Positions 1-64,000 of a stretch of 64,000 nt of DNA are shown here, one piece after another. The notes under the pieces were generated by a model, which searched no databases, was not told the DNA's origin, and saw nothing but the letters and a program-made list of their open reading frames with translations. Source of the stretch: Gracilinema caldarium DSM 7334 (GTDB lineage Bacteria; Spirochaetota; Spirochaetia; Treponematales; Breznakiellaceae). A program made the position numbers and the translations under genes. The stretch spans positions 1,984,001-2,048,000 of the forward strand of contig NC_015732.1 in the NCBI RefSeq assembly GCF_000219725.1. The letters run 5' to 3'. Every line of letters begins with the position of its first letter. Positions within the stretch are counted from its first letter, which is position 1.

Positions 1-441
1 ATAACGACGGTGATTCTCTTTTTTTAAAAGAGCTTGATGTTCATGCTGACCATGAATATCGAAGAGATACGCGGTGAGTTCTAATAGATCATTCCTTGTG
101 ACAGGCACATCCTGAATATAAATAGATCCTCTGCCTGACTTTTTTAAGTTTCTGCGAATTATGATATGCCCATCATCTGTGGAAATATCCTTATCAAGTA
201 GCCATGCTGTAACATCCTTATTCTCTGTTCTTATAGATATGACTCCAGATACACTTGCTTCTTCACAGCCGGTGCGAATGATATCAATATCCGCTTTACC
301 ACCCAACAGAAAACTCAAGGCACCAATAATAATAGATTTGCCTGCACCAGTTTCTCCGGTAATTATATTGAGACCAGTATCAAAATGAACAGAAAGTTTG
401 TCTATCAGTGCATAATCCTTAATAATAAGTTCCTCAAGCAT
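1..441 (-). CDS. recN: DNA repair protein RecN, N-terminal part (cut by window edge)
   Basis: RecN is an SMC-like ATPase that acts in recombinational repair of double-strand breaks. The frame read on the minus strand from the ATG at 441 begins MLEELIIKDYALIDK and contains a Walker A motif, GETGAGKS, followed by the family sequence FDIHGQHEHQ at the window edge. Only about 147 residues are present; the coiled coil and Walker B lie outside. The start overlaps the last codons of nadK by 8 bases, which suggests translational coupling and co-transcription with nadK. The family assignment is firm because of the Walker A context and the GQHEHQ motif. Confidence 0.93.
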   Translation of the reverse strand, partial: MLEELIIKDYALIDKLSVHFDTGLNIITGETGAGKSIIIGALSFLLGGKADIDIIRTGCEEASVSGVISIRTENKDVTAWLLDKDISTDDGHIIIRRNLKKSGRGSIYIQDVPVTRNDLLELTAYLFDIHGQHEHQALLKKENHRRY

Positions 442-1279
442 CGGGCCCTCCCGACCAATTCAATTTTGTACGCAGAACCTTGTAAAATTCTTTACGATCT
501 GAGGCAATAATGCTAACCGAGAATGGCGCCCTTTGCATAATAAGCTGGTCGTCTTCCCTCAATTGAATAACCTCTTGACCATCGATGGTCAAGAGTACAT
601 TACTTCGTTGATCCTGTTCAACTTCTACGATAATCTGTTCATAGGCAGGGATTACCATAGGTCTATTGGATAGGGTAAAGGGACAAATAGGATTGATGAT
701 AAAGGCTTCCAATTCAGGATCAAGAATAGGACCTCCTGCGGCGACAGAATAGGCTGTTGAACCGGTTGGAGTCGCAATAATAAGCCCATCCGCACGGAAA
801 GGCCCCAGATTGGCAGATCCCGTGCTCACATCGAGCCGTATGATCTTCGCTATACCTGAAGCGGAAATAACTGCATCGTTAAGGCAAAATTTAGTATCGA
901 TAAGATCGCTACCTCGCCAAAGTTCAACCGCCAGCATCAGTCTTTTTGATACGGGGATTGCATTATGTAGCCATAGCTCAAAGGTTTGTTCCCATTGTGC
1001 TGGATGGACCGCAGCAATAAATCCAAGGGTTCCAATATTTATCGGGAATATGGGAATCCCAAGAGGCGCCATACATCGGCTTGCATAGAGTACAGTACCA
1101 TCCCCACCAAGGGTAAAAGCTATATCATATCCGCCATTTGGTGATATTTCCGGTTTTCCTTCAAAGGGACATAGCTGGACCGAATGTCCCTTAGATTCCA
1201 AAACGGATTGTATCTCGAGCATAAAATGGGAAGCATTGGCCTTATGAAGATTTACAATTAACAATATACGTTTTCCCAT
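434..1279 (-). CDS. nadK: NAD kinase
   Basis: This enzyme phosphorylates NAD to NADP in the cytosol. The 281-residue protein has the family hallmarks in order: LGGDGT at about 57-62, NDAVI at 134-138, and PTGSTAYSVAAGGP at 171-184. Length is normal for a bacterial NadK. It begins MGKRILLIVNLHK at 1279. It lies 31 bases downstream of the DegT-like gene and overlaps recN by 8 bases, so cheW, the DegT-like gene, nadK and recN appear to form one transcription unit. Nothing in the sequence shows specific regulation. Confidence 0.96.
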   Translation of the reverse strand: MGKRILLIVNLHKANASHFMLEIQSVLESKGHSVQLCPFEGKPEISPNGGYDIAFTLGGDGTVLYASRCMAPLGIPIFPINIGTLGFIAAVHPAQWEQTFELWLHNAIPVSKRLMLAVELWRGSDLIDTKFCLNDAVISASGIAKIIRLDVSTGSANLGPFRADGLIIATPTGSTAYSVAAGGPILDPELEAFIINPICPFTLSNRPMVIPAYEQIIVEVEQDQRSNVLLTIDGQEVIQLREDDQLIMQRAPFSVSIIASDRKEFYKVLRTKLNWSGGPDA

Positions 1280-1310
1280 TGCTTCCTTTCCTTCTCACTT
1301 ATTTCTATAC

Positions 1311-2354
1311 CTATGGCAATGTAGCGAGGACTTTCGCAATTTTTTCTATCTGCTTACCGGAAAGACGCGGATACAACGGAAAGAGTACCGTGCGTAAAGA
1401 AAGTGAGTAAGCATTTGGACAAGATGATTGTAATTCAGCCATTTTGACTATTACCGTATCGTTAAAAGCGTTTTCAACAGAGATTTCCTTTTTATGTGCG
1501 TAGGTAATCACATCCTTCATACCAGTTTGTAATACGAGAGGAAATGAATAATTATTATATTCTGTTACATCAAGTTGTACAAATCTTTTATGCCGTGTCC
1601 GTAAAGAAGCTTGCAGCAAGACCTCTGCTATTTCTTTTCTTCGACTATAATTCTTTTCATGTTCTTTAAATTGTACGACCGCCATAGCTGCATTCATATC
1701 TGGAAGCTGATATTCAGGAGGAAGTTCGGCAAACTGTTTCAGAGCAGCAGCTTCACGCCTATTAGAGGCATACAGTATCGCCCCACCGCCAGCGGTAAGA
1801 ACGTCCCGTTCTTCGAGACCTAAAAGGGTTAAAGTCCCCAGGGATCCTACTTTGAGCTCACCTATATTGGTTCCATAACTTCGGGATATATCTTCGATAA
1901 TAGGAATACCTAATTCGATAAGGTCAGTAGTATTCGGAGCATAACCCAGGGTATGATGATTAATAATACAGCGAACCGGTACTGTTGTATCCTGTATGGC
2001 TTTAGATACTGTGTTCTTAGTTAAGTTTCCTTTATGTTCGTCCACATCAGCAATGATAGGCATAAGGGAACTATCTTTGAGCACTTGAATATAATAAAAA
2101 GGCGAAAGGGCAGAAATAAGGACCCCTTCATGTTGGGGTATATTTAATGCTTTCAGGGCATAGAATAAAGCAAGAGCGGGACTTCTGAAACTTACCGCAT
2201 AATCATAATTACAGTATTCCTTAGCCACAGTAAGGAGTCTTACGTTAAGTTCACCTGGGCCCAGGGCATCATCAACCAAAGCAGACAATACGGCATCCAT
2301 TTCTTTTCGCCGTATTGTTGGCGAGTACACATTTATGTTCATCCAATCCCTCAA
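1311..2354 (-). CDS. DegT/DnrJ/EryC1-fold protein lacking the PLP lysine
   Basis: The 347-residue protein has the fold-type I aminotransferase layout of the DegT/DnrJ/EryC1/StrS family. The IIEDISRSYGT segment (about 152-162) corresponds to the usual E-D-A-A-H/Q-A-x-G region, with the PLP-contacting Asp kept. The next block, GTLTLLGLEERDVLTAGGGA, aligns with the segment that carries the Schiff-base lysine (typically FSF-x3-K-N-x4-E/G-G-G), and an arginine, Arg183, stands in the lysine position. Classical transamination is therefore unlikely. It may be a dehydratase-like, regulatory or binding protein. It sits 9 bases after cheW and upstream of nadK. Sugar-nucleotide enzymes are not seen nearby, so no pathway is assigned. 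Confidence 0.8.
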   Translation of the reverse strand: MRDWMNINVYSPTIRRKEMDAVLSALVDDALGPGELNVRLLTVAKEYCNYDYAVSFRSPALALFYALKALNIPQHEGVLISALSPFYYIQVLKDSSLMPIIADVDEHKGNLTKNTVSKAIQDTTVPVRCIINHHTLGYAPNTTDLIELGIPIIEDISRSYGTNIGELKVGSLGTLTLLGLEERDVLTAGGGAILYASNRREAAALKQFAELPPEYQLPDMNAAMAVVQFKEHEKNYSRRKEIAEVLLQASLRTRHKRFVQLDVTEYNNYSFPLVLQTGMKDVITYAHKKEISVENAFNDTVIVKMAELQSSCPNAYSLSLRTVLFPLYPRLSGKQIEKIAKVLATLP

Positions 2355-2363
2355 TTTTAATTA

Positions 2364-2843
2364 TTAATGACGTAGTTCATTAATCTTTTGTAATTCTTTT
2401 GGATTAAAGAGTCTGCGGATATCCAAGATAATTAAATAGCCGTCCTCGTTTTGTATTACACCCTGGATATATTCAGCCCCAATACCGCTCAGCATCTGTG
2501 GCGGAGCTTGAATCTGTTCGTTTTCTATAGTAACAACCCTTGCAATTTTATCAATTACAACCCCTAATTTCATGCCATCTACATCGATTATGATAAAACC
2601 TGATAATAATTCCTCATCTTCACCTATTACAGCTCGTTTTATATGGAACCTTTTGTGTAAATTAATAATTGGAATAATTTCACCACGAAGATTAATTATT
2701 CCTTCTACATATGAAGGGGCATTTGGAATAGGTCGTATATCTTGAAGACGAACTATCTCTTTTACATCCATTATATCTATGCCATAGTGTTCTTCGCCTA
2801 GTTGAAATGTTACAAGCTGGTATTGATAATCCTTTTCTGTCAT
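2364..2843 (-). CDS. cheW: Chemotaxis coupling protein CheW
   Basis: CheW links chemoreceptors to the CheA kinase at the polar receptor array. The 159 residues form one CheW/SH3-like domain: LVTFQLGEEHYGIDI near the N terminus, then KEIVRLQDIRPIPNAP, YVEGIINLRGEIIPIINL and LGVVIDKIARVVTI, which are the standard CheW blocks. A ribosome site (AAAGGAT) lies just before the ATG at 2843. It is the first gene of the run leading to recN. No cheA or other chemotaxis gene is in the window, so this may be one of several CheW paralogues, as is common in spirochaetes. Confidence 0.95.
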   Translation of the reverse strand: MTEKDYQYQLVTFQLGEEHYGIDIMDVKEIVRLQDIRPIPNAPSYVEGIINLRGEIIPIINLHKRFHIKRAVIGEDEELLSGFIIIDVDGMKLGVVIDKIARVVTIENEQIQAPPQMLSGIGAEYIQGVIQNEDGYLIILDIRRLFNPKELQKINELRH

Positions 2844-2957
2844 ATGGTTATCCTTTCATGCTATATTCATCATATGCCTTACTCTACTTTACTATTGAAA
2901 TCGTATTTCTTCAAGAGTTATGTGTAATTCATTATCTTTCTAAAGAGGCCTTAGGAT

Positions 2958-2965
2958 AAAAAAAA
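2958..2965 (-). terminator. U8 tract directly after 5S rRNA
   Basis: Eight A residues on the plus strand (U8 in the transcript) follow the closing helix of 5S rRNA without a gap. The 5S terminal stem plus this tract should act as the intrinsic terminator of the rRNA operon. Confidence 0.7.
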
Positions 2966-3082
<117 letters not shown>

Positions 3083-3196
3083 AATACTTACTAGGTTATA
3101 AAGATCGTGACATATGAACCGACGGTGCTGTTCACAATCATCAGTTCATTATCCTGTTAGACAGGGTTTATAAGACTGGCAAGAAGGTTTCTTCTA

Positions 3197-3208
3197 GAAC
3201 GATAATAT

Positions 3209-3215
<7 letters not shown>
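3197..3215 (-). other. 23S pre-rRNA processing stem, 3' arm
   Basis: This 19-base segment is a perfect reverse complement of 6173-6191 at the other end of 23S. In the primary transcript the two arms enclose 23S in a long helix, the usual RNase III substrate. The inner part is also the mature terminal helix of 23S. Confidence 0.85.
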
Positions 3216-6183
<2,968 letters not shown>

Positions 6184-6340
6184 TATCGTTCCCGCTCTTA
6201 CTCCCGTAAGAACGTCTTCTTCTTGCCCTTCCCTCGTCGCTCTCTTCTCAGTGAGCACCCTGTCAAATACCATTGCTTGCGTTCCCTTCCAGGTCGCAGC
6301 ATCTTTTGGGTTTTCTCGTCGTTTCCAACGTCGAATCCCC

Positions 6341-6366
6341 ATTGTCTTGGAGATAAGGGAATTCGC
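6341..6366 (-). pseudogene. Remnant of a tRNA-Ala 3' end in the 16S-23S spacer
   Basis: On the minus strand this spacer segment reads CGAATTCCC then TTATCTCCA, matching the T-loop and 3' acceptor strand of the intact tRNA-Ala at 6506-6579 with one base changed (A for G). No 5' half, D-arm or anticodon arm is present, so it cannot fold as a tRNA. A short TCGAATCCCCA block is also repeated at 6331-6341 and 6471-6481. It looks like debris from a duplication or exchange of spacer tRNA genes. Confidence 0.6.
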
Positions 6367-6505
6367 CTTCCGTTCAGTTCCATCACGGAACTTCACTCTA
6401 GGCCGGGCCGCTTGCTGACGCGTGCATCCATGCACGCTATTCATCGTATTCACGATGCGCTGCGCGGCCTTCGAATCCCCAATTTCCTGTCATTCAAAGA
6501 CCTTT

Positions 6506-6579
6506 TGGAGATAAGGGGATTCGAACCCCTGACCTACGGCTTGCAAAGCCGCCGCTCTAGCCAGCTGAGCTATATCCCC
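6506..6579 (-). tRNA. tRNA-Ala (anticodon TGC)
   Basis: The 74-base cloverleaf on the minus strand has acceptor GGGGATA pairing with TATCTCC plus discriminator A, a D-arm GCTC..GAGC, an anticodon loop TTTGCAA with anticodon TGC, and a T-arm AGGGG TTCGAAT CCCCT. It lies in the spacer between 16S and 23S, a common place for tRNA-Ala or tRNA-Ile. The CCA end is not encoded. Confidence 0.97.
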
Positions 6580-6631
6580 GCTCAGACGGTTATCTATATC
6601 GCAAGTCTCCCTGCGTTATATTCAAATAAAA

Positions 6632-6647
6632 GGGAAAAGAAGTAGAC
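6632..6647 (-). other. 16S pre-rRNA processing stem, 3' arm
   Basis: This segment pairs over 16 positions with 8431-8446 on the leader side of 16S, with 14 Watson-Crick and 2 G-U pairs. It lies between 16S and tRNA-Ala, so the stem encloses 16S only. It is the expected RNase III processing helix. Confidence 0.75.
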
Positions 6648-6777
6648 TACAAAACTGAGCAATGTACCCGTATCCCAGCCGGATACGAATACTGTACATC
6701 CCTTTCGGAATGCTTGAGCTTCTTTCGAAGCTTTTCATGAGGCTCTTATCGATACCTCATTATTTACCTTTCACTGT

Positions 6778-8322
<1,545 letters not shown>

Positions 8323-8430
8323 TATTTCTTACGGGCCGAAGCCCGAAAGATTACCATTAGAGTCCTGCTCTATCTTGTACGCTCTCTCCTGCACCTTCCA
8401 GTACAGAAGTGGCTGCATAGATTTCTCTAT

Positions 8431-8446
8431 GTCTACTTCCCTTCCC
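8431..8446 (-). other. 16S pre-rRNA processing stem, 5' arm
   Basis: This is the leader-side partner of 6632-6647, lying about 110 bases upstream of mature 16S. The two G residues that face U give G-U pairs; the other 14 positions are Watson-Crick. Confidence 0.75.
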
Positions 8447-8561
8447 TACATTTACCAAAGATCATCGCGCCCTCAATAACACTTCGTTACTGCTCAGGCT
8501 TTTCTATTTGCTAGCAACTTTCGTGCCAGCTTCCCGTCGCTTTCGCAGCGACAGGCGAGAA

Positions 8562-8589
8562 CTTATCACATCCCGCTTTTGCTTGTCAA
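8562..8589 (-). promoter_or_regulatory. rRNA operon promoter, proximal (P2 candidate)
   Basis: Read on the minus strand, a consensus -35 TTGACA (8584-8589) is followed after 16 bases by GATAAG (8562-8567) with a TGn extension before it. It lies about 240 bases upstream of 16S and points into the operon. A dyad with 6-base arms (8537-8553) follows in the leader. Confidence 0.6.
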
Positions 8590-8827
8590 GCACCTTGCTG
8601 CTATTTTTTTATTTTTTACCGTTGATTACTGAATATTCCAACAAACACAGAATGTGTTCAGCAATCCATTTCCAGCTAATGGCAAAAACAAAACAACCAA
8701 CACCTTATCCAAAGATGTTGAACACAATAGGGTAATAATGCATTGCAGCTGAAAATCACCAACAGAATTATCGGCAACGCAACAGATCAGATGCATGCAC
8801 TACACTAACGCGCAGCGCGTGGAAAGG

Positions 8828-8856
8828 ATAATAACACCACTTTTACATTATTGCAA
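8828..8856 (-). promoter_or_regulatory. rRNA operon promoter, distal (P1 candidate)
   Basis: On the minus strand, TTGCAA (8851-8856), a 17-base spacer and TATTAT (8828-8833) form a good sigma-70 promoter. The start region that follows contains a GC-rich CGCGCTGCGCG stretch, typical of stringently controlled stable-RNA promoters. AT-rich DNA above 8860 could serve as an UP element. Confidence 0.6.
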
Positions 8857-9069
8857 GCCCTTTTTTAATATTTTTCATATTTTTTACAAAAAGCGCATAC
8901 CTTCTTAATTTGTTTTTCTAATCGATCCTATAATTGTTTGAACATTAATCAAGATTTTTTTAAGTAAAAAACAAAATCAATACAAATAAGGCTACCCAAT
9001 TTTCGGATAGGAATAAAATCTGCTTAATTCTAAGATTTTGAGTAAGACTTATGGTATCTCCTAATAGTA

Positions 9070-9459
9070 TTAATTGTTAGCAGGGATAAAATCAATTCTA
9101 TATACCTGATGAAAGGTTTCTTTAAGTAACCATCTACCTGATTGATCAAGCTCAAAGGGTAATACTGTATGTGCCGGATCCCTTAGTTGAATAATTGCTC
9201 GTTTTGAATCCAAAATCGTAACATGGAAGGATGGATGCGAATTACAGAGTTCTTGTAATGCAAGAAATGCCTGTCGATTTTTTTCTTCTAAAAGAAAAGG
9301 GGCTACGTCATCTATTACAGTAACATTATTCATAGTTATCGCTTTACATAAATCGTTATAGGACTTCCGTAACAATTGTTCTTCAGTACTACTACAAGAT
9401 ATAAAAATCGACAAAAATAGCCAAAATAAATTTATAACAATATTATTTTTTTTATTCAT
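9070..9459 (-). CDS. Small lipoprotein, function unknown
   Basis: The 129-residue protein has a short charged N terminus, a hydrophobic stretch and a spirochaetal lipobox ending at Cys22 (I-F-I-S-C), so it should be exported and lipid-anchored. The mature part has no domain I recognise. It ends with a short beta-rich segment containing RAIIQLRDPAHTVLPFELD and WLLKETFHQVYRIDF, which resembles small lipoproteins with an NTF2-like or DUF4878-like shape, but that is only an impression. No clear ribosome site precedes the ATG. It follows the 129-residue lipoprotein at 9520 after a hairpin, so it may be expressed by read-through. Confidence 0.7.
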   Translation of the reverse strand: MNKKNNIVINLFWLFLSIFISCSSTEEQLLRKSYNDLCKAITMNNVTVIDDVAPFLLEEKNRQAFLALQELCNSHPSFHVTILDSKRAIIQLRDPAHTVLPFELDQSGRWLLKETFHQVYRIDFIPANN

Positions 9460-9477
9460 ATATTAACCATACAATAA

Positions 9478-9504
9478 ATAGGTTGATGGTGCTCATCAAC
9501 CTAT
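9478..9504 (-). terminator. Hairpin after the 9520-9909 lipoprotein gene
   Basis: An 11-bp perfect stem (9478-9488 with 9494-9504) and a 5-base loop lie 15 bases past the stop of the upstream gene. The minus strand then reads TTATTGT, a weak U tract, so termination is probably partial. Confidence 0.55.
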
Positions 9505-9519
9505 CTCAATAAAGCAAAA

Positions 9520-9909
9520 TTATTTATTGTACTTTACAATCGTGCCTTTAATATGAGCCGTTGCAGGTGCATAAATCCCATAGGTAATACCATTTAAAAG
9601 CAAATCGATAAAATTTGCCTCATATTCTATAGAAATATTAACCGCTGCATCACCAGTATATTTTTGAATTTCTCGCTGGATTGCATCATAAATTATTGTA
9701 TTCATTTTATCTGCAGTGACATTAAAAAGATTGGAACCTCCAGACGCACCTAAAAATTCATGCACCTTTACAGAAATATCAAAGGTTCCTACCGTATTAT
9801 AACTTGGTATCTCCCGAGTTACCTGTGCACCCTCGAATTTAAAAGTAGTACATGATACAGCAAATAAAACAAGGGATAACAAAACAATTATGCGTATTCC
9901 TTTTTTCAT
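9520..9909 (-). CDS. Small lipoprotein, function unknown
   Basis: The 129-residue protein has a lysine-rich start, a hydrophobic core and a lipobox ending at Cys20 (L-F-A-V-S-C). The mature domain begins TTFKFEGAQVTREIPSYNTVG and is rich in predicted beta strands; it ends ATAHIKGTIVKYNK. I do not recognise the family, but the layout is like small treponemal lipoproteins. Translation is well supported by an AGGAGG site 10 bases before the ATG and a good upstream promoter (9957-9985). The gene therefore starts its own transcript, separate from htrA upstream. Confidence 0.78.
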   Translation of the reverse strand: MKKGIRIIVLLSLVLFAVSCTTFKFEGAQVTREIPSYNTVGTFDISVKVHEFLGASGGSNLFNVTADKMNTIIYDAIQREIQKYTGDAAVNISIEYEANFIDLLLNGITYGIYAPATAHIKGTIVKYNK

Positions 9910-9956
9910 TTAACTCTTCCTCCTCACAGTATGTTTAAAACCAAAAGTTTATTAGT

Positions 9957-9985
9957 AATATAACCTTTCGACTTATATTTTTCAA
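9957..9985 (-). promoter_or_regulatory. Sigma-70-type promoter for the 9520-9909 lipoprotein
   Basis: On the minus strand, TTGAAA (9980-9985), a 17-base spacer and TATATT (9957-9962) point at the lipoprotein gene, about 48 bases before its ATG. Confidence 0.6.
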
Positions 9986-10080
9986 GATTGTTTACAATTT
10001 TATATTTATGCAGTTGTAGACACCTTTCTCAACTGCTCGAGTTTTAAAAAGTGCCCACCATATAATACTTTTTACAACCT

Positions 10081-11583
10081 TTAAGGTCGCTTATATCTCA
10101 TCGTTTCCAGGGTAGTTTCACCCCGCTGGACTTCGAACCAGAGATCCTTCTTAGTCTTGTCGTTCAAAAGACGGAAGAAGTCTGGCAGAGTCTTTGCACT
10201 CTCACCGTTTACGCCTACTATAATGTCTCCCCGTTGAAGACCCATAACGGCGGCAGGACTCTTGGTAATCACCTCTACAACATAGAGGCCTTTAACCTTG
10301 GCATCAAGCTTTAAGGCTTGGCGGATTTCATCATTGATGGGCGTAACGATCATACCGGGCCACAATTTACTGTTGTCCGCCACCACATCGTCCTTCCGTT
10401 CATCAATCTTAACCCGAATAGTTTTTTCACTACCGTTGCGGATAACCACAAAGGTAGCCTGTTCACCGGCCTTGAGGTCACCGACCGCAAGTACAAGCTG
10501 ATCCCGATTTCTGACTTCTTTGTCGTTCAGCTTGATGATATAGTCACCAGGCTGAATACCACCCTTCTCTGCAGGGGACCCAATAAAAATCTGCGAGGCC
10601 AGAGCACCCTTCCGGTTTTGAATACCCAGCTCAGCGGCAATGTCTTTATCCGCATCGATGAGGGACACACCAAGCCAGCCATACTTGACCTGTCCCTTGG
10701 TAATAAAATCGTCGATGGCCCGTTTAACATTATTGACCGGGATGGAAAAACCGAGCCCTACAGAACCACCGGAAGGAGAGGCGATCCAGGTATTAATGCC
10801 GATAACCTCACCCCGAATGTTTACCAATGCGCCACCCGAGTTACCCTGGTTAATGGCCGCATCGGTCTGAATAAAGTCGTTAATATTTCCTGCGGGTCCT
10901 CCAGTCCGGCCAACTGCACTGACAATGCCCATGGTCACCGAGGAACTTAACCCCAGAGGGCTGCCTACTGCGATAGCCCAGTCGCCAACCTTTACCTGAT
11001 CAGAATCGCCAAGAACTGCTACAGGAAAGTTTTCCTTGGACTCAAATGAAATAAGGGCTAGATCTTTTCGTTCATCCTTGCCGACGAGCTTAGCCTTAAA
11101 TTCCCGACCGTCATTCATGGTTATACTGATCTCAGATGCAGAACCTGCTACATGGTTGTTCGTTAAAACATAGTAGGTTGTTCCGTTCTTTCGAACAATA
11201 ATCCCGGACCCCACTCCCTTGGATCGATACTCCCGTTCCTGATTTTTTTGATCATTATCCTGAGGGGTACCAAAGAAAAACTCCCAGGGAATACCGTTAA
11301 ATTGGGGAACCTGCTGTTTTTGAATTTCTACAGTATTAACCTGAACAACTACCGGTAATACCGCATCAGCCACTGAGCGGAAGGCTTTTTGTAGGCTTTC
11401 TGCAACCACCAGAGCATCGGAGCTGACCGGGGTTTGCACAGACTGAGCATGAGCCACCTGTTTATCCGCCGGTTTTGCTATGGAAAAGGAAAAGAACGCA
11501 AGGGAAAAGCCAAACAACGTGCCGAGTAGTACTAAATTAAAAATAAAAAATTTCTTGGATGAGAGTTTTTCGTACAGAGACAT
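10081..11583 (-). CDS. htrA: Periplasmic serine protease/chaperone, HtrA/DegP family
   Basis: This envelope protease degrades or refolds misfolded exported proteins. Numbered from the ATG at 11583 (500 residues), it has an N-terminal membrane anchor (about 11-33), a trypsin-like domain with the full triad His144 (TNNHVAG), Asp174 (RKDLAL) and Ser249 (QGNSGGA), and two PDZ domains (about 290-390 and 400-495). The longer frame starting at 11595 is rejected because its first codons, ATGGAGG, are the ribosome site for the ATG at 11583. It is the last gene of the long secG-to-htrA run, 61 bases after map. Confidence 0.95.
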   Translation of the reverse strand: MSLYEKLSSKKFFIFNLVLLGTLFGFSLAFFSFSIAKPADKQVAHAQSVQTPVSSDALVVAESLQKAFRSVADAVLPVVVQVNTVEIQKQQVPQFNGIPWEFFFGTPQDNDQKNQEREYRSKGVGSGIIVRKNGTTYYVLTNNHVAGSASEISITMNDGREFKAKLVGKDERKDLALISFESKENFPVAVLGDSDQVKVGDWAIAVGSPLGLSSSVTMGIVSAVGRTGGPAGNINDFIQTDAAINQGNSGGALVNIRGEVIGINTWIASPSGGSVGLGFSIPVNNVKRAIDDFITKGQVKYGWLGVSLIDADKDIAAELGIQNRKGALASQIFIGSPAEKGGIQPGDYIIKLNDKEVRNRDQLVLAVGDLKAGEQATFVVIRNGSEKTIRVKIDERKDDVVADNSKLWPGMIVTPINDEIRQALKLDAKVKGLYVVEVITKSPAAVMGLQRGDIIVGVNGESAKTLPDFFRLLNDKTKKDLWFEVQRGETTLETMRYKRP

Positions 11584-11644
11584 TGTAACCTCCATTCTCT
11601 ATATATAAATATAATAATTTTTTATGCGGATTGGTTACACTGTT

Positions 11645-12397
11645 TTATAAAGTGAGTACTTCGGTATGATCTTCAAAAATTGCTACCGTATGCTCCCAAT
11701 GGCAGGATATTTTTCGGTCCGCTGTTACAACGGTCCAGCCATCGTCAAGGACATCCACCTCAGCGGTTCCCAGATTAATCATCGGTTCGATGGCAATGAC
11801 AAGCCCCTCTATCATCCGTGGATTGGGTCCCCGAGGATTGTTTGGGACCTGAGGGTCTTCATGGGGCGAAAAACCGACCCCATGGCCGCAATATTGATGA
11901 ACCACGCCATAACCGTAGCCGGTGGCGTGGTTATACACAGCCCGGGCAATTTGCAGTATCCGGTTGCCAAATCTTGCCTGCTCAATGGCCTTATCCAAAC
12001 ATTCTTTTGTAACCCGATTGAGCTGTTTGGCTTCATCGCTTACCTCGCCAACCTCTATGGTCATAGCCATGTCGCTGAAATATCCCCCAAGATTAATACC
12101 GCAATCAAGGGATACTAAATCGCCTGGAACAATTTTTCGTTTGGAAGGAATACCATGAATAACTTCTTCATTTATGGATACACAGAGGGCCGCAGGAAAG
12201 GGATTATCATCATCACCATACTGTAAAAAAGCAGGTTTGCCACCGGCCTTTTTTATCCAATGCTGGACCCATTGGTCAAGGTCTCTTGTCTCAACTCCCG
12301 GGACTACAAGAGGAGTTAGTTCTTTAAACATAGAGCTGAGCATTTTGCAAGATTCACGAATACCTGCGATCTGTTCTTTGTTTTTCAGTCGTATCAT
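11645..12397 (-). CDS. map: Methionine aminopeptidase, type I
   Basis: Map removes the N-terminal methionine from nascent proteins. From the ATG at 12397 (250 residues) all five metal ligands are present: Asp98, Asp109, His172, Glu204 and Glu235, with the helper His81. The pita-bread fold blocks VSLDCGINLGGYFSDMAMT and CGHGVGFSPHEDP are clear. A TTG six bases upstream could open a two-residue longer form, but the GGGA site is better placed for the ATG. It follows the J-domain gene by 10 bases and precedes htrA, an order I recall from other treponemes. Confidence 0.95.
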   Translation of the reverse strand: MIRLKNKEQIAGIRESCKMLSSMFKELTPLVVPGVETRDLDQWVQHWIKKAGGKPAFLQYGDDDNPFPAALCVSINEEVIHGIPSKRKIVPGDLVSLDCGINLGGYFSDMAMTIEVGEVSDEAKQLNRVTKECLDKAIEQARFGNRILQIARAVYNHATGYGYGVVHQYCGHGVGFSPHEDPQVPNNPRGPNPRMIEGLVIAIEPMINLGTAEVDVLDDGWTVVTADRKISCHWEHTVAIFEDHTEVLTL

Positions 12398-12407
12398 GTA
12401 CAATTCC

Positions 12408-13193
12408 CTATTTTGCGGCCAATCCGAGCCGGCGTTTTAACAGGACTACATTAGGAAGCTCTGGATCACGCTCAAGAGCTCCTTGCAGGGCAGTCCTGGC
12501 TTCAGCCAGTAAATCGAGGCGTACCAAAGCTTCTGCCATGATCCTCAACCATCGAGCTTCATCTTTACGAGAATACCCTAAATCGATGAGTTCTTCCATA
12601 CATTCTACGAGGAGCTCATCATCAACAGCATGGTTTAGCTTGGTACGAACCAGGTTTTTTAAAAAGATATCTACCTCATCCATAAAATGACGAAAATAGG
12701 GCTTTCGCCGCTCTTCACGGATGATATCAATTAGTAACATGAAAGCTTCATAATAAAGGCCTCGTTTATCCAGTTCTTCTGCAAGAATAAAAGAACAGTC
12801 CATCCAATCTTCCCGATCAAGATACGCATCAAGGGGAAAATCGAGACCACCAAGCCCATGCCAGACCTCAAGAGCTTCCTCTTCTTCCAGGTGCAAAAGA
12901 TCAAAAAAGATAAGTTTTGCCTGACTTTCGGGATCATCCTTCCGTTCTTTTAAAAAAGCACGATAATCGAAGTCATAGTGTTTGGTAAATCGGGTATATG
13001 CCCGGTCATACTCTGCCCGCCGTTCCTGGTTCAAAAGGGTCTCATAGGCAGTAAGCAATTTTTGCATTTCATGCTTGCCTGCTTCCCCTGCAATATCAGG
13101 ATGGACTTTTTTTGCCCGCTCACGAAAGGCCCGTTTTATTTGTTCATCTGAAGCGGATTGCTCTAACCCGAGAATTTGATAGTAATTTTCCAC
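12408..13193 (-). CDS. J-domain protein with TPR-like C-terminal part
   Basis: The 261-residue protein starts with a J domain (about 3-66) that includes the HPD motif (VHPDIAG), so it should stimulate an Hsp70 ATPase. There is no Gly/Phe region, zinc finger or DnaJ C-terminal domain, so this is not DnaJ itself. The rest is acidic and helical, with a final segment ALVRLDLLAEARTALQGALERD that looks like a TPR unit. The gene abuts the flavodoxin-like gene (no gap) and precedes map. A role in folding or delivering some client is likely, but the partner is unknown. Confidence 0.85.
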   Translation of the reverse strand: MENYYQILGLEQSASDEQIKRAFRERAKKVHPDIAGEAGKHEMQKLLTAYETLLNQERRAEYDRAYTRFTKHYDFDYRAFLKERKDDPESQAKLIFFDLLHLEEEEALEVWHGLGGLDFPLDAYLDREDWMDCSFILAEELDKRGLYYEAFMLLIDIIREERRKPYFRHFMDEVDIFLKNLVRTKLNHAVDDELLVECMEELIDLGYSRKDEARWLRIMAEALVRLDLLAEARTALQGALERDPELPNVVLLKRRLGLAAK

Positions 13194-13601
13194 TTATGCG
13201 CCAATTCGTTTACCTAGAGCCTCTGCCTGTTCACTATTGATAATAATGTCAGACCAGTTCACAAACATGCCTTCCTTTTCCATGACCCGCATAAGGTTAG
13301 TCATAGCTTTAGTCGTCCAAGGAGTGGTTTTTACTAAAAATGCTGCACTTTTTTTCCCCACAAGAGAACTGGCATTAGACAAGACTTTTGGCAGAGCCTC
13401 AGGGAGCCGGCCGCCAAAAAGCGAAACCGTTTCAGCGGCAATTACAATATATTCATAACCGGGGAGCCGAACACCATCATCGGTCCAGGCATCAAGTAAA
13501 TCGATTCGGTGTCCCATAGATTCCATACCTCTGGCAAGAGCTTTAATTGCTTCAGATACAGGGGACTTTTGCTTCTGCGCGTACACAATGGCAATTCTCA
13601 T
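13194..13601 (-). CDS. Flavodoxin-fold protein, function unknown
   Basis: The 135-residue protein has an alternating alpha/beta pattern: a first strand MRIAIVYAQ with a following polar loop, then YEYIVIAAETVSLFGG and KKSAAFLVKTTPW, which resembles flavodoxin domains that bind FMN. The usual T/S-x-T-G-N-T phosphate loop is not present (the loop reads AQKQKSPVSEA), so FMN binding is uncertain. It lies between the universal stress protein gene and the J-domain gene with small gaps and should be co-transcribed with them. No function is assigned. Confidence 0.75.
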   Translation of the reverse strand: MRIAIVYAQKQKSPVSEAIKALARGMESMGHRIDLLDAWTDDGVRLPGYEYIVIAAETVSLFGGRLPEALPKVLSNASSLVGKKSAAFLVKTTPWTTKAMTNLMRVMEKEGMFVNWSDIIINSEQAEALGKRIGA

Positions 13602-13613
13602 GAAGTAAAACTC

Positions 13614-14099
13614 CTAGGCTTGTTTAAAAAGTTGATCAATATTAGGTTCCTTTACCACAAATACAGAGCACTTTGCATTAACCATAATTTCTCGATGGGA
13701 ATGGGATATTATATCCCGGGCACTCCGGTCCTTTTCCCATCCACCTAGTACAATAAGGTCAATCTTCCGATCATCAGCAGCGGCAAGGATCTCAGTATAT
13801 ACCGCCCCACGCCGTAGTTCAGTTTCTACTTTTACACCTTTAGTCTTAGCCAATTCAGTGATGAAGGAAAGATATCTGTTCCCATTTGCTTCAAGGCTCT
13901 GTTCATATTCTTGACTCTCTTCTTGAATAAAAATTTTACTCAGTGTTAATTGTCGTATCGTTGCTGTGTCGACCACATACACAGCACTAAGTCTGCAATG
14001 ATACAGCTTGGACATGATTATTGCATATTTAGCCGCATGGATTGATGCATCAGAACCTGAGACAGCAACAAGAATATTTGAAAAGAGAGGTCCCATCAT
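13614..14099 (-). CDS. Universal stress protein, UspA family
   Basis: The 161-residue protein has one Usp domain. The first strand FSNILVAVSGSDASIHAAKYAI carries the adenine-side Asp position, and DLIVLGGWEKDRSARDIISHSHREIMVNAKCSVFVV is close to the ATP-binding G-x2-G-x9-G-S/T region, although the second half lacks a perfect match (no G-S-V-x-N run), so nucleotide binding is uncertain. It overlaps the V-ATPase subunit D gene by 4 bases. This coupling puts a stress protein under the same transcription as the ATPase. Confidence 0.88.
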   Translation of the reverse strand: MMGPLFSNILVAVSGSDASIHAAKYAIIMSKLYHCRLSAVYVVDTATIRQLTLSKIFIQEESQEYEQSLEANGNRYLSFITELAKTKGVKVETELRRGAVYTEILAAADDRKIDLIVLGGWEKDRSARDIISHSHREIMVNAKCSVFVVKEPNIDQLFKQA

Positions 14100-14719
14100 T
14101 CTTTACCAGCCTTCCTTTTTAATAGCTTACTGGAAAAAAAAGCTTCCCGCTCCCGTTCTTCCAAAGATGACTCAATATACGATTTAGTTTCCCGGGCGGT
14201 TGGAATAACCTGTTTTTCTAGAGCATTAACCCGTCGTTGTGTCTTTCGCACCTCCCGGGCTAATCGCCACGCAATAGTCCGCACCGCGGCTAATTCTGTA
14301 AGGATCTTGAGGAGCTCATAGAATTCTACCACGGTTTCATCACATTCGGCAAATGAATTCGCTGGTGAATAGGTAAGTTCAAGGTCAGAAAGTTTTACAT
14401 CCAGACTTGGCAGATTCATCCCGGCAATCATAACCCGTTTTTCCTGCAGTTCAACCCGTTGTCGGCTATGCCGACTGAGCCTATCAGCCTTTTCCCTCCC
14501 CATAACTAAAAGCATTTTTTTAAGGGCAGGATAAGCTGTAGCTATTTTTTTATCCAGATCCCGTTCAAGAATTTTAATGGACTCTACAGTCTGCATCAAT
14601 TCCATGACAAGAATTTCCCGTTTTTGTTCAAGGAGATCATAGCCTTCTAGGGCAATTGCAAGTCGTTCCTTTACTTTGATGAGATTGCTCTTAGTTGGTG
14701 CAATCTGTTCCCGTGCCAT
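14096..14719 (-). CDS. atpD: V-type ATPase subunit D
   Basis: Subunit D is the central rotor shaft of the V1 sector. The 207 residues are almost wholly helical and begin with the family block APTKSNLIKVKERLAIALEGYDLLEQKREIL, then a short middle loop and a second long helix (RRVNALEKQVIPTARETKSYIESSLEEREREAFF) typical of NtpD/AtpD. It lies 3 bases after subunit B and overlaps the Usp gene by 4 bases. The length matches bacterial and archaeal D subunits. Confidence 0.94.
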   Translation of the reverse strand: MAREQIAPTKSNLIKVKERLAIALEGYDLLEQKREILVMELMQTVESIKILERDLDKKIATAYPALKKMLLVMGREKADRLSRHSRQRVELQEKRVMIAGMNLPSLDVKLSDLELTYSPANSFAECDETVVEFYELLKILTELAAVRTIAWRLAREVRKTQRRVNALEKQVIPTARETKSYIESSLEEREREAFFSSKLLKRKAGKE

Positions 14720-14722
14720 GGA

Positions 14723-16186
14723 TTATCTCCCCCGGTTTCCTGCGTTGCGAAGTCGCCCTTTTTCTGGATCTTCTTCGTCAAGATCTTCCTGATTCTGTGG
14801 TGATTGAGCAATAATGGGATCTAGATATTTATGAAGTAATTCCTCTTTAATTCTCAGTAACTCTTCCCGCGGCAGAAGGCTAAGAAGCTTCCATCCTAGA
14901 TCAAGGGTCGTTTCTATACTGCGATCTTCATACTCTCCCTGGGAGAGAAAATCCTGCTCAAAATGTTCACCAAAGACAAGATAGTGTTTGTCCAATGCGG
15001 ACAATTCCTCTTCCCCAATAATGGAGGCCAAATTACGGACTGACTTAACCCGTGAATAGGCTGCAAAGAGCTGGCTAGAAACATCCTTGTGATCTTCCCG
15101 GGTCATACCAGGACCGATACCATCTTTCATGAGCCGTGAAAGACTTGGAAGCCCCGCAACCGGGGGATATACTCCCCGTTGAGTCAGTTCCCTATCGAGT
15201 ACAATCTGTCCTTCGGTAATATAGCCAGAGAGGTCGGGGATGGGATGGCTTATATCATCGTTTGGCATTGTTAAAATAGGAATTTGGGTAATTGAACCGG
15301 AGGATCCCTGAATTTTACCCGCCCGTTCATAGAGAGAAGCCAGATCAGAATAGAGATATCCTGGATACCCTTTACGGCTTGGAACCTCTCCACGGATGGA
15401 AGAAACTTCCCGCAGGGCTTCGCAATAGTTGGTCATGTCGGTCATAACAACCAGGACATGCATGTTCTGTTCATAAGCAAGATATTCCGCTGCAGTAAGG
15501 GCACAGCGGGGTGTAATGAGCCGCTCGATCGACGGGGCATCCGCCAAAGACAGAAAGACCACCACATTAGCCAGTACACCTGTCCGCTCAAAATCATCCA
15601 GAAAAAAACGGGCCACATCATACTTTACGCCCATGGCGGCGAAGACCACCACAAAGGATTCGTCGGCACTGCGTATTTTAGACTGTCGAACAATCTGGGC
15701 TGCCAGGCGATTATGAGGAAGACCGTTTCCAGAAAAAATAGGAAGCTTTTGCCCCCGGATAAGGGTATTCATCCCATCTATCGCAGATATACCCGTCTGG
15801 ATAAAGTCCCTGGGATAGACCCGCGCATAGGGATTGATGGGGAGCCCATTGATATCCCGCATATCAGAAGAAAATATTTCGCCAAACCCATCGATAGTCC
15901 GGCCAAGACCATCAAACACCCGGCCTAACAATCCCGTACCGACCCGGAGTTCCATGGGCCGGTCGAGAAATTCCACCCGGGAATCATCCGCGGAAAGCCC
16001 AGTACTTGAACCAAACACCTGAATGGCGGCCCAATCCTCACTAAGGTCAACAACCCTCCCAAGCCGTCGATTCTGGTCTCGACCATATACCGCAACAACC
16101 TCACCAAACCCAACGCCTTTGCTACGTTTTGTAATAACCACAGGGCCTTCGATTCGTTCCAGGTGTTTATATTCAATCCCCCTCAT
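14723..16186 (-). CDS. atpB: V-type ATPase subunit B
   Basis: This is the non-catalytic nucleotide-site subunit of V1. The 487-residue protein starts [17 protein letters not shown] and has the [20 protein letters not shown] block, in which the canonical P-loop is degenerate as expected in B subunits. The signature region [23 protein letters not shown] is clear. The charged C-terminal tail (after about 460) is an extension of low complexity. It overlaps subunit A by 4 bases. All flanking genes are other subunits of the same complex. Confidence 0.96.
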
Positions 16187-17976
16187 AGGACAGCCTCCTT
16201 GGTCTTGTATTTCTGTTCTAGAGCTTCAAGGCTGTCTCGCATCTCTCGTTCAAAGGTAATAAAGGCTTCTTTATCATCATTTTTAATTTCGCTCTTAAGC
16301 CGTGCAAGCTTTTCCCGTATTGGCAGAGCTGTAATCGTCATAAGGGGTGCCCCTAACTTGATAATCCCCATAGCCCGTTCATGGAACTCGACTATAAGAG
16401 CGAGTATATGGATCTGTTTGTCCGGAACACAATACATATCTATTTCATCGAAGGAGTTCTGCTGAAGGAACCCATTTTTAATAATGTCTGCAGTAATAAG
16501 GATGAGTTTCTGGTCATCCGGCAGTGCATCAGGACCAATAAGACGCACAATTTCTGAAAGGCGCTGTTCCTTTTTCAGCAATTCCAGAGCAGAACGGCGT
16601 AATTTGGACCAGAGCGGATTTACCCGCTCCCACCAGGGTTGTACTTCTTCAGCGTATTCAGAATAACTATCGATCCAGCTGATCGCTGGATAATGGCGGG
16701 CATTTGCCAGTTCCCGATCCAGGGCCCAGAAACATCGAATAAAGCGTTTTGTATGTTGGGTTACAGGCTCTGAAAAATCACCTCCCGGCGGGGAAACCGC
16801 ACCAATAATGGAGACTGAACCTTCCCGGTTACTAAAGGTGTTAACCCGCCCTGCCCGTTCATAAAATTCGGCCAGCCGCGTGGGGAGATATGCTGGAAAT
16901 CCTTCCTCTGCAGGCATTTCTTCCATACGACCTGAAAGCTCACGAAGGGCCTCAGCCCAGCGGCTCGTGGAATCGGCCATAATAGCGACATGGTAACCCA
17001 TATCACGGTAAAACTCTGCCAGGGTAACACCGGTATATATTGATACTTCTCGGGCTGCTACAGGCATGTTAGAAGTATTCGCAATTAGAATGGTCCGTTC
17101 CATGAGAGAACGGCCAGAGCGAGGATCGATAAGATGAGGGAATTCGGTCAGTACATCGGTCATTTCATTACCCCGTTCACCACAGCCAATGTACACGATA
17201 ACATCTGCATCGCACCATTTTGCAATGGCATGTTGGGTCATGGTCTTACCCGTACCGAAACCACCGGGAATTGCAGCGGTACCACCCTTTGAAAGGGGGA
17301 ACAACACATCGATGACCCTAAGTCCCGTTAATAGGGGTGTATCGGGAGCAAGTTTTTTTGCTACTGGCCGAGGTAAACGAACGGGCCACCATTGGGCAAT
17401 TGGAATATCCTTTCCCGTTGCGGTCTTTGCAATGCTTTGCATGCAGGTATATTCACCTAAACTGGCCAGTTCCACCAAAGGACTCCCTGCGGCTTCCGGG
17501 GGAACCATAATCTTGCAGGTAATACTTTCAGTTTCCCTGATAGTACCTAGCACCATCCCAGTAGAAGCAATTACTTCCTGTTTTTTTGTGAGCTTTTCGG
17601 AAAGCTCTGGTTCGGGGACAAATTCCCATTTCTTTGTAAGATCCAGGGCTTCACCCCTGGATCCTGGTTTTAAGAAAGGACCGTCCTGTTGATACAGTGT
17701 ATCGAGGGGGCGCTGTATTCCATCATAAATCGTTCCAATAAGACCAGGACCCAGCAATACAGAAAGGGGACGCCCTGTAGAACGGGCTACTGAACCAACC
17801 TTAAGGCCTGTATCATCCTCATAAACCTGAATTACCGCATCATCACCTTCGATCCGAATTATTTCGCCGATTATTTTATTCTCTCCAACCTCAACCACAT
17901 CAAAAAGGCCAGCCCCGCCTAGCCCTTTTACCCGAACAATAGGGCCGGAAACTCGGTGTATGCGTCCTTCAATCAT
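16183..17976 (-). CDS. atpA: V-type ATPase catalytic subunit A
   Basis: Subunit A hydrolyses or makes ATP at its interface with subunit B. The 597-residue protein has the A-type non-homologous insert (about 100-190), a Walker A loop GGFGTGKT at 238-245 (many homologues read GPFGSGKT), and the [11 protein letters not shown] and [12 protein letters not shown] blocks. It overlaps subunit E by 8 bases and B by 4 bases. The Walker lysine and threonine are intact, so it should be active. Whether the enzyme is a proton or sodium pump cannot be told from this subunit. Confidence 0.97.
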
Positions 17977-18607
17977 TGATCACTCCCTTTCCCAGCAATG
18001 CAACAGCAAGTTCTGAACGTTTATCCAACAAGAGCTGATCGATTACTGCTTTAAATGAAACCACCACACGAAGATTCACAGTTTCACAAATAATTTCTGG
18101 ATAGAGAATCTTGTCAGACCAAGTGCATTCGGAAGCATAGTTTATTGTAGTATGAGGTAATACTGCAAGAAGCAACTGATCTGCTTCTTCTTTCAGCAAT
18201 CCATGAACGGAAACTGAAACACTCTTGTCTTCTTCAGGAAAACCACCCATTCCTGAAACAATAGTATATTTACTCGCCAATTCTTGCCGTACTAAAGAGA
18301 GTATACGATCTCTTGACAGGGAAGCACAAAATTCTGAGGCAGCCTGTCGTAATAAACGTTCCGACCGTTCGGAACGAAGGCGATGCTTATCGAGGGGAAG
18401 CCGGGCCATTATTTCCCCTTCTGTTTTTTTTGTCCGATCATGATAGACCTGTTCAAGAACTGCGAGATCAGTTTTTAATTTTTCATTCCATCGTTCTTTT
18501 ATAGAAAGGATTGTCTGCTCAGCAGTCTTTAAAATACGATCTGCCTTTTTTCGAGCATCCTCTAATATTTCTCTATCCAGTGCTTCCGTCGACCGTAATT
18601 CTTCCAT
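17969..18607 (-). CDS. atpE: V-type ATPase subunit E (peripheral stalk)
   Basis: Subunit E forms the peripheral stalk with subunit G/H. The 212-residue protein starts with a long charged helix (about 1-110, rich in E, K and R), and continues with an alpha/beta C-terminal domain ending [14 protein letters not shown], the usual E layout. Overall conservation of E is low, so the call rests on length, helix pattern and its place between F and A in the operon. It overlaps subunit A by 8 bases. Confidence 0.85.
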
Positions 18608-18621
18608 ACAACGTTCCCAAA

Positions 18622-18963
18622 CTAAATGTGAATACCGATGGCTTCTCGAATGGCATCTATCAAAGTTTTTCTACCTTCTATATGGCCTATAATTCCCGGA
18701 ATTTCGACCACTAAAGGATATCTGCCCGATAACTGCCAATCTATAAGATCACTTCCTAACCATACAACCACTTCTTCGGTAAGAATGAGTACTTTATAGC
18801 TCGCTTCCTGTGGCAGTAGAACAGACCCATCTGCCACTTCTCCACGGGTACAGCGGCGAAAGGCGGTAAGAGCTTCAGAAGGGGACATAACTGCAGCCCC
18901 ATCGATACCAATAAAGCGAAACGCAGTGAGCAGCTCCGCATCCCCAATAAAAAAGTATTCCAC
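18622..18963 (-). CDS. atpF: V-type ATPase subunit F
   Basis: Subunit F is a small part of the central stalk. The 113-residue protein begins MEYFFIGDAELLTAFRFIGIDG, which matches the family start (I-G-D-x2-T-x2-G-F-x2-x-G), then has an acidic-hydrophobic strand KVLILTEEVVVWL and PLVVEIPG, the P-x-I-V-E-I-P-G-like motif of F subunits. It sits 10 bases after K and 14 bases before E. The C terminus is somewhat longer than in archaeal F. Confidence 0.9.
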   Translation of the reverse strand: MEYFFIGDAELLTAFRFIGIDGAAVMSPSEALTAFRRCTRGEVADGSVLLPQEASYKVLILTEEVVVWLGSDLIDWQLSGRYPLVVEIPGIIGHIEGRKTLIDAIREAIGIHI

Positions 18964-18973
18964 AGTCCGTAAG

Positions 18974-19297
18974 CTATATCAGAAGAATAAACAGGGCGAC
19001 CAGGAATCCCCAGAGACAAATACCCTCAGCCAAACCAGCATAGGGCAAAGCTTTACCGGAAAGCTCAGGATTTTCGCTCATAGCGCCCATAGCGGCCGCT
19101 CCGATTTGACCTACCGCAATACCACCAGCAATACAAGCGATACCCACCGCAAGAGCTGCGGCAATATACTTCCATTGAGTTGTATTTGCGGTAGCTGCAG
19201 CGGTTTTTGTGGGTTCCTGCTGCGCTTCCTGGGCAAACATCAAGCTACCCATGGCAGTAGACAGCAACAACATTGAAATTAAAATAAAACGTTTCAT
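18974..19297 (-). CDS. atpK: V-type ATPase proteolipid subunit K (c subunit)
   Basis: This is the rotor-ring proteolipid that carries the transported ion. The 107-residue precursor has a signal-like N terminus (about 1-22, ending M-F-A-Q) and then one two-helix hairpin. Helix 1 contains GGIAVGQIGAAAMGA, with a Gln in the position used in ion binding, and helix 2 has the essential Glu in GLAEGICLWG. The residue after Glu is Gly, not the Ser/Thr seen in many sodium-type rings, so the ion is undetermined. It overlaps subunit I by 4 bases. Confidence 0.93.
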   Translation of the reverse strand: MKRFILISMLLLSTAMGSLMFAQEAQQEPTKTAAATANTTQWKYIAAALAVGIACIAGGIAVGQIGAAAMGAMSENPELSGKALPYAGLAEGICLWGFLVALFILLI

Positions 19298-21321
19298 TGT
19301 TCAACCTCCCTCTGGAACCGGAATGGCTTATAACGGATACCGGTTTCAGTAAAAAATTTGCTGAAAAATTCGTAATATTGTAATCGAACGACCTGGATAG
19401 CCACGATCATTCCCTCAAGCACAATAATAATGAGGTTTCCAAACACAGCCACGAGGATCCCCATTACAGGCCCTACGATAGCTTGTTTTGCAACCATTGA
19501 AGAAAGGGTAAATACAATAAAAGAAAGAACCGCATGAGACAAAGCAAAAGCCCCTACCCGTAAAAAACTGACTGTATTGGAAACGTAGGTAGATATGGTT
19601 TCTAAAATTTCAACAAAACCTTCCATAAAAAATACCATAAACCCATGTTCCATAACAGGTTTTTTACGGGTTAACAATCGATACAGAACCGGTCCCCAAA
19701 AAATGAACACCGGTGGCACCGCCAGAGCTACTACATCAAAGCAGTGTAAAGACTGTCCGAGAATGACCCTCACGGCCATAAAAATGGCATACCAAAAGAA
19801 GAGTGCTCCTGCTAGCCCTGTCTTTGCAAAAAAAGCCTTTTCATAATTCTTTAAAGTAATCTGGTTAATTATATTGATGACAAGGCCAATCGAGTTGATA
19901 AGCACCCCAACTCCAATGGTGAAACCAAAAAAGATAAAAAGTTTTTCCATACTGCCCTTTTCTGGCATAAGGGTTAAAATTCTGTCTACAGGATGCCCAG
20001 TTAATACACTGGTTATAATTCTTGTTGGACGGATAAGCAATTCCTCGTTAGCAAACACTTCTCCATCTAAAAAACCCATTAACATGGATGAAATGCCTAC
20101 TGCGATGAGTGGCGTAGAGTAAATTCTGAACCTTTTAAGAGCTTGTATACCCTTCCGGCTTGTCGCAAGCCCAAGCATAAACAGTACAAATCCTTGCCCT
20201 ACATCCCCAAACATAATACCAAATAAAAGGGTAAAAATGAATGCGACAAAAGGGGTAGGATCAATTGTCCCATACAGAGGAGCCCCATAAGAGAAAACAA
20301 CACCTTGGAATCCTTGGACAAAATTTCCATGATCCAGTGATACGGGGACTTTTTCTTCTCCATCGAGGACCTTTTTTCGTTCCTCTGGACTAAAGCTTCG
20401 TACCGATAATCTCCCATCGGTGAGCGCAGTCAGATCCCGAACCATGGAATTAAGTTCTGATGCTGGCACCCATCCGGCAAGTAAATAAGCATTTTTTGAA
20501 GCCCGTAGAGAACTTTTCAGGGTTTCAACAAGAGAAGCCAGCGTAAAATTGTTATAAAGTCGCTGCAAAACAGGTAATAATTCATCGGAAACAGCATTTT
20601 TTTCTGCAAGAATCGATGCAAGTTCTTGTTTATTATTTTGTAAAGAAGTTTCCAGCCCTTCAAGAAGATCTTCTGGGACACCAGAAAATCCTTCTGGAAT
20701 TGATAGGGGCCTGAAAGAGACCTTTTTAAGTTCCGTATCCAAGGCAAAGCGACCTTTTCGTGAAGAAGCAACAACCACCTTATTACCATCATTTAGTGGA
20801 ATTATGACAGCCCTATCACCTAAGACTTTGCTGATTGCTTCTTGACCCTGTGGATCTAGATGTCCAATTCGGAGGGTAAGATAAGAAAGCTGATCTAAAT
20901 TGGAAAATGGAGCTTTTAGGTTCGCAAAAGCCCTCGCTTCATGAAGGGTTTCTTCCAGAGTATTAACCTGTTGAGTCTTTTCAGATTCTCTAATTCTAAG
21001 ACTATCTATGCGTGCACTCAATGATTCTAGAATCTGTTCATCACGATCACTGGGCAACTGGGCAAGTTCTCCAGAAAAAGCTGCTTGTATCTGTTTAAAT
21101 AGTTCCAGATACCCAGCTAAATCCTCAAGCTTTTCAAGCTGCTTTTTGATTTTTTCAGATTGATCTAGCGTATCAGCATTATCCTGATACTTTACATTTT
21201 GATTTGTATCATCCAAGGAAAGATGCAGAATTTCTTTCCTGCCCAGATACTCTATAACCACATCTACATCCCGGGATAATACATAAATCTCAACATATTT
21301 CATGGGCCGGGGACGAATCAC
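19294..21321 (-). CDS. atpI: V-type ATPase subunit I
   Basis: Subunit I is the membrane stator that carries the ion half-channels. The 675-residue protein has a soluble N-terminal half with coiled coil (about 60-130 and 230-300) and a C-terminal half with seven to eight transmembrane helices. The signature region FLRVGAFALSHAVLSF (about 590-605) contains the conserved Arg. It overlaps K and C by 4 bases each. Length is typical for the bacterial and archaeal family. Confidence 0.95.
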   Translation of the reverse strand: MIRPRPMKYVEIYVLSRDVDVVIEYLGRKEILHLSLDDTNQNVKYQDNADTLDQSEKIKKQLEKLEDLAGYLELFKQIQAAFSGELAQLPSDRDEQILESLSARIDSLRIRESEKTQQVNTLEETLHEARAFANLKAPFSNLDQLSYLTLRIGHLDPQGQEAISKVLGDRAVIIPLNDGNKVVVASSRKGRFALDTELKKVSFRPLSIPEGFSGVPEDLLEGLETSLQNNKQELASILAEKNAVSDELLPVLQRLYNNFTLASLVETLKSSLRASKNAYLLAGWVPASELNSMVRDLTALTDGRLSVRSFSPEERKKVLDGEEKVPVSLDHGNFVQGFQGVVFSYGAPLYGTIDPTPFVAFIFTLLFGIMFGDVGQGFVLFMLGLATSRKGIQALKRFRIYSTPLIAVGISSMLMGFLDGEVFANEELLIRPTRIITSVLTGHPVDRILTLMPEKGSMEKLFIFFGFTIGVGVLINSIGLVINIINQITLKNYEKAFFAKTGLAGALFFWYAIFMAVRVILGQSLHCFDVVALAVPPVFIFWGPVLYRLLTRKKPVMEHGFMVFFMEGFVEILETISTYVSNTVSFLRVGAFALSHAVLSFIVFTLSSMVAKQAIVGPVMGILVAVFGNLIIIVLEGMIVAIQVVRLQYYEFFSKFFTETGIRYKPFRFQREVEQ

Positions 21322-22328
21322 GGCAGAACCTCCAACATGGTAAGCACCTCTCGTCCAGATAATCCGAGAGAGATACCTTCAGCAAGGCTTATGAGCAGAT
21401 CTTCTTCGAATTGCTTCAGCTTAATAAAACATGCGGTTGTATTTAATGAAAAGGGGCTTCTGCGAAAAAAGATACGGGCTTTTTTATAAAGATATAAAGC
21501 AGCCTTCCGTTGCACATAAGGAATATCAAGATGCCAGAAAGTTCCCGGCTCTTCAGGATTTAATAAAGCTGCATATTCAAAAGAAGACCAGGAAGCATAT
21601 TGATCAACAGGCTTATCAATAGAGGATAAAGCTGTTTTTACCATAGAACGTTTACCATCATAAATAGTAAGTAGAAAGTCTTTAATGTCCGCTGTATCAA
21701 ATTGATAATAATGTTTTAACCGTAGTGCCCACAGCACATTTTTAAGTTGAATTTCTTCAGCAATAATCTCTTTAATATAGTGTAAACTTGGGTCAGCAGT
21801 ATGTCGTAAGGCTTCCCACAACTTTGAATAATATCGTTTATCCAATTCAGCATGTAATCGAATATTTTCAGACTGATTAGTCGGTACTTGAGCAAGTATC
21901 CATTCAAAATCGGTTCCTGACAACATAGCTTGTAATTCTGGGTAGGCATTAAAACGTACCGTAGTAAACCGGCCTAGATCAGTATGAGAAGGGGGGGAAG
22001 ATTCTTTATCTAGAAGCGCTGAGATAAGCAATTTTAGGTCTGCATATTCATAGCTACGGATTAACAATGTAATGAATTCAGGTATATGTTGCTGAGTATT
22101 TACTAACGAGTTGATCTGATGGATTGTTCTTGCGATTATTTTTTGTTCAATACGTACCAATAATTCCCGTTCCGGGAGTTCTTCATACGTATCTGGGAAA
22201 AGCAACCGGTCCAGATCTGATAAGCGATTGATATCCTGCAAGCGCCGTACACGGGGGCCGACAAAAGATGAACCTATGATACCACAGGCTTTTGCATAAA
22301 TATAGGCCCTTTCGGCGGTTGTTTTCAT
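21318..22328 (-). CDS. atpC: V-type ATPase subunit C
   Basis: Subunit C is the cup that joins the rotor ring to the shaft. The 336-residue protein is almost all helical and has the family blocks YIYAKACGIIGSSFVG at the start and SYEYADLKLLISALL in the first third. Three repeated helical units are expected in the family and the length matches. It overlaps I and the small stalk subunit by 4 bases each. The call is supported mainly by the operon and helix content. Confidence 0.88.
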   Translation of the reverse strand: MKTTAERAYIYAKACGIIGSSFVGPRVRRLQDINRLSDLDRLLFPDTYEELPERELLVRIEQKIIARTIHQINSLVNTQQHIPEFITLLIRSYEYADLKLLISALLDKESSPPSHTDLGRFTTVRFNAYPELQAMLSGTDFEWILAQVPTNQSENIRLHAELDKRYYSKLWEALRHTADPSLHYIKEIIAEEIQLKNVLWALRLKHYYQFDTADIKDFLLTIYDGKRSMVKTALSSIDKPVDQYASWSSFEYAALLNPEEPGTFWHLDIPYVQRKAALYLYKKARIFFRRSPFSLNTTACFIKLKQFEEDLLISLAEGISLGLSGREVLTMLEVLP

Positions 22329-22639
22329 TCCAATCTTCCCCCGAACAGTAGTTGTTGTATCAATTCATTAAAAGCCTGATACTGTACGGGTTGGTCTTCT
22401 AATTCCTTTTGATAGGTCTGTAAAAGGTCTCGATACTTCTTTTTTACATGAGCTACCGCATCCACATAGCTCTTTTCATATTCTAAAGACTTTGATTTAT
22501 AATTTTTATCGTACTCTTCTCTACTTACCTTTTCCTGTTCTGCAATTCTTCGATCTGCTTCTTTTTGAGCTTCCAGAACTAGCGTTGATGCTTCATTTTC
22601 TATATCTAAAAGATGCTGTAGAACATCCTGTTCAATCAT
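22325..22639 (-). CDS. V-type ATPase stalk subunit G/H-like
   Basis: The 104-residue protein is one long charged helix, with high E, K, Q and regular heptad spacing (about 8-80), as in the G/H subunit that pairs with E in the peripheral stalk. It lies at the head of the ATPase genes and overlaps subunit C by 4 bases. Sequence conservation of G is too low for certainty, but position and shape make this the natural candidate. Confidence 0.75.
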   Translation of the reverse strand: MIEQDVLQHLLDIENEASTLVLEAQKEADRRIAEQEKVSREEYDKNYKSKSLEYEKSYVDAVAHVKKKYRDLLQTYQKELEDQPVQYQAFNELIQQLLFGGRLE

Positions 22640-22650
22640 AACAACCTTCT

Positions 22651-23124
22651 TTAACTTAAGGCAATTAAAACATCCTCATACTTTTTAATAACCCCATGGG
22701 CACTCTGGGATGAATTTTGGGCAACCAAATCAGTGTAAAATTGAGGATTATCCAACAATTCAGCGAGGCGTTTCAGTAATCTGAGGTGCTTTTCAGAATC
22801 CTTTTGAGGTGCCAGCATTAAAAATAGCAGATATACTGGTTCACCATCGAGGGCTTCATAGTCGACGCCCTTTTTTGAAATACCCAGAACACCGTACACT
22901 CGATCAACTGCATTGGTCTTTCCATGGGGTATGGCAATTCCCTTTTTTATCCCTGTAGACATCTTAGATTCACGGTCATGGATTGCGGCGAGGATTTCAT
23001 CACGGGCAGAAGAATTGGTCACCTGACAAAAGAGATCTACTAGTTCTTCAAATGCTTCATCTTTATCTTCTGCTTCAAGTCCTACTTTAATTAATTCTGG
23101 GGGAAATGTTTCATGTAGAAGCAC
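22651..23124 (-). CDS. PTS EIIA-like protein, PtsN type
   Basis: The 157-residue protein is one EIIA domain of the nitrogen-PTS/fructose type. The phosphorylatable His67 lies in GIAIPHGKT, the family motif. It is short and has no EIIB, EIIC or HPr attached. A regulatory rather than sugar-uptake role is usual for this type. It is 15 bases after secG and 11 bases before the V-ATPase genes. No HPr or enzyme I gene is in the window, so its phospho-donor is unknown. Confidence 0.9.
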   Translation of the reverse strand: MLLHETFPPELIKVGLEAEDKDEAFEELVDLFCQVTNSSARDEILAAIHDRESKMSTGIKKGIAIPHGKTNAVDRVYGVLGISKKGVDYEALDGEPVYLLFLMLAPQKDSEKHLRLLKRLAELLDNPQFYTDLVAQNSSQSAHGVIKKYEDVLIALS

Positions 23125-23139
23125 CGCCGCCTCCTTGTT

Positions 23140-23508
23140 TTACTGACCGCTCGAAGAATTCGTAGATGCAGGCTCGGTTCCAGCTGGAACTGTTGTTTGA
23201 GTCTGATCATTCCACCATTCAGAATTTGCTGTGGTTTCAAGCTGTTGTGCAGCCGCCTTCACACCCTTATCACTGGGAGTTCGGTTGATAAGAGCCAGAG
23301 AAAAACTGAGGATCAGAAACAAGGCCCCAAGGATAGAAGTGGTCTTGGTTAAAACATTCCCTGAACGGGAACCAAAGGCAGAATTGCTGCCACCGGCAAA
23401 AACACCACCAAGAGAATCCCCCTCTTCATTTTGAACTAGTACAATAAGTATTAATAAGATTGCAACAATTACAAATAAAACAAGTAATAATACATTAATT
23501 AAACCCAT
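23140..23508 (-). CDS. secG: Preprotein translocase subunit SecG
   Basis: SecG is the small membrane partner of SecYE in protein export. The 122-residue protein has two transmembrane segments (about 3-25 and 55-72), with the family loop LVQNEEGDSLGGVFAGGS between them, and a low-complexity Q/T/S tail. The ATG at 23508 is chosen because a GGAG site lies 8 bases upstream; a GTG three codons earlier directly touches that site and is less likely. It is the first gene of the long run to htrA. Confidence 0.92.
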   Translation of the reverse strand: MGLINVLLLVLFVIVAILLILIVLVQNEEGDSLGGVFAGGSNSAFGSRSGNVLTKTTSILGALFLILSFSLALINRTPSDKGVKAAAQQLETTANSEWWNDQTQTTVPAGTEPASTNSSSGQ

Positions 23509-23531
23509 CGATATCACTCCATAATAAAGCT

Positions 23532-23557
23532 AACGGCCATTCTATCGAATGGCCGTT
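23532..23557 (-). terminator. Hairpin between tpiA and secG
   Basis: A perfect 10-bp stem (23532-23541 with 23548-23557) follows the tpiA stop by 17 bases. The U tract after it is poor, so it may end only part of the transcripts and let the rest run into secG. Confidence 0.6.
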
Positions 23558-23573
23558 GTTTATTCAAGGGTTT

Positions 23574-24323
23574 TTATGCAAACTTTGCAATAGGTACGAA
23601 GGTTTCAGCCTTAAGGGCGGCACCTCCAACCAGAGCCCCATCTATATTTGGCTTTGCCATGAGCTGGGCTGCATTTTCTGGTTTTACCGAACCACCATAC
23701 TGGATACAGATAGACTGAGCAGCGGCTTCACCATAGAGCTTTCCGATAACCTTACGAACGAAAGCATGGATTGCATCTGCATCTTCCGGTGTAGCGGTTT
23801 TACCGGTACCAATAGCCCAGACAGGCTCATAGGCAATAGTTACCCGTTTAAGTTCTTCCGTAGTAACACCCTCGAGCCCTTTGACGGTCTGAGTCTCACA
23901 AACCGCTTCAGCTTTACCGGCTTCCCGCTCTTCCAGAAGTTCGCCGATACAGAGAATTACTTCAAGGCCATGTTTCAGAGCGAGACGAACCTTTTTGTTG
24001 ATCAGTGCATCATCTTCTTTATAGAGGTGACGGCGTTCACTATGACCAAGAATAACAGCCTGAACACCCAGATCTTTCAGCTGGAGAACAGATACTTCTC
24101 CAGTATGGGCACCCTGTTCTTCGGCGGCCATATTCTGTGCACCTAACATGATATTGGTACCGGCAACAATCTTTCCAACAGTCTCCAGAGCGGTAAAGCT
24201 AGGAGCAACCAGGTATTTGTGTTTTCCATCTTTCAATTGGGCAACCAGGGCTTGAGCAAGCTCGGCAGCTTCGGCACGGGTTTTATGCATTTTCCAGTTA
24301 CCCGCAATAAAATAATTGCGCAT
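23574..24323 (-). CDS. tpiA: Triosephosphate isomerase
   Basis: TpiA interconverts dihydroxyacetone phosphate and glyceraldehyde 3-phosphate. The 249-residue protein has all active residues: Asn9 and Lys11 (GNWKMH), His94 (LGHSERR) and Glu166 (AYEPVWAIGTG), plus the phosphate loop YGGSVKPEN. It is 19 bases downstream of pgk and forms a glycolytic group with gap and pgk. Length is standard. Confidence 0.97.
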   Translation of the reverse strand: MRNYFIAGNWKMHKTRAEAAELAQALVAQLKDGKHKYLVAPSFTALETVGKIVAGTNIMLGAQNMAAEEQGAHTGEVSVLQLKDLGVQAVILGHSERRHLYKEDDALINKKVRLALKHGLEVILCIGELLEEREAGKAEAVCETQTVKGLEGVTTEELKRVTIAYEPVWAIGTGKTATPEDADAIHAFVRKVIGKLYGEAAAQSICIQYGGSVKPENAAQLMAKPNIDGALVGGAALKAETFVPIAKFA

Positions 24324-24342
24324 CCCTATCTCCTACAGTAAA

Positions 24343-25602
24343 TTAACGGCAAACTTCGATGCCTGGTAGCTTCTTGCCTTCCAGTAATTCAAGAGAAGCT
24401 CCACCACCGGTGGATACATGGCTCATCTTGTCGGCTAGACCAAATTTGTTAACCGCTGCGACCGAATCACCACCACCTACCACCGTAGTAGCACCACGGG
24501 CAGTTGCTTCAGCGACCATCTTTGCGACTTCGCCAGTTCCCTTGGCAAAATTTTCAAACTCAAAAACGCCAACCGGACCATTCCAGACAATGGTCTTTGC
24601 CTTAGCAAGAACTTCTCTGTACTTAGCAAGGGTTTTTGGTCCTACATCGAGACCCATAAGGCCATCGGGGACATCGATGCTGTCTATAGCGACAGGAGTT
24701 GCATTGGCATCGAATTTATCTGCACAGACATGATCCACAGGAAGCACAATCTCAGCACCTACTTTTTGAGCAGCGGCAAGGATGCTCTTAGCCGTATCAA
24801 GCTGATCGTCTTCCACTAGGGAGGAACCGACCGTATGACCCTGGGCTTTCAGGAAGGTATAGGCCATACCGCCGCCAATAACGAGGGCGGAAGCATTTTT
24901 AAGAAGGCTTTCGAGAACCGCAATCTTAGAAGAAACCTTAGCACCGCCAATGATAGCCACCAGGGGTTTTACAGGACTGGTTACAATGGGTTCCAGGTAA
25001 TTGACTTCCTTTTCCATGAGGAAGCCGCCAACCGAAACAGGCACAAATTTCGCAATAGATGCGGTGGATGCATGATCCCGATGGGCAGTACCGAAGGCAT
25101 CGTTTACAAACACTTCGCCATAACTTGCAAGTTCCTTTGCCAGCTTATCCCGTTCTGCAGCATCTTCGCTGGTCTCTTCTTTGTGGAAGCGGGTATTTTC
25201 CAGCATAATGATGGAACCCTCGGGTTGAGATTCGATGAAGGCCTTTTTACCGAAGCAGCTATCTTCACCGGCGAAAACGACGGGTTTACCCAGTTTCTGG
25301 GAAAGATATGCTGCAACAGGAGCCATCCGATGTTTACCAGCAATATATGCGGCCTCATCAAAGGTTTTACCATCCTTTTCAGCCTTTTCCTTTGCTTTTT
25401 TCATATCCTTTTTAGGGTCTCCCAGGTGGCTCATGAGAACAAGGCTTTTGGCCCCCTGGTCCAACACATACTTAATGGTGGGAATTGCGGCAACAATTCG
25501 GGTATCATCCTGTACTTTGCCATCCTTCATGGGCACATTAAAATCAACCCGCATTACAACCCGTTTACCTTTAAGGTTTACATCACGCACTGTCTTAATC
25601 AT
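24343..25602 (-). CDS. pgk: Phosphoglycerate kinase
   Basis: Pgk transfers phosphate from 1,3-bisphosphoglycerate to ADP. From the ATG at 25602 it has 419 residues with [11 protein letters not shown] near the start, MLENTRFH, and a C-terminal [13 protein letters not shown] nucleotide loop. The longer frame from 25614 is rejected: its ATGGAGG start is the ribosome site for the ATG at 25602. A long hairpin with a U run ends only a few bases upstream of this site (25620-25648), so the gene may be partly insulated from gap. Confidence 0.97.
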
Positions 25603-25619
25603 GGTATCCTCCATAAAAT

Positions 25620-25648
25620 AAAAAAGCCCCGGCCTACATGGACGGGGC
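25620..25648 (-). terminator. Intrinsic terminator in the gap-pgk gap
   Basis: On the minus strand a GCCCCG/CGGGGC stem (25643-25648 with 25626-25631) is followed by six U. It lies just before the pgk ribosome site. It should stop most gap transcripts or act as an attenuator for pgk. Confidence 0.75.
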
Positions 25649-25651
25649 CTA

Positions 25652-25682
25652 CCCCAAAACCGTAGGCCGTACGGTTTTGGGG
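25652..25682 (-). terminator. Second strong hairpin downstream of gap
   Basis: A perfect 13-bp stem (25652-25664 with 25670-25682) lies 50 bases after the gap stop. It has no U tract of its own and stands right before the terminator at 25620-25648. It could protect the 3' end of gap mRNA. Confidence 0.65.
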
Positions 25683-25731
25683 CAACAATTTAGTCCCGGT
25701 TTGCATATAAAATCAAACCGGTGTATAGATC

Positions 25732-26826
<1,095 letters not shown>

Positions 26827-26836
26827 TTATAATGAA

Positions 26837-26865
26837 ACAGTACGCAAAAACAAAAAAAGTGTCAA
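26837..26865 (-). promoter_or_regulatory. Promoter of gap
   Basis: On the minus strand a consensus TTGACA (26860-26865), a 17-base spacer and TACTGT (26837-26842) lie about 35 bases before the gap ATG. The -35 is ideal and the -10 is moderate. Confidence 0.6.
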
Positions 26866-26919
26866 CCGGCAGAAATAATTTCTACTATATGTAATGGATT
26901 GCACAAAATTGAAGCATCA

Positions 26920-27471
26920 TCAGAAATTACAGCTCTTAAGAAAAGCCCTACGGCTCACCACAAGGGACTTGAGCTCATCGAGCATATCCTTATTGACTTC
27001 TTCAGCAATTGGGAAAATGAAGCGCTCAGTCTCGTCGGTATAACGGGCGATAAATTCGGCATTGGTAACAAAACCCAGGGATATCATATTGGAAATCCGA
27101 TCGGCAACTTTAAGAACCTTGGCGTTATGGGATCCCTGATTCTTTATTCTGATAAGAAAAGCCGCCTTGGTTTCATCAATCCTGCGGGATACCTCAAGAA
27201 CCAGATTATACACCGCAGGGCTGTCATAATCGATAGAAAGCAGCAGGTTCCTATTAAAATCGGGTACATCTTCAATTAAATCATGAACTACCGATGCCTT
27301 AAGAAGCACCGAATCAATATAACCATAATCGATAAGGGTTGCCATCGTATCAATCTGATGCCGAAACATATTACCCCCACCTTCCCGGCTTTTACCAATA
27401 AGGGTGGTGGCCAGCTGCATGTAAGGTGCAATATGCATTCCCTTTAAACGGAGCATTTCATCGGTGTTCAT
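26920..27471 (-). CDS. HD-domain phosphohydrolase, RelA/SpoT hydrolase type
   Basis: The 183-residue protein keeps the residues of the metal-dependent HD hydrolase domain found at the N terminus of SpoT/Rel: Arg37-His38 (FRHQIDTM), His63-Asp64 with Glu67-Asp68 (VVHDLIEDVP), and Asp124 in KVADRISNM. There is no synthetase, TGS or ACT domain, so it resembles the small alarmone hydrolases (SAH/MESH1). I infer that it may cleave (p)ppGpp, but other pyrophosphate substrates are possible. It begins 8 bases after valS and should be co-transcribed with it. Confidence 0.8.
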   Translation of the reverse strand: MNTDEMLRLKGMHIAPYMQLATTLIGKSREGGGNMFRHQIDTMATLIDYGYIDSVLLKASVVHDLIEDVPDFNRNLLLSIDYDSPAVYNLVLEVSRRIDETKAAFLIRIKNQGSHNAKVLKVADRISNMISLGFVTNAEFIARYTDETERFIFPIAEEVNKDMLDELKSLVVSRRAFLKSCNF

Positions 27472-27479
27472 GATATTGC

Positions 27480-30140
27480 CTATGCTAAATCTCGAAGATA
27501 GGTCTCTAACTTCTTAATCCGCTCCTGTACATCTTCGAGCTTAGCCCGTTCCTGGGCAACCAATTCCGCCGGGGCATTACTCACAAAGTTTGCATTAGTA
27601 AGCTTAGCCTCGAGCATCGAGCGGAATTTGATATCCTTCTCCAGATCCTTGGTAAACTTTACCAAAAGCTGCGCCTGATCGACCGCATCGGCAATAGACA
27701 CAAAGGTTTCAAAGCCTTTGCCAACCAGCCCAACGGTCCCTTTCGGTTTAGTAGTCTGCCCAGCACTTCCGAGGCCTTCAAACTCAATGTGCTCCACATT
27801 AGCAAGCAGGGCAACAAGAGCTTGAGCATCAATAAAAGCTTCCCGGTAAGGGAAATTTATTTCGAAGCGAACTAAAAGTTTAATTTTCTTTTCCGGTGGT
27901 ACAGTACATTCACTGCGAAGGGTCCGTACCTGCCGAATCAGGTCCTGAAGGCTTGCAAATTGTGCTTCTATGTCGTCAGCCCGTCTTGTCTCTGAATACT
28001 CTGGATAAGGTGCTGTAATAAGAAGCCCAGAAACATTTGGAAGTTTACTATATATTTCTTCAGTTACAAAAGGCAGGAGCGGATGGAGCAGACGTAGTGA
28101 TTCAGCAAGCACATCAAGGAGGACCGTGGTAGCCCTATCCTTTTCAGTTTCATCACCCTGTTTCAGAGAAATCTTCGTCGCCTCCACATACCAGTCGCAG
28201 AAGTCGTTCCAGAAATATTCATAGGCTGTCTGAGCCGCATCGTTGAACCGATAGGTTGTAAAAGCTGTAGACATCGATTCAACGGCCCGATTAAGCCGTG
28301 CATAAATCCAGCGGTCTACGGTATTGAGTTTGGGATTTGGAACTAGATTTCGGCCTTCCAGGTTCATCAAAATATAACGACTGGCATTCCATACCTTGTT
28401 TGCAAATTTGGAACCCAGCTTAAAGGATTCCTTATCAATAAGGATATCCTGGCCCTGGGCACAGTTAAAGGCCAGGGTATATTTAAGAGCATCAGCTCCA
28501 AATTCATCCACCAGCTCCAGAGGATCCAGGCCGTTACCAAGGCTCTTAGACATTTTACGCCCCTGCTTATCCCGTACAAGGCCATGGATATAGATATCCC
28601 GGAAGGGCACCTGACCGGTAAACTCAAGCCCCGCCATAATCATCCGGGCAACCCAGAAGAAGATGATATCATAGGCGGTCACTAGGGTTGTGGTAGGATA
28701 ATAGTTCCGCAAGTCTGCGGTGTCCTTTGGCCACCCCAGGGTGCTGAAGGGCCAGAGCCAGCTGGAAAACCAGGTATCCAGTACATCCGGATCCTGCTCA
28801 AGTTCGGTGGATTTACAGTAGGGACACTCGAGGGGTTCTTCCCGGGCAACCACGGTCTTGCCGCAGTGCCTGCAGTACCATGCAGGAATCCGGTGTCCCC
28901 ACCAAAGCTGGCGGCTGATACACCAGTCTCGGATATTGTTAAGCCAGTGTTCATAGGTATGTTCCCATTTCTGTGGGAAAAATTGAATTTCACCCCGTTT
29001 CCATGCGGCCAGCGCTTTTTCCGCCAGGGGCTTCATCTTTACAAACCATTGCTCCGAAAGATAGGGTTCAATAACCGTATGGCAACGGTAACAGTGGCCA
29101 ACAGCATGGCTTATTTTTTCTTCCCTTACAAAGAGCCCTGCGGATTTCAGGTCTTCCAAGACAAGGGTTCGGGCTTCTTTCACTGTTTTACCCTGATATT
29201 TTGCCGGAACCTGATCATTCAGTTTTCCATCGGGAGTGAGTATATTGATGAGGGGCAGGTTGTGACGTTTAGCCACTTCCCAGTCATTGGGGTCATGGGC
29301 GGGGGTAATTTTTACTACCCCGGTACCAAATTCCTTGTCTACGTATGTATCGGCTACCACAGGGATGGTACGTCCCGTGAGGGGGAGCTCCACCATTTTC
29401 CCTACCAGGTGCGTATAGCGGCTGTCCTCGGGATGCACCGCCACCGCCGTATCGCCGAGCAGAGTTTCAGGCCGGGTGGTAGCAAGCTCCACATATGCTT
29501 TACCCTGAGAGCCCGCCACTGGATACCGGATATGATAGAGGGCCCCTTCCAGGTCTTCGTGTTCTACTTCATCGTCAGACAGGGCGGTTCCGCAGGAGGG
29601 GCACCAGTTTACGAGGTAGTTTCCCTTATAGAGGAGGCCCCGTTCATAGAGGGTTACAAAGACTTCCCGAACCGCCCGGGACAGCCCTTCATCCAGGGTA
29701 AAGCGTTCCCGGGACCAGTCTACACTGGCTCCAATTTTAGCCAGCTGACGGCTGATTATTTCATGGTGTTCCTTTTTAACCTTCCAGGTTTCTTCTACAA
29801 ACTTTTCACGGCCCAGATCATGCCGGGTTTTCCCCTCTTTTTTCAGACGTTTTTCTACCACATTTTGGGTAGCAATACCCGCATGGTCCGTACCAGGGAC
29901 CCAGAGGGTCGGATCCCCCTTCATACGATGGAAACGAACAATGATATCCTGAAGTGAATTATTAAGACCGTGGCCCATATGAAGAACACCGGTTACATTA
30001 GGGGGAGGGATGACAACGACAAAGGGCTTTTTCCCTTTTACAGGTTTAGGTTGAAAACTGCCCGATTCTTTCCACTGGGCATATATACGATCTTCGAAGT
30101 TTTTTGGATTATAGGCTTTTTCCAGTTCTACGGCTTTCAT
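27480..30140 (-). CDS. valS: Valyl-tRNA synthetase
   Basis: ValS charges tRNA-Val. From the ATG at 30140 it has 886 residues: the class I signature HMGH in VTGVLHMGHGLN, an editing (CP1) domain, the KMSKS loop in GRKMSKSLGN and a C-terminal coiled coil typical of ValS. The extra 17 residues of the longer frame (from 30191) lack family character, and the AAGGAGT site is placed for the ATG at 30140. A CPSCGTAL and a CRHCGKT...CPYCKS pair suggest bound zinc. Confidence 0.97.
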   Translation of the reverse strand: MKAVELEKAYNPKNFEDRIYAQWKESGSFQPKPVKGKKPFVVVIPPPNVTGVLHMGHGLNNSLQDIIVRFHRMKGDPTLWVPGTDHAGIATQNVVEKRLKKEGKTRHDLGREKFVEETWKVKKEHHEIISRQLAKIGASVDWSRERFTLDEGLSRAVREVFVTLYERGLLYKGNYLVNWCPSCGTALSDDEVEHEDLEGALYHIRYPVAGSQGKAYVELATTRPETLLGDTAVAVHPEDSRYTHLVGKMVELPLTGRTIPVVADTYVDKEFGTGVVKITPAHDPNDWEVAKRHNLPLINILTPDGKLNDQVPAKYQGKTVKEARTLVLEDLKSAGLFVREEKISHAVGHCYRCHTVIEPYLSEQWFVKMKPLAEKALAAWKRGEIQFFPQKWEHTYEHWLNNIRDWCISRQLWWGHRIPAWYCRHCGKTVVAREEPLECPYCKSTELEQDPDVLDTWFSSWLWPFSTLGWPKDTADLRNYYPTTTLVTAYDIIFFWVARMIMAGLEFTGQVPFRDIYIHGLVRDKQGRKMSKSLGNGLDPLELVDEFGADALKYTLAFNCAQGQDILIDKESFKLGSKFANKVWNASRYILMNLEGRNLVPNPKLNTVDRWIYARLNRAVESMSTAFTTYRFNDAAQTAYEYFWNDFCDWYVEATKISLKQGDETEKDRATTVLLDVLAESLRLLHPLLPFVTEEIYSKLPNVSGLLITAPYPEYSETRRADDIEAQFASLQDLIRQVRTLRSECTVPPEKKIKLLVRFEINFPYREAFIDAQALVALLANVEHIEFEGLGSAGQTTKPKGTVGLVGKGFETFVSIADAVDQAQLLVKFTKDLEKDIKFRSMLEAKLTNANFVSNAPAELVAQERAKLEDVQERIKKLETYLRDLA

Positions 30141-30175
30141 GGCCGACTCCTTAAGTACAGACTTACGCTTGTGAT

Positions 30176-30204
30176 ATAGTAATAAAAGCAAGCAATATAT
30201 GCAA
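30176..30204 (-). promoter_or_regulatory. Promoter of valS
   Basis: On the minus strand TTGCAT (30199-30204), a 17-base spacer and TACTAT (30176-30181) lie about 35 bases before the valS ATG. Part of the spacer and -10 region (30178-30192) repeats exactly upstream of the rubrerythrin gene. Confidence 0.55.
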
Positions 30205-30266
30205 CATCACTGATACAATTAAGGTGAACGACATACACTACTATAACCAGGTATTACAAGGCCCTC

Positions 30267-31136
30267 TTAAGGTGATACGGTCTTGAGTATTGATTCAACT
30301 CGATCTATTATTTCCTTTGGTGTAGATGCTCCGGCGGTTATGCCAACTGTAGGAAACTCATAAATCTGTTCAGGGATTTTGTGTTCATCTTCTATAAGCC
30401 AAACGGGAACGCCCTGCTCCTCTGCGATACTCTTTAGCCTCTGGGTGTTCGCAGATTCTTTACCGCCGATGACTAATAATGCATCGACTTCCTTGCAAAG
30501 ATTATAGAGAGCTTCCTGCCGTTCCCTGGTGGCATTACAAATAGTATGTTCTACGATAAGATCAGGAAATAGCTCTTTAAGAGTATTTACTATCTTTTCA
30601 AAGGTTATTTCTGAAAAGGTTGTTTGGGCCATGAGCACTATTTTTACATACTCACCTTGATGTTGTTTAATTCTTTGAGCAACCTGCAGGGCTTCTTCAA
30701 GATTCTTTATTACGATAGCATGGGGCGCATATCCGAGAATACCAATGATCTCACTATGTTCCGGTTCGCCCACAATAAGGACCTGGTAACCAGCCTGTGC
30801 AAATTGAGCCGCTTTTTTCTGGCTTATATGCACCTTAGGGCAGGTGGCATCTACCAGTTTTGCCCCGGTATTAATAATATTTTGTGCAACCTCAGGGGGT
30901 ACTCCATGGGCGCGAATAATCACGGTAGTTTGTACAGGGTCAGTAATTTCTTCATGGTTATGAATAATCGATATTCCCTTTTCTTGTAATTGTCCAAGGG
31001 TGATGGGGTTATGAATTAAGGGGCCGAGGGTAAGGATTTTCCGTTCAGGATGGGCTTCTAATTCCTGATAGGTCTTTTTAATGGCCCGTTCAACTCCCAT
31101 ACAATATCCACAGACCACTGCTCTTTTTACAACCAT
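30267..31136 (-). CDS. ispH: 4-hydroxy-3-methylbut-2-enyl diphosphate reductase
   Basis: IspH makes IPP and DMAPP in the last step of the MEP isoprenoid pathway. The 289-residue protein has the three iron-sulphur cysteines: Cys12 (CGYCMGVERA), Cys near 97 (DATCPKVH) and Cys near 197 (TICNATRERQ). The family Glu and the TTFSE block (AQTTFSEI) are also present. It is an oxygen-sensitive enzyme, in line with an anaerobe. It lies upstream of valS with a gap that holds the valS promoter. Confidence 0.96.
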   Translation of the reverse strand: MVVKRAVVCGYCMGVERAIKKTYQELEAHPERKILTLGPLIHNPITLGQLQEKGISIIHNHEEITDPVQTTVIIRAHGVPPEVAQNIINTGAKLVDATCPKVHISQKKAAQFAQAGYQVLIVGEPEHSEIIGILGYAPHAIVIKNLEEALQVAQRIKQHQGEYVKIVLMAQTTFSEITFEKIVNTLKELFPDLIVEHTICNATRERQEALYNLCKEVDALLVIGGKESANTQRLKSIAEEQGVPVWLIEDEHKIPEQIYEFPTVGITAGASTPKEIIDRVESILKTVSP

Positions 31137-31203
31137 ACAAACACCTATAATTGAGGACTCCTAATTACTAACTGAGTTATTAGAGGTTCCCTAAAAACAA
31201 AAT

Positions 31204-31240
31204 GGGCTCTCTAAAAAGGTGTAAAACTTTTCAGACAGCC
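31204..31240 (-). terminator. Intrinsic terminator of the yajC-secD-secF operon
   Basis: An imperfect 15-bp stem (13 of 15 paired) is followed on the minus strand by ATTTTGTTTTT. It lies 75 bases past the secF stop. Confidence 0.7.
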
Positions 31241-31314
31241 CTTATTCATCAATATTTATTAGCCCATCGAAAAATCTTACAATTTTTGAAGGCTCTTATA
31301 AACCAAAAGCTCTA

Positions 31315-32550
31315 TTAAGCCTTTTTAAGACCTGCACTTGCTGTTACTGCAGCTTTTATAGTGTCCTTTTTTACCTTCTTTTCCCAGAATAGAACAAAGG
31401 CCGAGGCAATAAAGATAGTAGAATATACACCACTGGTCATACCAATAAGCAGGGCTAATGCAAAATCTCTCATTGCACCAGTTGTAAAGAGGAATAAAGA
31501 AAGCACTGCGAACATGGTGGTAATAGTAGTAATGAAGGTACGGGAAAGTGTTTCCGTGATGGCCCTGTTCAGGTTATCCTCAAAACTGCTATCCGGATTA
31601 AGTTTTAGTGTTTCTCGGATACGATCAAATATAACGATGGTATCATTGATAGAGTAACCCAGGATAGTCAGAATTGCGGCAATGGTGGTTGTATTAAATT
31701 CCATACGGAGCCATACAATAAACGCAACCATTATGAGACCATCGTGTAGTATTGCCAGCACTGCACCCGCAGCATAATGGAACTTAAACCGGAAAGAAAC
31801 ATACACAAGAATTAAAAGCATGGTCAGAAACAGCAATAACCCAGCCTGTTCGGTTAAATGTTTGGAAAACCGGGCTCCAACATAGTCGGTGCGGGATATG
31901 GCAACCTGGCCTTCACCAAAGGCGTTGGTTAATGCTGAACTGATCTGTTCTGCAGTATGCTTTGCAAATTCTTGTTCGGTGCCCTTATCTTCTACACGGA
32001 TAAGGAATTTTCTTTCCTTTGGCTGACCAAGATTCTGGACAGAAACATTACCGAGCGAGGCGAGAGCTTTCCTTACCTCTGCAATGTGAATCAGGCCAAC
32101 GTCAGATGTTATATAATGGATCCCATAGGGAACTGAACCGAGCCGGGGATTACCCTGTGCACTCTGCACCAGTGTATTGGTTGCGACATCACGGGAGGCA
32201 ACAACCTCTACTGCTAAACCCTCGATACCGCTCATGGCATCAATCATGGAGCCAAGAGTCGGATAGGAAGCATAGGTGTAGGTGTAGGTTCTCTTCTCAA
32301 CATCAGAGCCGGAAATAATGATCTCCAGCTTATTCTTATCCATGGAAATACCTGCAACTCCCTTGCCAGTATAGGTCAACTTGATTGCAGTAGGAGCAAA
32401 CTGAATTTCTTGAATCAGACCTGCCTGGAAATCTACACCCAAGTTAAAACCGCCATATACTACATATCCCACAATTCCTGAAATAATCAGGACAAGAGAA
32501 AGTATGACAGCGGGTAGAAAAAACCTGGAAAATTTGAGTATTTGTTTCAT
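31315..32550 (-). CDS. secF: Protein-export membrane protein SecF
   Basis: SecF works with SecD and uses the ion gradient to help release exported proteins. The 411-residue protein has one N-terminal helix, a large periplasmic domain and a C-terminal block of five helices. Family motifs are NLGVDFQAGLIQEI at the N terminus and ILGYSINDTIVIFDRIRE in the membrane part. It is longer than usual SecF (about 300-330) because the periplasmic domain is expanded (about 60-170). It starts right at the secD stop. Confidence 0.95.
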   Translation of the reverse strand: MKQILKFSRFFLPAVILSLVLIISGIVGYVVYGGFNLGVDFQAGLIQEIQFAPTAIKLTYTGKGVAGISMDKNKLEIIISGSDVEKRTYTYTYASYPTLGSMIDAMSGIEGLAVEVVASRDVATNTLVQSAQGNPRLGSVPYGIHYITSDVGLIHIAEVRKALASLGNVSVQNLGQPKERKFLIRVEDKGTEQEFAKHTAEQISSALTNAFGEGQVAISRTDYVGARFSKHLTEQAGLLLFLTMLLILVYVSFRFKFHYAAGAVLAILHDGLIMVAFIVWLRMEFNTTTIAAILTILGYSINDTIVIFDRIRETLKLNPDSSFEDNLNRAITETLSRTFITTITTMFAVLSLFLFTTGAMRDFALALLIGMTSGVYSTIFIASAFVLFWEKKVKKDTIKAAVTASAGLKKA

Positions 32551-34272
32551 CTATTTAATCCTCCAGCTGATGGAGACCGACTTCTGATTCAGGATATCGG
32601 TACCGAAATCAAAGATAAGCCGCGATACAAAAAGGGCTGTAAATACGGATGAAATAACGCCGATTGCTAGGCTGACCGCAAAGCCCTGTATAGGACCGGT
32701 ACCCAGCTGAGACAGGAAGAGGGCTGCAATAAAGGTAGTGATGTTAGAGTCCATAATTGCCCAGAAGGCCTTGTCAAAACCTGCATCAATAGCAGCTTTC
32801 CTGCTTTTTCCAAGCCGAAGCTCTTCCTTAATACGCTCAAACACAATAACATTCGCATCGACTGCCATACCGATCGTCAAAATAAACCCAGCAATACTTG
32901 GGAGCGTCAGGGTCAGATTAAAGGCAGAAAGGATACTGAACATAAGGAAGAGATTCAAAATCTGGGCGATCATGGCATTAATACCAGCACCTTTGTAATA
33001 CAGGAGCATAAATACCATAACCGCTGCGATACCGCCTAAGAGAGCATTAAGACCCTGCCGTATGGTATCTTCACCAAGGGAAGCTCCAATGGCCTGCTGA
33101 TTCACTACTTCCAGATCAATCGGTAACGCGGCCGTTCGAAGAATGAGTGCGATATTATTGGCTTCATCAGCACCAAAACCAGTAAGCCGTACTGAATCAC
33201 GAATAGGTTCTTGGATCCTGGCATAGCTCTTTACCTTATCGTCGAGAACGATTGCAAGGGATTTATTGACATTGGCTGAGGTTAATTTGTAAAAGAGCTC
33301 ACCACCTTCACTATCGAGCAGAAAGGTAACCTCTGGTCGGCCAGTGATCTGATCACGGTCGACGAGCGCATTTTTAATATGATTCCCATCAAGACCAACT
33401 TCTTTCTTAATTACAATATAGTCTACAAAGGTATCGAGGCCATATTTATCTTTGTTATAGAAGCCGCGCACAACCGTATCAGCAGGAATTACAGAAGGGT
33501 TGAGCAGGTTCCCTTCACCATCAAAGGTATCACTGGGATGTTCCCGATAATAGGACCTAAATGCTGTGGTTGCTTCATCATCAACAATATGGAACGCAAG
33601 GCGGCCTTTACCCATAATGATGGAATTAATCCGTTCAGGATCGGCAGCACCAGGGATTTCTACATAAATCTGGTCATTACCCTGACGTCGAATAACCGGT
33701 TCGGTAAGACCGAATTTATCGATACGGCTGTTAAGAACTTCGAGGGCCCGGTTCATTGCATCTTCCTTGTCAGCATCGGTTAAATCCCTGCCAAGGCGTT
33801 CTTTTAAGGAGTCCAGATTTGCCTGGATTACCACACTCATACCGCCAGATAGGTCAAGTCCAAGCTGAACAGCACTCTGATGCAGGTCCTTAAGGGCTAG
33901 GATTTCTTCCCGGTACTTTGATTCGATTGCATCGAGGGCTTCCTTCTCGCCTGCAAAGGCGGATAATACAGCCCGGGCATCCCATTTTTGTGGCGCAGGA
34001 CGTTTTGCTAATTTGTAATTTTCCTTTGCAATTTTAATTAAAAAACTAAGCCCATCGGGGACATATCCACCATTTTTCGCTAATTCCTTTAATTCCTTAA
34101 TATCTGCCTGTGCCTTTCTGTTTGCATAGGACTTAATCTGTTCTCGGGAACCTAATGCGAGGGTTTGATCCTCCTTAGGCACCATAAAATACCAGCGCAG
34201 GGTCGGATAAAGGAATGCAAATGCAATCGCGACCGTGGCAAGGATGATGAAGAACCGATACCGTTTACTCAT
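32551..34272 (-). CDS. secD: Protein-export membrane protein SecD
   Basis: SecD is the partner of SecF in the Sec-associated export motor. The 573-residue protein has an N-terminal helix, the LGLDLSGGMSVVIQ motif (about 137-150), periplasmic domains and six C-terminal helices with the block TIGMAVDANVIVFERIKEEL. About 90 residues between the first helix and the LGLDLSGG motif form an extra charged helical insert, not found in short SecD proteins. It lies between yajC and secF in the usual order. Confidence 0.96.
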   Translation of the reverse strand: MSKRYRFFIILATVAIAFAFLYPTLRWYFMVPKEDQTLALGSREQIKSYANRKAQADIKELKELAKNGGYVPDGLSFLIKIAKENYKLAKRPAPQKWDARAVLSAFAGEKEALDAIESKYREEILALKDLHQSAVQLGLDLSGGMSVVIQANLDSLKERLGRDLTDADKEDAMNRALEVLNSRIDKFGLTEPVIRRQGNDQIYVEIPGAADPERINSIIMGKGRLAFHIVDDEATTAFRSYYREHPSDTFDGEGNLLNPSVIPADTVVRGFYNKDKYGLDTFVDYIVIKKEVGLDGNHIKNALVDRDQITGRPEVTFLLDSEGGELFYKLTSANVNKSLAIVLDDKVKSYARIQEPIRDSVRLTGFGADEANNIALILRTAALPIDLEVVNQQAIGASLGEDTIRQGLNALLGGIAAVMVFMLLYYKGAGINAMIAQILNLFLMFSILSAFNLTLTLPSIAGFILTIGMAVDANVIVFERIKEELRLGKSRKAAIDAGFDKAFWAIMDSNITTFIAALFLSQLGTGPIQGFAVSLAIGVISSVFTALFVSRLIFDFGTDILNQKSVSISWRIK

Positions 34273-34306
34273 GCCGTTGCTCCAATGTTCTATAGAAATA
34301 TATAAG

Positions 34307-34675
34307 TTATTTAGTTTCCTCAGTGACTACTTCTGTTTTTTCTGCTTTTGCGCTTTCTACAACTGAAGCGATGGCGCTTCGTGAGAATTCAATCTTAGTA
34401 GAATCATCAACCTTAACGACAACTGTACCCTCTTTTACTGACTGGATCACCCCATGGATTCCACCAATGGTAACCACCTTATCGCCCTTTTTAAGAGCTG
34501 CCAGCATTTTTTCGGTTTCCTTCTGCTTCTTATTCTGAGGTCGAATAATCAGAAAGTAAAAAATAAGGATAACAAGGCCGAAAGGTACAAAGGTTGAGAT
34601 AAGGGATGCGGTGGTACCTGCACCTGCAGCCTGATCAGGGGCTCCCATGAGGAGCGGCAATACAAATGTATTCAT
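34307..34675 (-). CDS. yajC: Sec translocon accessory protein YajC
   Basis: YajC is a small membrane protein bound to SecDF. The 122 residues show one transmembrane helix (about 29-46) followed by the family motif IIRPQNKKQKETEKMLAALKKGDKVVTIGGIHG and a short beta domain. An AAGGAAG ribosome site precedes the ATG at 34675. It is the first gene of yajC-secD-secF and is upstream by 34 bases. Confidence 0.95.
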   Translation of the reverse strand: MNTFVLPLLMGAPDQAAGAGTTASLISTFVPFGLVILIFYFLIIRPQNKKQKETEKMLAALKKGDKVVTIGGIHGVIQSVKEGTVVVKVDDSTKIEFSRSAIASVVESAKAEKTEVVTEETK

Positions 34676-34788
34676 AGGGTAACTTCCTTAATAAGAGACT
34701 TCTCCGTAAAATACCATAGGCACCCGGCTCGGTCAAGGCACAATTTTTCCTATCATAGCTTTCATAACTTCTGAATTTTAGAGAGGCT

Positions 34789-35079
34789 TTATAAAACAAT
34801 AGCCTTATTCACTTCTACAGGAAATACTCCAAAAAGGCGATCGAAGGGAAAGGACCTATCATAATGAGTATGTGCAGCCTTATTATATGCCTCTATTACA
34901 TAATCTAGTTCAACCGGATCCTTAGAATATATAGCAGAACTATAGGCAGCTCTGAAAAGTCCACGTTCTGCCAGTTCTTTGGTGCTGAGTGTACCATATT
35001 TTCGCTTAGCCTGCCCGTCCACCACAGCCGCAGGGCCGTCATAACCAATGGTAAAAATAAAATCTGCGCGGGATAGCAT
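34789..35079 (-). CDS. Conserved-looking small protein, function unknown
   Basis: The 96-residue protein begins MLSRADFIFTIGYDGPAAVVDG and has no signal peptide or transmembrane segment. It has a mixed alpha/beta pattern and a patch with His and aromatic residues (THYDRSFPFDRLFGVFP). I do not recognise a family. A GGAGG site 4 bases before the ATG at 35079 supports translation. It begins just below the terminator of the oxygen-defence genes and may be read through at low level. It also lies upstream of yajC by about 110 bases. Confidence 0.65.
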   Translation of the reverse strand: MLSRADFIFTIGYDGPAAVVDGQAKRKYGTLSTKELAERGLFRAAYSSAIYSKDPVELDYVIEAYNKAAHTHYDRSFPFDRLFGVFPVEVNKAIVL

Positions 35080-35091
35080 ACTGCCTCCAAT

Positions 35092-35133
35092 AAAAAAAAG
35101 ACTACTTCATACAACATTGTTTATGAAGTAGTC
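35092..35133 (-). terminator. Intrinsic terminator of the oxygen-defence operon
   Basis: A perfect 12-bp stem (35100-35111 with 35122-35133) is followed on the minus strand by eight U. It lies 45 bases after the rubredoxin stop and touches the ribosome site of the next gene. Confidence 0.85.
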
Positions 35134-35177
35134 CATAGCCTAGTTTCTGAGACTCGTCTTTGTCAATATTGGCGCTA

Positions 35178-35339
35178 TCAATCTACCGGTGAAAAGTCAT
35201 CCTTGGAGGCACCGCACATAGGACAAACCCAATCGGCGGGCAGAGATTCAAAGGGTGTGCCTGGCTGTATGCCCCCATCCTTGTCACCTTCTGCGGGATC
35301 ATAAATATACCCGCATACATCACAAACATACTTCTTCAT
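35178..35339 (-). CDS. Rubredoxin
   Basis: Rubredoxin is a one-iron electron carrier. The 53-residue protein, found by reading the gap between two genes, starts [19 protein letters not shown] and ends [17 protein letters not shown]. Both metal knuckles are intact (C-x2-C-G-Y and C-P-x-C-G), so iron binding is expected. AAGGAG is placed before the ATG at 35339. It follows the superoxide reductase by 21 bases and presumably feeds electrons to it and to rubrerythrin. Confidence 0.95.
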
Positions 35340-35360
35340 GGTGTACTCCTTAACAATCTA

Positions 35361-35735
35361 TTATGCCTTCCAAAGGCCATGTAAATTGCAATATTCCCGG
35401 GCAGAAACAATCCTGGCGGATAGGGTAAACTCAGCAACCGGGGCGTCACCGGGCTTTAGGAATTTGCGATGGGATACTCCATCGGCTAAAAGCTCTATCC
35501 ATTCAATATAGTGTTTTTCTTCCATTGGATGGGGAACGGAGCCAACCGAAACCTTGTAACCAGTCGCAGTTTTTTCGATAACCGGTACATGTTTTTCCTT
35601 TGCCGCATCGGTTGTATTCTCAGTCAGAAGCTTCATTGGTTTGCCGCAGCACACCAACTCACCTTCTCCGGCATGGATCACTTCCACAATATTACCACAG
35701 AGTTCACACTTATAGATCTGTGCAATTTGGGTCAT
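35361..35735 (-). CDS. Superoxide reductase (desulfoferrodoxin)
   Basis: The enzyme reduces superoxide to hydrogen peroxide without making oxygen. The 124-residue protein has an N-terminal desulforedoxin site (Cys10, Cys13, Cys29, Cys30) and the catalytic iron site with His49 (EKHVPV), His69 and His75 ([13 protein letters not shown]), Cys116 and His119 (CNLHG). Both sites are complete, so this is the two-iron class. An AGGAGG site precedes the ATG. It lies between rubrerythrin and rubredoxin. Confidence 0.96.
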
Positions 35736-35744
35736 TGATTCCTC

Positions 35745-36320
35745 CTAATAATTTTCGCCAAGCAGCTCAAAATATGCCTGGGGATGGGCACAGGCAGGGC
35801 AGGCTTTGGGTGCTTCGGTACCTTCATAGAGATACCCACAGTTCAGACAGCGCCACACAACCGGCTTATCTTTCTTGAAGACCTGTCCGGCATCGATATT
35901 AGCCTTAAGCTTTTCATATCGTTTTGCATGCTGTTTTTCAGCTACTGCAATCGACTCGAATACGGTCGCAATAGCGCTAAATCCTTCCTCCCGGGCAATT
36001 TTTGCAAATTCGGGATACATGGTCTGCCATTCATAGTTTTCACCACCGGCGGCTTCAAGTAGATTCTCTGCGGTCGTTCCAATGACGCCAGCGGGGAAAG
36101 AGGCTTCGATTTTAACCTCGCCGCCTTCAAGAAACTTAAAAAGCCGTTTTGCATGTTCCTTTTCCTGATCAGCGGTTTCACTGAATATTAAAGAAATCTG
36201 TATAAAGCCCTCTTCTTTAGCCTTGCTGGCAAAGTAGGTGTATCTGTTCCGGGCCTGTGATTCACCGGCGAAGGCGGTAAGCAGATTTTTTTCTGTCCTG
36301 GTTCCTTTTAGGCTTGCCAT
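35745..36320 (-). CDS. rbr: Rubrerythrin
   Basis: Rubrerythrin removes hydrogen peroxide. The 191-residue protein has a four-helix di-iron domain with Glu-x6-Tyr, E-x2-H motifs (AGESQARNRYTYF, EKEHAKRLF, AEKQHAKRYE) and a C-terminal rubredoxin domain with WRCLNCGYLYEG and CPACAHPQ. AAGGAG precedes the ATG. It is the first gene of rbr-sor-rubredoxin, a set that converts superoxide to peroxide and then water. This fits an anaerobe that meets oxygen. Confidence 0.97.
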   Translation of the reverse strand: MASLKGTRTEKNLLTAFAGESQARNRYTYFASKAKEEGFIQISLIFSETADQEKEHAKRLFKFLEGGEVKIEASFPAGVIGTTAENLLEAAGGENYEWQTMYPEFAKIAREEGFSAIATVFESIAVAEKQHAKRYEKLKANIDAGQVFKKDKPVVWRCLNCGYLYEGTEAPKACPACAHPQAYFELLGENY

Positions 36321-36377
36321 AGTTCACTCCTTGTATTTGATGTTGATGAGAAGTTCCTCTATATTTTGATATCAAAC

Positions 36378-36392
36378 AGTAATAAAAGCAAG
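36378..36392 (-). promoter_or_regulatory. 15-base motif shared with the valS promoter
   Basis: This sequence is identical to 30178-30192 and lies about 60 bases before the rbr ATG. In valS it covers the spacer and -10. A TACTGT at the end (minus strand) could be the -10 here, but the -35 is poor. A shared promoter form or factor site is possible. Confidence 0.35.
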
Positions 36393-36421
36393 TAGTTTTG
36401 TATATTTTTTAAGAATAATTC

Positions 36422-38164
36422 TTAATTTAATTGATTCTGATAGATTTTTTTATAGGGTTGTAAGATTGGATTATCCGGTGACAACGAAAGAGCCTGCTTA
36501 AGATAGTAGACGGCCCGTCGTTCGTCCTTTCGGCGATGATATACTTCAAGCATCGCGATGAGCGCATCAAGGTTGCGTGGATCTTCAAAGAGGCTTGAAC
36601 GAAGATCATTTAAAATCGATTCTTCATCGGTTTTCAGTTTACTTCTCAGGTAATAATAACTGCTTTTAAGCGTGCTGGAACTTACACTTGTAATTTTTGC
36701 GTCAATGATAAGCCTAGCATCCTCTTTTTTACCCGCATTGATAAGAGCGAGTACATAGGTCAGGGTATTCTGTTCGTTAACAGGATCTCGATCATAGAGT
36801 TCCCTGGCGAAAAGTAATGCCTGATCATATTTTTTTAAACCCTGTTGAATGAGCACTGCATTTGCTAAATCCGTGGTTGAGCGTCGGTTGTCTATGAGTT
36901 GGTTATTATATACTTGGGCCTGTGCCCAGTTTTGCTGTCGTATAGCCACAATAACCGCCAGTTCTAATATATTTGTTGATATAACTGAATTTTGAATTTC
37001 ATGAGTATTAGTTTTTATATCCCGGAGTAAGAGTTCCAACATTCCTATACCCTCTTTTTGTTCCACTTCACGTTCAGATTCTATGAGGAGCCGTGCCAAA
37101 TATATTGTTGCGTCCATATCGGATGGAGAATTTCGCAAAATAGACCTTAAAAAGATAAGAGCCGCATCACGATTCCGAAAACCTTCTGCTTGAATTCGAG
37201 CTCGTAAGTAAAGATAGGTCGCATTTGAATTATCCATCATACCATAGGCATCTAAAAGAGGAGCTGCCTGAAGGTATTTTTTTTGTTCTATTAAAACCTT
37301 AGCCCTCATAAGCAATACATCCTTATCTTTTGGATCTTTTTGTAATAATTCTGCTAATGCAGGTTCAGCTCTGGACCAATTTTCTGTTTGATAATACAGC
37401 ATGGCCAAATCCCTTTTAATAGCCCAATTCTCGGGATATCGTGATAGTAGTTCTGTTAATAAATTAATAGCGTCAACATTTTGTTGCTTTACTGATAATA
37501 AACGAGCCAGAGCCAGAGCCGCAGGATAGCAATCTGCTGAAAGTTCATAGGCTTTAGAATATAAAGAAAAGGCTTGCTCCCTTTGGCCAGTTCGTTCTAA
37601 AACTATTCCCTTAAAATAATAAGGAAGGATAGACTTACTATTTATTGCCATAGCCCTATCGAGATCTGGAATTGCTGCAGCTAAACGTTCAGTTCTTTTT
37701 TCGTTAAGCAAGGCAATAAAAGGAAGCAATAGTTCAAAAAAATCTTCCGAACTAGCAGGAGCAGGTGTATACATTCCTTTTTCAGCTTCCTTGATAATTC
37801 TAATATATACACTAGTAACAGGGGCGTCAATTTGAGGTAATTCAATCACAAGAGCAGGATATACAGATTTATAGAAAGCTAGAGCGACAGAAGAAAGAGT
37901 CCTTCCGAGCTCAGTATCAGCAACATCCCTGTTTCGAAGCAAATCGAGGGCCCGTTGCAACGAAGGTGGTGTTCCTAACTCTATGAGACCACGAATTTCA
38001 TCCGCGAGACTAAGAGGTTTTTCTTCACTTTTTTCACTTTTCCGTTCAATAGGTGTTTCATCAATTGTACGTACAGGAGCACTTTTACAAGTAAGTAACG
38101 AACAACTGAGAAGCAATGCAATAAAAAAAAAGTACCGCTCCTGCAGAGCACCGGTGATAATCAT
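36422..38164 (-). CDS. TPR-repeat lipoprotein
   Basis: The 580-residue protein has an N-terminal export signal with a lipobox ending at Cys21 (L-L-L-S-C) and then at least eight TPR-like helical pairs, e.g. LPYYFKGIVLERTGQREQAFSLYSKAYEL and SPSDMDATIYLARLL. TPR arrays hold protein complexes, so it may be an envelope scaffold. It follows the membrane protein gene by 6 bases and is likely co-transcribed. The start has no good ribosome site; it may be coupled to the gene before. The C-terminal repeats are regular and the protein ends LQPYKKIYQNQLN. Confidence 0.82.
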   Translation of the reverse strand: MIITGALQERYFFFIALLLSCSLLTCKSAPVRTIDETPIERKSEKSEEKPLSLADEIRGLIELGTPPSLQRALDLLRNRDVADTELGRTLSSVALAFYKSVYPALVIELPQIDAPVTSVYIRIIKEAEKGMYTPAPASSEDFFELLLPFIALLNEKRTERLAAAIPDLDRAMAINSKSILPYYFKGIVLERTGQREQAFSLYSKAYELSADCYPAALALARLLSVKQQNVDAINLLTELLSRYPENWAIKRDLAMLYYQTENWSRAEPALAELLQKDPKDKDVLLMRAKVLIEQKKYLQAAPLLDAYGMMDNSNATYLYLRARIQAEGFRNRDAALIFLRSILRNSPSDMDATIYLARLLIESEREVEQKEGIGMLELLLRDIKTNTHEIQNSVISTNILELAVIVAIRQQNWAQAQVYNNQLIDNRRSTTDLANAVLIQQGLKKYDQALLFARELYDRDPVNEQNTLTYVLALINAGKKEDARLIIDAKITSVSSSTLKSSYYYLRSKLKTDEESILNDLRSSLFEDPRNLDALIAMLEVYHRRKDERRAVYYLKQALSLSPDNPILQPYKKIYQNQLN

Positions 38165-38170
38165 GATCGA

Positions 38171-38725
38171 CTAATGACTATTATCCTGGTCATCCTGCTT
38201 AGGATACAAAAACAAAAGAAGCAATAATATACCTGCAAATAGAAGAATAAGGGGCCATGCTGTTAATATAAACTTTTTAAAGGAGAAAGCTACAAGATCC
38301 AAAGAAAAAACCAATAAAACAATACCTAAGATAATAAATGCAACCGCTGGTACAATAAACCGTGCAAGGCTTTGATTGGTCCGGAAACGAGCAGCAGGTA
38401 TGAGCGCGGTTCCAGCAAAAATAGATATTGCAGGCCATACCTTAGCAAATGGATATGGTATAGTATGCAGGATCGTTAACAATAAAAAAAGACCAACCTG
38501 TATAAAAAAAGCAGCTAAAAACATATATTGCAGTCTATGATCCAATTTAAATGCAAAAAGAGCAAATAAAACGCCGATAAGTAAAAAAATGGTAGCAGGA
38601 ATGGTTGCGACTTTTGCGACATCGGAAAGGCTGGCAATAAAAAGCACCAATCCAAAAATCATAAGTGAAAAGCCGATGAAAAATGAAAGACGACCAGCAA
38701 GCTTTTGCATTTCTTTAGTGTTCAT
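38171..38725 (-). CDS. Multi-pass membrane protein, function unknown
   Basis: The 184-residue protein has six strongly hydrophobic segments: about 13-33, 39-58, 66-86, 94-108, 122-142 and 150-172. The gene starts with MNTKEMQKLAGRLSFFIG. It has the look of HdeD/DUF308-type small membrane proteins, but no motif is certain. It begins the unit with the TPR lipoprotein and is divergent from the next lipoprotein gene, with a 69-base gap that holds the promoters. Confidence 0.7.
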   Translation of the reverse strand: MNTKEMQKLAGRLSFFIGFSLMIFGLVLFIASLSDVAKVATIPATIFLLIGVLFALFAFKLDHRLQYMFLAAFFIQVGLFLLLTILHTIPYPFAKVWPAISIFAGTALIPAARFRTNQSLARFIVPAVAFIILGIVLLVFSLDLVAFSFKKFILTAWPLILLFAGILLLLLFLYPKQDDQDNSH

Positions 38726-38734
38726 TGTAAGTAT

Positions 38735-38740
38735 TATAAT
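38735..38740 (+). promoter_or_regulatory. Consensus -10 box for the plus-strand envelope genes
   Basis: TATAAT lies 54 bases before the ATG at 38795. A -35 at the right distance is poor, so an activator or an extended form may be needed. Confidence 0.4.
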
Positions 38741-38794
38741 GATTCTTCTTTAACCTTGCCAATGGGAAGTGGCTATGATAGTATCAAAAAATCC

Positions 38795-39850
38795 ATGAGT
38801 CCTAAGCATTTTCATTTATTAGCTCTTATATTTTTCCTATCTACAATACTCTCTTGTGAGCTTACAACTAACCAGTATTCATATTATATTACAGGTAGTA
38901 AGGAAAAGCAGGAAACATTAAAAGAACTATTTCGGCTTCTTAACCGCGAAATGGATCCAGGGGAAGAACAGTTCTCTATTGTAAGAGAAATTGCAAATGA
39001 ACTTTTAAACCAACAAGAATATGCTAGACTCACCAATTTTCTTACTGATTGGGTAACTTCACATCCCAAGGATCCCTTTAACGGTTATCTCCTCTTGATG
39101 GTTGCCTATGCGTATATGAAGCAAGATGCAGGCCCCATAGCGGCGATCTATTTTAACCGTATCCTCACTAAATATCCCGACTTATTAGTGAAGGGAGAAT
39201 CAATCCATTTTCAATGCCTTAAACAACTTATACAACTTGAAAAAAAACCGGAGCACCAGATCCGATATTATAAGGAACTTATTGCCAGATTCCCAGAAAA
39301 AATCGATTTAGGCAATGCTCATTTCATGCTGGCCCAGGCCTATGAAAAAACCGGTGAATGGGATATGGCTATTCAAACCTATTCAAAGTTTTTGCCCTAT
39401 TACAGCTCATCTATTCCGGGTTTTCCCGATGCACTGGGATATGCCATGAAATTGGTAGATTATTATAACTCACCGAAAGATTGGACCTTCGAATCTCTCG
39501 ATAGTCTGGTCAGTGCAGTGAAAAAAGCCCTCGATTCAGGTAGCAGCCGCGAACTGAGAAGACTCCGGGCTAAGGTCAATTTTTTTGCAGTATCCTGGGG
39601 ACAGGATGCGAATCAGCCTGTAGGGATGGATGAATTTAACCTGTCAGATTTTATGGCGGGAAATAGGATACGCTATGCCGATACGGTCGATGCAAGTTCT
39701 AATGCCAACGAAGCCTATCTCAAAACCTGGGGATGGACCCAGCGGATTACAACCTGGTATCTTTATTTTAGAAAAATTTATTTCCCCGCCGATCCTGAAA
39801 TTCACGGACGATGGGAATGGGCTGGGGTCTATTATGGGGAAAAATTCTAA
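38795..39850 (+). CDS. TPR-like lipoprotein upstream of lytic transglycosylase
   Basis: From the ATG at 38795 the protein has 351 residues, with a lipobox at Cys21 (S-T-I-L-S-C). The body has TPR-like helical pairs (GYLLLMVAYAYMKQDAGPIAAIYFNRIL and HFMLAQAYEKTGEWDMAIQTYSKFLPY) and then an unassigned C-terminal domain rich in aromatic residues (ITTWYLYFRKIYFPA). An ATG at 38762 adds 11 residues and cannot be excluded. The stop overlaps the start of the transglycosylase gene by one base (TAATG), so the two are coupled and may work together at the cell wall. Confidence 0.82.
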   Translation: MSPKHFHLLALIFFLSTILSCELTTNQYSYYITGSKEKQETLKELFRLLNREMDPGEEQFSIVREIANELLNQQEYARLTNFLTDWVTSHPKDPFNGYLLLMVAYAYMKQDAGPIAAIYFNRILTKYPDLLVKGESIHFQCLKQLIQLEKKPEHQIRYYKELIARFPEKIDLGNAHFMLAQAYEKTGEWDMAIQTYSKFLPYYSSSIPGFPDALGYAMKLVDYYNSPKDWTFESLDSLVSAVKKALDSGSSRELRRLRAKVNFFAVSWGQDANQPVGMDEFNLSDFMAGNRIRYADTVDASSNANEAYLKTWGWTQRITTWYLYFRKIYFPADPEIHGRWEWAGVYYGEKF

Positions 39851-41259
39851 TGCGATATACAACCATTATCGTAGGTAACATTCTTATTATACTTAATTTT
39901 TCCATCTTTGCTTCAGAGATGCAACCCCTTCATCAACATAATCCACTACAAAGTGAACAATACAGTCCTGCCACCGAAATAGTACGTAGTAACGGTGCAG
40001 CTATAAGAATTAAAATCGATACCGAATACGTCCAGAATGGATTATCCGCCGTTTCAATGAATAAGCTACCCCTAAATTGGCATGGCATGCAGGGTGTAGA
40101 ATTATCTATTCCAGGACTTAATGCACTCCTTACCCAACAGTACATTAAACAGTATACAAGCCCCGCTGGGCTTCAATGGCTTAAGGCTGTTATGAACCGG
40201 GGGAAGGTTTATTTACCTTTAATCCGCAAAGAGGTGGAAGAAATGAACTTGCCCCTTGAATTAGCCTATCTTCCGGTGATAGAAAGTGCATTTCTTCCAA
40301 CCGCGGTAAGCAGATCAGGTGCTGTAGGGTTATGGCAGTTCATGAAAAATAGTATCCATGGATATGGTATGGTTATTGATGAATGGCGGGATGACCGGAG
40401 GGATGTTCTCAAATCAACCCAGGGAGCATTAAAAAAATTACAGGATAATTACCGTTATTTTAAGGATTGGCCCTTAGCTCTTGCAGCCTATAACGCGGGT
40501 CTTGGTGCGGTACAACGGGCGGTGCAGAAGGCTGGTGTAAAAGATTACTGGGTTCTCTGTGAAAAAAAACATCTAAAGAACGAAACCATCCACTATGTTC
40601 CTAAATTCCTTGCTATAGCTTTTATACTTGCCAATCCGAGTAACTATGGGCTAGAGCCAGATTGGACCGAAGCACCCCCGATTGAACGAATACCAGTAGG
40701 GAGAATGGCTGATGTAAAGTTACTCGAAGAAAAAGCAGGTATTGAACAAGGAATTTTAAAGGCCTTAAATCCAGAGCTATACTTCGGTATCACCCCTTCG
40801 GACCCAAATTATCTGCTTAAAGTTCCTGCGGAGTATAAGGAACCAATAGAAAAGCTTCTGCGTAATAAAAATGAAAATCTTATTTTATTTTATTACCACA
40901 CCATTCATTCAGGGGATACCCTGTCAGCCCTTTCACGCCACTATGGGGTCAGTGTTGAACAGATCAAACTGTCAAATCCAGGTATCCAAGACCGGTACCT
41001 AAAGTTGGGGGCAAAAATTAAAATACCTGCTATAAAAAATGTAGGCCCCTATGAACGACCTGCTTTACCAGCCTCATCAATAGCCTTTGAGGGGACCCAT
41101 GTGGTTAAAAAGGGCGAGACCCTTTGGTCTATCGCATTAGCCTATGACGTTGACCCAGAAGTCTTGGCCACAGTAAATGGATTAACACTTTCTTCAATAC
41201 TACGTGAAGGTTATCTACTTAAAACGCCGATAAAAAAGATAGAAAATGGTGGTGAATGA
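39850..41259 (+). CDS. Membrane/periplasmic lytic transglycosylase with two LysM domains
   Basis: The enzyme should cleave peptidoglycan glycan strands. From the ATG at 39850 it has 469 residues: a signal peptide (about 1-21), an SLT domain (about 105-260) with catalytic Glu145 in LPVIESAF and the motif SGAVGLWQFM, and two C-terminal LysM domains (about 347-395, HTIHSGDTLSALS, and 413-455, HVVKKGETLWSIA). The layout is like MltD. The longer frame from 39811 has an unlikely N terminus. Translation is coupled to the lipoprotein upstream. Confidence 0.95.
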   Translation: MRYTTIIVGNILIILNFSIFASEMQPLHQHNPLQSEQYSPATEIVRSNGAAIRIKIDTEYVQNGLSAVSMNKLPLNWHGMQGVELSIPGLNALLTQQYIKQYTSPAGLQWLKAVMNRGKVYLPLIRKEVEEMNLPLELAYLPVIESAFLPTAVSRSGAVGLWQFMKNSIHGYGMVIDEWRDDRRDVLKSTQGALKKLQDNYRYFKDWPLALAAYNAGLGAVQRAVQKAGVKDYWVLCEKKHLKNETIHYVPKFLAIAFILANPSNYGLEPDWTEAPPIERIPVGRMADVKLLEEKAGIEQGILKALNPELYFGITPSDPNYLLKVPAEYKEPIEKLLRNKNENLILFYYHTIHSGDTLSALSRHYGVSVEQIKLSNPGIQDRYLKLGAKIKIPAIKNVGPYERPALPASSIAFEGTHVVKKGETLWSIALAYDVDPEVLATVNGLTLSSILREGYLLKTPIKKIENGGE

Positions 41260-41262
41260 TTC

Positions 41263-42186
41263 ATGAATATGAAAATTGAAATCCTTAGTTTATTCATATG
41301 CATAGGTTTCAACAGTATATTGTCGGCCCAGTCAGAAAGTGCCAAATTCAGTATTGAGCCTGTTCTGCAATGGCATACTATGGAGATTGTCTCTACAGTA
41401 AAGCTTGACATGAACTCAGCAGGATTACAGCTCCCTACCGGTCGGGCCCATGGTGAAGAATTACTTGATGTTGAATTTCCTAGAATTATTTCACCTTACC
41501 TTTTTACTATTCCGATAGATAGTACAACCACTATTGAAATAGCCATTCAACAAGGTCAGCTATCAATATTAGATATAGATAAGTTAGTTAGAACGGCAAC
41601 AAAATTCCCAACTATATTAGATTTAACTAATAATAGCTTAAATCGAAAGATTCTCGTTCCCTTGCAAGAGCTTTTAGCACTTTTAGTTCGTCATCATGTT
41701 CCAGCGACACTACCACATCCACTTGTTACTCAAACTACTAAAGTTTATACCGGCGTTATCATCTTTGCTCAGGAGCGCCTTCCAATTTACGGACGACAGG
41801 ATTCAGCATACTTGAGACCTTGCCTCTTCCCAAAGGTATGGGATACTGAAGGGACTCTTGTGTATGAACGAAATATGGTGTCTCCAGAAATAGCAAAAAC
41901 CCGGGGTATTGCGAAATATACTACAATAGATCAGGTGTTACAGCAGACACCTTCCGGCATCTCCCCTTATCTTCAAGAACTTGTTGGGGATCGTCCCCTT
42001 AAAATACTAGCTGATAAAATATATGGTAAACTCCCCACCGATCCAGTTATCAGTAAAGATGATGCGATTATTTTATATTCCTCAGACAATAACCGCCGGC
42101 TTCTTACCGAAGGCCGGGTGGTTATTGTTTTAGCTCCAGAATTGTTAATACAGACTTTTACTTTTTCAAATACATCGTCTCCTTAA
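41263..42186 (+). CDS. Secreted protein of unknown function
   Basis: The 307-residue protein has an N-terminal signal with an A-like cleavage site (about 22) and a mature part of mixed strands and helices. The C-terminal end has LLTEGRVVIVLAPELLIQTFTF. I do not recognise a family. It starts 3 bases after the transglycosylase stop, with a GGTGGTGA site, so a cell wall role is possible. Its 3' end overlaps the frame of the SppA gene on the other strand by 29 bases. Confidence 0.7.
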   Translation: MNMKIEILSLFICIGFNSILSAQSESAKFSIEPVLQWHTMEIVSTVKLDMNSAGLQLPTGRAHGEELLDVEFPRIISPYLFTIPIDSTTTIEIAIQQGQLSILDIDKLVRTATKFPTILDLTNNSLNRKILVPLQELLALLVRHHVPATLPHPLVTQTTKVYTGVIIFAQERLPIYGRQDSAYLRPCLFPKVWDTEGTLVYERNMVSPEIAKTRGIAKYTTIDQVLQQTPSGISPYLQELVGDRPLKILADKIYGKLPTDPVISKDDAIILYSSDNNRRLLTEGRVVIVLAPELLIQTFTFSNTSSP

Positions 42187-44741
42187 GACTATTTTCCTGA
42201 AGTATTTCAAGAATTTCGAAAGGCATAAGAGCTTGAACAGTACCATTGCTGGCAATTCTTGATGCAACAGTTTCAGAAAAACAATACATAGAAAGTGGAG
42301 TAAAAGATGGATTATGAATATCTTCTATAAACTTTATTATATGTAGAGTAAGTTTGTTTGCAAGCAGTGTTGTCTGGTTTATCAGAGCTAAAAAGGCTGC
42401 AAAGGGATTAGGATAGGGGTATTCATCGATTATTACATCTGCATCATCAGCTAATTTAAGGGCTGCTTTTAACGCTTTGATAGTACTAGTAAGGCTTTGT
42501 ATTCCATCTATCAAACCATTATTAACTGCATCATTACCTGCATAGATGCGTCCTTGGGCGAGACTTTCAACCTTTTCTTGAGGCATATTTCGCCCTTCTG
42601 CTACCTTGCTCACAAATTCATTATAGAGCTCTAAAATCCACTGATGATACTCTTCAACTTCCTGAGAATTCAAATCTCTATAAGGAAGTATTAAGCCGGC
42701 CTGCAAATCCGCATGACTGCCTCGCTTAAGAAGATCTATGGAAAGACCTAATTTATCATTCAATCCTGCATCATAGAACCATGAAGCAATAACACCAATA
42801 GAACCAGTTATGGTATAGGGAGTTGCATAGATTCTTGAACCATACATGGAAACCCAATACCCACCCGAACCAGCTACAGAACCCATAGATATATAAACAG
42901 GTTTTCGTTCTTTTGCCTTTTTTACAGCCTCAGCAACATAATCCGCCGCTACTGCATCACCACCTGGAGAGTTAACCCGAAGAATTATACCCTTGACTTT
43001 GTTATCATTCCCGAGCTGATTGATAATTTTAGCAAGTAATCGTGCATTCATACCCCCATCCAGAGATGTGGAACCATTAGCGTATACAATAGCTATATGA
43101 GGTGGTTCAGCCCAAACATCTTGTTGAATAGAAGGAGCTTTATAAAATGCAGCAGCAGCAATTACTAAATTTGTGTTTTTTTGGAATAGACTGAGTTTCA
43201 TATCTCCATAAATTTGTATCAACATTTCATTTCCTGAGAGTTCATTGATAGCCCTCTGTATTGCCTCTTCCCTTCCAAAGTAATCAACAAGATTAAATTT
43301 CTTAGCTTCCTTGGGACTTATTAGAAAATTGGATTCTAACAAGGTATTAAATTGATCCTCGGTAATTTTTCGATCATGAATAATAGAAGCTTTTGTAGTG
43401 GTGAAAATACTATCTAAATAAGCATCATATTGTTCTCGGTCTGCAGAGGAAAAACTATCCCGGCTTATAGGATTCTGCAGCAGATTTATAAATTAAATAT
43501 CGTAATTCTCTAAATCCGACCCCGAGTTTTTCCAGGGTATGTTTAAAATATCCTCGTCTTACTACATAGCCATCAAAATTCAATATTCCCTGGTTATCCA
43601 TGACTATACGATCTGCTACCGTCACAAGGGCATAAACATCGAAGGAGGGCCGTTCTATAAAAGCAATAATCTTTTTACCCGATGTCTTAAAATCCTCAAG
43701 AGCTTTACGCAATTCCCATAGATCACTTCTCGAAGCATATAGAGAACTTGTATTCAGAATGAGCCCTCCAACAGTAGGATCATTTTTAGCTGATGCAATG
43801 GTACTTAACACATCAAAAAGAGAAGAATACCTATTAAAAATCTCAGATGATGCTGAAAGGTTTTCGAGGGCTAGTTCTACATAATATTTGGGGGTTGTAG
43901 AAGAGGTCATAGCAAATCCTGCTTTGTTTTTCACAAAGGAGATGCCTACACCAGTTTGGAGAGAACCACTAAAATCTTCTTGTGAAGATGCAAGAGAACT
44001 TCCTAATCCGAGATTCCCATATCTTAAGTTCAATCCAAGGGCAACAGATCCAGAGCTCAGATATTTTCCATAAACTTCCACGCCCCGAACAGGCACAAAA
44101 CTGAGTCCAGCTAGCCACTTCTGCGCGTCTTGATCGGTATACGAATTTTGAGCAGACCATGCACCAAAGACAGTAAGGCGATTAGTGCCAAAGGGTCTCA
44201 AACCACCATCGATTAGGAGGTTCCAATTTGGCGAGGTATAATTTTGTGTAATCGTTATACCGAGGGATGTTTGGGGAATTGGTCTGAGAAGGAAGCCAAC
44301 CTGAAATGCATGAAAATAATCATACATTGAATGATTCTCATTAAAAAGACTTACATTGGAGAATCCAAAGGCTATACTACGGTTCCCACCTGAAATGCCA
44401 AAGTGAAAATCAATCTGAGTAGAATGATCAGCAAGAGACAACACATTTGCTCCCGCCAATAAGCCAGGATCCGCATAGAAATATCCCCATTGGGTAATAT
44501 CCGTAAGTTCTTTGGTATCTGCAAATGCCCATAGATCAAGTTGATTACTAAGCGATGGCATTGTTGCACCTAGAGCCGGATTGATAAAGCTCCCCACTGC
44601 ATCATTTTGAACACTCGCGGTGGTTCCCATTTTTTCTAATATACTAAAGGGATGTATAAATATTTCCTGAGCGATTAGTTGTAATGCTTCAAGGGGTATT
44701 AGCAACATTACCAATGCCAGCCACTTCTTCAAAATATTCAT
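42158..44741 (-). pseudogene. Beta-barrel/SppA signal peptide peptidase fusion, frameshifted
   Basis: Part 1 (44741 to 43455) has a signal peptide, a barrel-like domain (about 30-290, with an NPAL turn and many alternating strands, like PorV/UPF0164 proteins) and the first S49 repeat, ending in YKSAAESY, the catalytic lysine motif of the long SppA class. Part 2 (about 43464 down to 42158) continues with SRDSFSSADREQ and holds the catalytic Ser in GSVAGSGGYW. Removing one A/T at 43465-43466 joins both into about 860 residues without a gap. With the extra base, translation ends at a TAG (43455-43457). The AAGGAG site fits the ATG at 44741. Either a real pseudogene or a one-base sequencing error. 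Confidence 0.85.
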
Positions 44742-44802
44742 GGGTACTCCTTCAATCAATAATAGTAAATAATACATACTAAAACATATCATATCCTAAA
44801 AT

Positions 44803-44831
44803 AAAAAGCAGGAAGCGCTGTCGCTTCCTGC
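44803..44831 (-). terminator. Intrinsic terminator of clpB
   Basis: A perfect 10-bp stem with a 4-base loop (44808-44831) is followed on the minus strand by five U and more AT. It lies about 35 bases past the clpB stop. Confidence 0.85.
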
Positions 44832-44866
44832 GTTACAGTGTTTGTTTAGTAAGTATGAAGACAACC

Positions 44867-47437
44867 TTATCTAAATAAAAGCCCATCTCCATTCCGGTCT
44901 ACCAACACCTCAGAACCTTCCTTGTAGCGGCCGGAGATGATTTCCCGGGCCAGCGGATTTTCCAGTTCCGCCTGGATGGTCCGCTTAAGGGGCCGGGCAC
45001 CGTACAGGGGATCGTAGCCCCGCTCTGCCAGGAAGGACTTGGCCGCATCGGTAACCGTGAGCCGAATCTTGCGATCCTCGAGCCGTTGGGCCAGACGATT
45101 CAGCTGGATATCCACAATCTTGTGAATCTCAGCCTGTCCAAGCCGGTTAAAGATGACCGTTTCATCAATCCGGTTCAGGAACTCGGGCCTAAATGAAGCC
45201 TTAAGAAGTTCCTGCAGGGCACCACGAATCTCTTCGGTGCTCCTGGCGTTCAGGATCAGGTCCGAACCCAGGTTGCTCGTCATTATGATAATCACGTTCC
45301 TGAAGTCCACTACCCTGCCCTGGCCGTCGGTCAGGCGTCCATCATCCAGAATCTGGAGGAACACGTTGAACACATCCGGATGGGCCTTCTCGATTTCGTC
45401 GAAGAGGACCACACTGTAGGGCCTGCGGCGGACCGCTTCGGTAAGCTGGCCCCCCTGCTCATAGCCCACATAGCCCGGAGGGGCACCGATGAGGCGGCTT
45501 ACGGTGTGTTTTTCACCGTACTCGCTCATATCAATCCTGGTCAAAGCCTTTTCCTCGTTAAAGAGGAATTCTGCCAGGGTCTTAGCCAGCTCGGTTTTAC
45601 CTACACCGGTGGGTCCCAGGAAGAGGAAGGACCCCAGGGGCCGGGCGGCATCGCTTAAGCCCGCCTTGTTGCGCCGGATGGCATCGGCCACGGCTTGCAC
45701 CGCCGCATCCTGACCGACCACCCGTTTTTCGAGAACCTTTTCCAGTTCCAGATACTTCTGCAATTCGCTGGAAAGCATCTTGGATACGGGAATACCGGTC
45801 CAGCTCGATACAACGGCGGCGATGTCCTCTTCGCTCACCTCTTCGCGGAGGAGGCTTACCTCGCCCCGTTTAGCCTCCATGCGGTCGGAAATTTCCTTTA
45901 GCTTCCGCTGGGCTTCGGGGATGAGACCGTATTTAATTTCTGCGGCCTTATTCAGGTTGCCCTCCCGCTCGTAACGGGCTTCCTCAATTTTAAGCTCTTC
46001 TATTCTCTGCTTCAGGAGCCGCAGTTCCTGGATATCCTTCCGTTCACTTTCCCAGCGGGCCCGCATGGCGTCCCGTTCGGCGGTGAGGTCGGCGATTTCC
46101 TTTTCCAGTTTCTGTCGCCGTTCTACCGAAGCGGGGTCGTCTTCCCGCTGTAGGGCCTGCCGTTCTATGGAAAGCTGTAGGAGTTTCCGTTCCAGCTTGT
46201 CCAATTCGGTAGGACGGCTGTCCAGTTCCATCTTAAGGCGGCTCGCCGCCTCATCCACCAGGTCGATGGCCTTATCGGGGAGGAAGCGGCTGGTGATATA
46301 CCGGGTCGACAGGGTCGCCGCGGCCACCAGGGCTTCATCCTTAATGCGCACCCCATGGTGCACTTCGTAGCGTTCCTTAAGCCCCCGCAGGATGGCGATG
46401 GTGTCCTCTACGGAAGGTTCGGCGCAGTAAACCTGCTGGAAACGCCGCTCCAGGGCCGCATCCTTTTCGATATACTTGCGGTATTCGTCCAGGGTAGTAG
46501 CCCCGATACAGCGAAGTTCACCCCGGGCCAGGGCAGGCTTAAGGAGGTTGCTTGCATCGGTGGCACCCTCGGCGGCTCCCGCCCCCACAAGGGTATGGAG
46601 TTCATCAATAAAGAGGATGATTCTTCCCTCTGCGGCCTGTACTTCATGGATAACTGCCTTTAGGCGTTCCTCGAATTCGCCGCGGAATTTTGCACCCGCC
46701 ACCAGGGCTCCCAGGTCCAGGGCGAGGAGCCGTTTATTTTTAAGCCCCTCGGGGACGTCCCCTTCGACAATGCGTCGGGCGAGGCCTTCTACAATGGCGG
46801 TTTTACCGACCCCTGGTTCACCGATGAGGACCGGGTTGTTTTTGGTGCGCCGGGAGAGGACCTGCATTACCCGGCGGATTTCCTCATCCCGGCCAATGAC
46901 CGGGTCCAGTTTTTCCTGCCGTGCCAGGGCGGTAAGGTCCCGGCAGTATTTGTCCAGGACCTGGTACTTTTCTTCCGGGTTCTGGTCCGTTACCCGGGCG
47001 TTACCCCTGACCGATTTCAGGGCCGAAAGGATGGCCTCTTTGGTGATGCCGTTCCGCCTGAGTATATCCGTGGCGGGGCCTTCGGCCTGGGTCATGGCGA
47101 TAAGGATGTGTTCGGTGGAAACAAAATCATCCTTAAGGGATGCGGCTTCCGCTTCTGCCTTGGCAAGGACCTTGCTTGCGGCGGGCGAGAAGTACAGCTG
47201 GGCCGCCTCTCCGTATACCTTTGGTTTGGAAGCCACCAATTTACGGGCTTCCTGTAAAATTAGTTCCGGGTCAGCACCAATTTTTTCGATTATCGGTGCG
47301 ACAATGCCCCCTTCCTGCTCCACCAGGGCAAGCAGGATATGTTCCAGTTCCACCTGGGTCTGGTCATTTTTCTGGGCGATGCTGGAGGCCTCCTGGAGCG
47401 CCTCCTGGGCTTTTATGGTAAGTTTGTCGTAGTTCAT
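44867..47437 (-). CDS. clpB: Chaperone ClpB (disaggregase)
   Basis: ClpB pulls proteins out of aggregates with the Hsp70 system. From the ATG at 47437 it has 856 residues: a two-part Clp-N domain (1-145), a first AAA+ domain (Walker [24 protein letters not shown]), the coiled-coil M domain (about 405-520), and a second AAA+ domain (Walker A GPTGVGKT, Walker [16 protein letters not shown]). The frame from 47485 adds 16 residues that do not match the family. The upstream gap has two DnaA boxes. No clear CIRCE element is seen. Confidence 0.97.
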
Positions 47438-47477
47438 GTCTATAAGATACTCATGGAAACGCCCTATCGGCAAGCAG

Positions 47478-47497
47478 TTATCCACAGATTATGCACA
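47478..47497. promoter_or_regulatory. Two tandem DnaA boxes upstream of clpB
   Basis: TTATCCACA (47478-47486) and TTATGCACA (47489-47497) both match TTATNCACA exactly and point the same way with 2 bases between. They lie 41 to 60 bases before the clpB ATG. DnaA could bind and control clpB. There is no dnaA gene, no third box and no AT-rich unwinding region, so this is not a clear origin. Confidence 0.55.
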
Positions 47498-47581
47498 GGG
47501 GGGGAGGGTGGGTCTATAAGGTCATTCTCCGAGCCATCCAGGAGGCCCCTTGGAAAAGGCTGTTACAGCAGGTGTATACTG

Positions 47582-47611
47582 GAGCGAGGGGGAGACTTCC
47601 CCCTACGGCTC
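47582..47611. repeat. 30-base dyad repeat, copy 1
   Basis: This 30-base sequence is identical to 51415-51444. It has a GGGGGA/TCCCCC core dyad, with GAGC and GCTC at the ends. It lies 18 bases past the 3' end of the 5'-nucleotidase gene. It may act as a terminator-like or REP-type element. Confidence 0.8.
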
Positions 47612-47628
47612 TTGCTTGTGAATATATT

Positions 47629-49542
47629 TTATTTTGATGGGTATAAGAGGGGCATGTCGGTGGCCTTGCCTTGTGCGGCCAGGTCTTCGGGGATAACTTT
47701 CCAGTTGTTGAGGCTCTGGACTGTTACTGCGCCTTGCTGTTTTTCGAACCATTTCAGGAGGTAGTACCGGAGGTCCTTGGTGGTTGCGCTGGTAACATAT
47801 TTCATGGCCAGTATGTCTGCCTTGGCGAGCCCCGCGCCTTTTTCCAGATGTCCGCCGCCGCCCTGAGCTCGGTAGGAGTTGATGGCTACCGTGTAGGTTT
47901 TATTCATATCAAAGGGACTACCGTCGGCCATGGATATAATGGTTACGCGGTCTCCTGCGGGCTTGGAAATATCTACGGTATAATTAATGCCTGCGGCGGA
48001 GTCATAGTTATAGTAACGGGTAGCGGTCAGGTATGCACCGGTCCGGGCATCCTGCACAAGCTTGCCTTCCTTATCTTTCTGGAATGCAATGATGTGGTTT
48101 CCATCGTTGGGCATGGTGTCGAACCAGAATTTGTAGGAGTACTCAAGAAAGTCCTTTACCTGTTTACCCGTAAGGCTCATGGTATACAGGAAGTTTTCAT
48201 ACACATAAAGGTTGAACATATCCCGGACATAAAGGGTTCCATCAGCACTGGAAGGTATTGTGGCATTCATGGCCAATGGTGCGGCAAAGGATATATCGGC
48301 CTTTTTTAGTCCCATGGCTGGGTCTGCACAGAGTTCCAGCTGGATTCGATGGATTAGGTCTACAAAGGCTGAGTCTCCGAACATGGAGTCTTTCGTTGTG
48401 ATGGTGCCTGCCATTTTGCCTACCGGCCGATCGACCCAGGCTTTAATTTCATCATAGGTTGATTGAAATTGGGAGATGAAGGCGGTGTCCGCAGGAACGG
48501 TGCTCATATCTTTAAGTTCACCTTGGATGGATTTTTTCCATACCTGTGCTTCCTTGTCCCAGAGCATAGAGAGGGTTACCACAGGAATTTTAGCGGCATT
48601 ATTCAGTGCGCCGTAGATATACACCTGTTTGCCGTTGCTGTCCCTTACTTCGATTTTTTTCTTAGCCACCGGATCCCAGCCCAGGCCATCCCAGCCGGCA
48701 TGATCATGGCCTACAAAAATAATATCAAAGCCGGGAACCTGTTCTGCCACGAGTTGGCTTGCATTCTCATTATTTACCGTATCTCTGTTAGCACCGCTGT
48801 AGGTATAATCCACACCGGCATGAAAGAGCCCCACCAGCACATCGGGTTTTTCTTTTTCCATGATGATGGGGACCCATTTTTTGGCTGACACAACCATATC
48901 TTCGAACTTCATGCCGCTCCAGAACTGGGGTGGCAGCCAGTCGGGAATTCTTGGTGTAATCATGCCAAGAACTGCAATTTTAACACCTTCGCGAATAATG
49001 ACTTTATAGGGGGTAAAATAGGGTTCACCGTTTTCCTTGAGTATATTTGCACAGACGACGGGGGCCTTAATTTCTTTATATAGTTTATCATAGACGGGGT
49101 GGCCGGCTTCGATATCATGGTTACCCACGCCAACCGCATCATAATTAAGGTAGTTTACCGCCTGGCTCCAAATATGGGGGGCTTTGATTTTTTCAAAATT
49201 GTAATAGTAAACTGTAGGCTGACCCTGAAGAGAATCACCGTTTTCTAAAAGTACCACATTCTTTTTGGTATTCCGTGCTTCTGAAACCAGGGTGGATACC
49301 TGAGCCAGGGACGTTGGCATCGTTTTGGCGGTTATGAAGTTATAGGGGAATATAACACCATGTACATCTGATGTTTCGATGAAGGTGATTTCTAGGGGTG
49401 TTTCGGTATACTGTTCCCGCACCGATCGGGCACTACTTGTAAATGTGGTACTGTCAGGTGCAGAAACACAGGCAAATACGACAAAGAGGCTCAGCAGGAT
49501 AATTCCTACCTTACCTAACCACCGGAATCTCTCTTTTCTCAT
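47629..49542 (-). CDS. 5'-nucleotidase/cyclic phosphodiesterase lipoprotein
   Basis: This envelope enzyme should release phosphate from nucleotides. The 637-residue protein has a lipobox at Cys25 (V-V-F-A-C), a calcineurin-like metal domain with IETSDVHGVIFPYN, LLENGDSLQGQ, GVGNHDIEAG and FVGHDHAGWD, and a C-terminal 5'-nucleotidase domain (about 375-590) with AINSYRAQGGGGH. All metal-site blocks are intact. An AGGAGG site is placed before the ATG. It may give the cell nucleosides and phosphate from outside. Confidence 0.95.
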   Translation of the reverse strand: MRKERFRWLGKVGIILLSLFVVFACVSAPDSTTFTSSARSVREQYTETPLEITFIETSDVHGVIFPYNFITAKTMPTSLAQVSTLVSEARNTKKNVVLLENGDSLQGQPTVYYYNFEKIKAPHIWSQAVNYLNYDAVGVGNHDIEAGHPVYDKLYKEIKAPVVCANILKENGEPYFTPYKVIIREGVKIAVLGMITPRIPDWLPPQFWSGMKFEDMVVSAKKWVPIIMEKEKPDVLVGLFHAGVDYTYSGANRDTVNNENASQLVAEQVPGFDIIFVGHDHAGWDGLGWDPVAKKKIEVRDSNGKQVYIYGALNNAAKIPVVTLSMLWDKEAQVWKKSIQGELKDMSTVPADTAFISQFQSTYDEIKAWVDRPVGKMAGTITTKDSMFGDSAFVDLIHRIQLELCADPAMGLKKADISFAAPLAMNATIPSSADGTLYVRDMFNLYVYENFLYTMSLTGKQVKDFLEYSYKFWFDTMPNDGNHIIAFQKDKEGKLVQDARTGAYLTATRYYNYDSAAGINYTVDISKPAGDRVTIISMADGSPFDMNKTYTVAINSYRAQGGGGHLEKGAGLAKADILAMKYVTSATTKDLRYYLLKWFEKQQGAVTVQSLNNWKVIPEDLAAQGKATDMPLLYPSK

Positions 49543-49712
49543 GATTTCCTCCTATGAGATAGATCCCCAAAAGGGGAAACCATGGTACTCCCTTTTCAAG
49601 GAAAAAGCAACTTTTTTGGCACATAAAGTTTTCCATAATACATGCATACAACACATCAAAAAACCTCAAGACATTACAGTTTTCTGCTATTTAATCAACC
49701 AATTTTTGTTAA

Positions 49713-49741
49713 TTGTTTTTACAAACACTTCCATATATACT
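49713..49741 (+). promoter_or_regulatory. Promoter of the histidine kinase gene
   Basis: TTGTTT (49713-49718), a 17-base spacer and TATACT (49736-49741) end 9 bases before the ATG at 49751, so the transcript would be leaderless or nearly so. Confidence 0.5.
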
Positions 49742-49750
49742 ATATTTTAC

Positions 49751-51385
49751 ATGAGTCAACGAAAAAAAATCATTTTTATCTTTAGCATTACTTCTTTTGT
49801 ATTATTTAGTGTTGCCATGTTGCTTTCCTGGGGCTTTTTTCTTCACAGCCTCTATAACATGGAAGAGGTCGAAATAACTGAACACAGCAGGCGAATTGAA
49901 AAACTAATCCAGGATGACTTGGTCCAATTTGATAGAATAACTATCGATTGGGCTTACTGGGATGATACCTGGAATTATATGGCGGGTAAAAATGAAGATT
50001 TTGAAGCTGCCAATTGCACCATTTCTACCTTTCAAAATTTAGGATTGGGAGCATTCTATGTGTTCAATACCAATGGTTCTATAAGGTATAGCTATACATC
50101 GGATGGAAAGAGACTCGAGGCTTTTGAACAACTGGGAACCATACAACCTGGAGACATGATTACTACAGGTAAACGAGGTCTCTTACGGGAAGGAGACAGC
50201 ATGTACCTTATAGCCGGGAGGTCAATCCTCCATAATGATGGGGATGGACCTGCCATGGGAAGCCTCTGGATGGCCTGGAGGCTCAGCGAAAGCCGGCTGA
50301 TGCGCTACAGTAACCTGTTGGGATTTACCATTACCATTGAACCGGGAGAATGGGTACAGCTGTCTGAACATTACATAAAACGCCAGGGATATCAGCTTTT
50401 CATGACTATAAAGCTAAGGGATATATATAATCAAACCATGGGAACGCTTACCCTTGGCATGGAACGAACCATGTATAAAAATGGCATTAAAGTTCTTAAG
50501 AATTTTTCCTATACCATGGTAAGTGCCCTCATAACCATCTCAATACTTCTCTATATTCTTCTTAAAAAGCAATTCTTAAATCCTCTTAAGAAATTATCAC
50601 AACAACTTGCATTACGACAGGCATCTCCTGAAAAACCGCTTTTCCTCAGGGGCATTCAGCATGATGAAATTGATGAACTAATCATAGCTTTTAATGGGCT
50701 TACTGAACAGCTTGTGGCAAGGATTCAGGAACGGGAAACACTGCTCCACGAAATTTATCACCGGGTTTACAACAACCTCCAGATTATGGCAAGTATGTTA
50801 CAGCTCCAGTCCAGTCACTACGAGAATCCTGAAACGGTAGGGGCAATCTTGCAGGGCCGCCGACGCATACTGGCCATTGCCCATATACAGCGGCTTTTGT
50901 ATGAACAGGAAGACATTACCAGAATTTCCCTGGTGGATTGCCTGCAAACCATTGTGGGAAGTTTTGAACCGGAAGAAGCCCCCGCAATACCGATCCAACT
51001 CTCTGAAGATTTTTCTGATCTGCAAGAGCAACATCTTTTTTTATCTCTGGAACAGGCGGTTTCTCTCTCCCTGATACTCAGTGAACTGCTATCAAACTGC
51101 TATGCCCATGCCTTTGCGGGAAGAGAGTCTGGGGCCATTCTTGTAAAAAGCAAGTATATCGAAGTAACCAAGTCAGTCCATATCGAAGTACTGGATAATG
51201 GTATCGGAATGCAAGATACAGAAGGCCAGAAAAAAGGTTTGGGATTGGAACTGGTTGAAATCCTGGTTGATCAACTACAGGGTAGTTTTACTATTAAAGC
51301 ACAAGTAGATGGTGGCACACGGGCTCTTGTAGCTATGCCTCTAAAACACAGCGGTAGTGAGGCTCCTCGCCCTGCCGAGAACTGA
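49751..51385 (+). CDS. CHASE4 sensor histidine kinase
   Basis: The 544-residue membrane kinase has one N-terminal helix (about 7-30), an extracytoplasmic CHASE4 domain (about 45-240, with FDRITIDWAYWDDTWNYM), a second helix (about 255-280), a HAMP-like linker, a HisKA_2-type dimer domain with phospho-acceptor His337 (HEIYHRVYNNLQ), and an ATPase domain with VLDNGIGM and GLGLELVEIL. The ATG at 49751 is chosen from the signal-anchor start; the open frame extends upstream over the nucleotidase. There is no ribosome site. No response regulator is nearby, so the target is unknown. Confidence 0.92.
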   Translation: MSQRKKIIFIFSITSFVLFSVAMLLSWGFFLHSLYNMEEVEITEHSRRIEKLIQDDLVQFDRITIDWAYWDDTWNYMAGKNEDFEAANCTISTFQNLGLGAFYVFNTNGSIRYSYTSDGKRLEAFEQLGTIQPGDMITTGKRGLLREGDSMYLIAGRSILHNDGDGPAMGSLWMAWRLSESRLMRYSNLLGFTITIEPGEWVQLSEHYIKRQGYQLFMTIKLRDIYNQTMGTLTLGMERTMYKNGIKVLKNFSYTMVSALITISILLYILLKKQFLNPLKKLSQQLALRQASPEKPLFLRGIQHDEIDELIIAFNGLTEQLVARIQERETLLHEIYHRVYNNLQIMASMLQLQSSHYENPETVGAILQGRRRILAIAHIQRLLYEQEDITRISLVDCLQTIVGSFEPEEAPAIPIQLSEDFSDLQEQHLFLSLEQAVSLSLILSELLSNCYAHAFAGRESGAILVKSKYIEVTKSVHIEVLDNGIGMQDTEGQKKGLGLELVEILVDQLQGSFTIKAQVDGGTRALVAMPLKHSGSEAPRPAEN

Positions 51386-51414
51386 GGTGTAAAAAGTCAG
51401 ATCAGTTGCAGGGC

Positions 51415-51444
51415 GAGCGAGGGGGAGACTTCCCCCTACGGCTC
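51415..51444. repeat. 30-base dyad repeat, copy 2
   Basis: Identical to 47582-47611. It lies between the converging histidine kinase and guaA genes, 5 bases past the guaA stop. A hairpin of this strength could be a shared terminator of both genes. Confidence 0.8.
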
Positions 51445-51449
51445 CCTAC

Positions 51450-53111
51450 CTATTCCCATTCAATAGTGGCCGGTGGTTTGGATGATATATCGTAGGTAAC
51501 CCGGCCGATGTCCTTTACGGTGTTGGTTATCAGGGTGGAAATTTCCAGCAGGTCCTTCATGGGGAAGGGGTAGACGTCGGCGGTCATGCCGTCTTCGCTG
51601 ACGATGGCACGGAGCGCAAGTACCCAGCCGTATTTACGGACGTCGCCGGCAACACCGACCGAGCGGATGGGGAGGAGGACCGCAAAGGCCTGCCATATCT
51701 GGTCGTAGAGGCCCCGGCGTTTGAGTTCCCGGATATAGATGTCATCGGCTTCTCGCAGGATATCACATTTTTCACGGGTGACTTCGCCCAGGATGCGGAC
51801 CGCGAGGCCCGGTCCCGGGAAGGGATGGCGCATCACGATGTCTTCATCGATGCCGAGGATGCGGCCCAGGGCACGGACTTCGTCTTTGTAGAGCCGGTCC
51901 AGGGGCTCAATGATACGGCCAGCGTTCCGTTTGGCTTCGACCAGGGGGCTGCGGACGTTGTGGTGGCTTTTAATGACATGGGCTTTTTTGCCGACCCCTT
52001 TGCCGCTTTCAATCAGGTCCGTATACAGGGTGCCCTGGGCGAGGAAATAGGTTTCGGGCAAGCCCAGGCGCCCTACTTCCCGTTCCTGAATACGGATGAA
52101 GAGGTCCCCGATGGCCCGGCGTTTTTCTTCCGGGTCCGTAAGGCCTGAAAGGGCGGAAAGGAAGTCCTTTTCACAGTGGATGATATGCAGGTGTTTTGCC
52201 CCGAGGCGGTTCAGGTTAGCCGAGACGATTTCGGTTTCCTTTTTCCGCATGAGCCCCGTATCCATGTACATCAGGTGGACCTGGTCGGGGTCGAGGGTTT
52301 TAAGAAGCAGGGCTCCTGCTACGGTGGAATCGACGCCCCCGGATATGAGCAGCAAGACCGGATTTCTGCCGACCCGTTGGGCCAAGTTAGCCCGGACTTC
52401 TTCGATATAGCGCTCCATGGTCCATTCGGGGGCGGCACCGCAGATATCCAGGGCAAAGGCTTTGAGGATATCCCGACCATGTTCGCAGTGGGTTACTTCG
52501 GGGTGGAACTGAAGGCCGAACCAGGGTTTACTTTCGTGGATAAGGACCGCAGGGAAGCCGTGGGCGCTGGTGCCAATCTGTATAAAGCCCGGTGCAAGCA
52601 GGGCCAGGGAATCGCCGTGGCTCATCCAGGCGGTAAAGCTGCTGTCTCGCTGGGTGGGAGCGGCACCGGAACTGGCGGTCGGGCTGGCGGCGGCGGGGCT
52701 AAGGCTAGCGGCAAAGCTAGAAAGGAAGGCCCTGGCTTTGCCGGCCCCAGAGGTGGGTGGCAGATTTTGTATGGCCACGGCTTCGAGGGTTACCCTAACG
52801 CCGCCGTACTCCCGTTCTGGCAGGGGTTCGACCCGGCCCCCGTGGTCAGCGGTCATACGCTGAAGCCCATAACAGATGCCCAGTAAAGGGAGTCCCGTGT
52901 TATAGACTGCGGGGTCAGGCACGGGGGCCCCCGGTTCGTAGACTGAAGAGGGGGAGCCGGAGAGGATGATACCCTTGGCCCCATCCAGAATCGTACAGGT
53001 GAGGGGGGCATCCCCCGGCACAATTTCAGTGTAGACCCCAAACTCCCGGATGCGGCGGCCGATAAGCTGGGTGGTCTGGCTGCCAAAATCGAGGATGACT
53101 ATTTTGTCCAC
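51450..53111 (-). CDS. guaA: GMP synthase (glutamine-hydrolysing)
   Basis: GuaA makes GMP from XMP. The 553-residue protein has the glutamine amidotransferase triad Cys80 (LLGICYGLQ), His203 and Glu205 (LQFHPEVTH), an ATP pyrophosphatase domain with SGGVDST (257-263), and a C-terminal dimer domain ending IEWE. An insert of about 45 residues (about 113-157), rich in Ala, Ser and Pro, splits the amidotransferase domain before MSHGD; usual GuaA has only a short loop there. Its 5' end overlaps purA by 13 bases. Confidence 0.96.
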   Translation of the reverse strand: MDKIVILDFGSQTTQLIGRRIREFGVYTEIVPGDAPLTCTILDGAKGIILSGSPSSVYEPGAPVPDPAVYNTGLPLLGICYGLQRMTADHGGRVEPLPEREYGGVRVTLEAVAIQNLPPTSGAGKARAFLSSFAASLSPAAASPTASSGAAPTQRDSSFTAWMSHGDSLALLAPGFIQIGTSAHGFPAVLIHESKPWFGLQFHPEVTHCEHGRDILKAFALDICGAAPEWTMERYIEEVRANLAQRVGRNPVLLLISGGVDSTVAGALLLKTLDPDQVHLMYMDTGLMRKKETEIVSANLNRLGAKHLHIIHCEKDFLSALSGLTDPEEKRRAIGDLFIRIQEREVGRLGLPETYFLAQGTLYTDLIESGKGVGKKAHVIKSHHNVRSPLVEAKRNAGRIIEPLDRLYKDEVRALGRILGIDEDIVMRHPFPGPGLAVRILGEVTREKCDILREADDIYIRELKRRGLYDQIWQAFAVLLPIRSVGVAGDVRKYGWVLALRAIVSEDGMTADVYPFPMKDLLEISTLITNTVKDIGRVTYDISSKPPATIEWE

Positions 53112-54325
53112 GGGCTGGTCCTGATAATGGTTTCTGAGCGGTCATAACCGACCGAAACAATCCCCACCGGGGTTTCGCAGTACCGTTCAATAAACTCTAC
53201 ATAATGGCGGGCATTTTCCGGCAGGTCCCGGTAAGACCGGGCGTTTTTCAGGGACTGTTTCCAGCCGGGGAAACTGCGGAGAATGGGTTCCGCATCATTA
53301 AGATCTTCGATAGAAGCGGGGAAATCCTCCACAACCCGGTCCCCGATGCGATAGGCGATACAGGCCTTTATTTCTTCCATCGTATCGTACACATCGAGGT
53401 GGGTCATCACGAGGGAATCGATGGAGTTGGTTCTGCAGGCATAACGGAGGGCAACGAGATCGAGATAGCCGCAGCGGCGGGGCCGGCCGGTGGTTACTCC
53501 ATATTCCCGGCCGGTTTCCCGTACATAGTGTTCCAGTTCCCCCTCCCCTTCGGGATCAAACTCACTGGGGAAGGGACCGTTGCCAACCCGGGTACTATAG
53601 GCCTTAAAGACCCCAAGGATTTTATCCAGATTTCGGGGGCCGATACAGCCGCCTATGGCAGCCCCTGCGGCACAGGACATACCGCTTGAGACATAGGGAT
53701 AGGTCCCCAGGTCCAGATCCAGGAGGGTGCCCTGGGCGCCTTCGAAGAGGATCTGGGCATTTTTATGGCCCGCCAGGAAGGAGGTAAGGTCTATGGCCAT
53801 AGCCTGGAGTCGGTCCTGGTATTCGGCAAGGAATTGCCGGTCCGCTTCTTCAAGTTCATCAATCTTTTCTTTCCAGCCCAGATCAGCAATGCGGATGCTG
53901 TCCCGTTCAGCCTTCATGGCATAGGTAATACCGATACCCCGGCCGGTGGTACCGATGGGCTTTTTCCGTGCCTTGTCCCGTTCCTTATCAATTTCGATAT
54001 ACCGGGGAAGCACAATATGAGCCCGATCGGAAATAAAGACCCGGCCGGTGGTGTCGATGCCCCGGCTTTTCAGCATGTCCAGTTCCGCAAAGAGGGCCTT
54101 GGGATCGATAACCATTCCAGCGCCGAGGATGACAATCTTATCGGGGTAAAGAATTCCCGAAGGGATGAGATGGAGCGCATATTGATCCGCACCGATCACG
54201 ATGGTGTGGCCCGCATTGGCGCCGCCGGAATAGCGGACGATAATCTGGGCTTCCTTGGCAAGGTAATCGACGATTTTGCCCTTGCCTTCATCGCCCCACT
54301 GGGCTCCGATAACAACAACATTCAT
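53099..54325 (-). CDS. purA: Adenylosuccinate synthetase
   Basis: PurA joins aspartate to IMP with GTP on the way to AMP. The 408-residue protein has the start motif GAQWGDEGKGK with catalytic Asp12, the NAGHTIV block, and TGRPRRCGYLDLVALRYA. It is slightly shorter than the common 425-430 residues. A strong AGGAGA site precedes the ATG. It lies between guaB and guaA, and its last bases overlap the start of guaA, so translation is coupled. Confidence 0.97.
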   Translation of the reverse strand: MNVVVIGAQWGDEGKGKIVDYLAKEAQIIVRYSGGANAGHTIVIGADQYALHLIPSGILYPDKIVILGAGMVIDPKALFAELDMLKSRGIDTTGRVFISDRAHIVLPRYIEIDKERDKARKKPIGTTGRGIGITYAMKAERDSIRIADLGWKEKIDELEEADRQFLAEYQDRLQAMAIDLTSFLAGHKNAQILFEGAQGTLLDLDLGTYPYVSSGMSCAAGAAIGGCIGPRNLDKILGVFKAYSTRVGNGPFPSEFDPEGEGELEHYVRETGREYGVTTGRPRRCGYLDLVALRYACRTNSIDSLVMTHLDVYDTMEEIKACIAYRIGDRVVEDFPASIEDLNDAEPILRSFPGWKQSLKNARSYRDLPENARHYVEFIERYCETPVGIVSVGYDRSETIIRTSPWTK

Positions 54326-54334
54326 GGGTTTCTC

Positions 54335-55771
54335 CTAGGAACGGGAATAATTCGGCGCTTCCTGGGTGATGGTAACATCATGGGCATGACTTTCCCGGAG
54401 GCCTGCGGCGGTAATCTTAACGAAATTTTTATAAGCCTTCAACTCGTCAATAGATTTTGTGCCACAATATCCCATACCTTTTTTCAGGCCCGCCACGAGT
54501 TGGTGCAGAAAATGACGGAGTTCACCCTTGTAGGGGACTCGACCTTCAATTCCTTCCGGAACGGGGGTCTCATCTTTTCCAATCTGATACCGGTCTCCTG
54601 AACCATCATTGATGGCTCCAAGACTGCCCATACCGCGGTATTCCTTGTAGATCCGGCCATCAAAAATAATTTCCCGACCCGGAGCTTCCTTTAAGCCTGC
54701 GAAGAGGTTTCCGATCATGACCACCGATGCTCCCGCTGCAATCGCCTTGGTAATATCACCGGAAAATTTGATGCCTCCATCGGCAATCACAGGAATTCCG
54801 GACTTGGCCGCTTCCTCGGCGCATTCGTATACTGCGGTAAACTGGGGGACCCCTACACCGGCCACAATCCGGGTGGTACAGATGGAACCGGGCCCGATGC
54901 CGACCTTAACCGCATCGGCTCCTGCTTCAATGAGCCTGCGGGTACCCTCTTTTGTAGCAACATTACCTCCGATTACGGGGATGCCATATTTAGCTTTTAT
55001 GCCCCGGACTGCATCCTGGACGCTTTTCGTATCCCCGTGGGCTGTATCGAGTACAACGAAGTCTACCCGGGCTTGTTTCAGGAGGGGACAGCGGATATCA
55101 TAATCCTGGGGAGAGACGGCCGCCCCTACAATGAGCCGGCCCGATTTATCCAGTGCAGCCCGGGGAAACCGCTCATGTTTTTCCATATCCTTTACGGTAA
55201 TGAGCCCCGTAAGCCGGCCCTGGGCATCGACCACAGGGAGCTTTTCGATCCGGTGCTTGTCAAATTTTTCTCTTGCGCTCGCAGGCGATGGATCCCCCTG
55301 CTCAACTACCGGATCCCGGGTCATCACATCCTGGACCGAAAGGGAATCGTTCTTACAGAACCGGAGATCCCGACCAGTGATAATGCCCACAAGGCGACCA
55401 TCCGCATCGAGAACCGGCATACCGGATACTCTGAATCGGTCCATCAATGCTCTTACATCTTTAATAGTCGCTTCCGACGTAACCGTCACCGGCGCATCGA
55501 TAACCCAATTCAGGTACCGTTTGACATTGGCAACCTGTTGAGCTTGTACCTCTGGTTTTAGGTTCCTGTGAATAACCCCTGCCCCCCCTTCCAGAGCAAT
55601 AGCGATAGCGAGGCGCTCTTCGGTCACCGTATCCATGGCGGCTGAAATGATCGGTACATTCAGTTTGATGTCTCTACAGAGGACGGTGCGGACATCGCAT
55701 TCTTTTGGTAAAACCTCCGAATAGGCTGGTACTAGGAGGACATCGTCATACGAATAGGCTTCTTTAAACAT
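54335..55771 (-). CDS. guaB: IMP dehydrogenase
   Basis: GuaB oxidises IMP to XMP. The 478-residue barrel enzyme has two CBS domains (about 90-205), [13 protein letters not shown] with the catalytic cysteine (about residue 296), and the [15 protein letters not shown] and [10 protein letters not shown] blocks. It is separated from purB by a strong terminator, so it may have its own promoter in the short gap. purA follows after 9 bases and then guaA. Confidence 0.97.
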
Positions 55772-55797
55772 GATTGGTATGCTCCTTTAGGGTATAC

Positions 55798-55823
55798 AAA
55801 AAAGGCGCCCCCAGAGGGGCGCC
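55798..55823 (-). terminator. Intrinsic terminator between purB and guaB
   Basis: A perfect 8-bp GC-rich stem (55804-55811 with 55816-55823) with a 4-base loop is followed on the minus strand by six U. It begins 4 bases after the purB stop. Confidence 0.9.
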
Positions 55824-55827
55824 ATAA

Positions 55828-57309
55828 TTACCTGGACATAAGGGAGCGGTACTTGACCGCAAGGCGCTGGGCCTTTTGAACAGCAAGGCCACAATATCGT
55901 TCTGGATGCTCAAAAAAGGACAATGCATCGGAAGCAGAAGGCACGAGGCCGAGTTCAGCCATTTTACCGCCGATCCGAACAAGCACTTCCGGTTGTTTTT
56001 CCAGAGCCTGGGCAAAGGTAAGTCCTTCTTGCTCAGCCTGCAAGGTAATGCGGCGGATCACTTCATGGGCATCGGAGACGCCGGTTTCTGCAAGGAGGAT
56101 ATAGGCAGGTTCTGCCAGTACACCTCCCACAATGCCGGAACCTCGGCCCGCATTGCCGCCTTCACTGCCGGCGCCGCCCCGCAGGTTATAGAGGAGCCGT
56201 TCCCGATCTACCCCGAGCCCTTTGATAACGGTGGTCATCCTGGCTACTGCCTGGCAGAACCCTGCCACATAATCGGCCACAAAGCGCTGGCTGGCTGAGT
56301 TGGTTAAATCCCGCTGGTGTTCGCTGATCTGGTCCATAAAGAAGGTCATGACCCGAGGACTAAAGGCTTTCCAGAGACTTTTTACATGTTCTGAATTCCA
56401 GGGATTCCGCTTCTGGGGCATGGTAGAAGATCCCACCTGGTCAGCACTGAAGTTTTCCTTTAATTCACCAATTTCAGTCCGCTGAAGGTTCCTGAGGTCG
56501 TCCGCCAGATTGGCGATGATGCCAAAGGCGACATTAAATTCGAGGAGGAGCCTTAAAAGGTATTCCGGTTCTACCAGCTGGGTAGAATGTTCAGAAGCCT
56601 CAAGCCCCAGTTCAGAAAGGTAGAGTCGTTCCAAAAGTTCCGGGTCCTTTACCAGAACACTGGTTGCATTATAGGCACCAACCGCGCCGGCCAGCTTTCC
56701 TTTAAGTTCGACTGATCGTTTTTCAATTTCCAGAATGGATTTACCAAGCCGGGATACATATTCAGAAAGGGCAAAACCTACGGTAATAGGAACCGCATGC
56801 TGTCCATGAGTGCGGCCTACCTGGGGAGTTTCTGCTTCCCGTTCTACCAGGTCACAGAGGGCAAGTTCAAGTTTTTTCAGTAAAGGCAGAACCACATACT
56901 GGGTTACTCCCTTCATACGGTATGCTAGAGCGGTATCCAGAATATCCACACTGGTAGCACCCAGATGCACCAGGGGAGCCACTTCTTGGGGAACAGCCTT
57001 TTTAAGGACGTTGACCAGAGCTCGTATATTGTGATGGGTCTTCTCTTCTTCTGAATAGACCGTTTCAGGGTCTATGGAAGACTCAGCCTTCTTAAGGGCT
57101 GTCAGCAGTTCCTGGGTATCCTGACCACGAAGGGTGAGGTGAGCCTTTATAAGGGCAATTTCAGCCTTGACACAGGCAGAAATGGAGGCCTCTTCCGAAA
57201 TCCAGGGAACAAGGGATTCAAAAAGTTCCTTTTCTGACAGGGAATACCGATGGTCTATGGGGGACAGGTTCTGAAAAATACTGCGGGCTTGCATACGGAA
57301 CGATGGCAT
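55828..57309 (-). CDS. purB: Adenylosuccinate lyase
   Basis: PurB cleaves adenylosuccinate to AMP and fumarate, and also SAICAR in de novo synthesis. The 493-residue protein has the fumarase/aspartase signature GSSTMPQKRNP (about 301-311) and the THGQHAVPITVG block with the catalytic His. It starts at 57309 or five codons later (57294); neither has a clear ribosome site. It is the first of the purB, guaB, purA, guaA genes but is followed by a strong terminator. Confidence 0.96.
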   Translation of the reverse strand: MPSFRMQARSIFQNLSPIDHRYSLSEKELFESLVPWISEEASISACVKAEIALIKAHLTLRGQDTQELLTALKKAESSIDPETVYSEEEKTHHNIRALVNVLKKAVPQEVAPLVHLGATSVDILDTALAYRMKGVTQYVVLPLLKKLELALCDLVEREAETPQVGRTHGQHAVPITVGFALSEYVSRLGKSILEIEKRSVELKGKLAGAVGAYNATSVLVKDPELLERLYLSELGLEASEHSTQLVEPEYLLRLLLEFNVAFGIIANLADDLRNLQRTEIGELKENFSADQVGSSTMPQKRNPWNSEHVKSLWKAFSPRVMTFFMDQISEHQRDLTNSASQRFVADYVAGFCQAVARMTTVIKGLGVDRERLLYNLRGGAGSEGGNAGRGSGIVGGVLAEPAYILLAETGVSDAHEVIRRITLQAEQEGLTFAQALEKQPEVLVRIGGKMAELGLVPSASDALSFFEHPERYCGLAVQKAQRLAVKYRSLMSR

Positions 57310-57332
57310 ATTTTACGGTTTTTGTCAAACCA

Positions 57333-59117
57333 TTACCGATTAAATACAAGGCCTACCATAGCAAGATTATCCTGTCCCTTGGCTACATAGGTAGCGTCAG
57401 GCCTGTGGTTCTTACAAAGCGGTAATTCCTTTCCTCGTTTCTGGGGCAGGCTGGTACCATGGTAGAGAATGCGTATATGGATCCAGGCGTCGGTAATACG
57501 GCACTCCACCCTATAAGCCATAAGGGTGGGAAGGAGCTTTTTGCCGGGCAGATCCTCCAGTTCATCTAGTGCTTCTAGGGAATCTATAGCTTGGTTTTCC
57601 CCCGATTGCTCCGATGCTGCAAGCTGATCAGAACCGGCAGCGTTCCGGGCAGATTCTATGTGTTGAAGAACCGCTTCGGTCCCCTCTACCACTGCTTCGG
57701 TGATACTATCCCTATTAGTCTGTATAGCGGCTTCGGTAAGCACCAGATTGATGAATGAACGGACACCTTCTAGACTCTGTTTTTCGCATGAAAAGTCCCT
57801 GGATTTTGTAATCATGAAGATATCCATAGGTTTAATCGCAACGGCGATACAGGTTACATCATCCTTAAAGCCTTCAGCAGAAGCAAAAAACATGGCAGTG
57901 TTCAGAATGCGCCGCAGAAGCTCCCGGGGATCCAAAGTGGCGTTCATCCGAACAATGTCGGCAAGCCGCATTTCCCCAAAGAGCTCTTTCTTTTCGTTGC
58001 ATGCTTCGCTAATACCATCGGAATAAAAAAGAATGCGATCCCCAATAGAAAGGGGTATTGTATAGGCATAATAGGTCTGTTCATCGGTAAAACCGATGGG
58101 TAGATTACTGCCCTGGATAATCCAGCACATGCCAAGACTAGCATCATAGTGAATAAAGGGGGTATGTCCGCAATCCACATAGGTCATGGTGAGATGTACT
58201 GCATTAAAGCGGATATACTGAAGCGTAGCAAAGCGATCTAGATCCATTAGTTGGTCCACTACAGCTTTATGTACCGCAGTGACCAGTTCAAAGGGGTTTG
58301 GTAGTCTGCCTTGCTTTTCTACAATTAGTCTAAGGGCTTGACGGAGAAAAGCTCCCTTTAATGCGGCCCCTACCAGTGCGGCAGGGACCCCCTTGCCCAT
58401 CACATCACCGACCAGTACATCAATCTCAGAATCACTATAGGGAATGATGCCATAAAAGTCCCCATCCACGGCGCTGGACGCCACCGTAAGGGCATCCAGT
58501 TCTACTTCCTTTGGGCCTTCTTCTTTCTGGTCTACTAAAAGAGTCCGCTGGATTCGAGCAGCAATCTCCACCTCCGCATCCTTTATTTTCATTATTTCCC
58601 GTTCCCGATCTTTCTGAAGGGTAAGAGCTTTATCCAGTTCGGCTTTTCGCTTGAGACCTCTCAATCTAGCTATAGATCCGAGCATAAAGGCAAAAAAGAT
58701 TGATACAAAAAGAGAATAACGCGGCCTACCCTCAGAAAAAGCACCAGCAGCTTCGGCTATACCAATAGCAGAGGGAAGCACTGCGGCGTATAAGGAATAA
58801 TTGCCGGGATCGCAGGGGTTCAGTATGATCGGCGCAATGATAAGCAGAGCCCAGGGCGAAAAGGATGAGGCCCCGCTGACATAGGCATCGATCCCAAAAA
58901 AGAGGGAGAGGATGATCCAAAAGAGGAGTTCAATACCCCTCAAATACTTTTGTATACTGGATCCTTTACTGAACAATTTTATAAGGACCAGTGCAGAGAG
59001 GCCTTGCAAAACCATAAGTATGATGGCAATCAGCAACAAAGGAAATGAGCCATATCTGAAAAACAGGCCTGCCAGTACGCGTATACTATAAACAGCGGTG
59101 ATAAGCCAAGCTGTCAT
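57333..59117 (-). CDS. Membrane SpoIIE-type protein phosphatase
   Basis: From the ATG at 59117 it has 594 residues: an N-terminal membrane part with about six helices (1-160), a short coiled coil, and a SpoIIE/PP2C-like phosphatase domain (about 185-405) with DGDFYGII, GDVMGKGVPAALVG and YSDGISEA, including the metal Asp residues. The last 180 residues look like a partial GHKL/anti-sigma kinase domain, interrupted by a low-complexity stretch (about 500-525). GGGAGATGAT suits the ATG at 59117. It should regulate an unknown phosphoprotein, perhaps an anti-sigma antagonist. Confidence 0.88.
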   Translation of the reverse strand: MTAWLITAVYSIRVLAGLFFRYGSFPLLLIAIILMVLQGLSALVLIKLFSKGSSIQKYLRGIELLFWIILSLFFGIDAYVSGASSFSPWALLIIAPIILNPCDPGNYSLYAAVLPSAIGIAEAAGAFSEGRPRYSLFVSIFFAFMLGSIARLRGLKRKAELDKALTLQKDREREIMKIKDAEVEIAARIQRTLLVDQKEEGPKEVELDALTVASSAVDGDFYGIIPYSDSEIDVLVGDVMGKGVPAALVGAALKGAFLRQALRLIVEKQGRLPNPFELVTAVHKAVVDQLMDLDRFATLQYIRFNAVHLTMTYVDCGHTPFIHYDASLGMCWIIQGSNLPIGFTDEQTYYAYTIPLSIGDRILFYSDGISEACNEKKELFGEMRLADIVRMNATLDPRELLRRILNTAMFFASAEGFKDDVTCIAVAIKPMDIFMITKSRDFSCEKQSLEGVRSFINLVLTEAAIQTNRDSITEAVVEGTEAVLQHIESARNAAGSDQLAASEQSGENQAIDSLEALDELEDLPGKKLLPTLMAYRVECRITDAWIHIRILYHGTSLPQKRGKELPLCKNHRPDATYVAKGQDNLAMVGLVFNR

Positions 59118-59173
59118 ATCATCTCCCTGTACTTTTTTGTGGAAGCGCAACAAGATATGTAATAAATAGTAAT

Positions 59174-60001
59174 TTATTCTTGAAGCAATTGCCAGATATA
59201 TTTTCCCGGCCCTTCGTTGTTATTGGAAGCTACAACGCTGGTAGCCCTCTGCCGAACCGGCGGAATCGCATTTTCAGGGGCTATAAAAAAGCCAGCCACA
59301 TCTGCCATAGGAAGATCATTTTCCGCATCCCCAAAGGCTATTGTCGCCTCTGGTGGTATACCCCGCAATTGAAGGACTACGGCAAGGCCATGGCCTTTTG
59401 AGACCCCGGCGGCCATAACCTCAAGATAGTCGGCATGGCTCCGGGCCCGATAGATGCGCCCATCAAATCGTTTGTCCAGTTCTGTCTCTATTGCATCTAG
59501 AATGACCGGATCGGCAATAAACATACCTTTAATGCATCCCTTTAGGCTTCCTTCGCCGGAGCTGAAAAGTTCTTCCATATTAAGGGAAGTCCCCTTTAGA
59601 CCGGTTCTGCCTTCGTATAGGGCGGTTTCAGCCCGTTCCCGTTCATACACAAGCCGATCACCGCTTAAAAAGGCATGAAAATGAATGTCCCTGCGGCGGG
59701 AAATTTCAATACAGCCCTGGACTATATCGGGTGCTAAGAGGGTTCCTGCACAGAGATTTCCGGCAGGGACGTCGATAACAGCGGCGCCGTTATAAAACAC
59801 CATAGGCCCCGTTAAGCCTAAGAGTGACCGGTACGGTTCTGCCGCAATGGGACTGCGGCCGGTACAGAGGATTACCTGTATCCCCCTGGCCATACAGGAA
59901 CGAAGGGCATCCTGGGTTAGCTCTCCCATGGTACCGTCCGATTTGAGGGTCGTCCCATCCAGGTCGATGGCAATAGCTTTAATGTTTGATACAGAAATCA
60001 T
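59174..60001 (-). CDS. HAD-family phosphatase, Cof type
   Basis: The 275-residue protein has the four HAD motifs: Asp13 and Asp15 in IAIDLDGTTL, the Ser/Thr motif in ILCTGRSP, Lys in the VSKGHGLAVVL block, and FGDAENDLPMADV. The cap is of the Cof (C2B) type. Sugar phosphates or flavin phosphates are usual substrates of the family, but the exact one cannot be told. It lies 56 bases ahead of the phosphatase gene and probably shares its transcript. Confidence 0.93.
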   Translation of the reverse strand: MISVSNIKAIAIDLDGTTLKSDGTMGELTQDALRSCMARGIQVILCTGRSPIAAEPYRSLLGLTGPMVFYNGAAVIDVPAGNLCAGTLLAPDIVQGCIEISRRRDIHFHAFLSGDRLVYERERAETALYEGRTGLKGTSLNMEELFSSGEGSLKGCIKGMFIADPVILDAIETELDKRFDGRIYRARSHADYLEVMAAGVSKGHGLAVVLQLRGIPPEATIAFGDAENDLPMADVAGFFIAPENAIPPVRQRATSVVASNNNEGPGKYIWQLLQE

Positions 60002-60122
60002 ACCTACTTGTACCCGGTCTCGCCGGCGCCGGTCAATGCCAGTTAAAAAGTAAATATGCCGTGCTAAAACTTCATGTCGGAACCACCTTTTAGAAGATGC
60101 AAATCTCTGCTATGGTTCTACC

Positions 60123-60386
60123 ATGAAATTGAATCGAACCTGGTTATTATGGATTATCGGAAGTCTCGGTGTTGCGATGATACTCTACGCAGTGGCTAAA
60201 CAGATTATCGGGTTTTCAGTAGACCCCGCCCTGGAGAAAACCTTTTTTGACTTTATCATCATAGGAGCTTTAGGAATACTAATCTACAATCGTAAACTTG
60301 CGGCCGAAGAAGCTGCGGAGGCCCAGAAAAGTGAACCGGCCCCGGAAAAAGCTTCAGAGGCAGCAGATGACGGAACGGAGAAATAG
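60123..60386 (+). CDS. Small two-helix membrane protein
   Basis: The 87-residue protein has two hydrophobic segments (about 8-27 and 40-57) and a soluble C-terminal tail rich in Glu, Ala and Lys. I do not recognise a family. No ribosome site precedes the ATG, so the message may be leaderless. It is divergent from the HAD phosphatase gene. Confidence 0.6.
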   Translation: MKLNRTWLLWIIGSLGVAMILYAVAKQIIGFSVDPALEKTFFDFIIIGALGILIYNRKLAAEEAAEAQKSEPAPEKASEAADDGTEK

Positions 60387-60434
60387 TTCGCATTATGGGG
60401 CTTCCATGAGTATATTTGTATGCATGGAGGATAT

Positions 60435-61259
60435 ATGAAACGTTTTGTGTTAGTTTCTCTTTTAGTTTGTGTGAGTGCCCTCGGATTCAGCCAGGAACGG
60501 CCTGTACAGGTGGCCTTTGAAGCAGAATCGGGGGCTCTTAAAATTCTGCACCATACCTACAAAGTAGGTTCTACGGGCAGTACCTTTAATTTTGTTACCC
60601 AAGGCGGCCAGGAGATCCTATTCCCCTTTGAACGGCTTACAGCCTGAGCTACCGTATTTGACCGCCATCAGATTCGCTTTTTATATCAGAGCCTGGAACT
60701 GAACACTCGGATTACAACCCGGGAGGCTTTCACTATTGATACGGTAACCTTTACTTCAGGTGACGTAGTAGATATTACCTATGGATTCCCCTTTTATCGG
60801 TTTACCTATCTTTACGACCTGTTGCCAGGAGATGCAGAGCTTTCTCTCGGGGCAGCCCTGCAGTTCCGAAATGCTTCCATCAGTTTTACTTCAGTAAATG
60901 GCTCAAAGCGGGCCATATCCCAGAACTTAGGTCTCGTACCGGCCCTGGCAATTTCAGGAAGAATTCCCTTTGGCAGTTTATTTTTTGCAGGCTTTGATGC
61001 GACCGGCATTTATGCATCCAGCGCCCTCTTTAATGAAGCAGACTTTGAGTTTGAAGGTTCCATTTTAGACGCTTCAGTCCGTGCAGGTATGGTTATACAG
61101 AAGGGATTGGAAAGCTATATAAACTTGAGGTTTATTGGCGGTTCTGCGGCGGGAGTTTCCCAATATCCCAATGAATTCTGGACCCAATCGGTAGGAAAGA
61201 AAACGGCCAATTACCTGGCAACCATGGCCCTTACAATCGGCGGTACCCTTAAGTTTTAA
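60435..61259 (+). pseudogene. Outer-membrane beta-barrel-like gene with an internal TGA
   Basis: The gene starts at 60435 with a good GGAGG site and a signal peptide (about 1-20, ending GFSQ). The frame is open to 61259 except for one TGA at 60645-60647. Reading through gives about 274 residues with alternating strands, the block LFPFERLTA then ATVFDRHQIRFLYQ on either side of the stop, and a C-terminal IGGTLKF, a terminal aromatic residue as in outer-membrane barrels. Because the frame is kept on both sides with no shift, the break looks recent, or is a sequencing error. A duplicate of its 3' end lies at 62312-62362. Confidence 0.75.
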
Positions 61260-61635
61260 GAGGTTGATGGCGGCGGCTTATTGCGGTTACACAGCGCTGA
61301 CGGCTTATTGAGGTGACTGAGATGACACCCCGCTGGGGGCTCCCTAAAGCTCCCCTGGTCAGGGAGGCCTTGTTACATAGACCCCGCCCCGCTACAATGC
61401 TTTCTTGCATAGGCCCCGCTGCAGGGAGCACCCATCGGCGGGGGATGGGGTGAACAGGGTCTTTCTTAAATAACACATACGCTGTGGCAGAGGTTTCGCT
61501 ACCAAAGATAAGGGTCTGCCACAGACCGCTGATGAAAAGAGTATAACCAGCGATGGTAAAAACCGGCAAGGCTTAAGCAAAAATTTGAAGCAATATGAAC
61601 TTGACATCATATTACCTCTATAGCATATTATTTAC
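61260..61635. other. Gap between barrel gene and toxin-antitoxin pair
   Basis: About 375 bases without a supported gene. It has two degenerate copies of a short CGGCTTATTG-x-GGT-x-AC unit about 30 bases apart (near 61273 and 61302) and a GC-rich stretch. The last 35 bases hold the toxin promoter. An open frame on the minus strand (61249-61569) has no ribosome site or known motif. Confidence 0.5.
61601..61629 (+). promoter_or_regulatory. Promoter of the toxin-antitoxin pair
   Basis: A consensus TTGACA (61601-61606), a 17-base spacer and CATATT (61624-61629) end 6 bases before the toxin ATG, so the toxin message would be leaderless. Confidence 0.55.
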
Positions 61636-61974
61636 ATGTGGGATATCGACGCTACCGATGAGTACCTTGAGTGGTTCTGTTCACTGGATCTTGATGCCCA
61701 GCGTGCAATCCTAACCAAAGTGCTTCTCCTTGAAGAGTTCGGACCACAGCTTGGACGACCTCATGCGGATACATTAAAGGGAAGTACCATCAAAAATCTA
61801 AAAGAACTCCGTGCCCGTACGAATGCTCATAGTCTTCGGGTGCTATATTACTTTAATGAGGAACGCCATGGGCTTCTTCTTATTGGAGGAGACAAGAAAG
61901 GTAAAAATGAGAAAGATTTTTACGATCGGCTTATTCAAACAGCCGAGAAGCTGATCCAGCGCTATCGCTGCTGA
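61636..61974 (+). CDS. Toxin of HigB/RelE type
   Basis: The 112-residue protein resembles the phage Gp49-like (DUF891) branch of RelE-type toxins: LLLEEFGPQLGRPHADTLKGSTIKNLKELRA and RVLYYFNEERHGLLLIGGDKK. Such toxins cut mRNA at the ribosome. It comes before the antitoxin by 10 bases, the order typical of HigBA. It lacks a ribosome site. The function is from family likeness; activity is not shown. Confidence 0.85.
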   Translation: MWDIDATDEYLEWFCSLDLDAQRAILTKVLLLEEFGPQLGRPHADTLKGSTIKNLKELRARTNAHSLRVLYYFNEERHGLLLIGGDKKGKNEKDFYDRLIQTAEKLIQRYRC

Positions 61975-61984
61975 AGGAGGACAA

Positions 61985-62299
61985 ATGGCTATCATCAAGA
62001 ATGCAGTCAAGGCTATGGAAGCCTCTATGACACCTGAACAAATTCACCGTGCCCGCGCGGAAGCTGAGCGCGAGATACTCTCTATTCGGCTCGCTGAACT
62101 TAGAGAGCGCCGGGGAATTAAGCAAACTGACGTAAGGTCCTTTAGCCAAACTGCTGTGTCTAAATTAGAACGGCGAAAGGATATGAAGCTTTCAACACTT
62201 ATTGAATACCTTGAAGGGATTGGTATGGGCCTTGAACTTCGTGTATATCCAAAGGATGCAAGGGAGCCGCAAAAACCTGAGACACTTCTACGAGTTTAG
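61985..62299 (+). CDS. Antitoxin of HigA type (Xre family HTH)
   Basis: The 104-residue protein has a helix-turn-helix of Xre/Cro type (about 35-85; SQTAVSKLERRKDMKLSTL) and should bind the toxin and repress the promoter. AAGGAGG lies 6 bases before the ATG at 61985, so it is translated far better than the toxin. Its helix before SQTAV is about three residues shorter than in most Xre proteins. The stop directly touches the barrel-gene remnant. Confidence 0.85.
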   Translation: MAIIKNAVKAMEASMTPEQIHRARAEAEREILSIRLAELRERRGIKQTDVRSFSQTAVSKLERRKDMKLSTLIEYLEGIGMGLELRVYPKDAREPQKPETLLRV

Positions 62300-62311
62300 G
62301 TTCAAACCACC

Positions 62312-62362
62312 TATTATTTAGCTACCATGGCCCTTACAATCGGCGGAACAGTGAAGTTCTAG
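62312..62362 (+). pseudogene. Duplicated 3' end of an outer-membrane barrel gene
   Basis: This 51-base frame encodes YYLATMALTIGGTVKF and a stop, closely matching the last 16 codons of the gene at 60435-61259 (NYLATMALTIGGTLKF). A run of 23 bases is identical and the other differences are mainly at third positions, so it is more likely the tail of a paralogue than a fresh copy. The rest of that paralogue is absent. Confidence 0.7.
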
Positions 62363-62402
62363 GATTGCGAAGAACTTCTGTTTAAGAGGTCTGCGTTGTT
62401 TG

Positions 62403-62442
62403 GGGGATGTTCCTTTTACTTTTACGTAAAGGGAACATCCCC
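62403..62442. terminator. Strong hairpin between converging units
   Basis: A 17-bp stem with one G-U type mismatch (62403-62419 with 62426-62442) and a 6-base loop lies between the toxin-antitoxin region and gltD. It should act for the gltD side and the plus strand, although U tracts are weak. Confidence 0.6.
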
Positions 62443-62477
62443 ATTTGCTTTCATTACAGTTGCCTAACTAAAGGTCC

Positions 62478-63935
62478 TTACTGCAAATTCTTAATAATTG
62501 CTTCTGCGGCAGATCGGCCGTCGGAAATGGACCGGACTACGAGGCTTGCGCCAAAGCGGGAGTCCCCGGCGGCCCATACCTTGGGATTAGAAGTGTGGAA
62601 GGTGCCCCGGGTACGGATATTGCCCCGTTCATCAAGTTCAAGGTTAAGATCCTTTACAAGACCTTCCTGAACGACATGGGTAAAGCCCATTGCCAACAGT
62701 ACCAGGTCAGCCCCGATTTCAAAGTCAGAACCGGGGATTTCTGTCATGGTCCAGCGGCCATCCTGTTCGGTCCACTCAACCTTACAGGCTTGAATGGCTT
62801 CCACCTGGCCGTTCCGGCCAATAAAGGCTTTGGTATTGACCGACCAGAGCCGTTCACAGCCTTCCAGGTGGGAGCTGGAAGTTTTCAGCACCTTTGGCCA
62901 GAGCGGCCAGGGTTCATTGGGACTGCGATGCTCCGGAGGCTTCGGTAAAACTTCAATCTGGGTAACCCGGATGGCTCCCTGACGGTTAGCCGTACCGACA
63001 CAGTCGGCACCGGTATCACCGCCGCCGATAACCACCACCCGCTTACCAAAGGCGGTAATCGGTTCCACCCCATCTTCACAGGCTTCCTGTGCACAGGAAC
63101 GATTCTGCAGGGCCAGATAATCTAACGCCTGAACGATACCCTTCAGTTCTCTGCCGGGAACGGTTAGGTCCCGGGGCTCCCGGGCTCCAACGGTAAGCAG
63201 CACCAAATCAAATTCTTTTTCCAGTTCCTTAGGATCTACCATGACCGAATCGGTGCCTGCGGTTCCGAAGCCATAGCGGGCAGAGCCTATACGGGTGTTG
63301 GTCTTAAAGACAATCCCTTCGGCTTCCATAATGGCTACCCGCCGATCAATAAAATTCTTGTTGAGCTTAAAATCGGGAATACCATAGCGGAGATACCCCC
63401 CGAGCTTGCGGTCCGCTTCATAGACAGTAACCGTAAAGCCCGCACGGTTCAGGTAATAGGCCGCTGACAGCCCTGCGGGCCCGCCCCCTACAACGGCGAC
63501 CTTTTTCCCGTTCCGCTTTTTAGGCGGCCGGGGAACCACCAGCCCCAGTTCATAGGCCTTTTCGATGACCGCAAGTTCATTCTGTCGTATGGTAACCGGT
63601 TCGTCGTTGGCGCCGAGCACACAGGATGCCTCACAGGGGGCAGGACACACCCGGCCGGTAAATTCCGGGAAGGGGTTGGTGTTTTCGAGAATAGCCCAGG
63701 CTCCTGCCCAATCACCGCGGTACAGCTTATCCTGCCATTCAGGCATCACATTATGCACAGGGCATGCCCAATGACAGAAGGGCACACCGCAATCCATACA
63801 GCGGGAAGCCTGGAGCCGCCGTTCTTCATCGGGTAACTGCAGTTCCACCTCGCTGTAATCGTTTATCCGTTCTTCGACCGGCCGGTAGCCGGCAACCTTT
63901 CGTTGTATCTTAAGAAATCCCTTTGGATCACCCAT
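62478..63935 (-). CDS. gltD: Glutamate synthase (NADPH) small subunit
   Basis: GltD feeds electrons from NADPH to the large subunit that makes glutamate. The 485-residue protein has an N-terminal iron-sulphur region (CMDCGVPFCHWACPVHN and VCPAPCEASCVLG), an FAD motif (VAVVGGGPAGLSAAYYL), an NADPH motif (VVVIGGGDTGADCVG) and the terminal GDSRFGASLVVRSISDGRSAAEAI. It starts one base after the stop of gltB and the two should be translated together. Confidence 0.97.
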   Translation of the reverse strand: MGDPKGFLKIQRKVAGYRPVEERINDYSEVELQLPDEERRLQASRCMDCGVPFCHWACPVHNVMPEWQDKLYRGDWAGAWAILENTNPFPEFTGRVCPAPCEASCVLGANDEPVTIRQNELAVIEKAYELGLVVPRPPKKRNGKKVAVVGGGPAGLSAAYYLNRAGFTVTVYEADRKLGGYLRYGIPDFKLNKNFIDRRVAIMEAEGIVFKTNTRIGSARYGFGTAGTDSVMVDPKELEKEFDLVLLTVGAREPRDLTVPGRELKGIVQALDYLALQNRSCAQEACEDGVEPITAFGKRVVVIGGGDTGADCVGTANRQGAIRVTQIEVLPKPPEHRSPNEPWPLWPKVLKTSSSHLEGCERLWSVNTKAFIGRNGQVEAIQACKVEWTEQDGRWTMTEIPGSDFEIGADLVLLAMGFTHVVQEGLVKDLNLELDERGNIRTRGTFHTSNPKVWAAGDSRFGASLVVRSISDGRSAAEAIIKNLQ

Positions 63936-63936
63936 T

Positions 63937-64000
63937 TTATGCCCTCACTGTAATGTCTTCCTGTTCCCGGACTTCATACAGTTTCCGGTCCAGTTCCGCC
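63937..64000 (-). CDS. gltB: Glutamate synthase large subunit, C-terminal end (cut)
   Basis: The last 20 codons before the TAA at 63937-63939 read AELDRKLYEVREQEDITVRA. They fit the C-terminal end of GltB and it lies immediately upstream of gltD. Too short for a firm call on sequence alone; position supports it. Confidence 0.7.
   Translation of the reverse strand, partial: AELDRKLYEVREQEDITVRA

Follow-up and report, generated by a model that had tools for sequence, protein, structure and literature searches.

Our analysis of a 64,000-nucleotide window (the whole stretch of DNA studied) from the hot-spring spirochaete Gracilinema caldarium revealed an interrupted gene whose intact relatives encode, on one polypeptide, a signal peptide, a 14-stranded β-barrel and the two S49 domains of an SppA-type peptidase. 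This fusion is an old and widespread conserved architecture in spirochaetes and in some Bacteroidota. It recurs far beyond chance and is no accident of assembly, yet it is not rare. Judging from the predicted fold and the signal peptide, the family quite probably represents an SppA anchored in the outer membrane, with S49 domains that would face the periplasm and trim peptides at that membrane. Textbook accounts place SppA at the inner membrane, where it removes signal peptides after their cleavage, and only few outer membrane-bound proteases are, to our knowledge, known in these phyla. If our interpretation is correct, many diderm bacteria hold an SppA-type peptidase at their outer membrane, and an enzyme would join the list of cargo carried by FadL-type barrels, next to the substrate shuttle of PorV and the scaffold of BamG. 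The database name “signal peptide peptidase SppA” conceals this likely relocation. We found no description of an SppA with a barrel in the open-access literature, which misses most subscription journals, and the architecture is apparently undescribed so far.

An interrupted barrel-peptidase gene in Gracilinema caldarium

All parts of the gene are encoded on the minus strand. The first open reading frame (43455-44792, start used at 44741, stop codon at 43455-43457) covers the signal peptide, the hatch, the barrel and the beginning of the first S49 domain. As read from the sequence, the signal peptide comprises residues 1 to about 24 (44670..44741) without a lipobox cysteine, and a hydrophobic N-terminus is common to every aligned homologue. 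It is followed by a hatch-like segment with an invariant Asn-Pro (residues 25-65, 44547..44669; NPA codons at 44574-44582), which was delimited from the model helices and the alignment, and by a 14-stranded barrel of the FadL/PorV fold (residues 66-271, 43929..44546), predicted by AlphaFold2 and structural superposition. Signal peptide, short hatch and barrel together make up the N-terminal 271 residues. The initial portion of S49 domain 1 (residues 303-428, 43458..43835), which was assigned by Pfam, TIGR00705 and alignment to the structure 3bez, contains the catalytic Lys419 (codon 43485-43487). Beyond the stretch in which the frame changes (43445..43485, intact in relatives), a second frame (42161..43444, stop codon at 42158-42160) encodes the remainder of domain 1 and the whole of S49 domain 2, including the catalytic Ser (codon 42866-42868), as recognized by Pfam and TIGR00706.

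Both pieces were identified as S49 by Pfam (1.9e-5 for the first frame and 3.9e-40 for the second). TIGR00705 matched the first frame with 2.5e-21 and TIGR00706 the second with 175 bits over its cut-off, and S49/SppA was the only assignment that Pfam and NCBIfam gave for these pieces. In intact relatives, the two Pfam S49 stretches lie on one chain, whereas they are divided over two frames in G. caldarium. Several fusions scored 282-344 bits on TIGR00705, one of them above the cut-off of 311. Almost the entire peptidase is covered by the match of the fusion profile to E. coli SppA 3bez (E 1.6e-126), in which Lys and Ser line up, and both residues are invariant in a 22-member alignment (K419 and S624 in L004), which agrees with a preliminary description of the locus that had noted them in place. 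As in SppA/protease IV 67K (E. coli 3bez/3bf0; MEROPS S49; TIGR00705), there are two S49 domains, the first with the Lys and the second with the Ser. However, the N-terminal inner-membrane anchor helix of SppA 67K (S49A) is absent, and a cleavable-type signal peptide followed by the 14-stranded barrel stands in front instead. The protein is an SppA-type peptidase with a different anchor rather than a standard SppA. Both halves are under purifying selection (dN 0.26-0.31, dS saturated or above 2.5).

The reading frame shifts between 43485 and about 43445, directly past the catalytic Lys, and this shift is missing from all relatives. Moreover, we found no S49 gene other than the interrupted one in the closed G. 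caldarium genome (3,239,340 bases). Within the family of G. caldarium, at least 20 genomes lack any S49 and 11 contain one; a lineage-wide loss of S49 is in progress in this family. These findings favour the reading that the G. caldarium locus is simply a pseudogene from which nothing is made, which we consider rather likely. The genome has been reported to contain 80 pseudogenes at an error rate below 1 in 100,000 (PMC3739177), so a true mutation is somewhat more likely than a sequencing error. However, 430 codons without a further stop follow the break and both halves are conserved as in intact relatives, which argues that the break is either very young or a sequencing error. The gene was probably inactivated recently, or else the sequence contains an error, and a pseudogene at this locus is without bearing on the wider family. 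Because the Lys precedes the break by 11 residues, both catalytic residues are still encoded, and two polypeptides (one with the barrel and the Lys half, the other with the Ser half) might be made by design or joined by a programmed frameshift. This is highly improbable, given the single open frame in all three congeneric genomes and in a further genome of the family (G018), and a known shift signal was not seen by eye.

Upstream on the same strand lies clpB (44867..47485), which beyond G. caldarium adjoins the fusion gene only in two congeneric genomes (G001 and G003) and in G018; clpB is therefore probably without functional linkage. A gene-neighbourhood comparison at 17 fusion loci revealed no widely recurring neighbour. 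On the plus strand, 39811-41259 encodes a lytic-transglycosylase-like protein with two LysM-like repeats; this gene and its neighbours show conserved synteny within the genus and with G018.

Distribution and probable loss of the fusion

Three other genomes of the genus (G001-G003) and G018 carry the parts in identical order on one uninterrupted open reading frame of 853-875 aa. We surveyed Spirochaetota, Bacteroidota and Verrucomicrobiota and detected an intact fusion in about 66 of the 393 Spirochaetota genomes sampled, as counted with a 23-barrel profile (E <1e-10, match within an open frame no shorter than 779 aa). The S49 motif TGS[IVL]G[VI] is present in all 29 fetched Spirochaetota fusion loci, and each of those scanned with Pfam showed two S49 stretches. 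Ten of the 148 Bacteroidota genomes also contain the fusion (four checked by Pfam). It was found in none of the 115 Verrucomicrobiota genomes, which is weak evidence of absence without a positive control in that phylum. A contig scan of named genomes yielded S49 relatives without a barrel only. The fusion is thus not the peculiarity of one gene that the preliminary description had implied, and the common single-gene homologues refute the view that the two parts are always encoded separately. Carriers include G393 and G092, which we take to be Spirochaeta smaragdinae and Turneriella parva, respectively. These two are type strains available in culture, and their intact versions make the idea of a relocated SppA testable at the bench.

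We built a tree from 66 two-domain peptidases by a quick method and with a midpoint root only; the fused and unfused labels require three changes on it. Barrel-less SppAs from the family of G. caldarium (L008-L011) nest within a starred clade that also contains fused proteins; this fits, and suggests, a loss of the barrel in their lineage. In these four proteins, a signal peptide is present and an anchor helix is not evident. One of them (L011) carries a lipobox-like MAAC, and here a lipid may have replaced the anchor. Several genomes contain, next to the fusion, an SppA with a single domain and about 320 aa (e.g. G046), so that one of the pair may serve the inner and the other the outer membrane; elsewhere, the fusion is the sole S49 gene.

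Fold and family of the barrel

A model of the G. caldarium barrel from 37 aligned relatives (AlphaFold2, pLDDT 83, pTM 0.79) comprises 14 strands after three short helices (model residues 7-13, 24-28 and 33-36), and thereby bears out the barrel domain proposed to precede both S49 repeats. Superposition by VIA-align gave Z scores of 20-22 with FadL, TodX and PorV of type 9 secretion, including two PorV chains (8gl6_F, Z 21.8; 6h3i_F, Z 21.3; model residues 1-252), and of 18-19 with BamG (9n2d_B, Z 19.1). Even the top barrel outside the FadL/PorV family scored below 15, as did those of the OmpG type. Foldseek alone ranked general porins first (TM about 0.4), but VIA-align clearly favoured FadL/PorV instead. 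Furthermore, the predicted barrel has the features that define the FadL/PorV superfamily, namely 14 strands, an N-terminal hatch and the Asn-Pro-Ala motif. N30 and P31 of the hatch are invariant across the 37 rows and the third position is Ala or Val. Strand number, hatch and motif are shared with the FadL/TodX channels (PF03349), which are 370-440 residues long in contrast to about 250 for the fused barrel, and a sequence search of the PDB with the barrel gave no match. A full-length prediction of barrel plus peptidase from a four-sequence alignment was poor (pLDDT 38), with a mere hint of the 14 strands.

Pfam gave no match on the fused barrels, which do not reach the gathering cut-off of UPF0164 (PF03687). 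This cut-off of 21.4 bits was exceeded only by two profile relatives, L120 (27.7) and L121 (23.1). The fused-barrel profile also reaches stand-alone spirochaete barrels of about 290 aa, and a profile-profile comparison matched the fused and stand-alone barrels with 98% probability (E 2.8e-13). One of the stand-alone barrels scored 79.7 bits on NCBIfam PorV_fam (E 2.9e-22, cut-off 90), and another exceeds the UPF0164 cut-off. The initial label “PorV/UPF0164-like” is correct at the superfamily level, and the fused barrel itself belongs to no Pfam family. It shares the fold, the Asn-Pro hatch motif and profile similarity with the stand-alone barrels of the PorV/PorQ family and UPF0164 (PF03687, NF033709), from which it differs by shorter loops and hatch, the lack of a direct Pfam match and the C-terminal peptidase. 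A textbook β-signal in the last strand occurs only in the genus of G. caldarium, and an internal β-signal was dropped as a mark of the family.

Proposed placement and role of the fusion protein

On the side of the barrel opposite the termini, the loops have median lengths of 2, 8, 8, 11, 7, 4 and 10 residues, compared with 0, 3, 5, 7, 2 and 2 on the side of the termini. Based on the even strand number, the longer far-side loops and the FadL fold, we infer that both barrel ends are periplasmic. Turns on the peptidase side are more conserved (mean divergence score 0.351 versus 0.250, p 5e-5). Conservation across the barrel peaks in two Arg-Pro turns on this side, without which the p value is 0.16, and an Arg-Pro turn of this kind is also present in stand-alone barrels.

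We propose that the signal peptide exports the chain and that the N-terminal barrel would insert into the outer membrane. The two S49 domains would thereby come to lie in the periplasm and assemble in the manner of SppA, whose 67K type forms a tetrameric bowl, so that the first domain's Lys and the second domain's Ser could form the dyad. The barrel would take over from the inner-membrane helix as the anchor, placing the peptidase beneath the outer membrane and possibly feeding it. Candidate substrates would be outer membrane-associated peptides to be trimmed or degraded, for example pieces of stalled or misfolded outer membrane proteins, or alternatively hydrophobic peptides arriving through the barrel or clients of an outer membrane machine. 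The fold and the signal peptide support the suggestion of the preliminary description that the barrel may anchor or guide an SppA-type protease at the outer membrane. The membrane location, orientation, oligomeric state, activity and substrate of the protein are inferred. The four relatives L008-L011, which carry the same peptidase without a barrel, count against such anchoring.

Among the solved structures nearest in fold are FadL, TodX and CymD, all of which form channels for hydrophobic molecules. Together with the invariant Asn-Pro of the hatch and with the opening of SppA, which points to the membrane, this raises the idea of an importer in which a FadL-like channel would pass external hydrophobic peptides to the peptidase bowl, as a unit for nutrient uptake and digestion. 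However, the loops on the extracellular side are very short and show little conservation, and in PorV and BamG the same fold acts as a scaffold with no known role in transport (PMC12578637, PMC12611786); we regard import as unlikely. The presence of PorV and BamG in the group of best matches could instead indicate that the barrel tethers the peptidase to BAM or to a secretion translocon for quality control of the substrates handled there. In the Bacteroidota BAM, BamG is a subunit from the FadL family (PMC12578637, PMC12611786) and, like the fused barrel in our proposal, uses the FadL fold as an outer membrane scaffold, but it is a stand-alone subunit without an enzyme domain. Since fold similarity is no proof of binding and the genes of neither machine neighbour the fusion at the 17 loci, such docking appears unlikely. 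Anchoring beneath the outer membrane is the interpretation that we prefer. More tentatively, though plausibly, the fusions could form an ancient class of peptidases in which a FadL/PorV barrel hands membrane-associated or incoming peptides to the SppA below, paralleling the clearance at the inner membrane.

PorV/UPF0164-like barrels are also fused to other partners. Four proteins of 1187-1233 aa from deep Spirochaetota genomes (L121, 792-4352; L122, 478-4176; L123, 524-4147; L124, 1142-4726) combine such a barrel with a long TPR array, which is presumably periplasmic.
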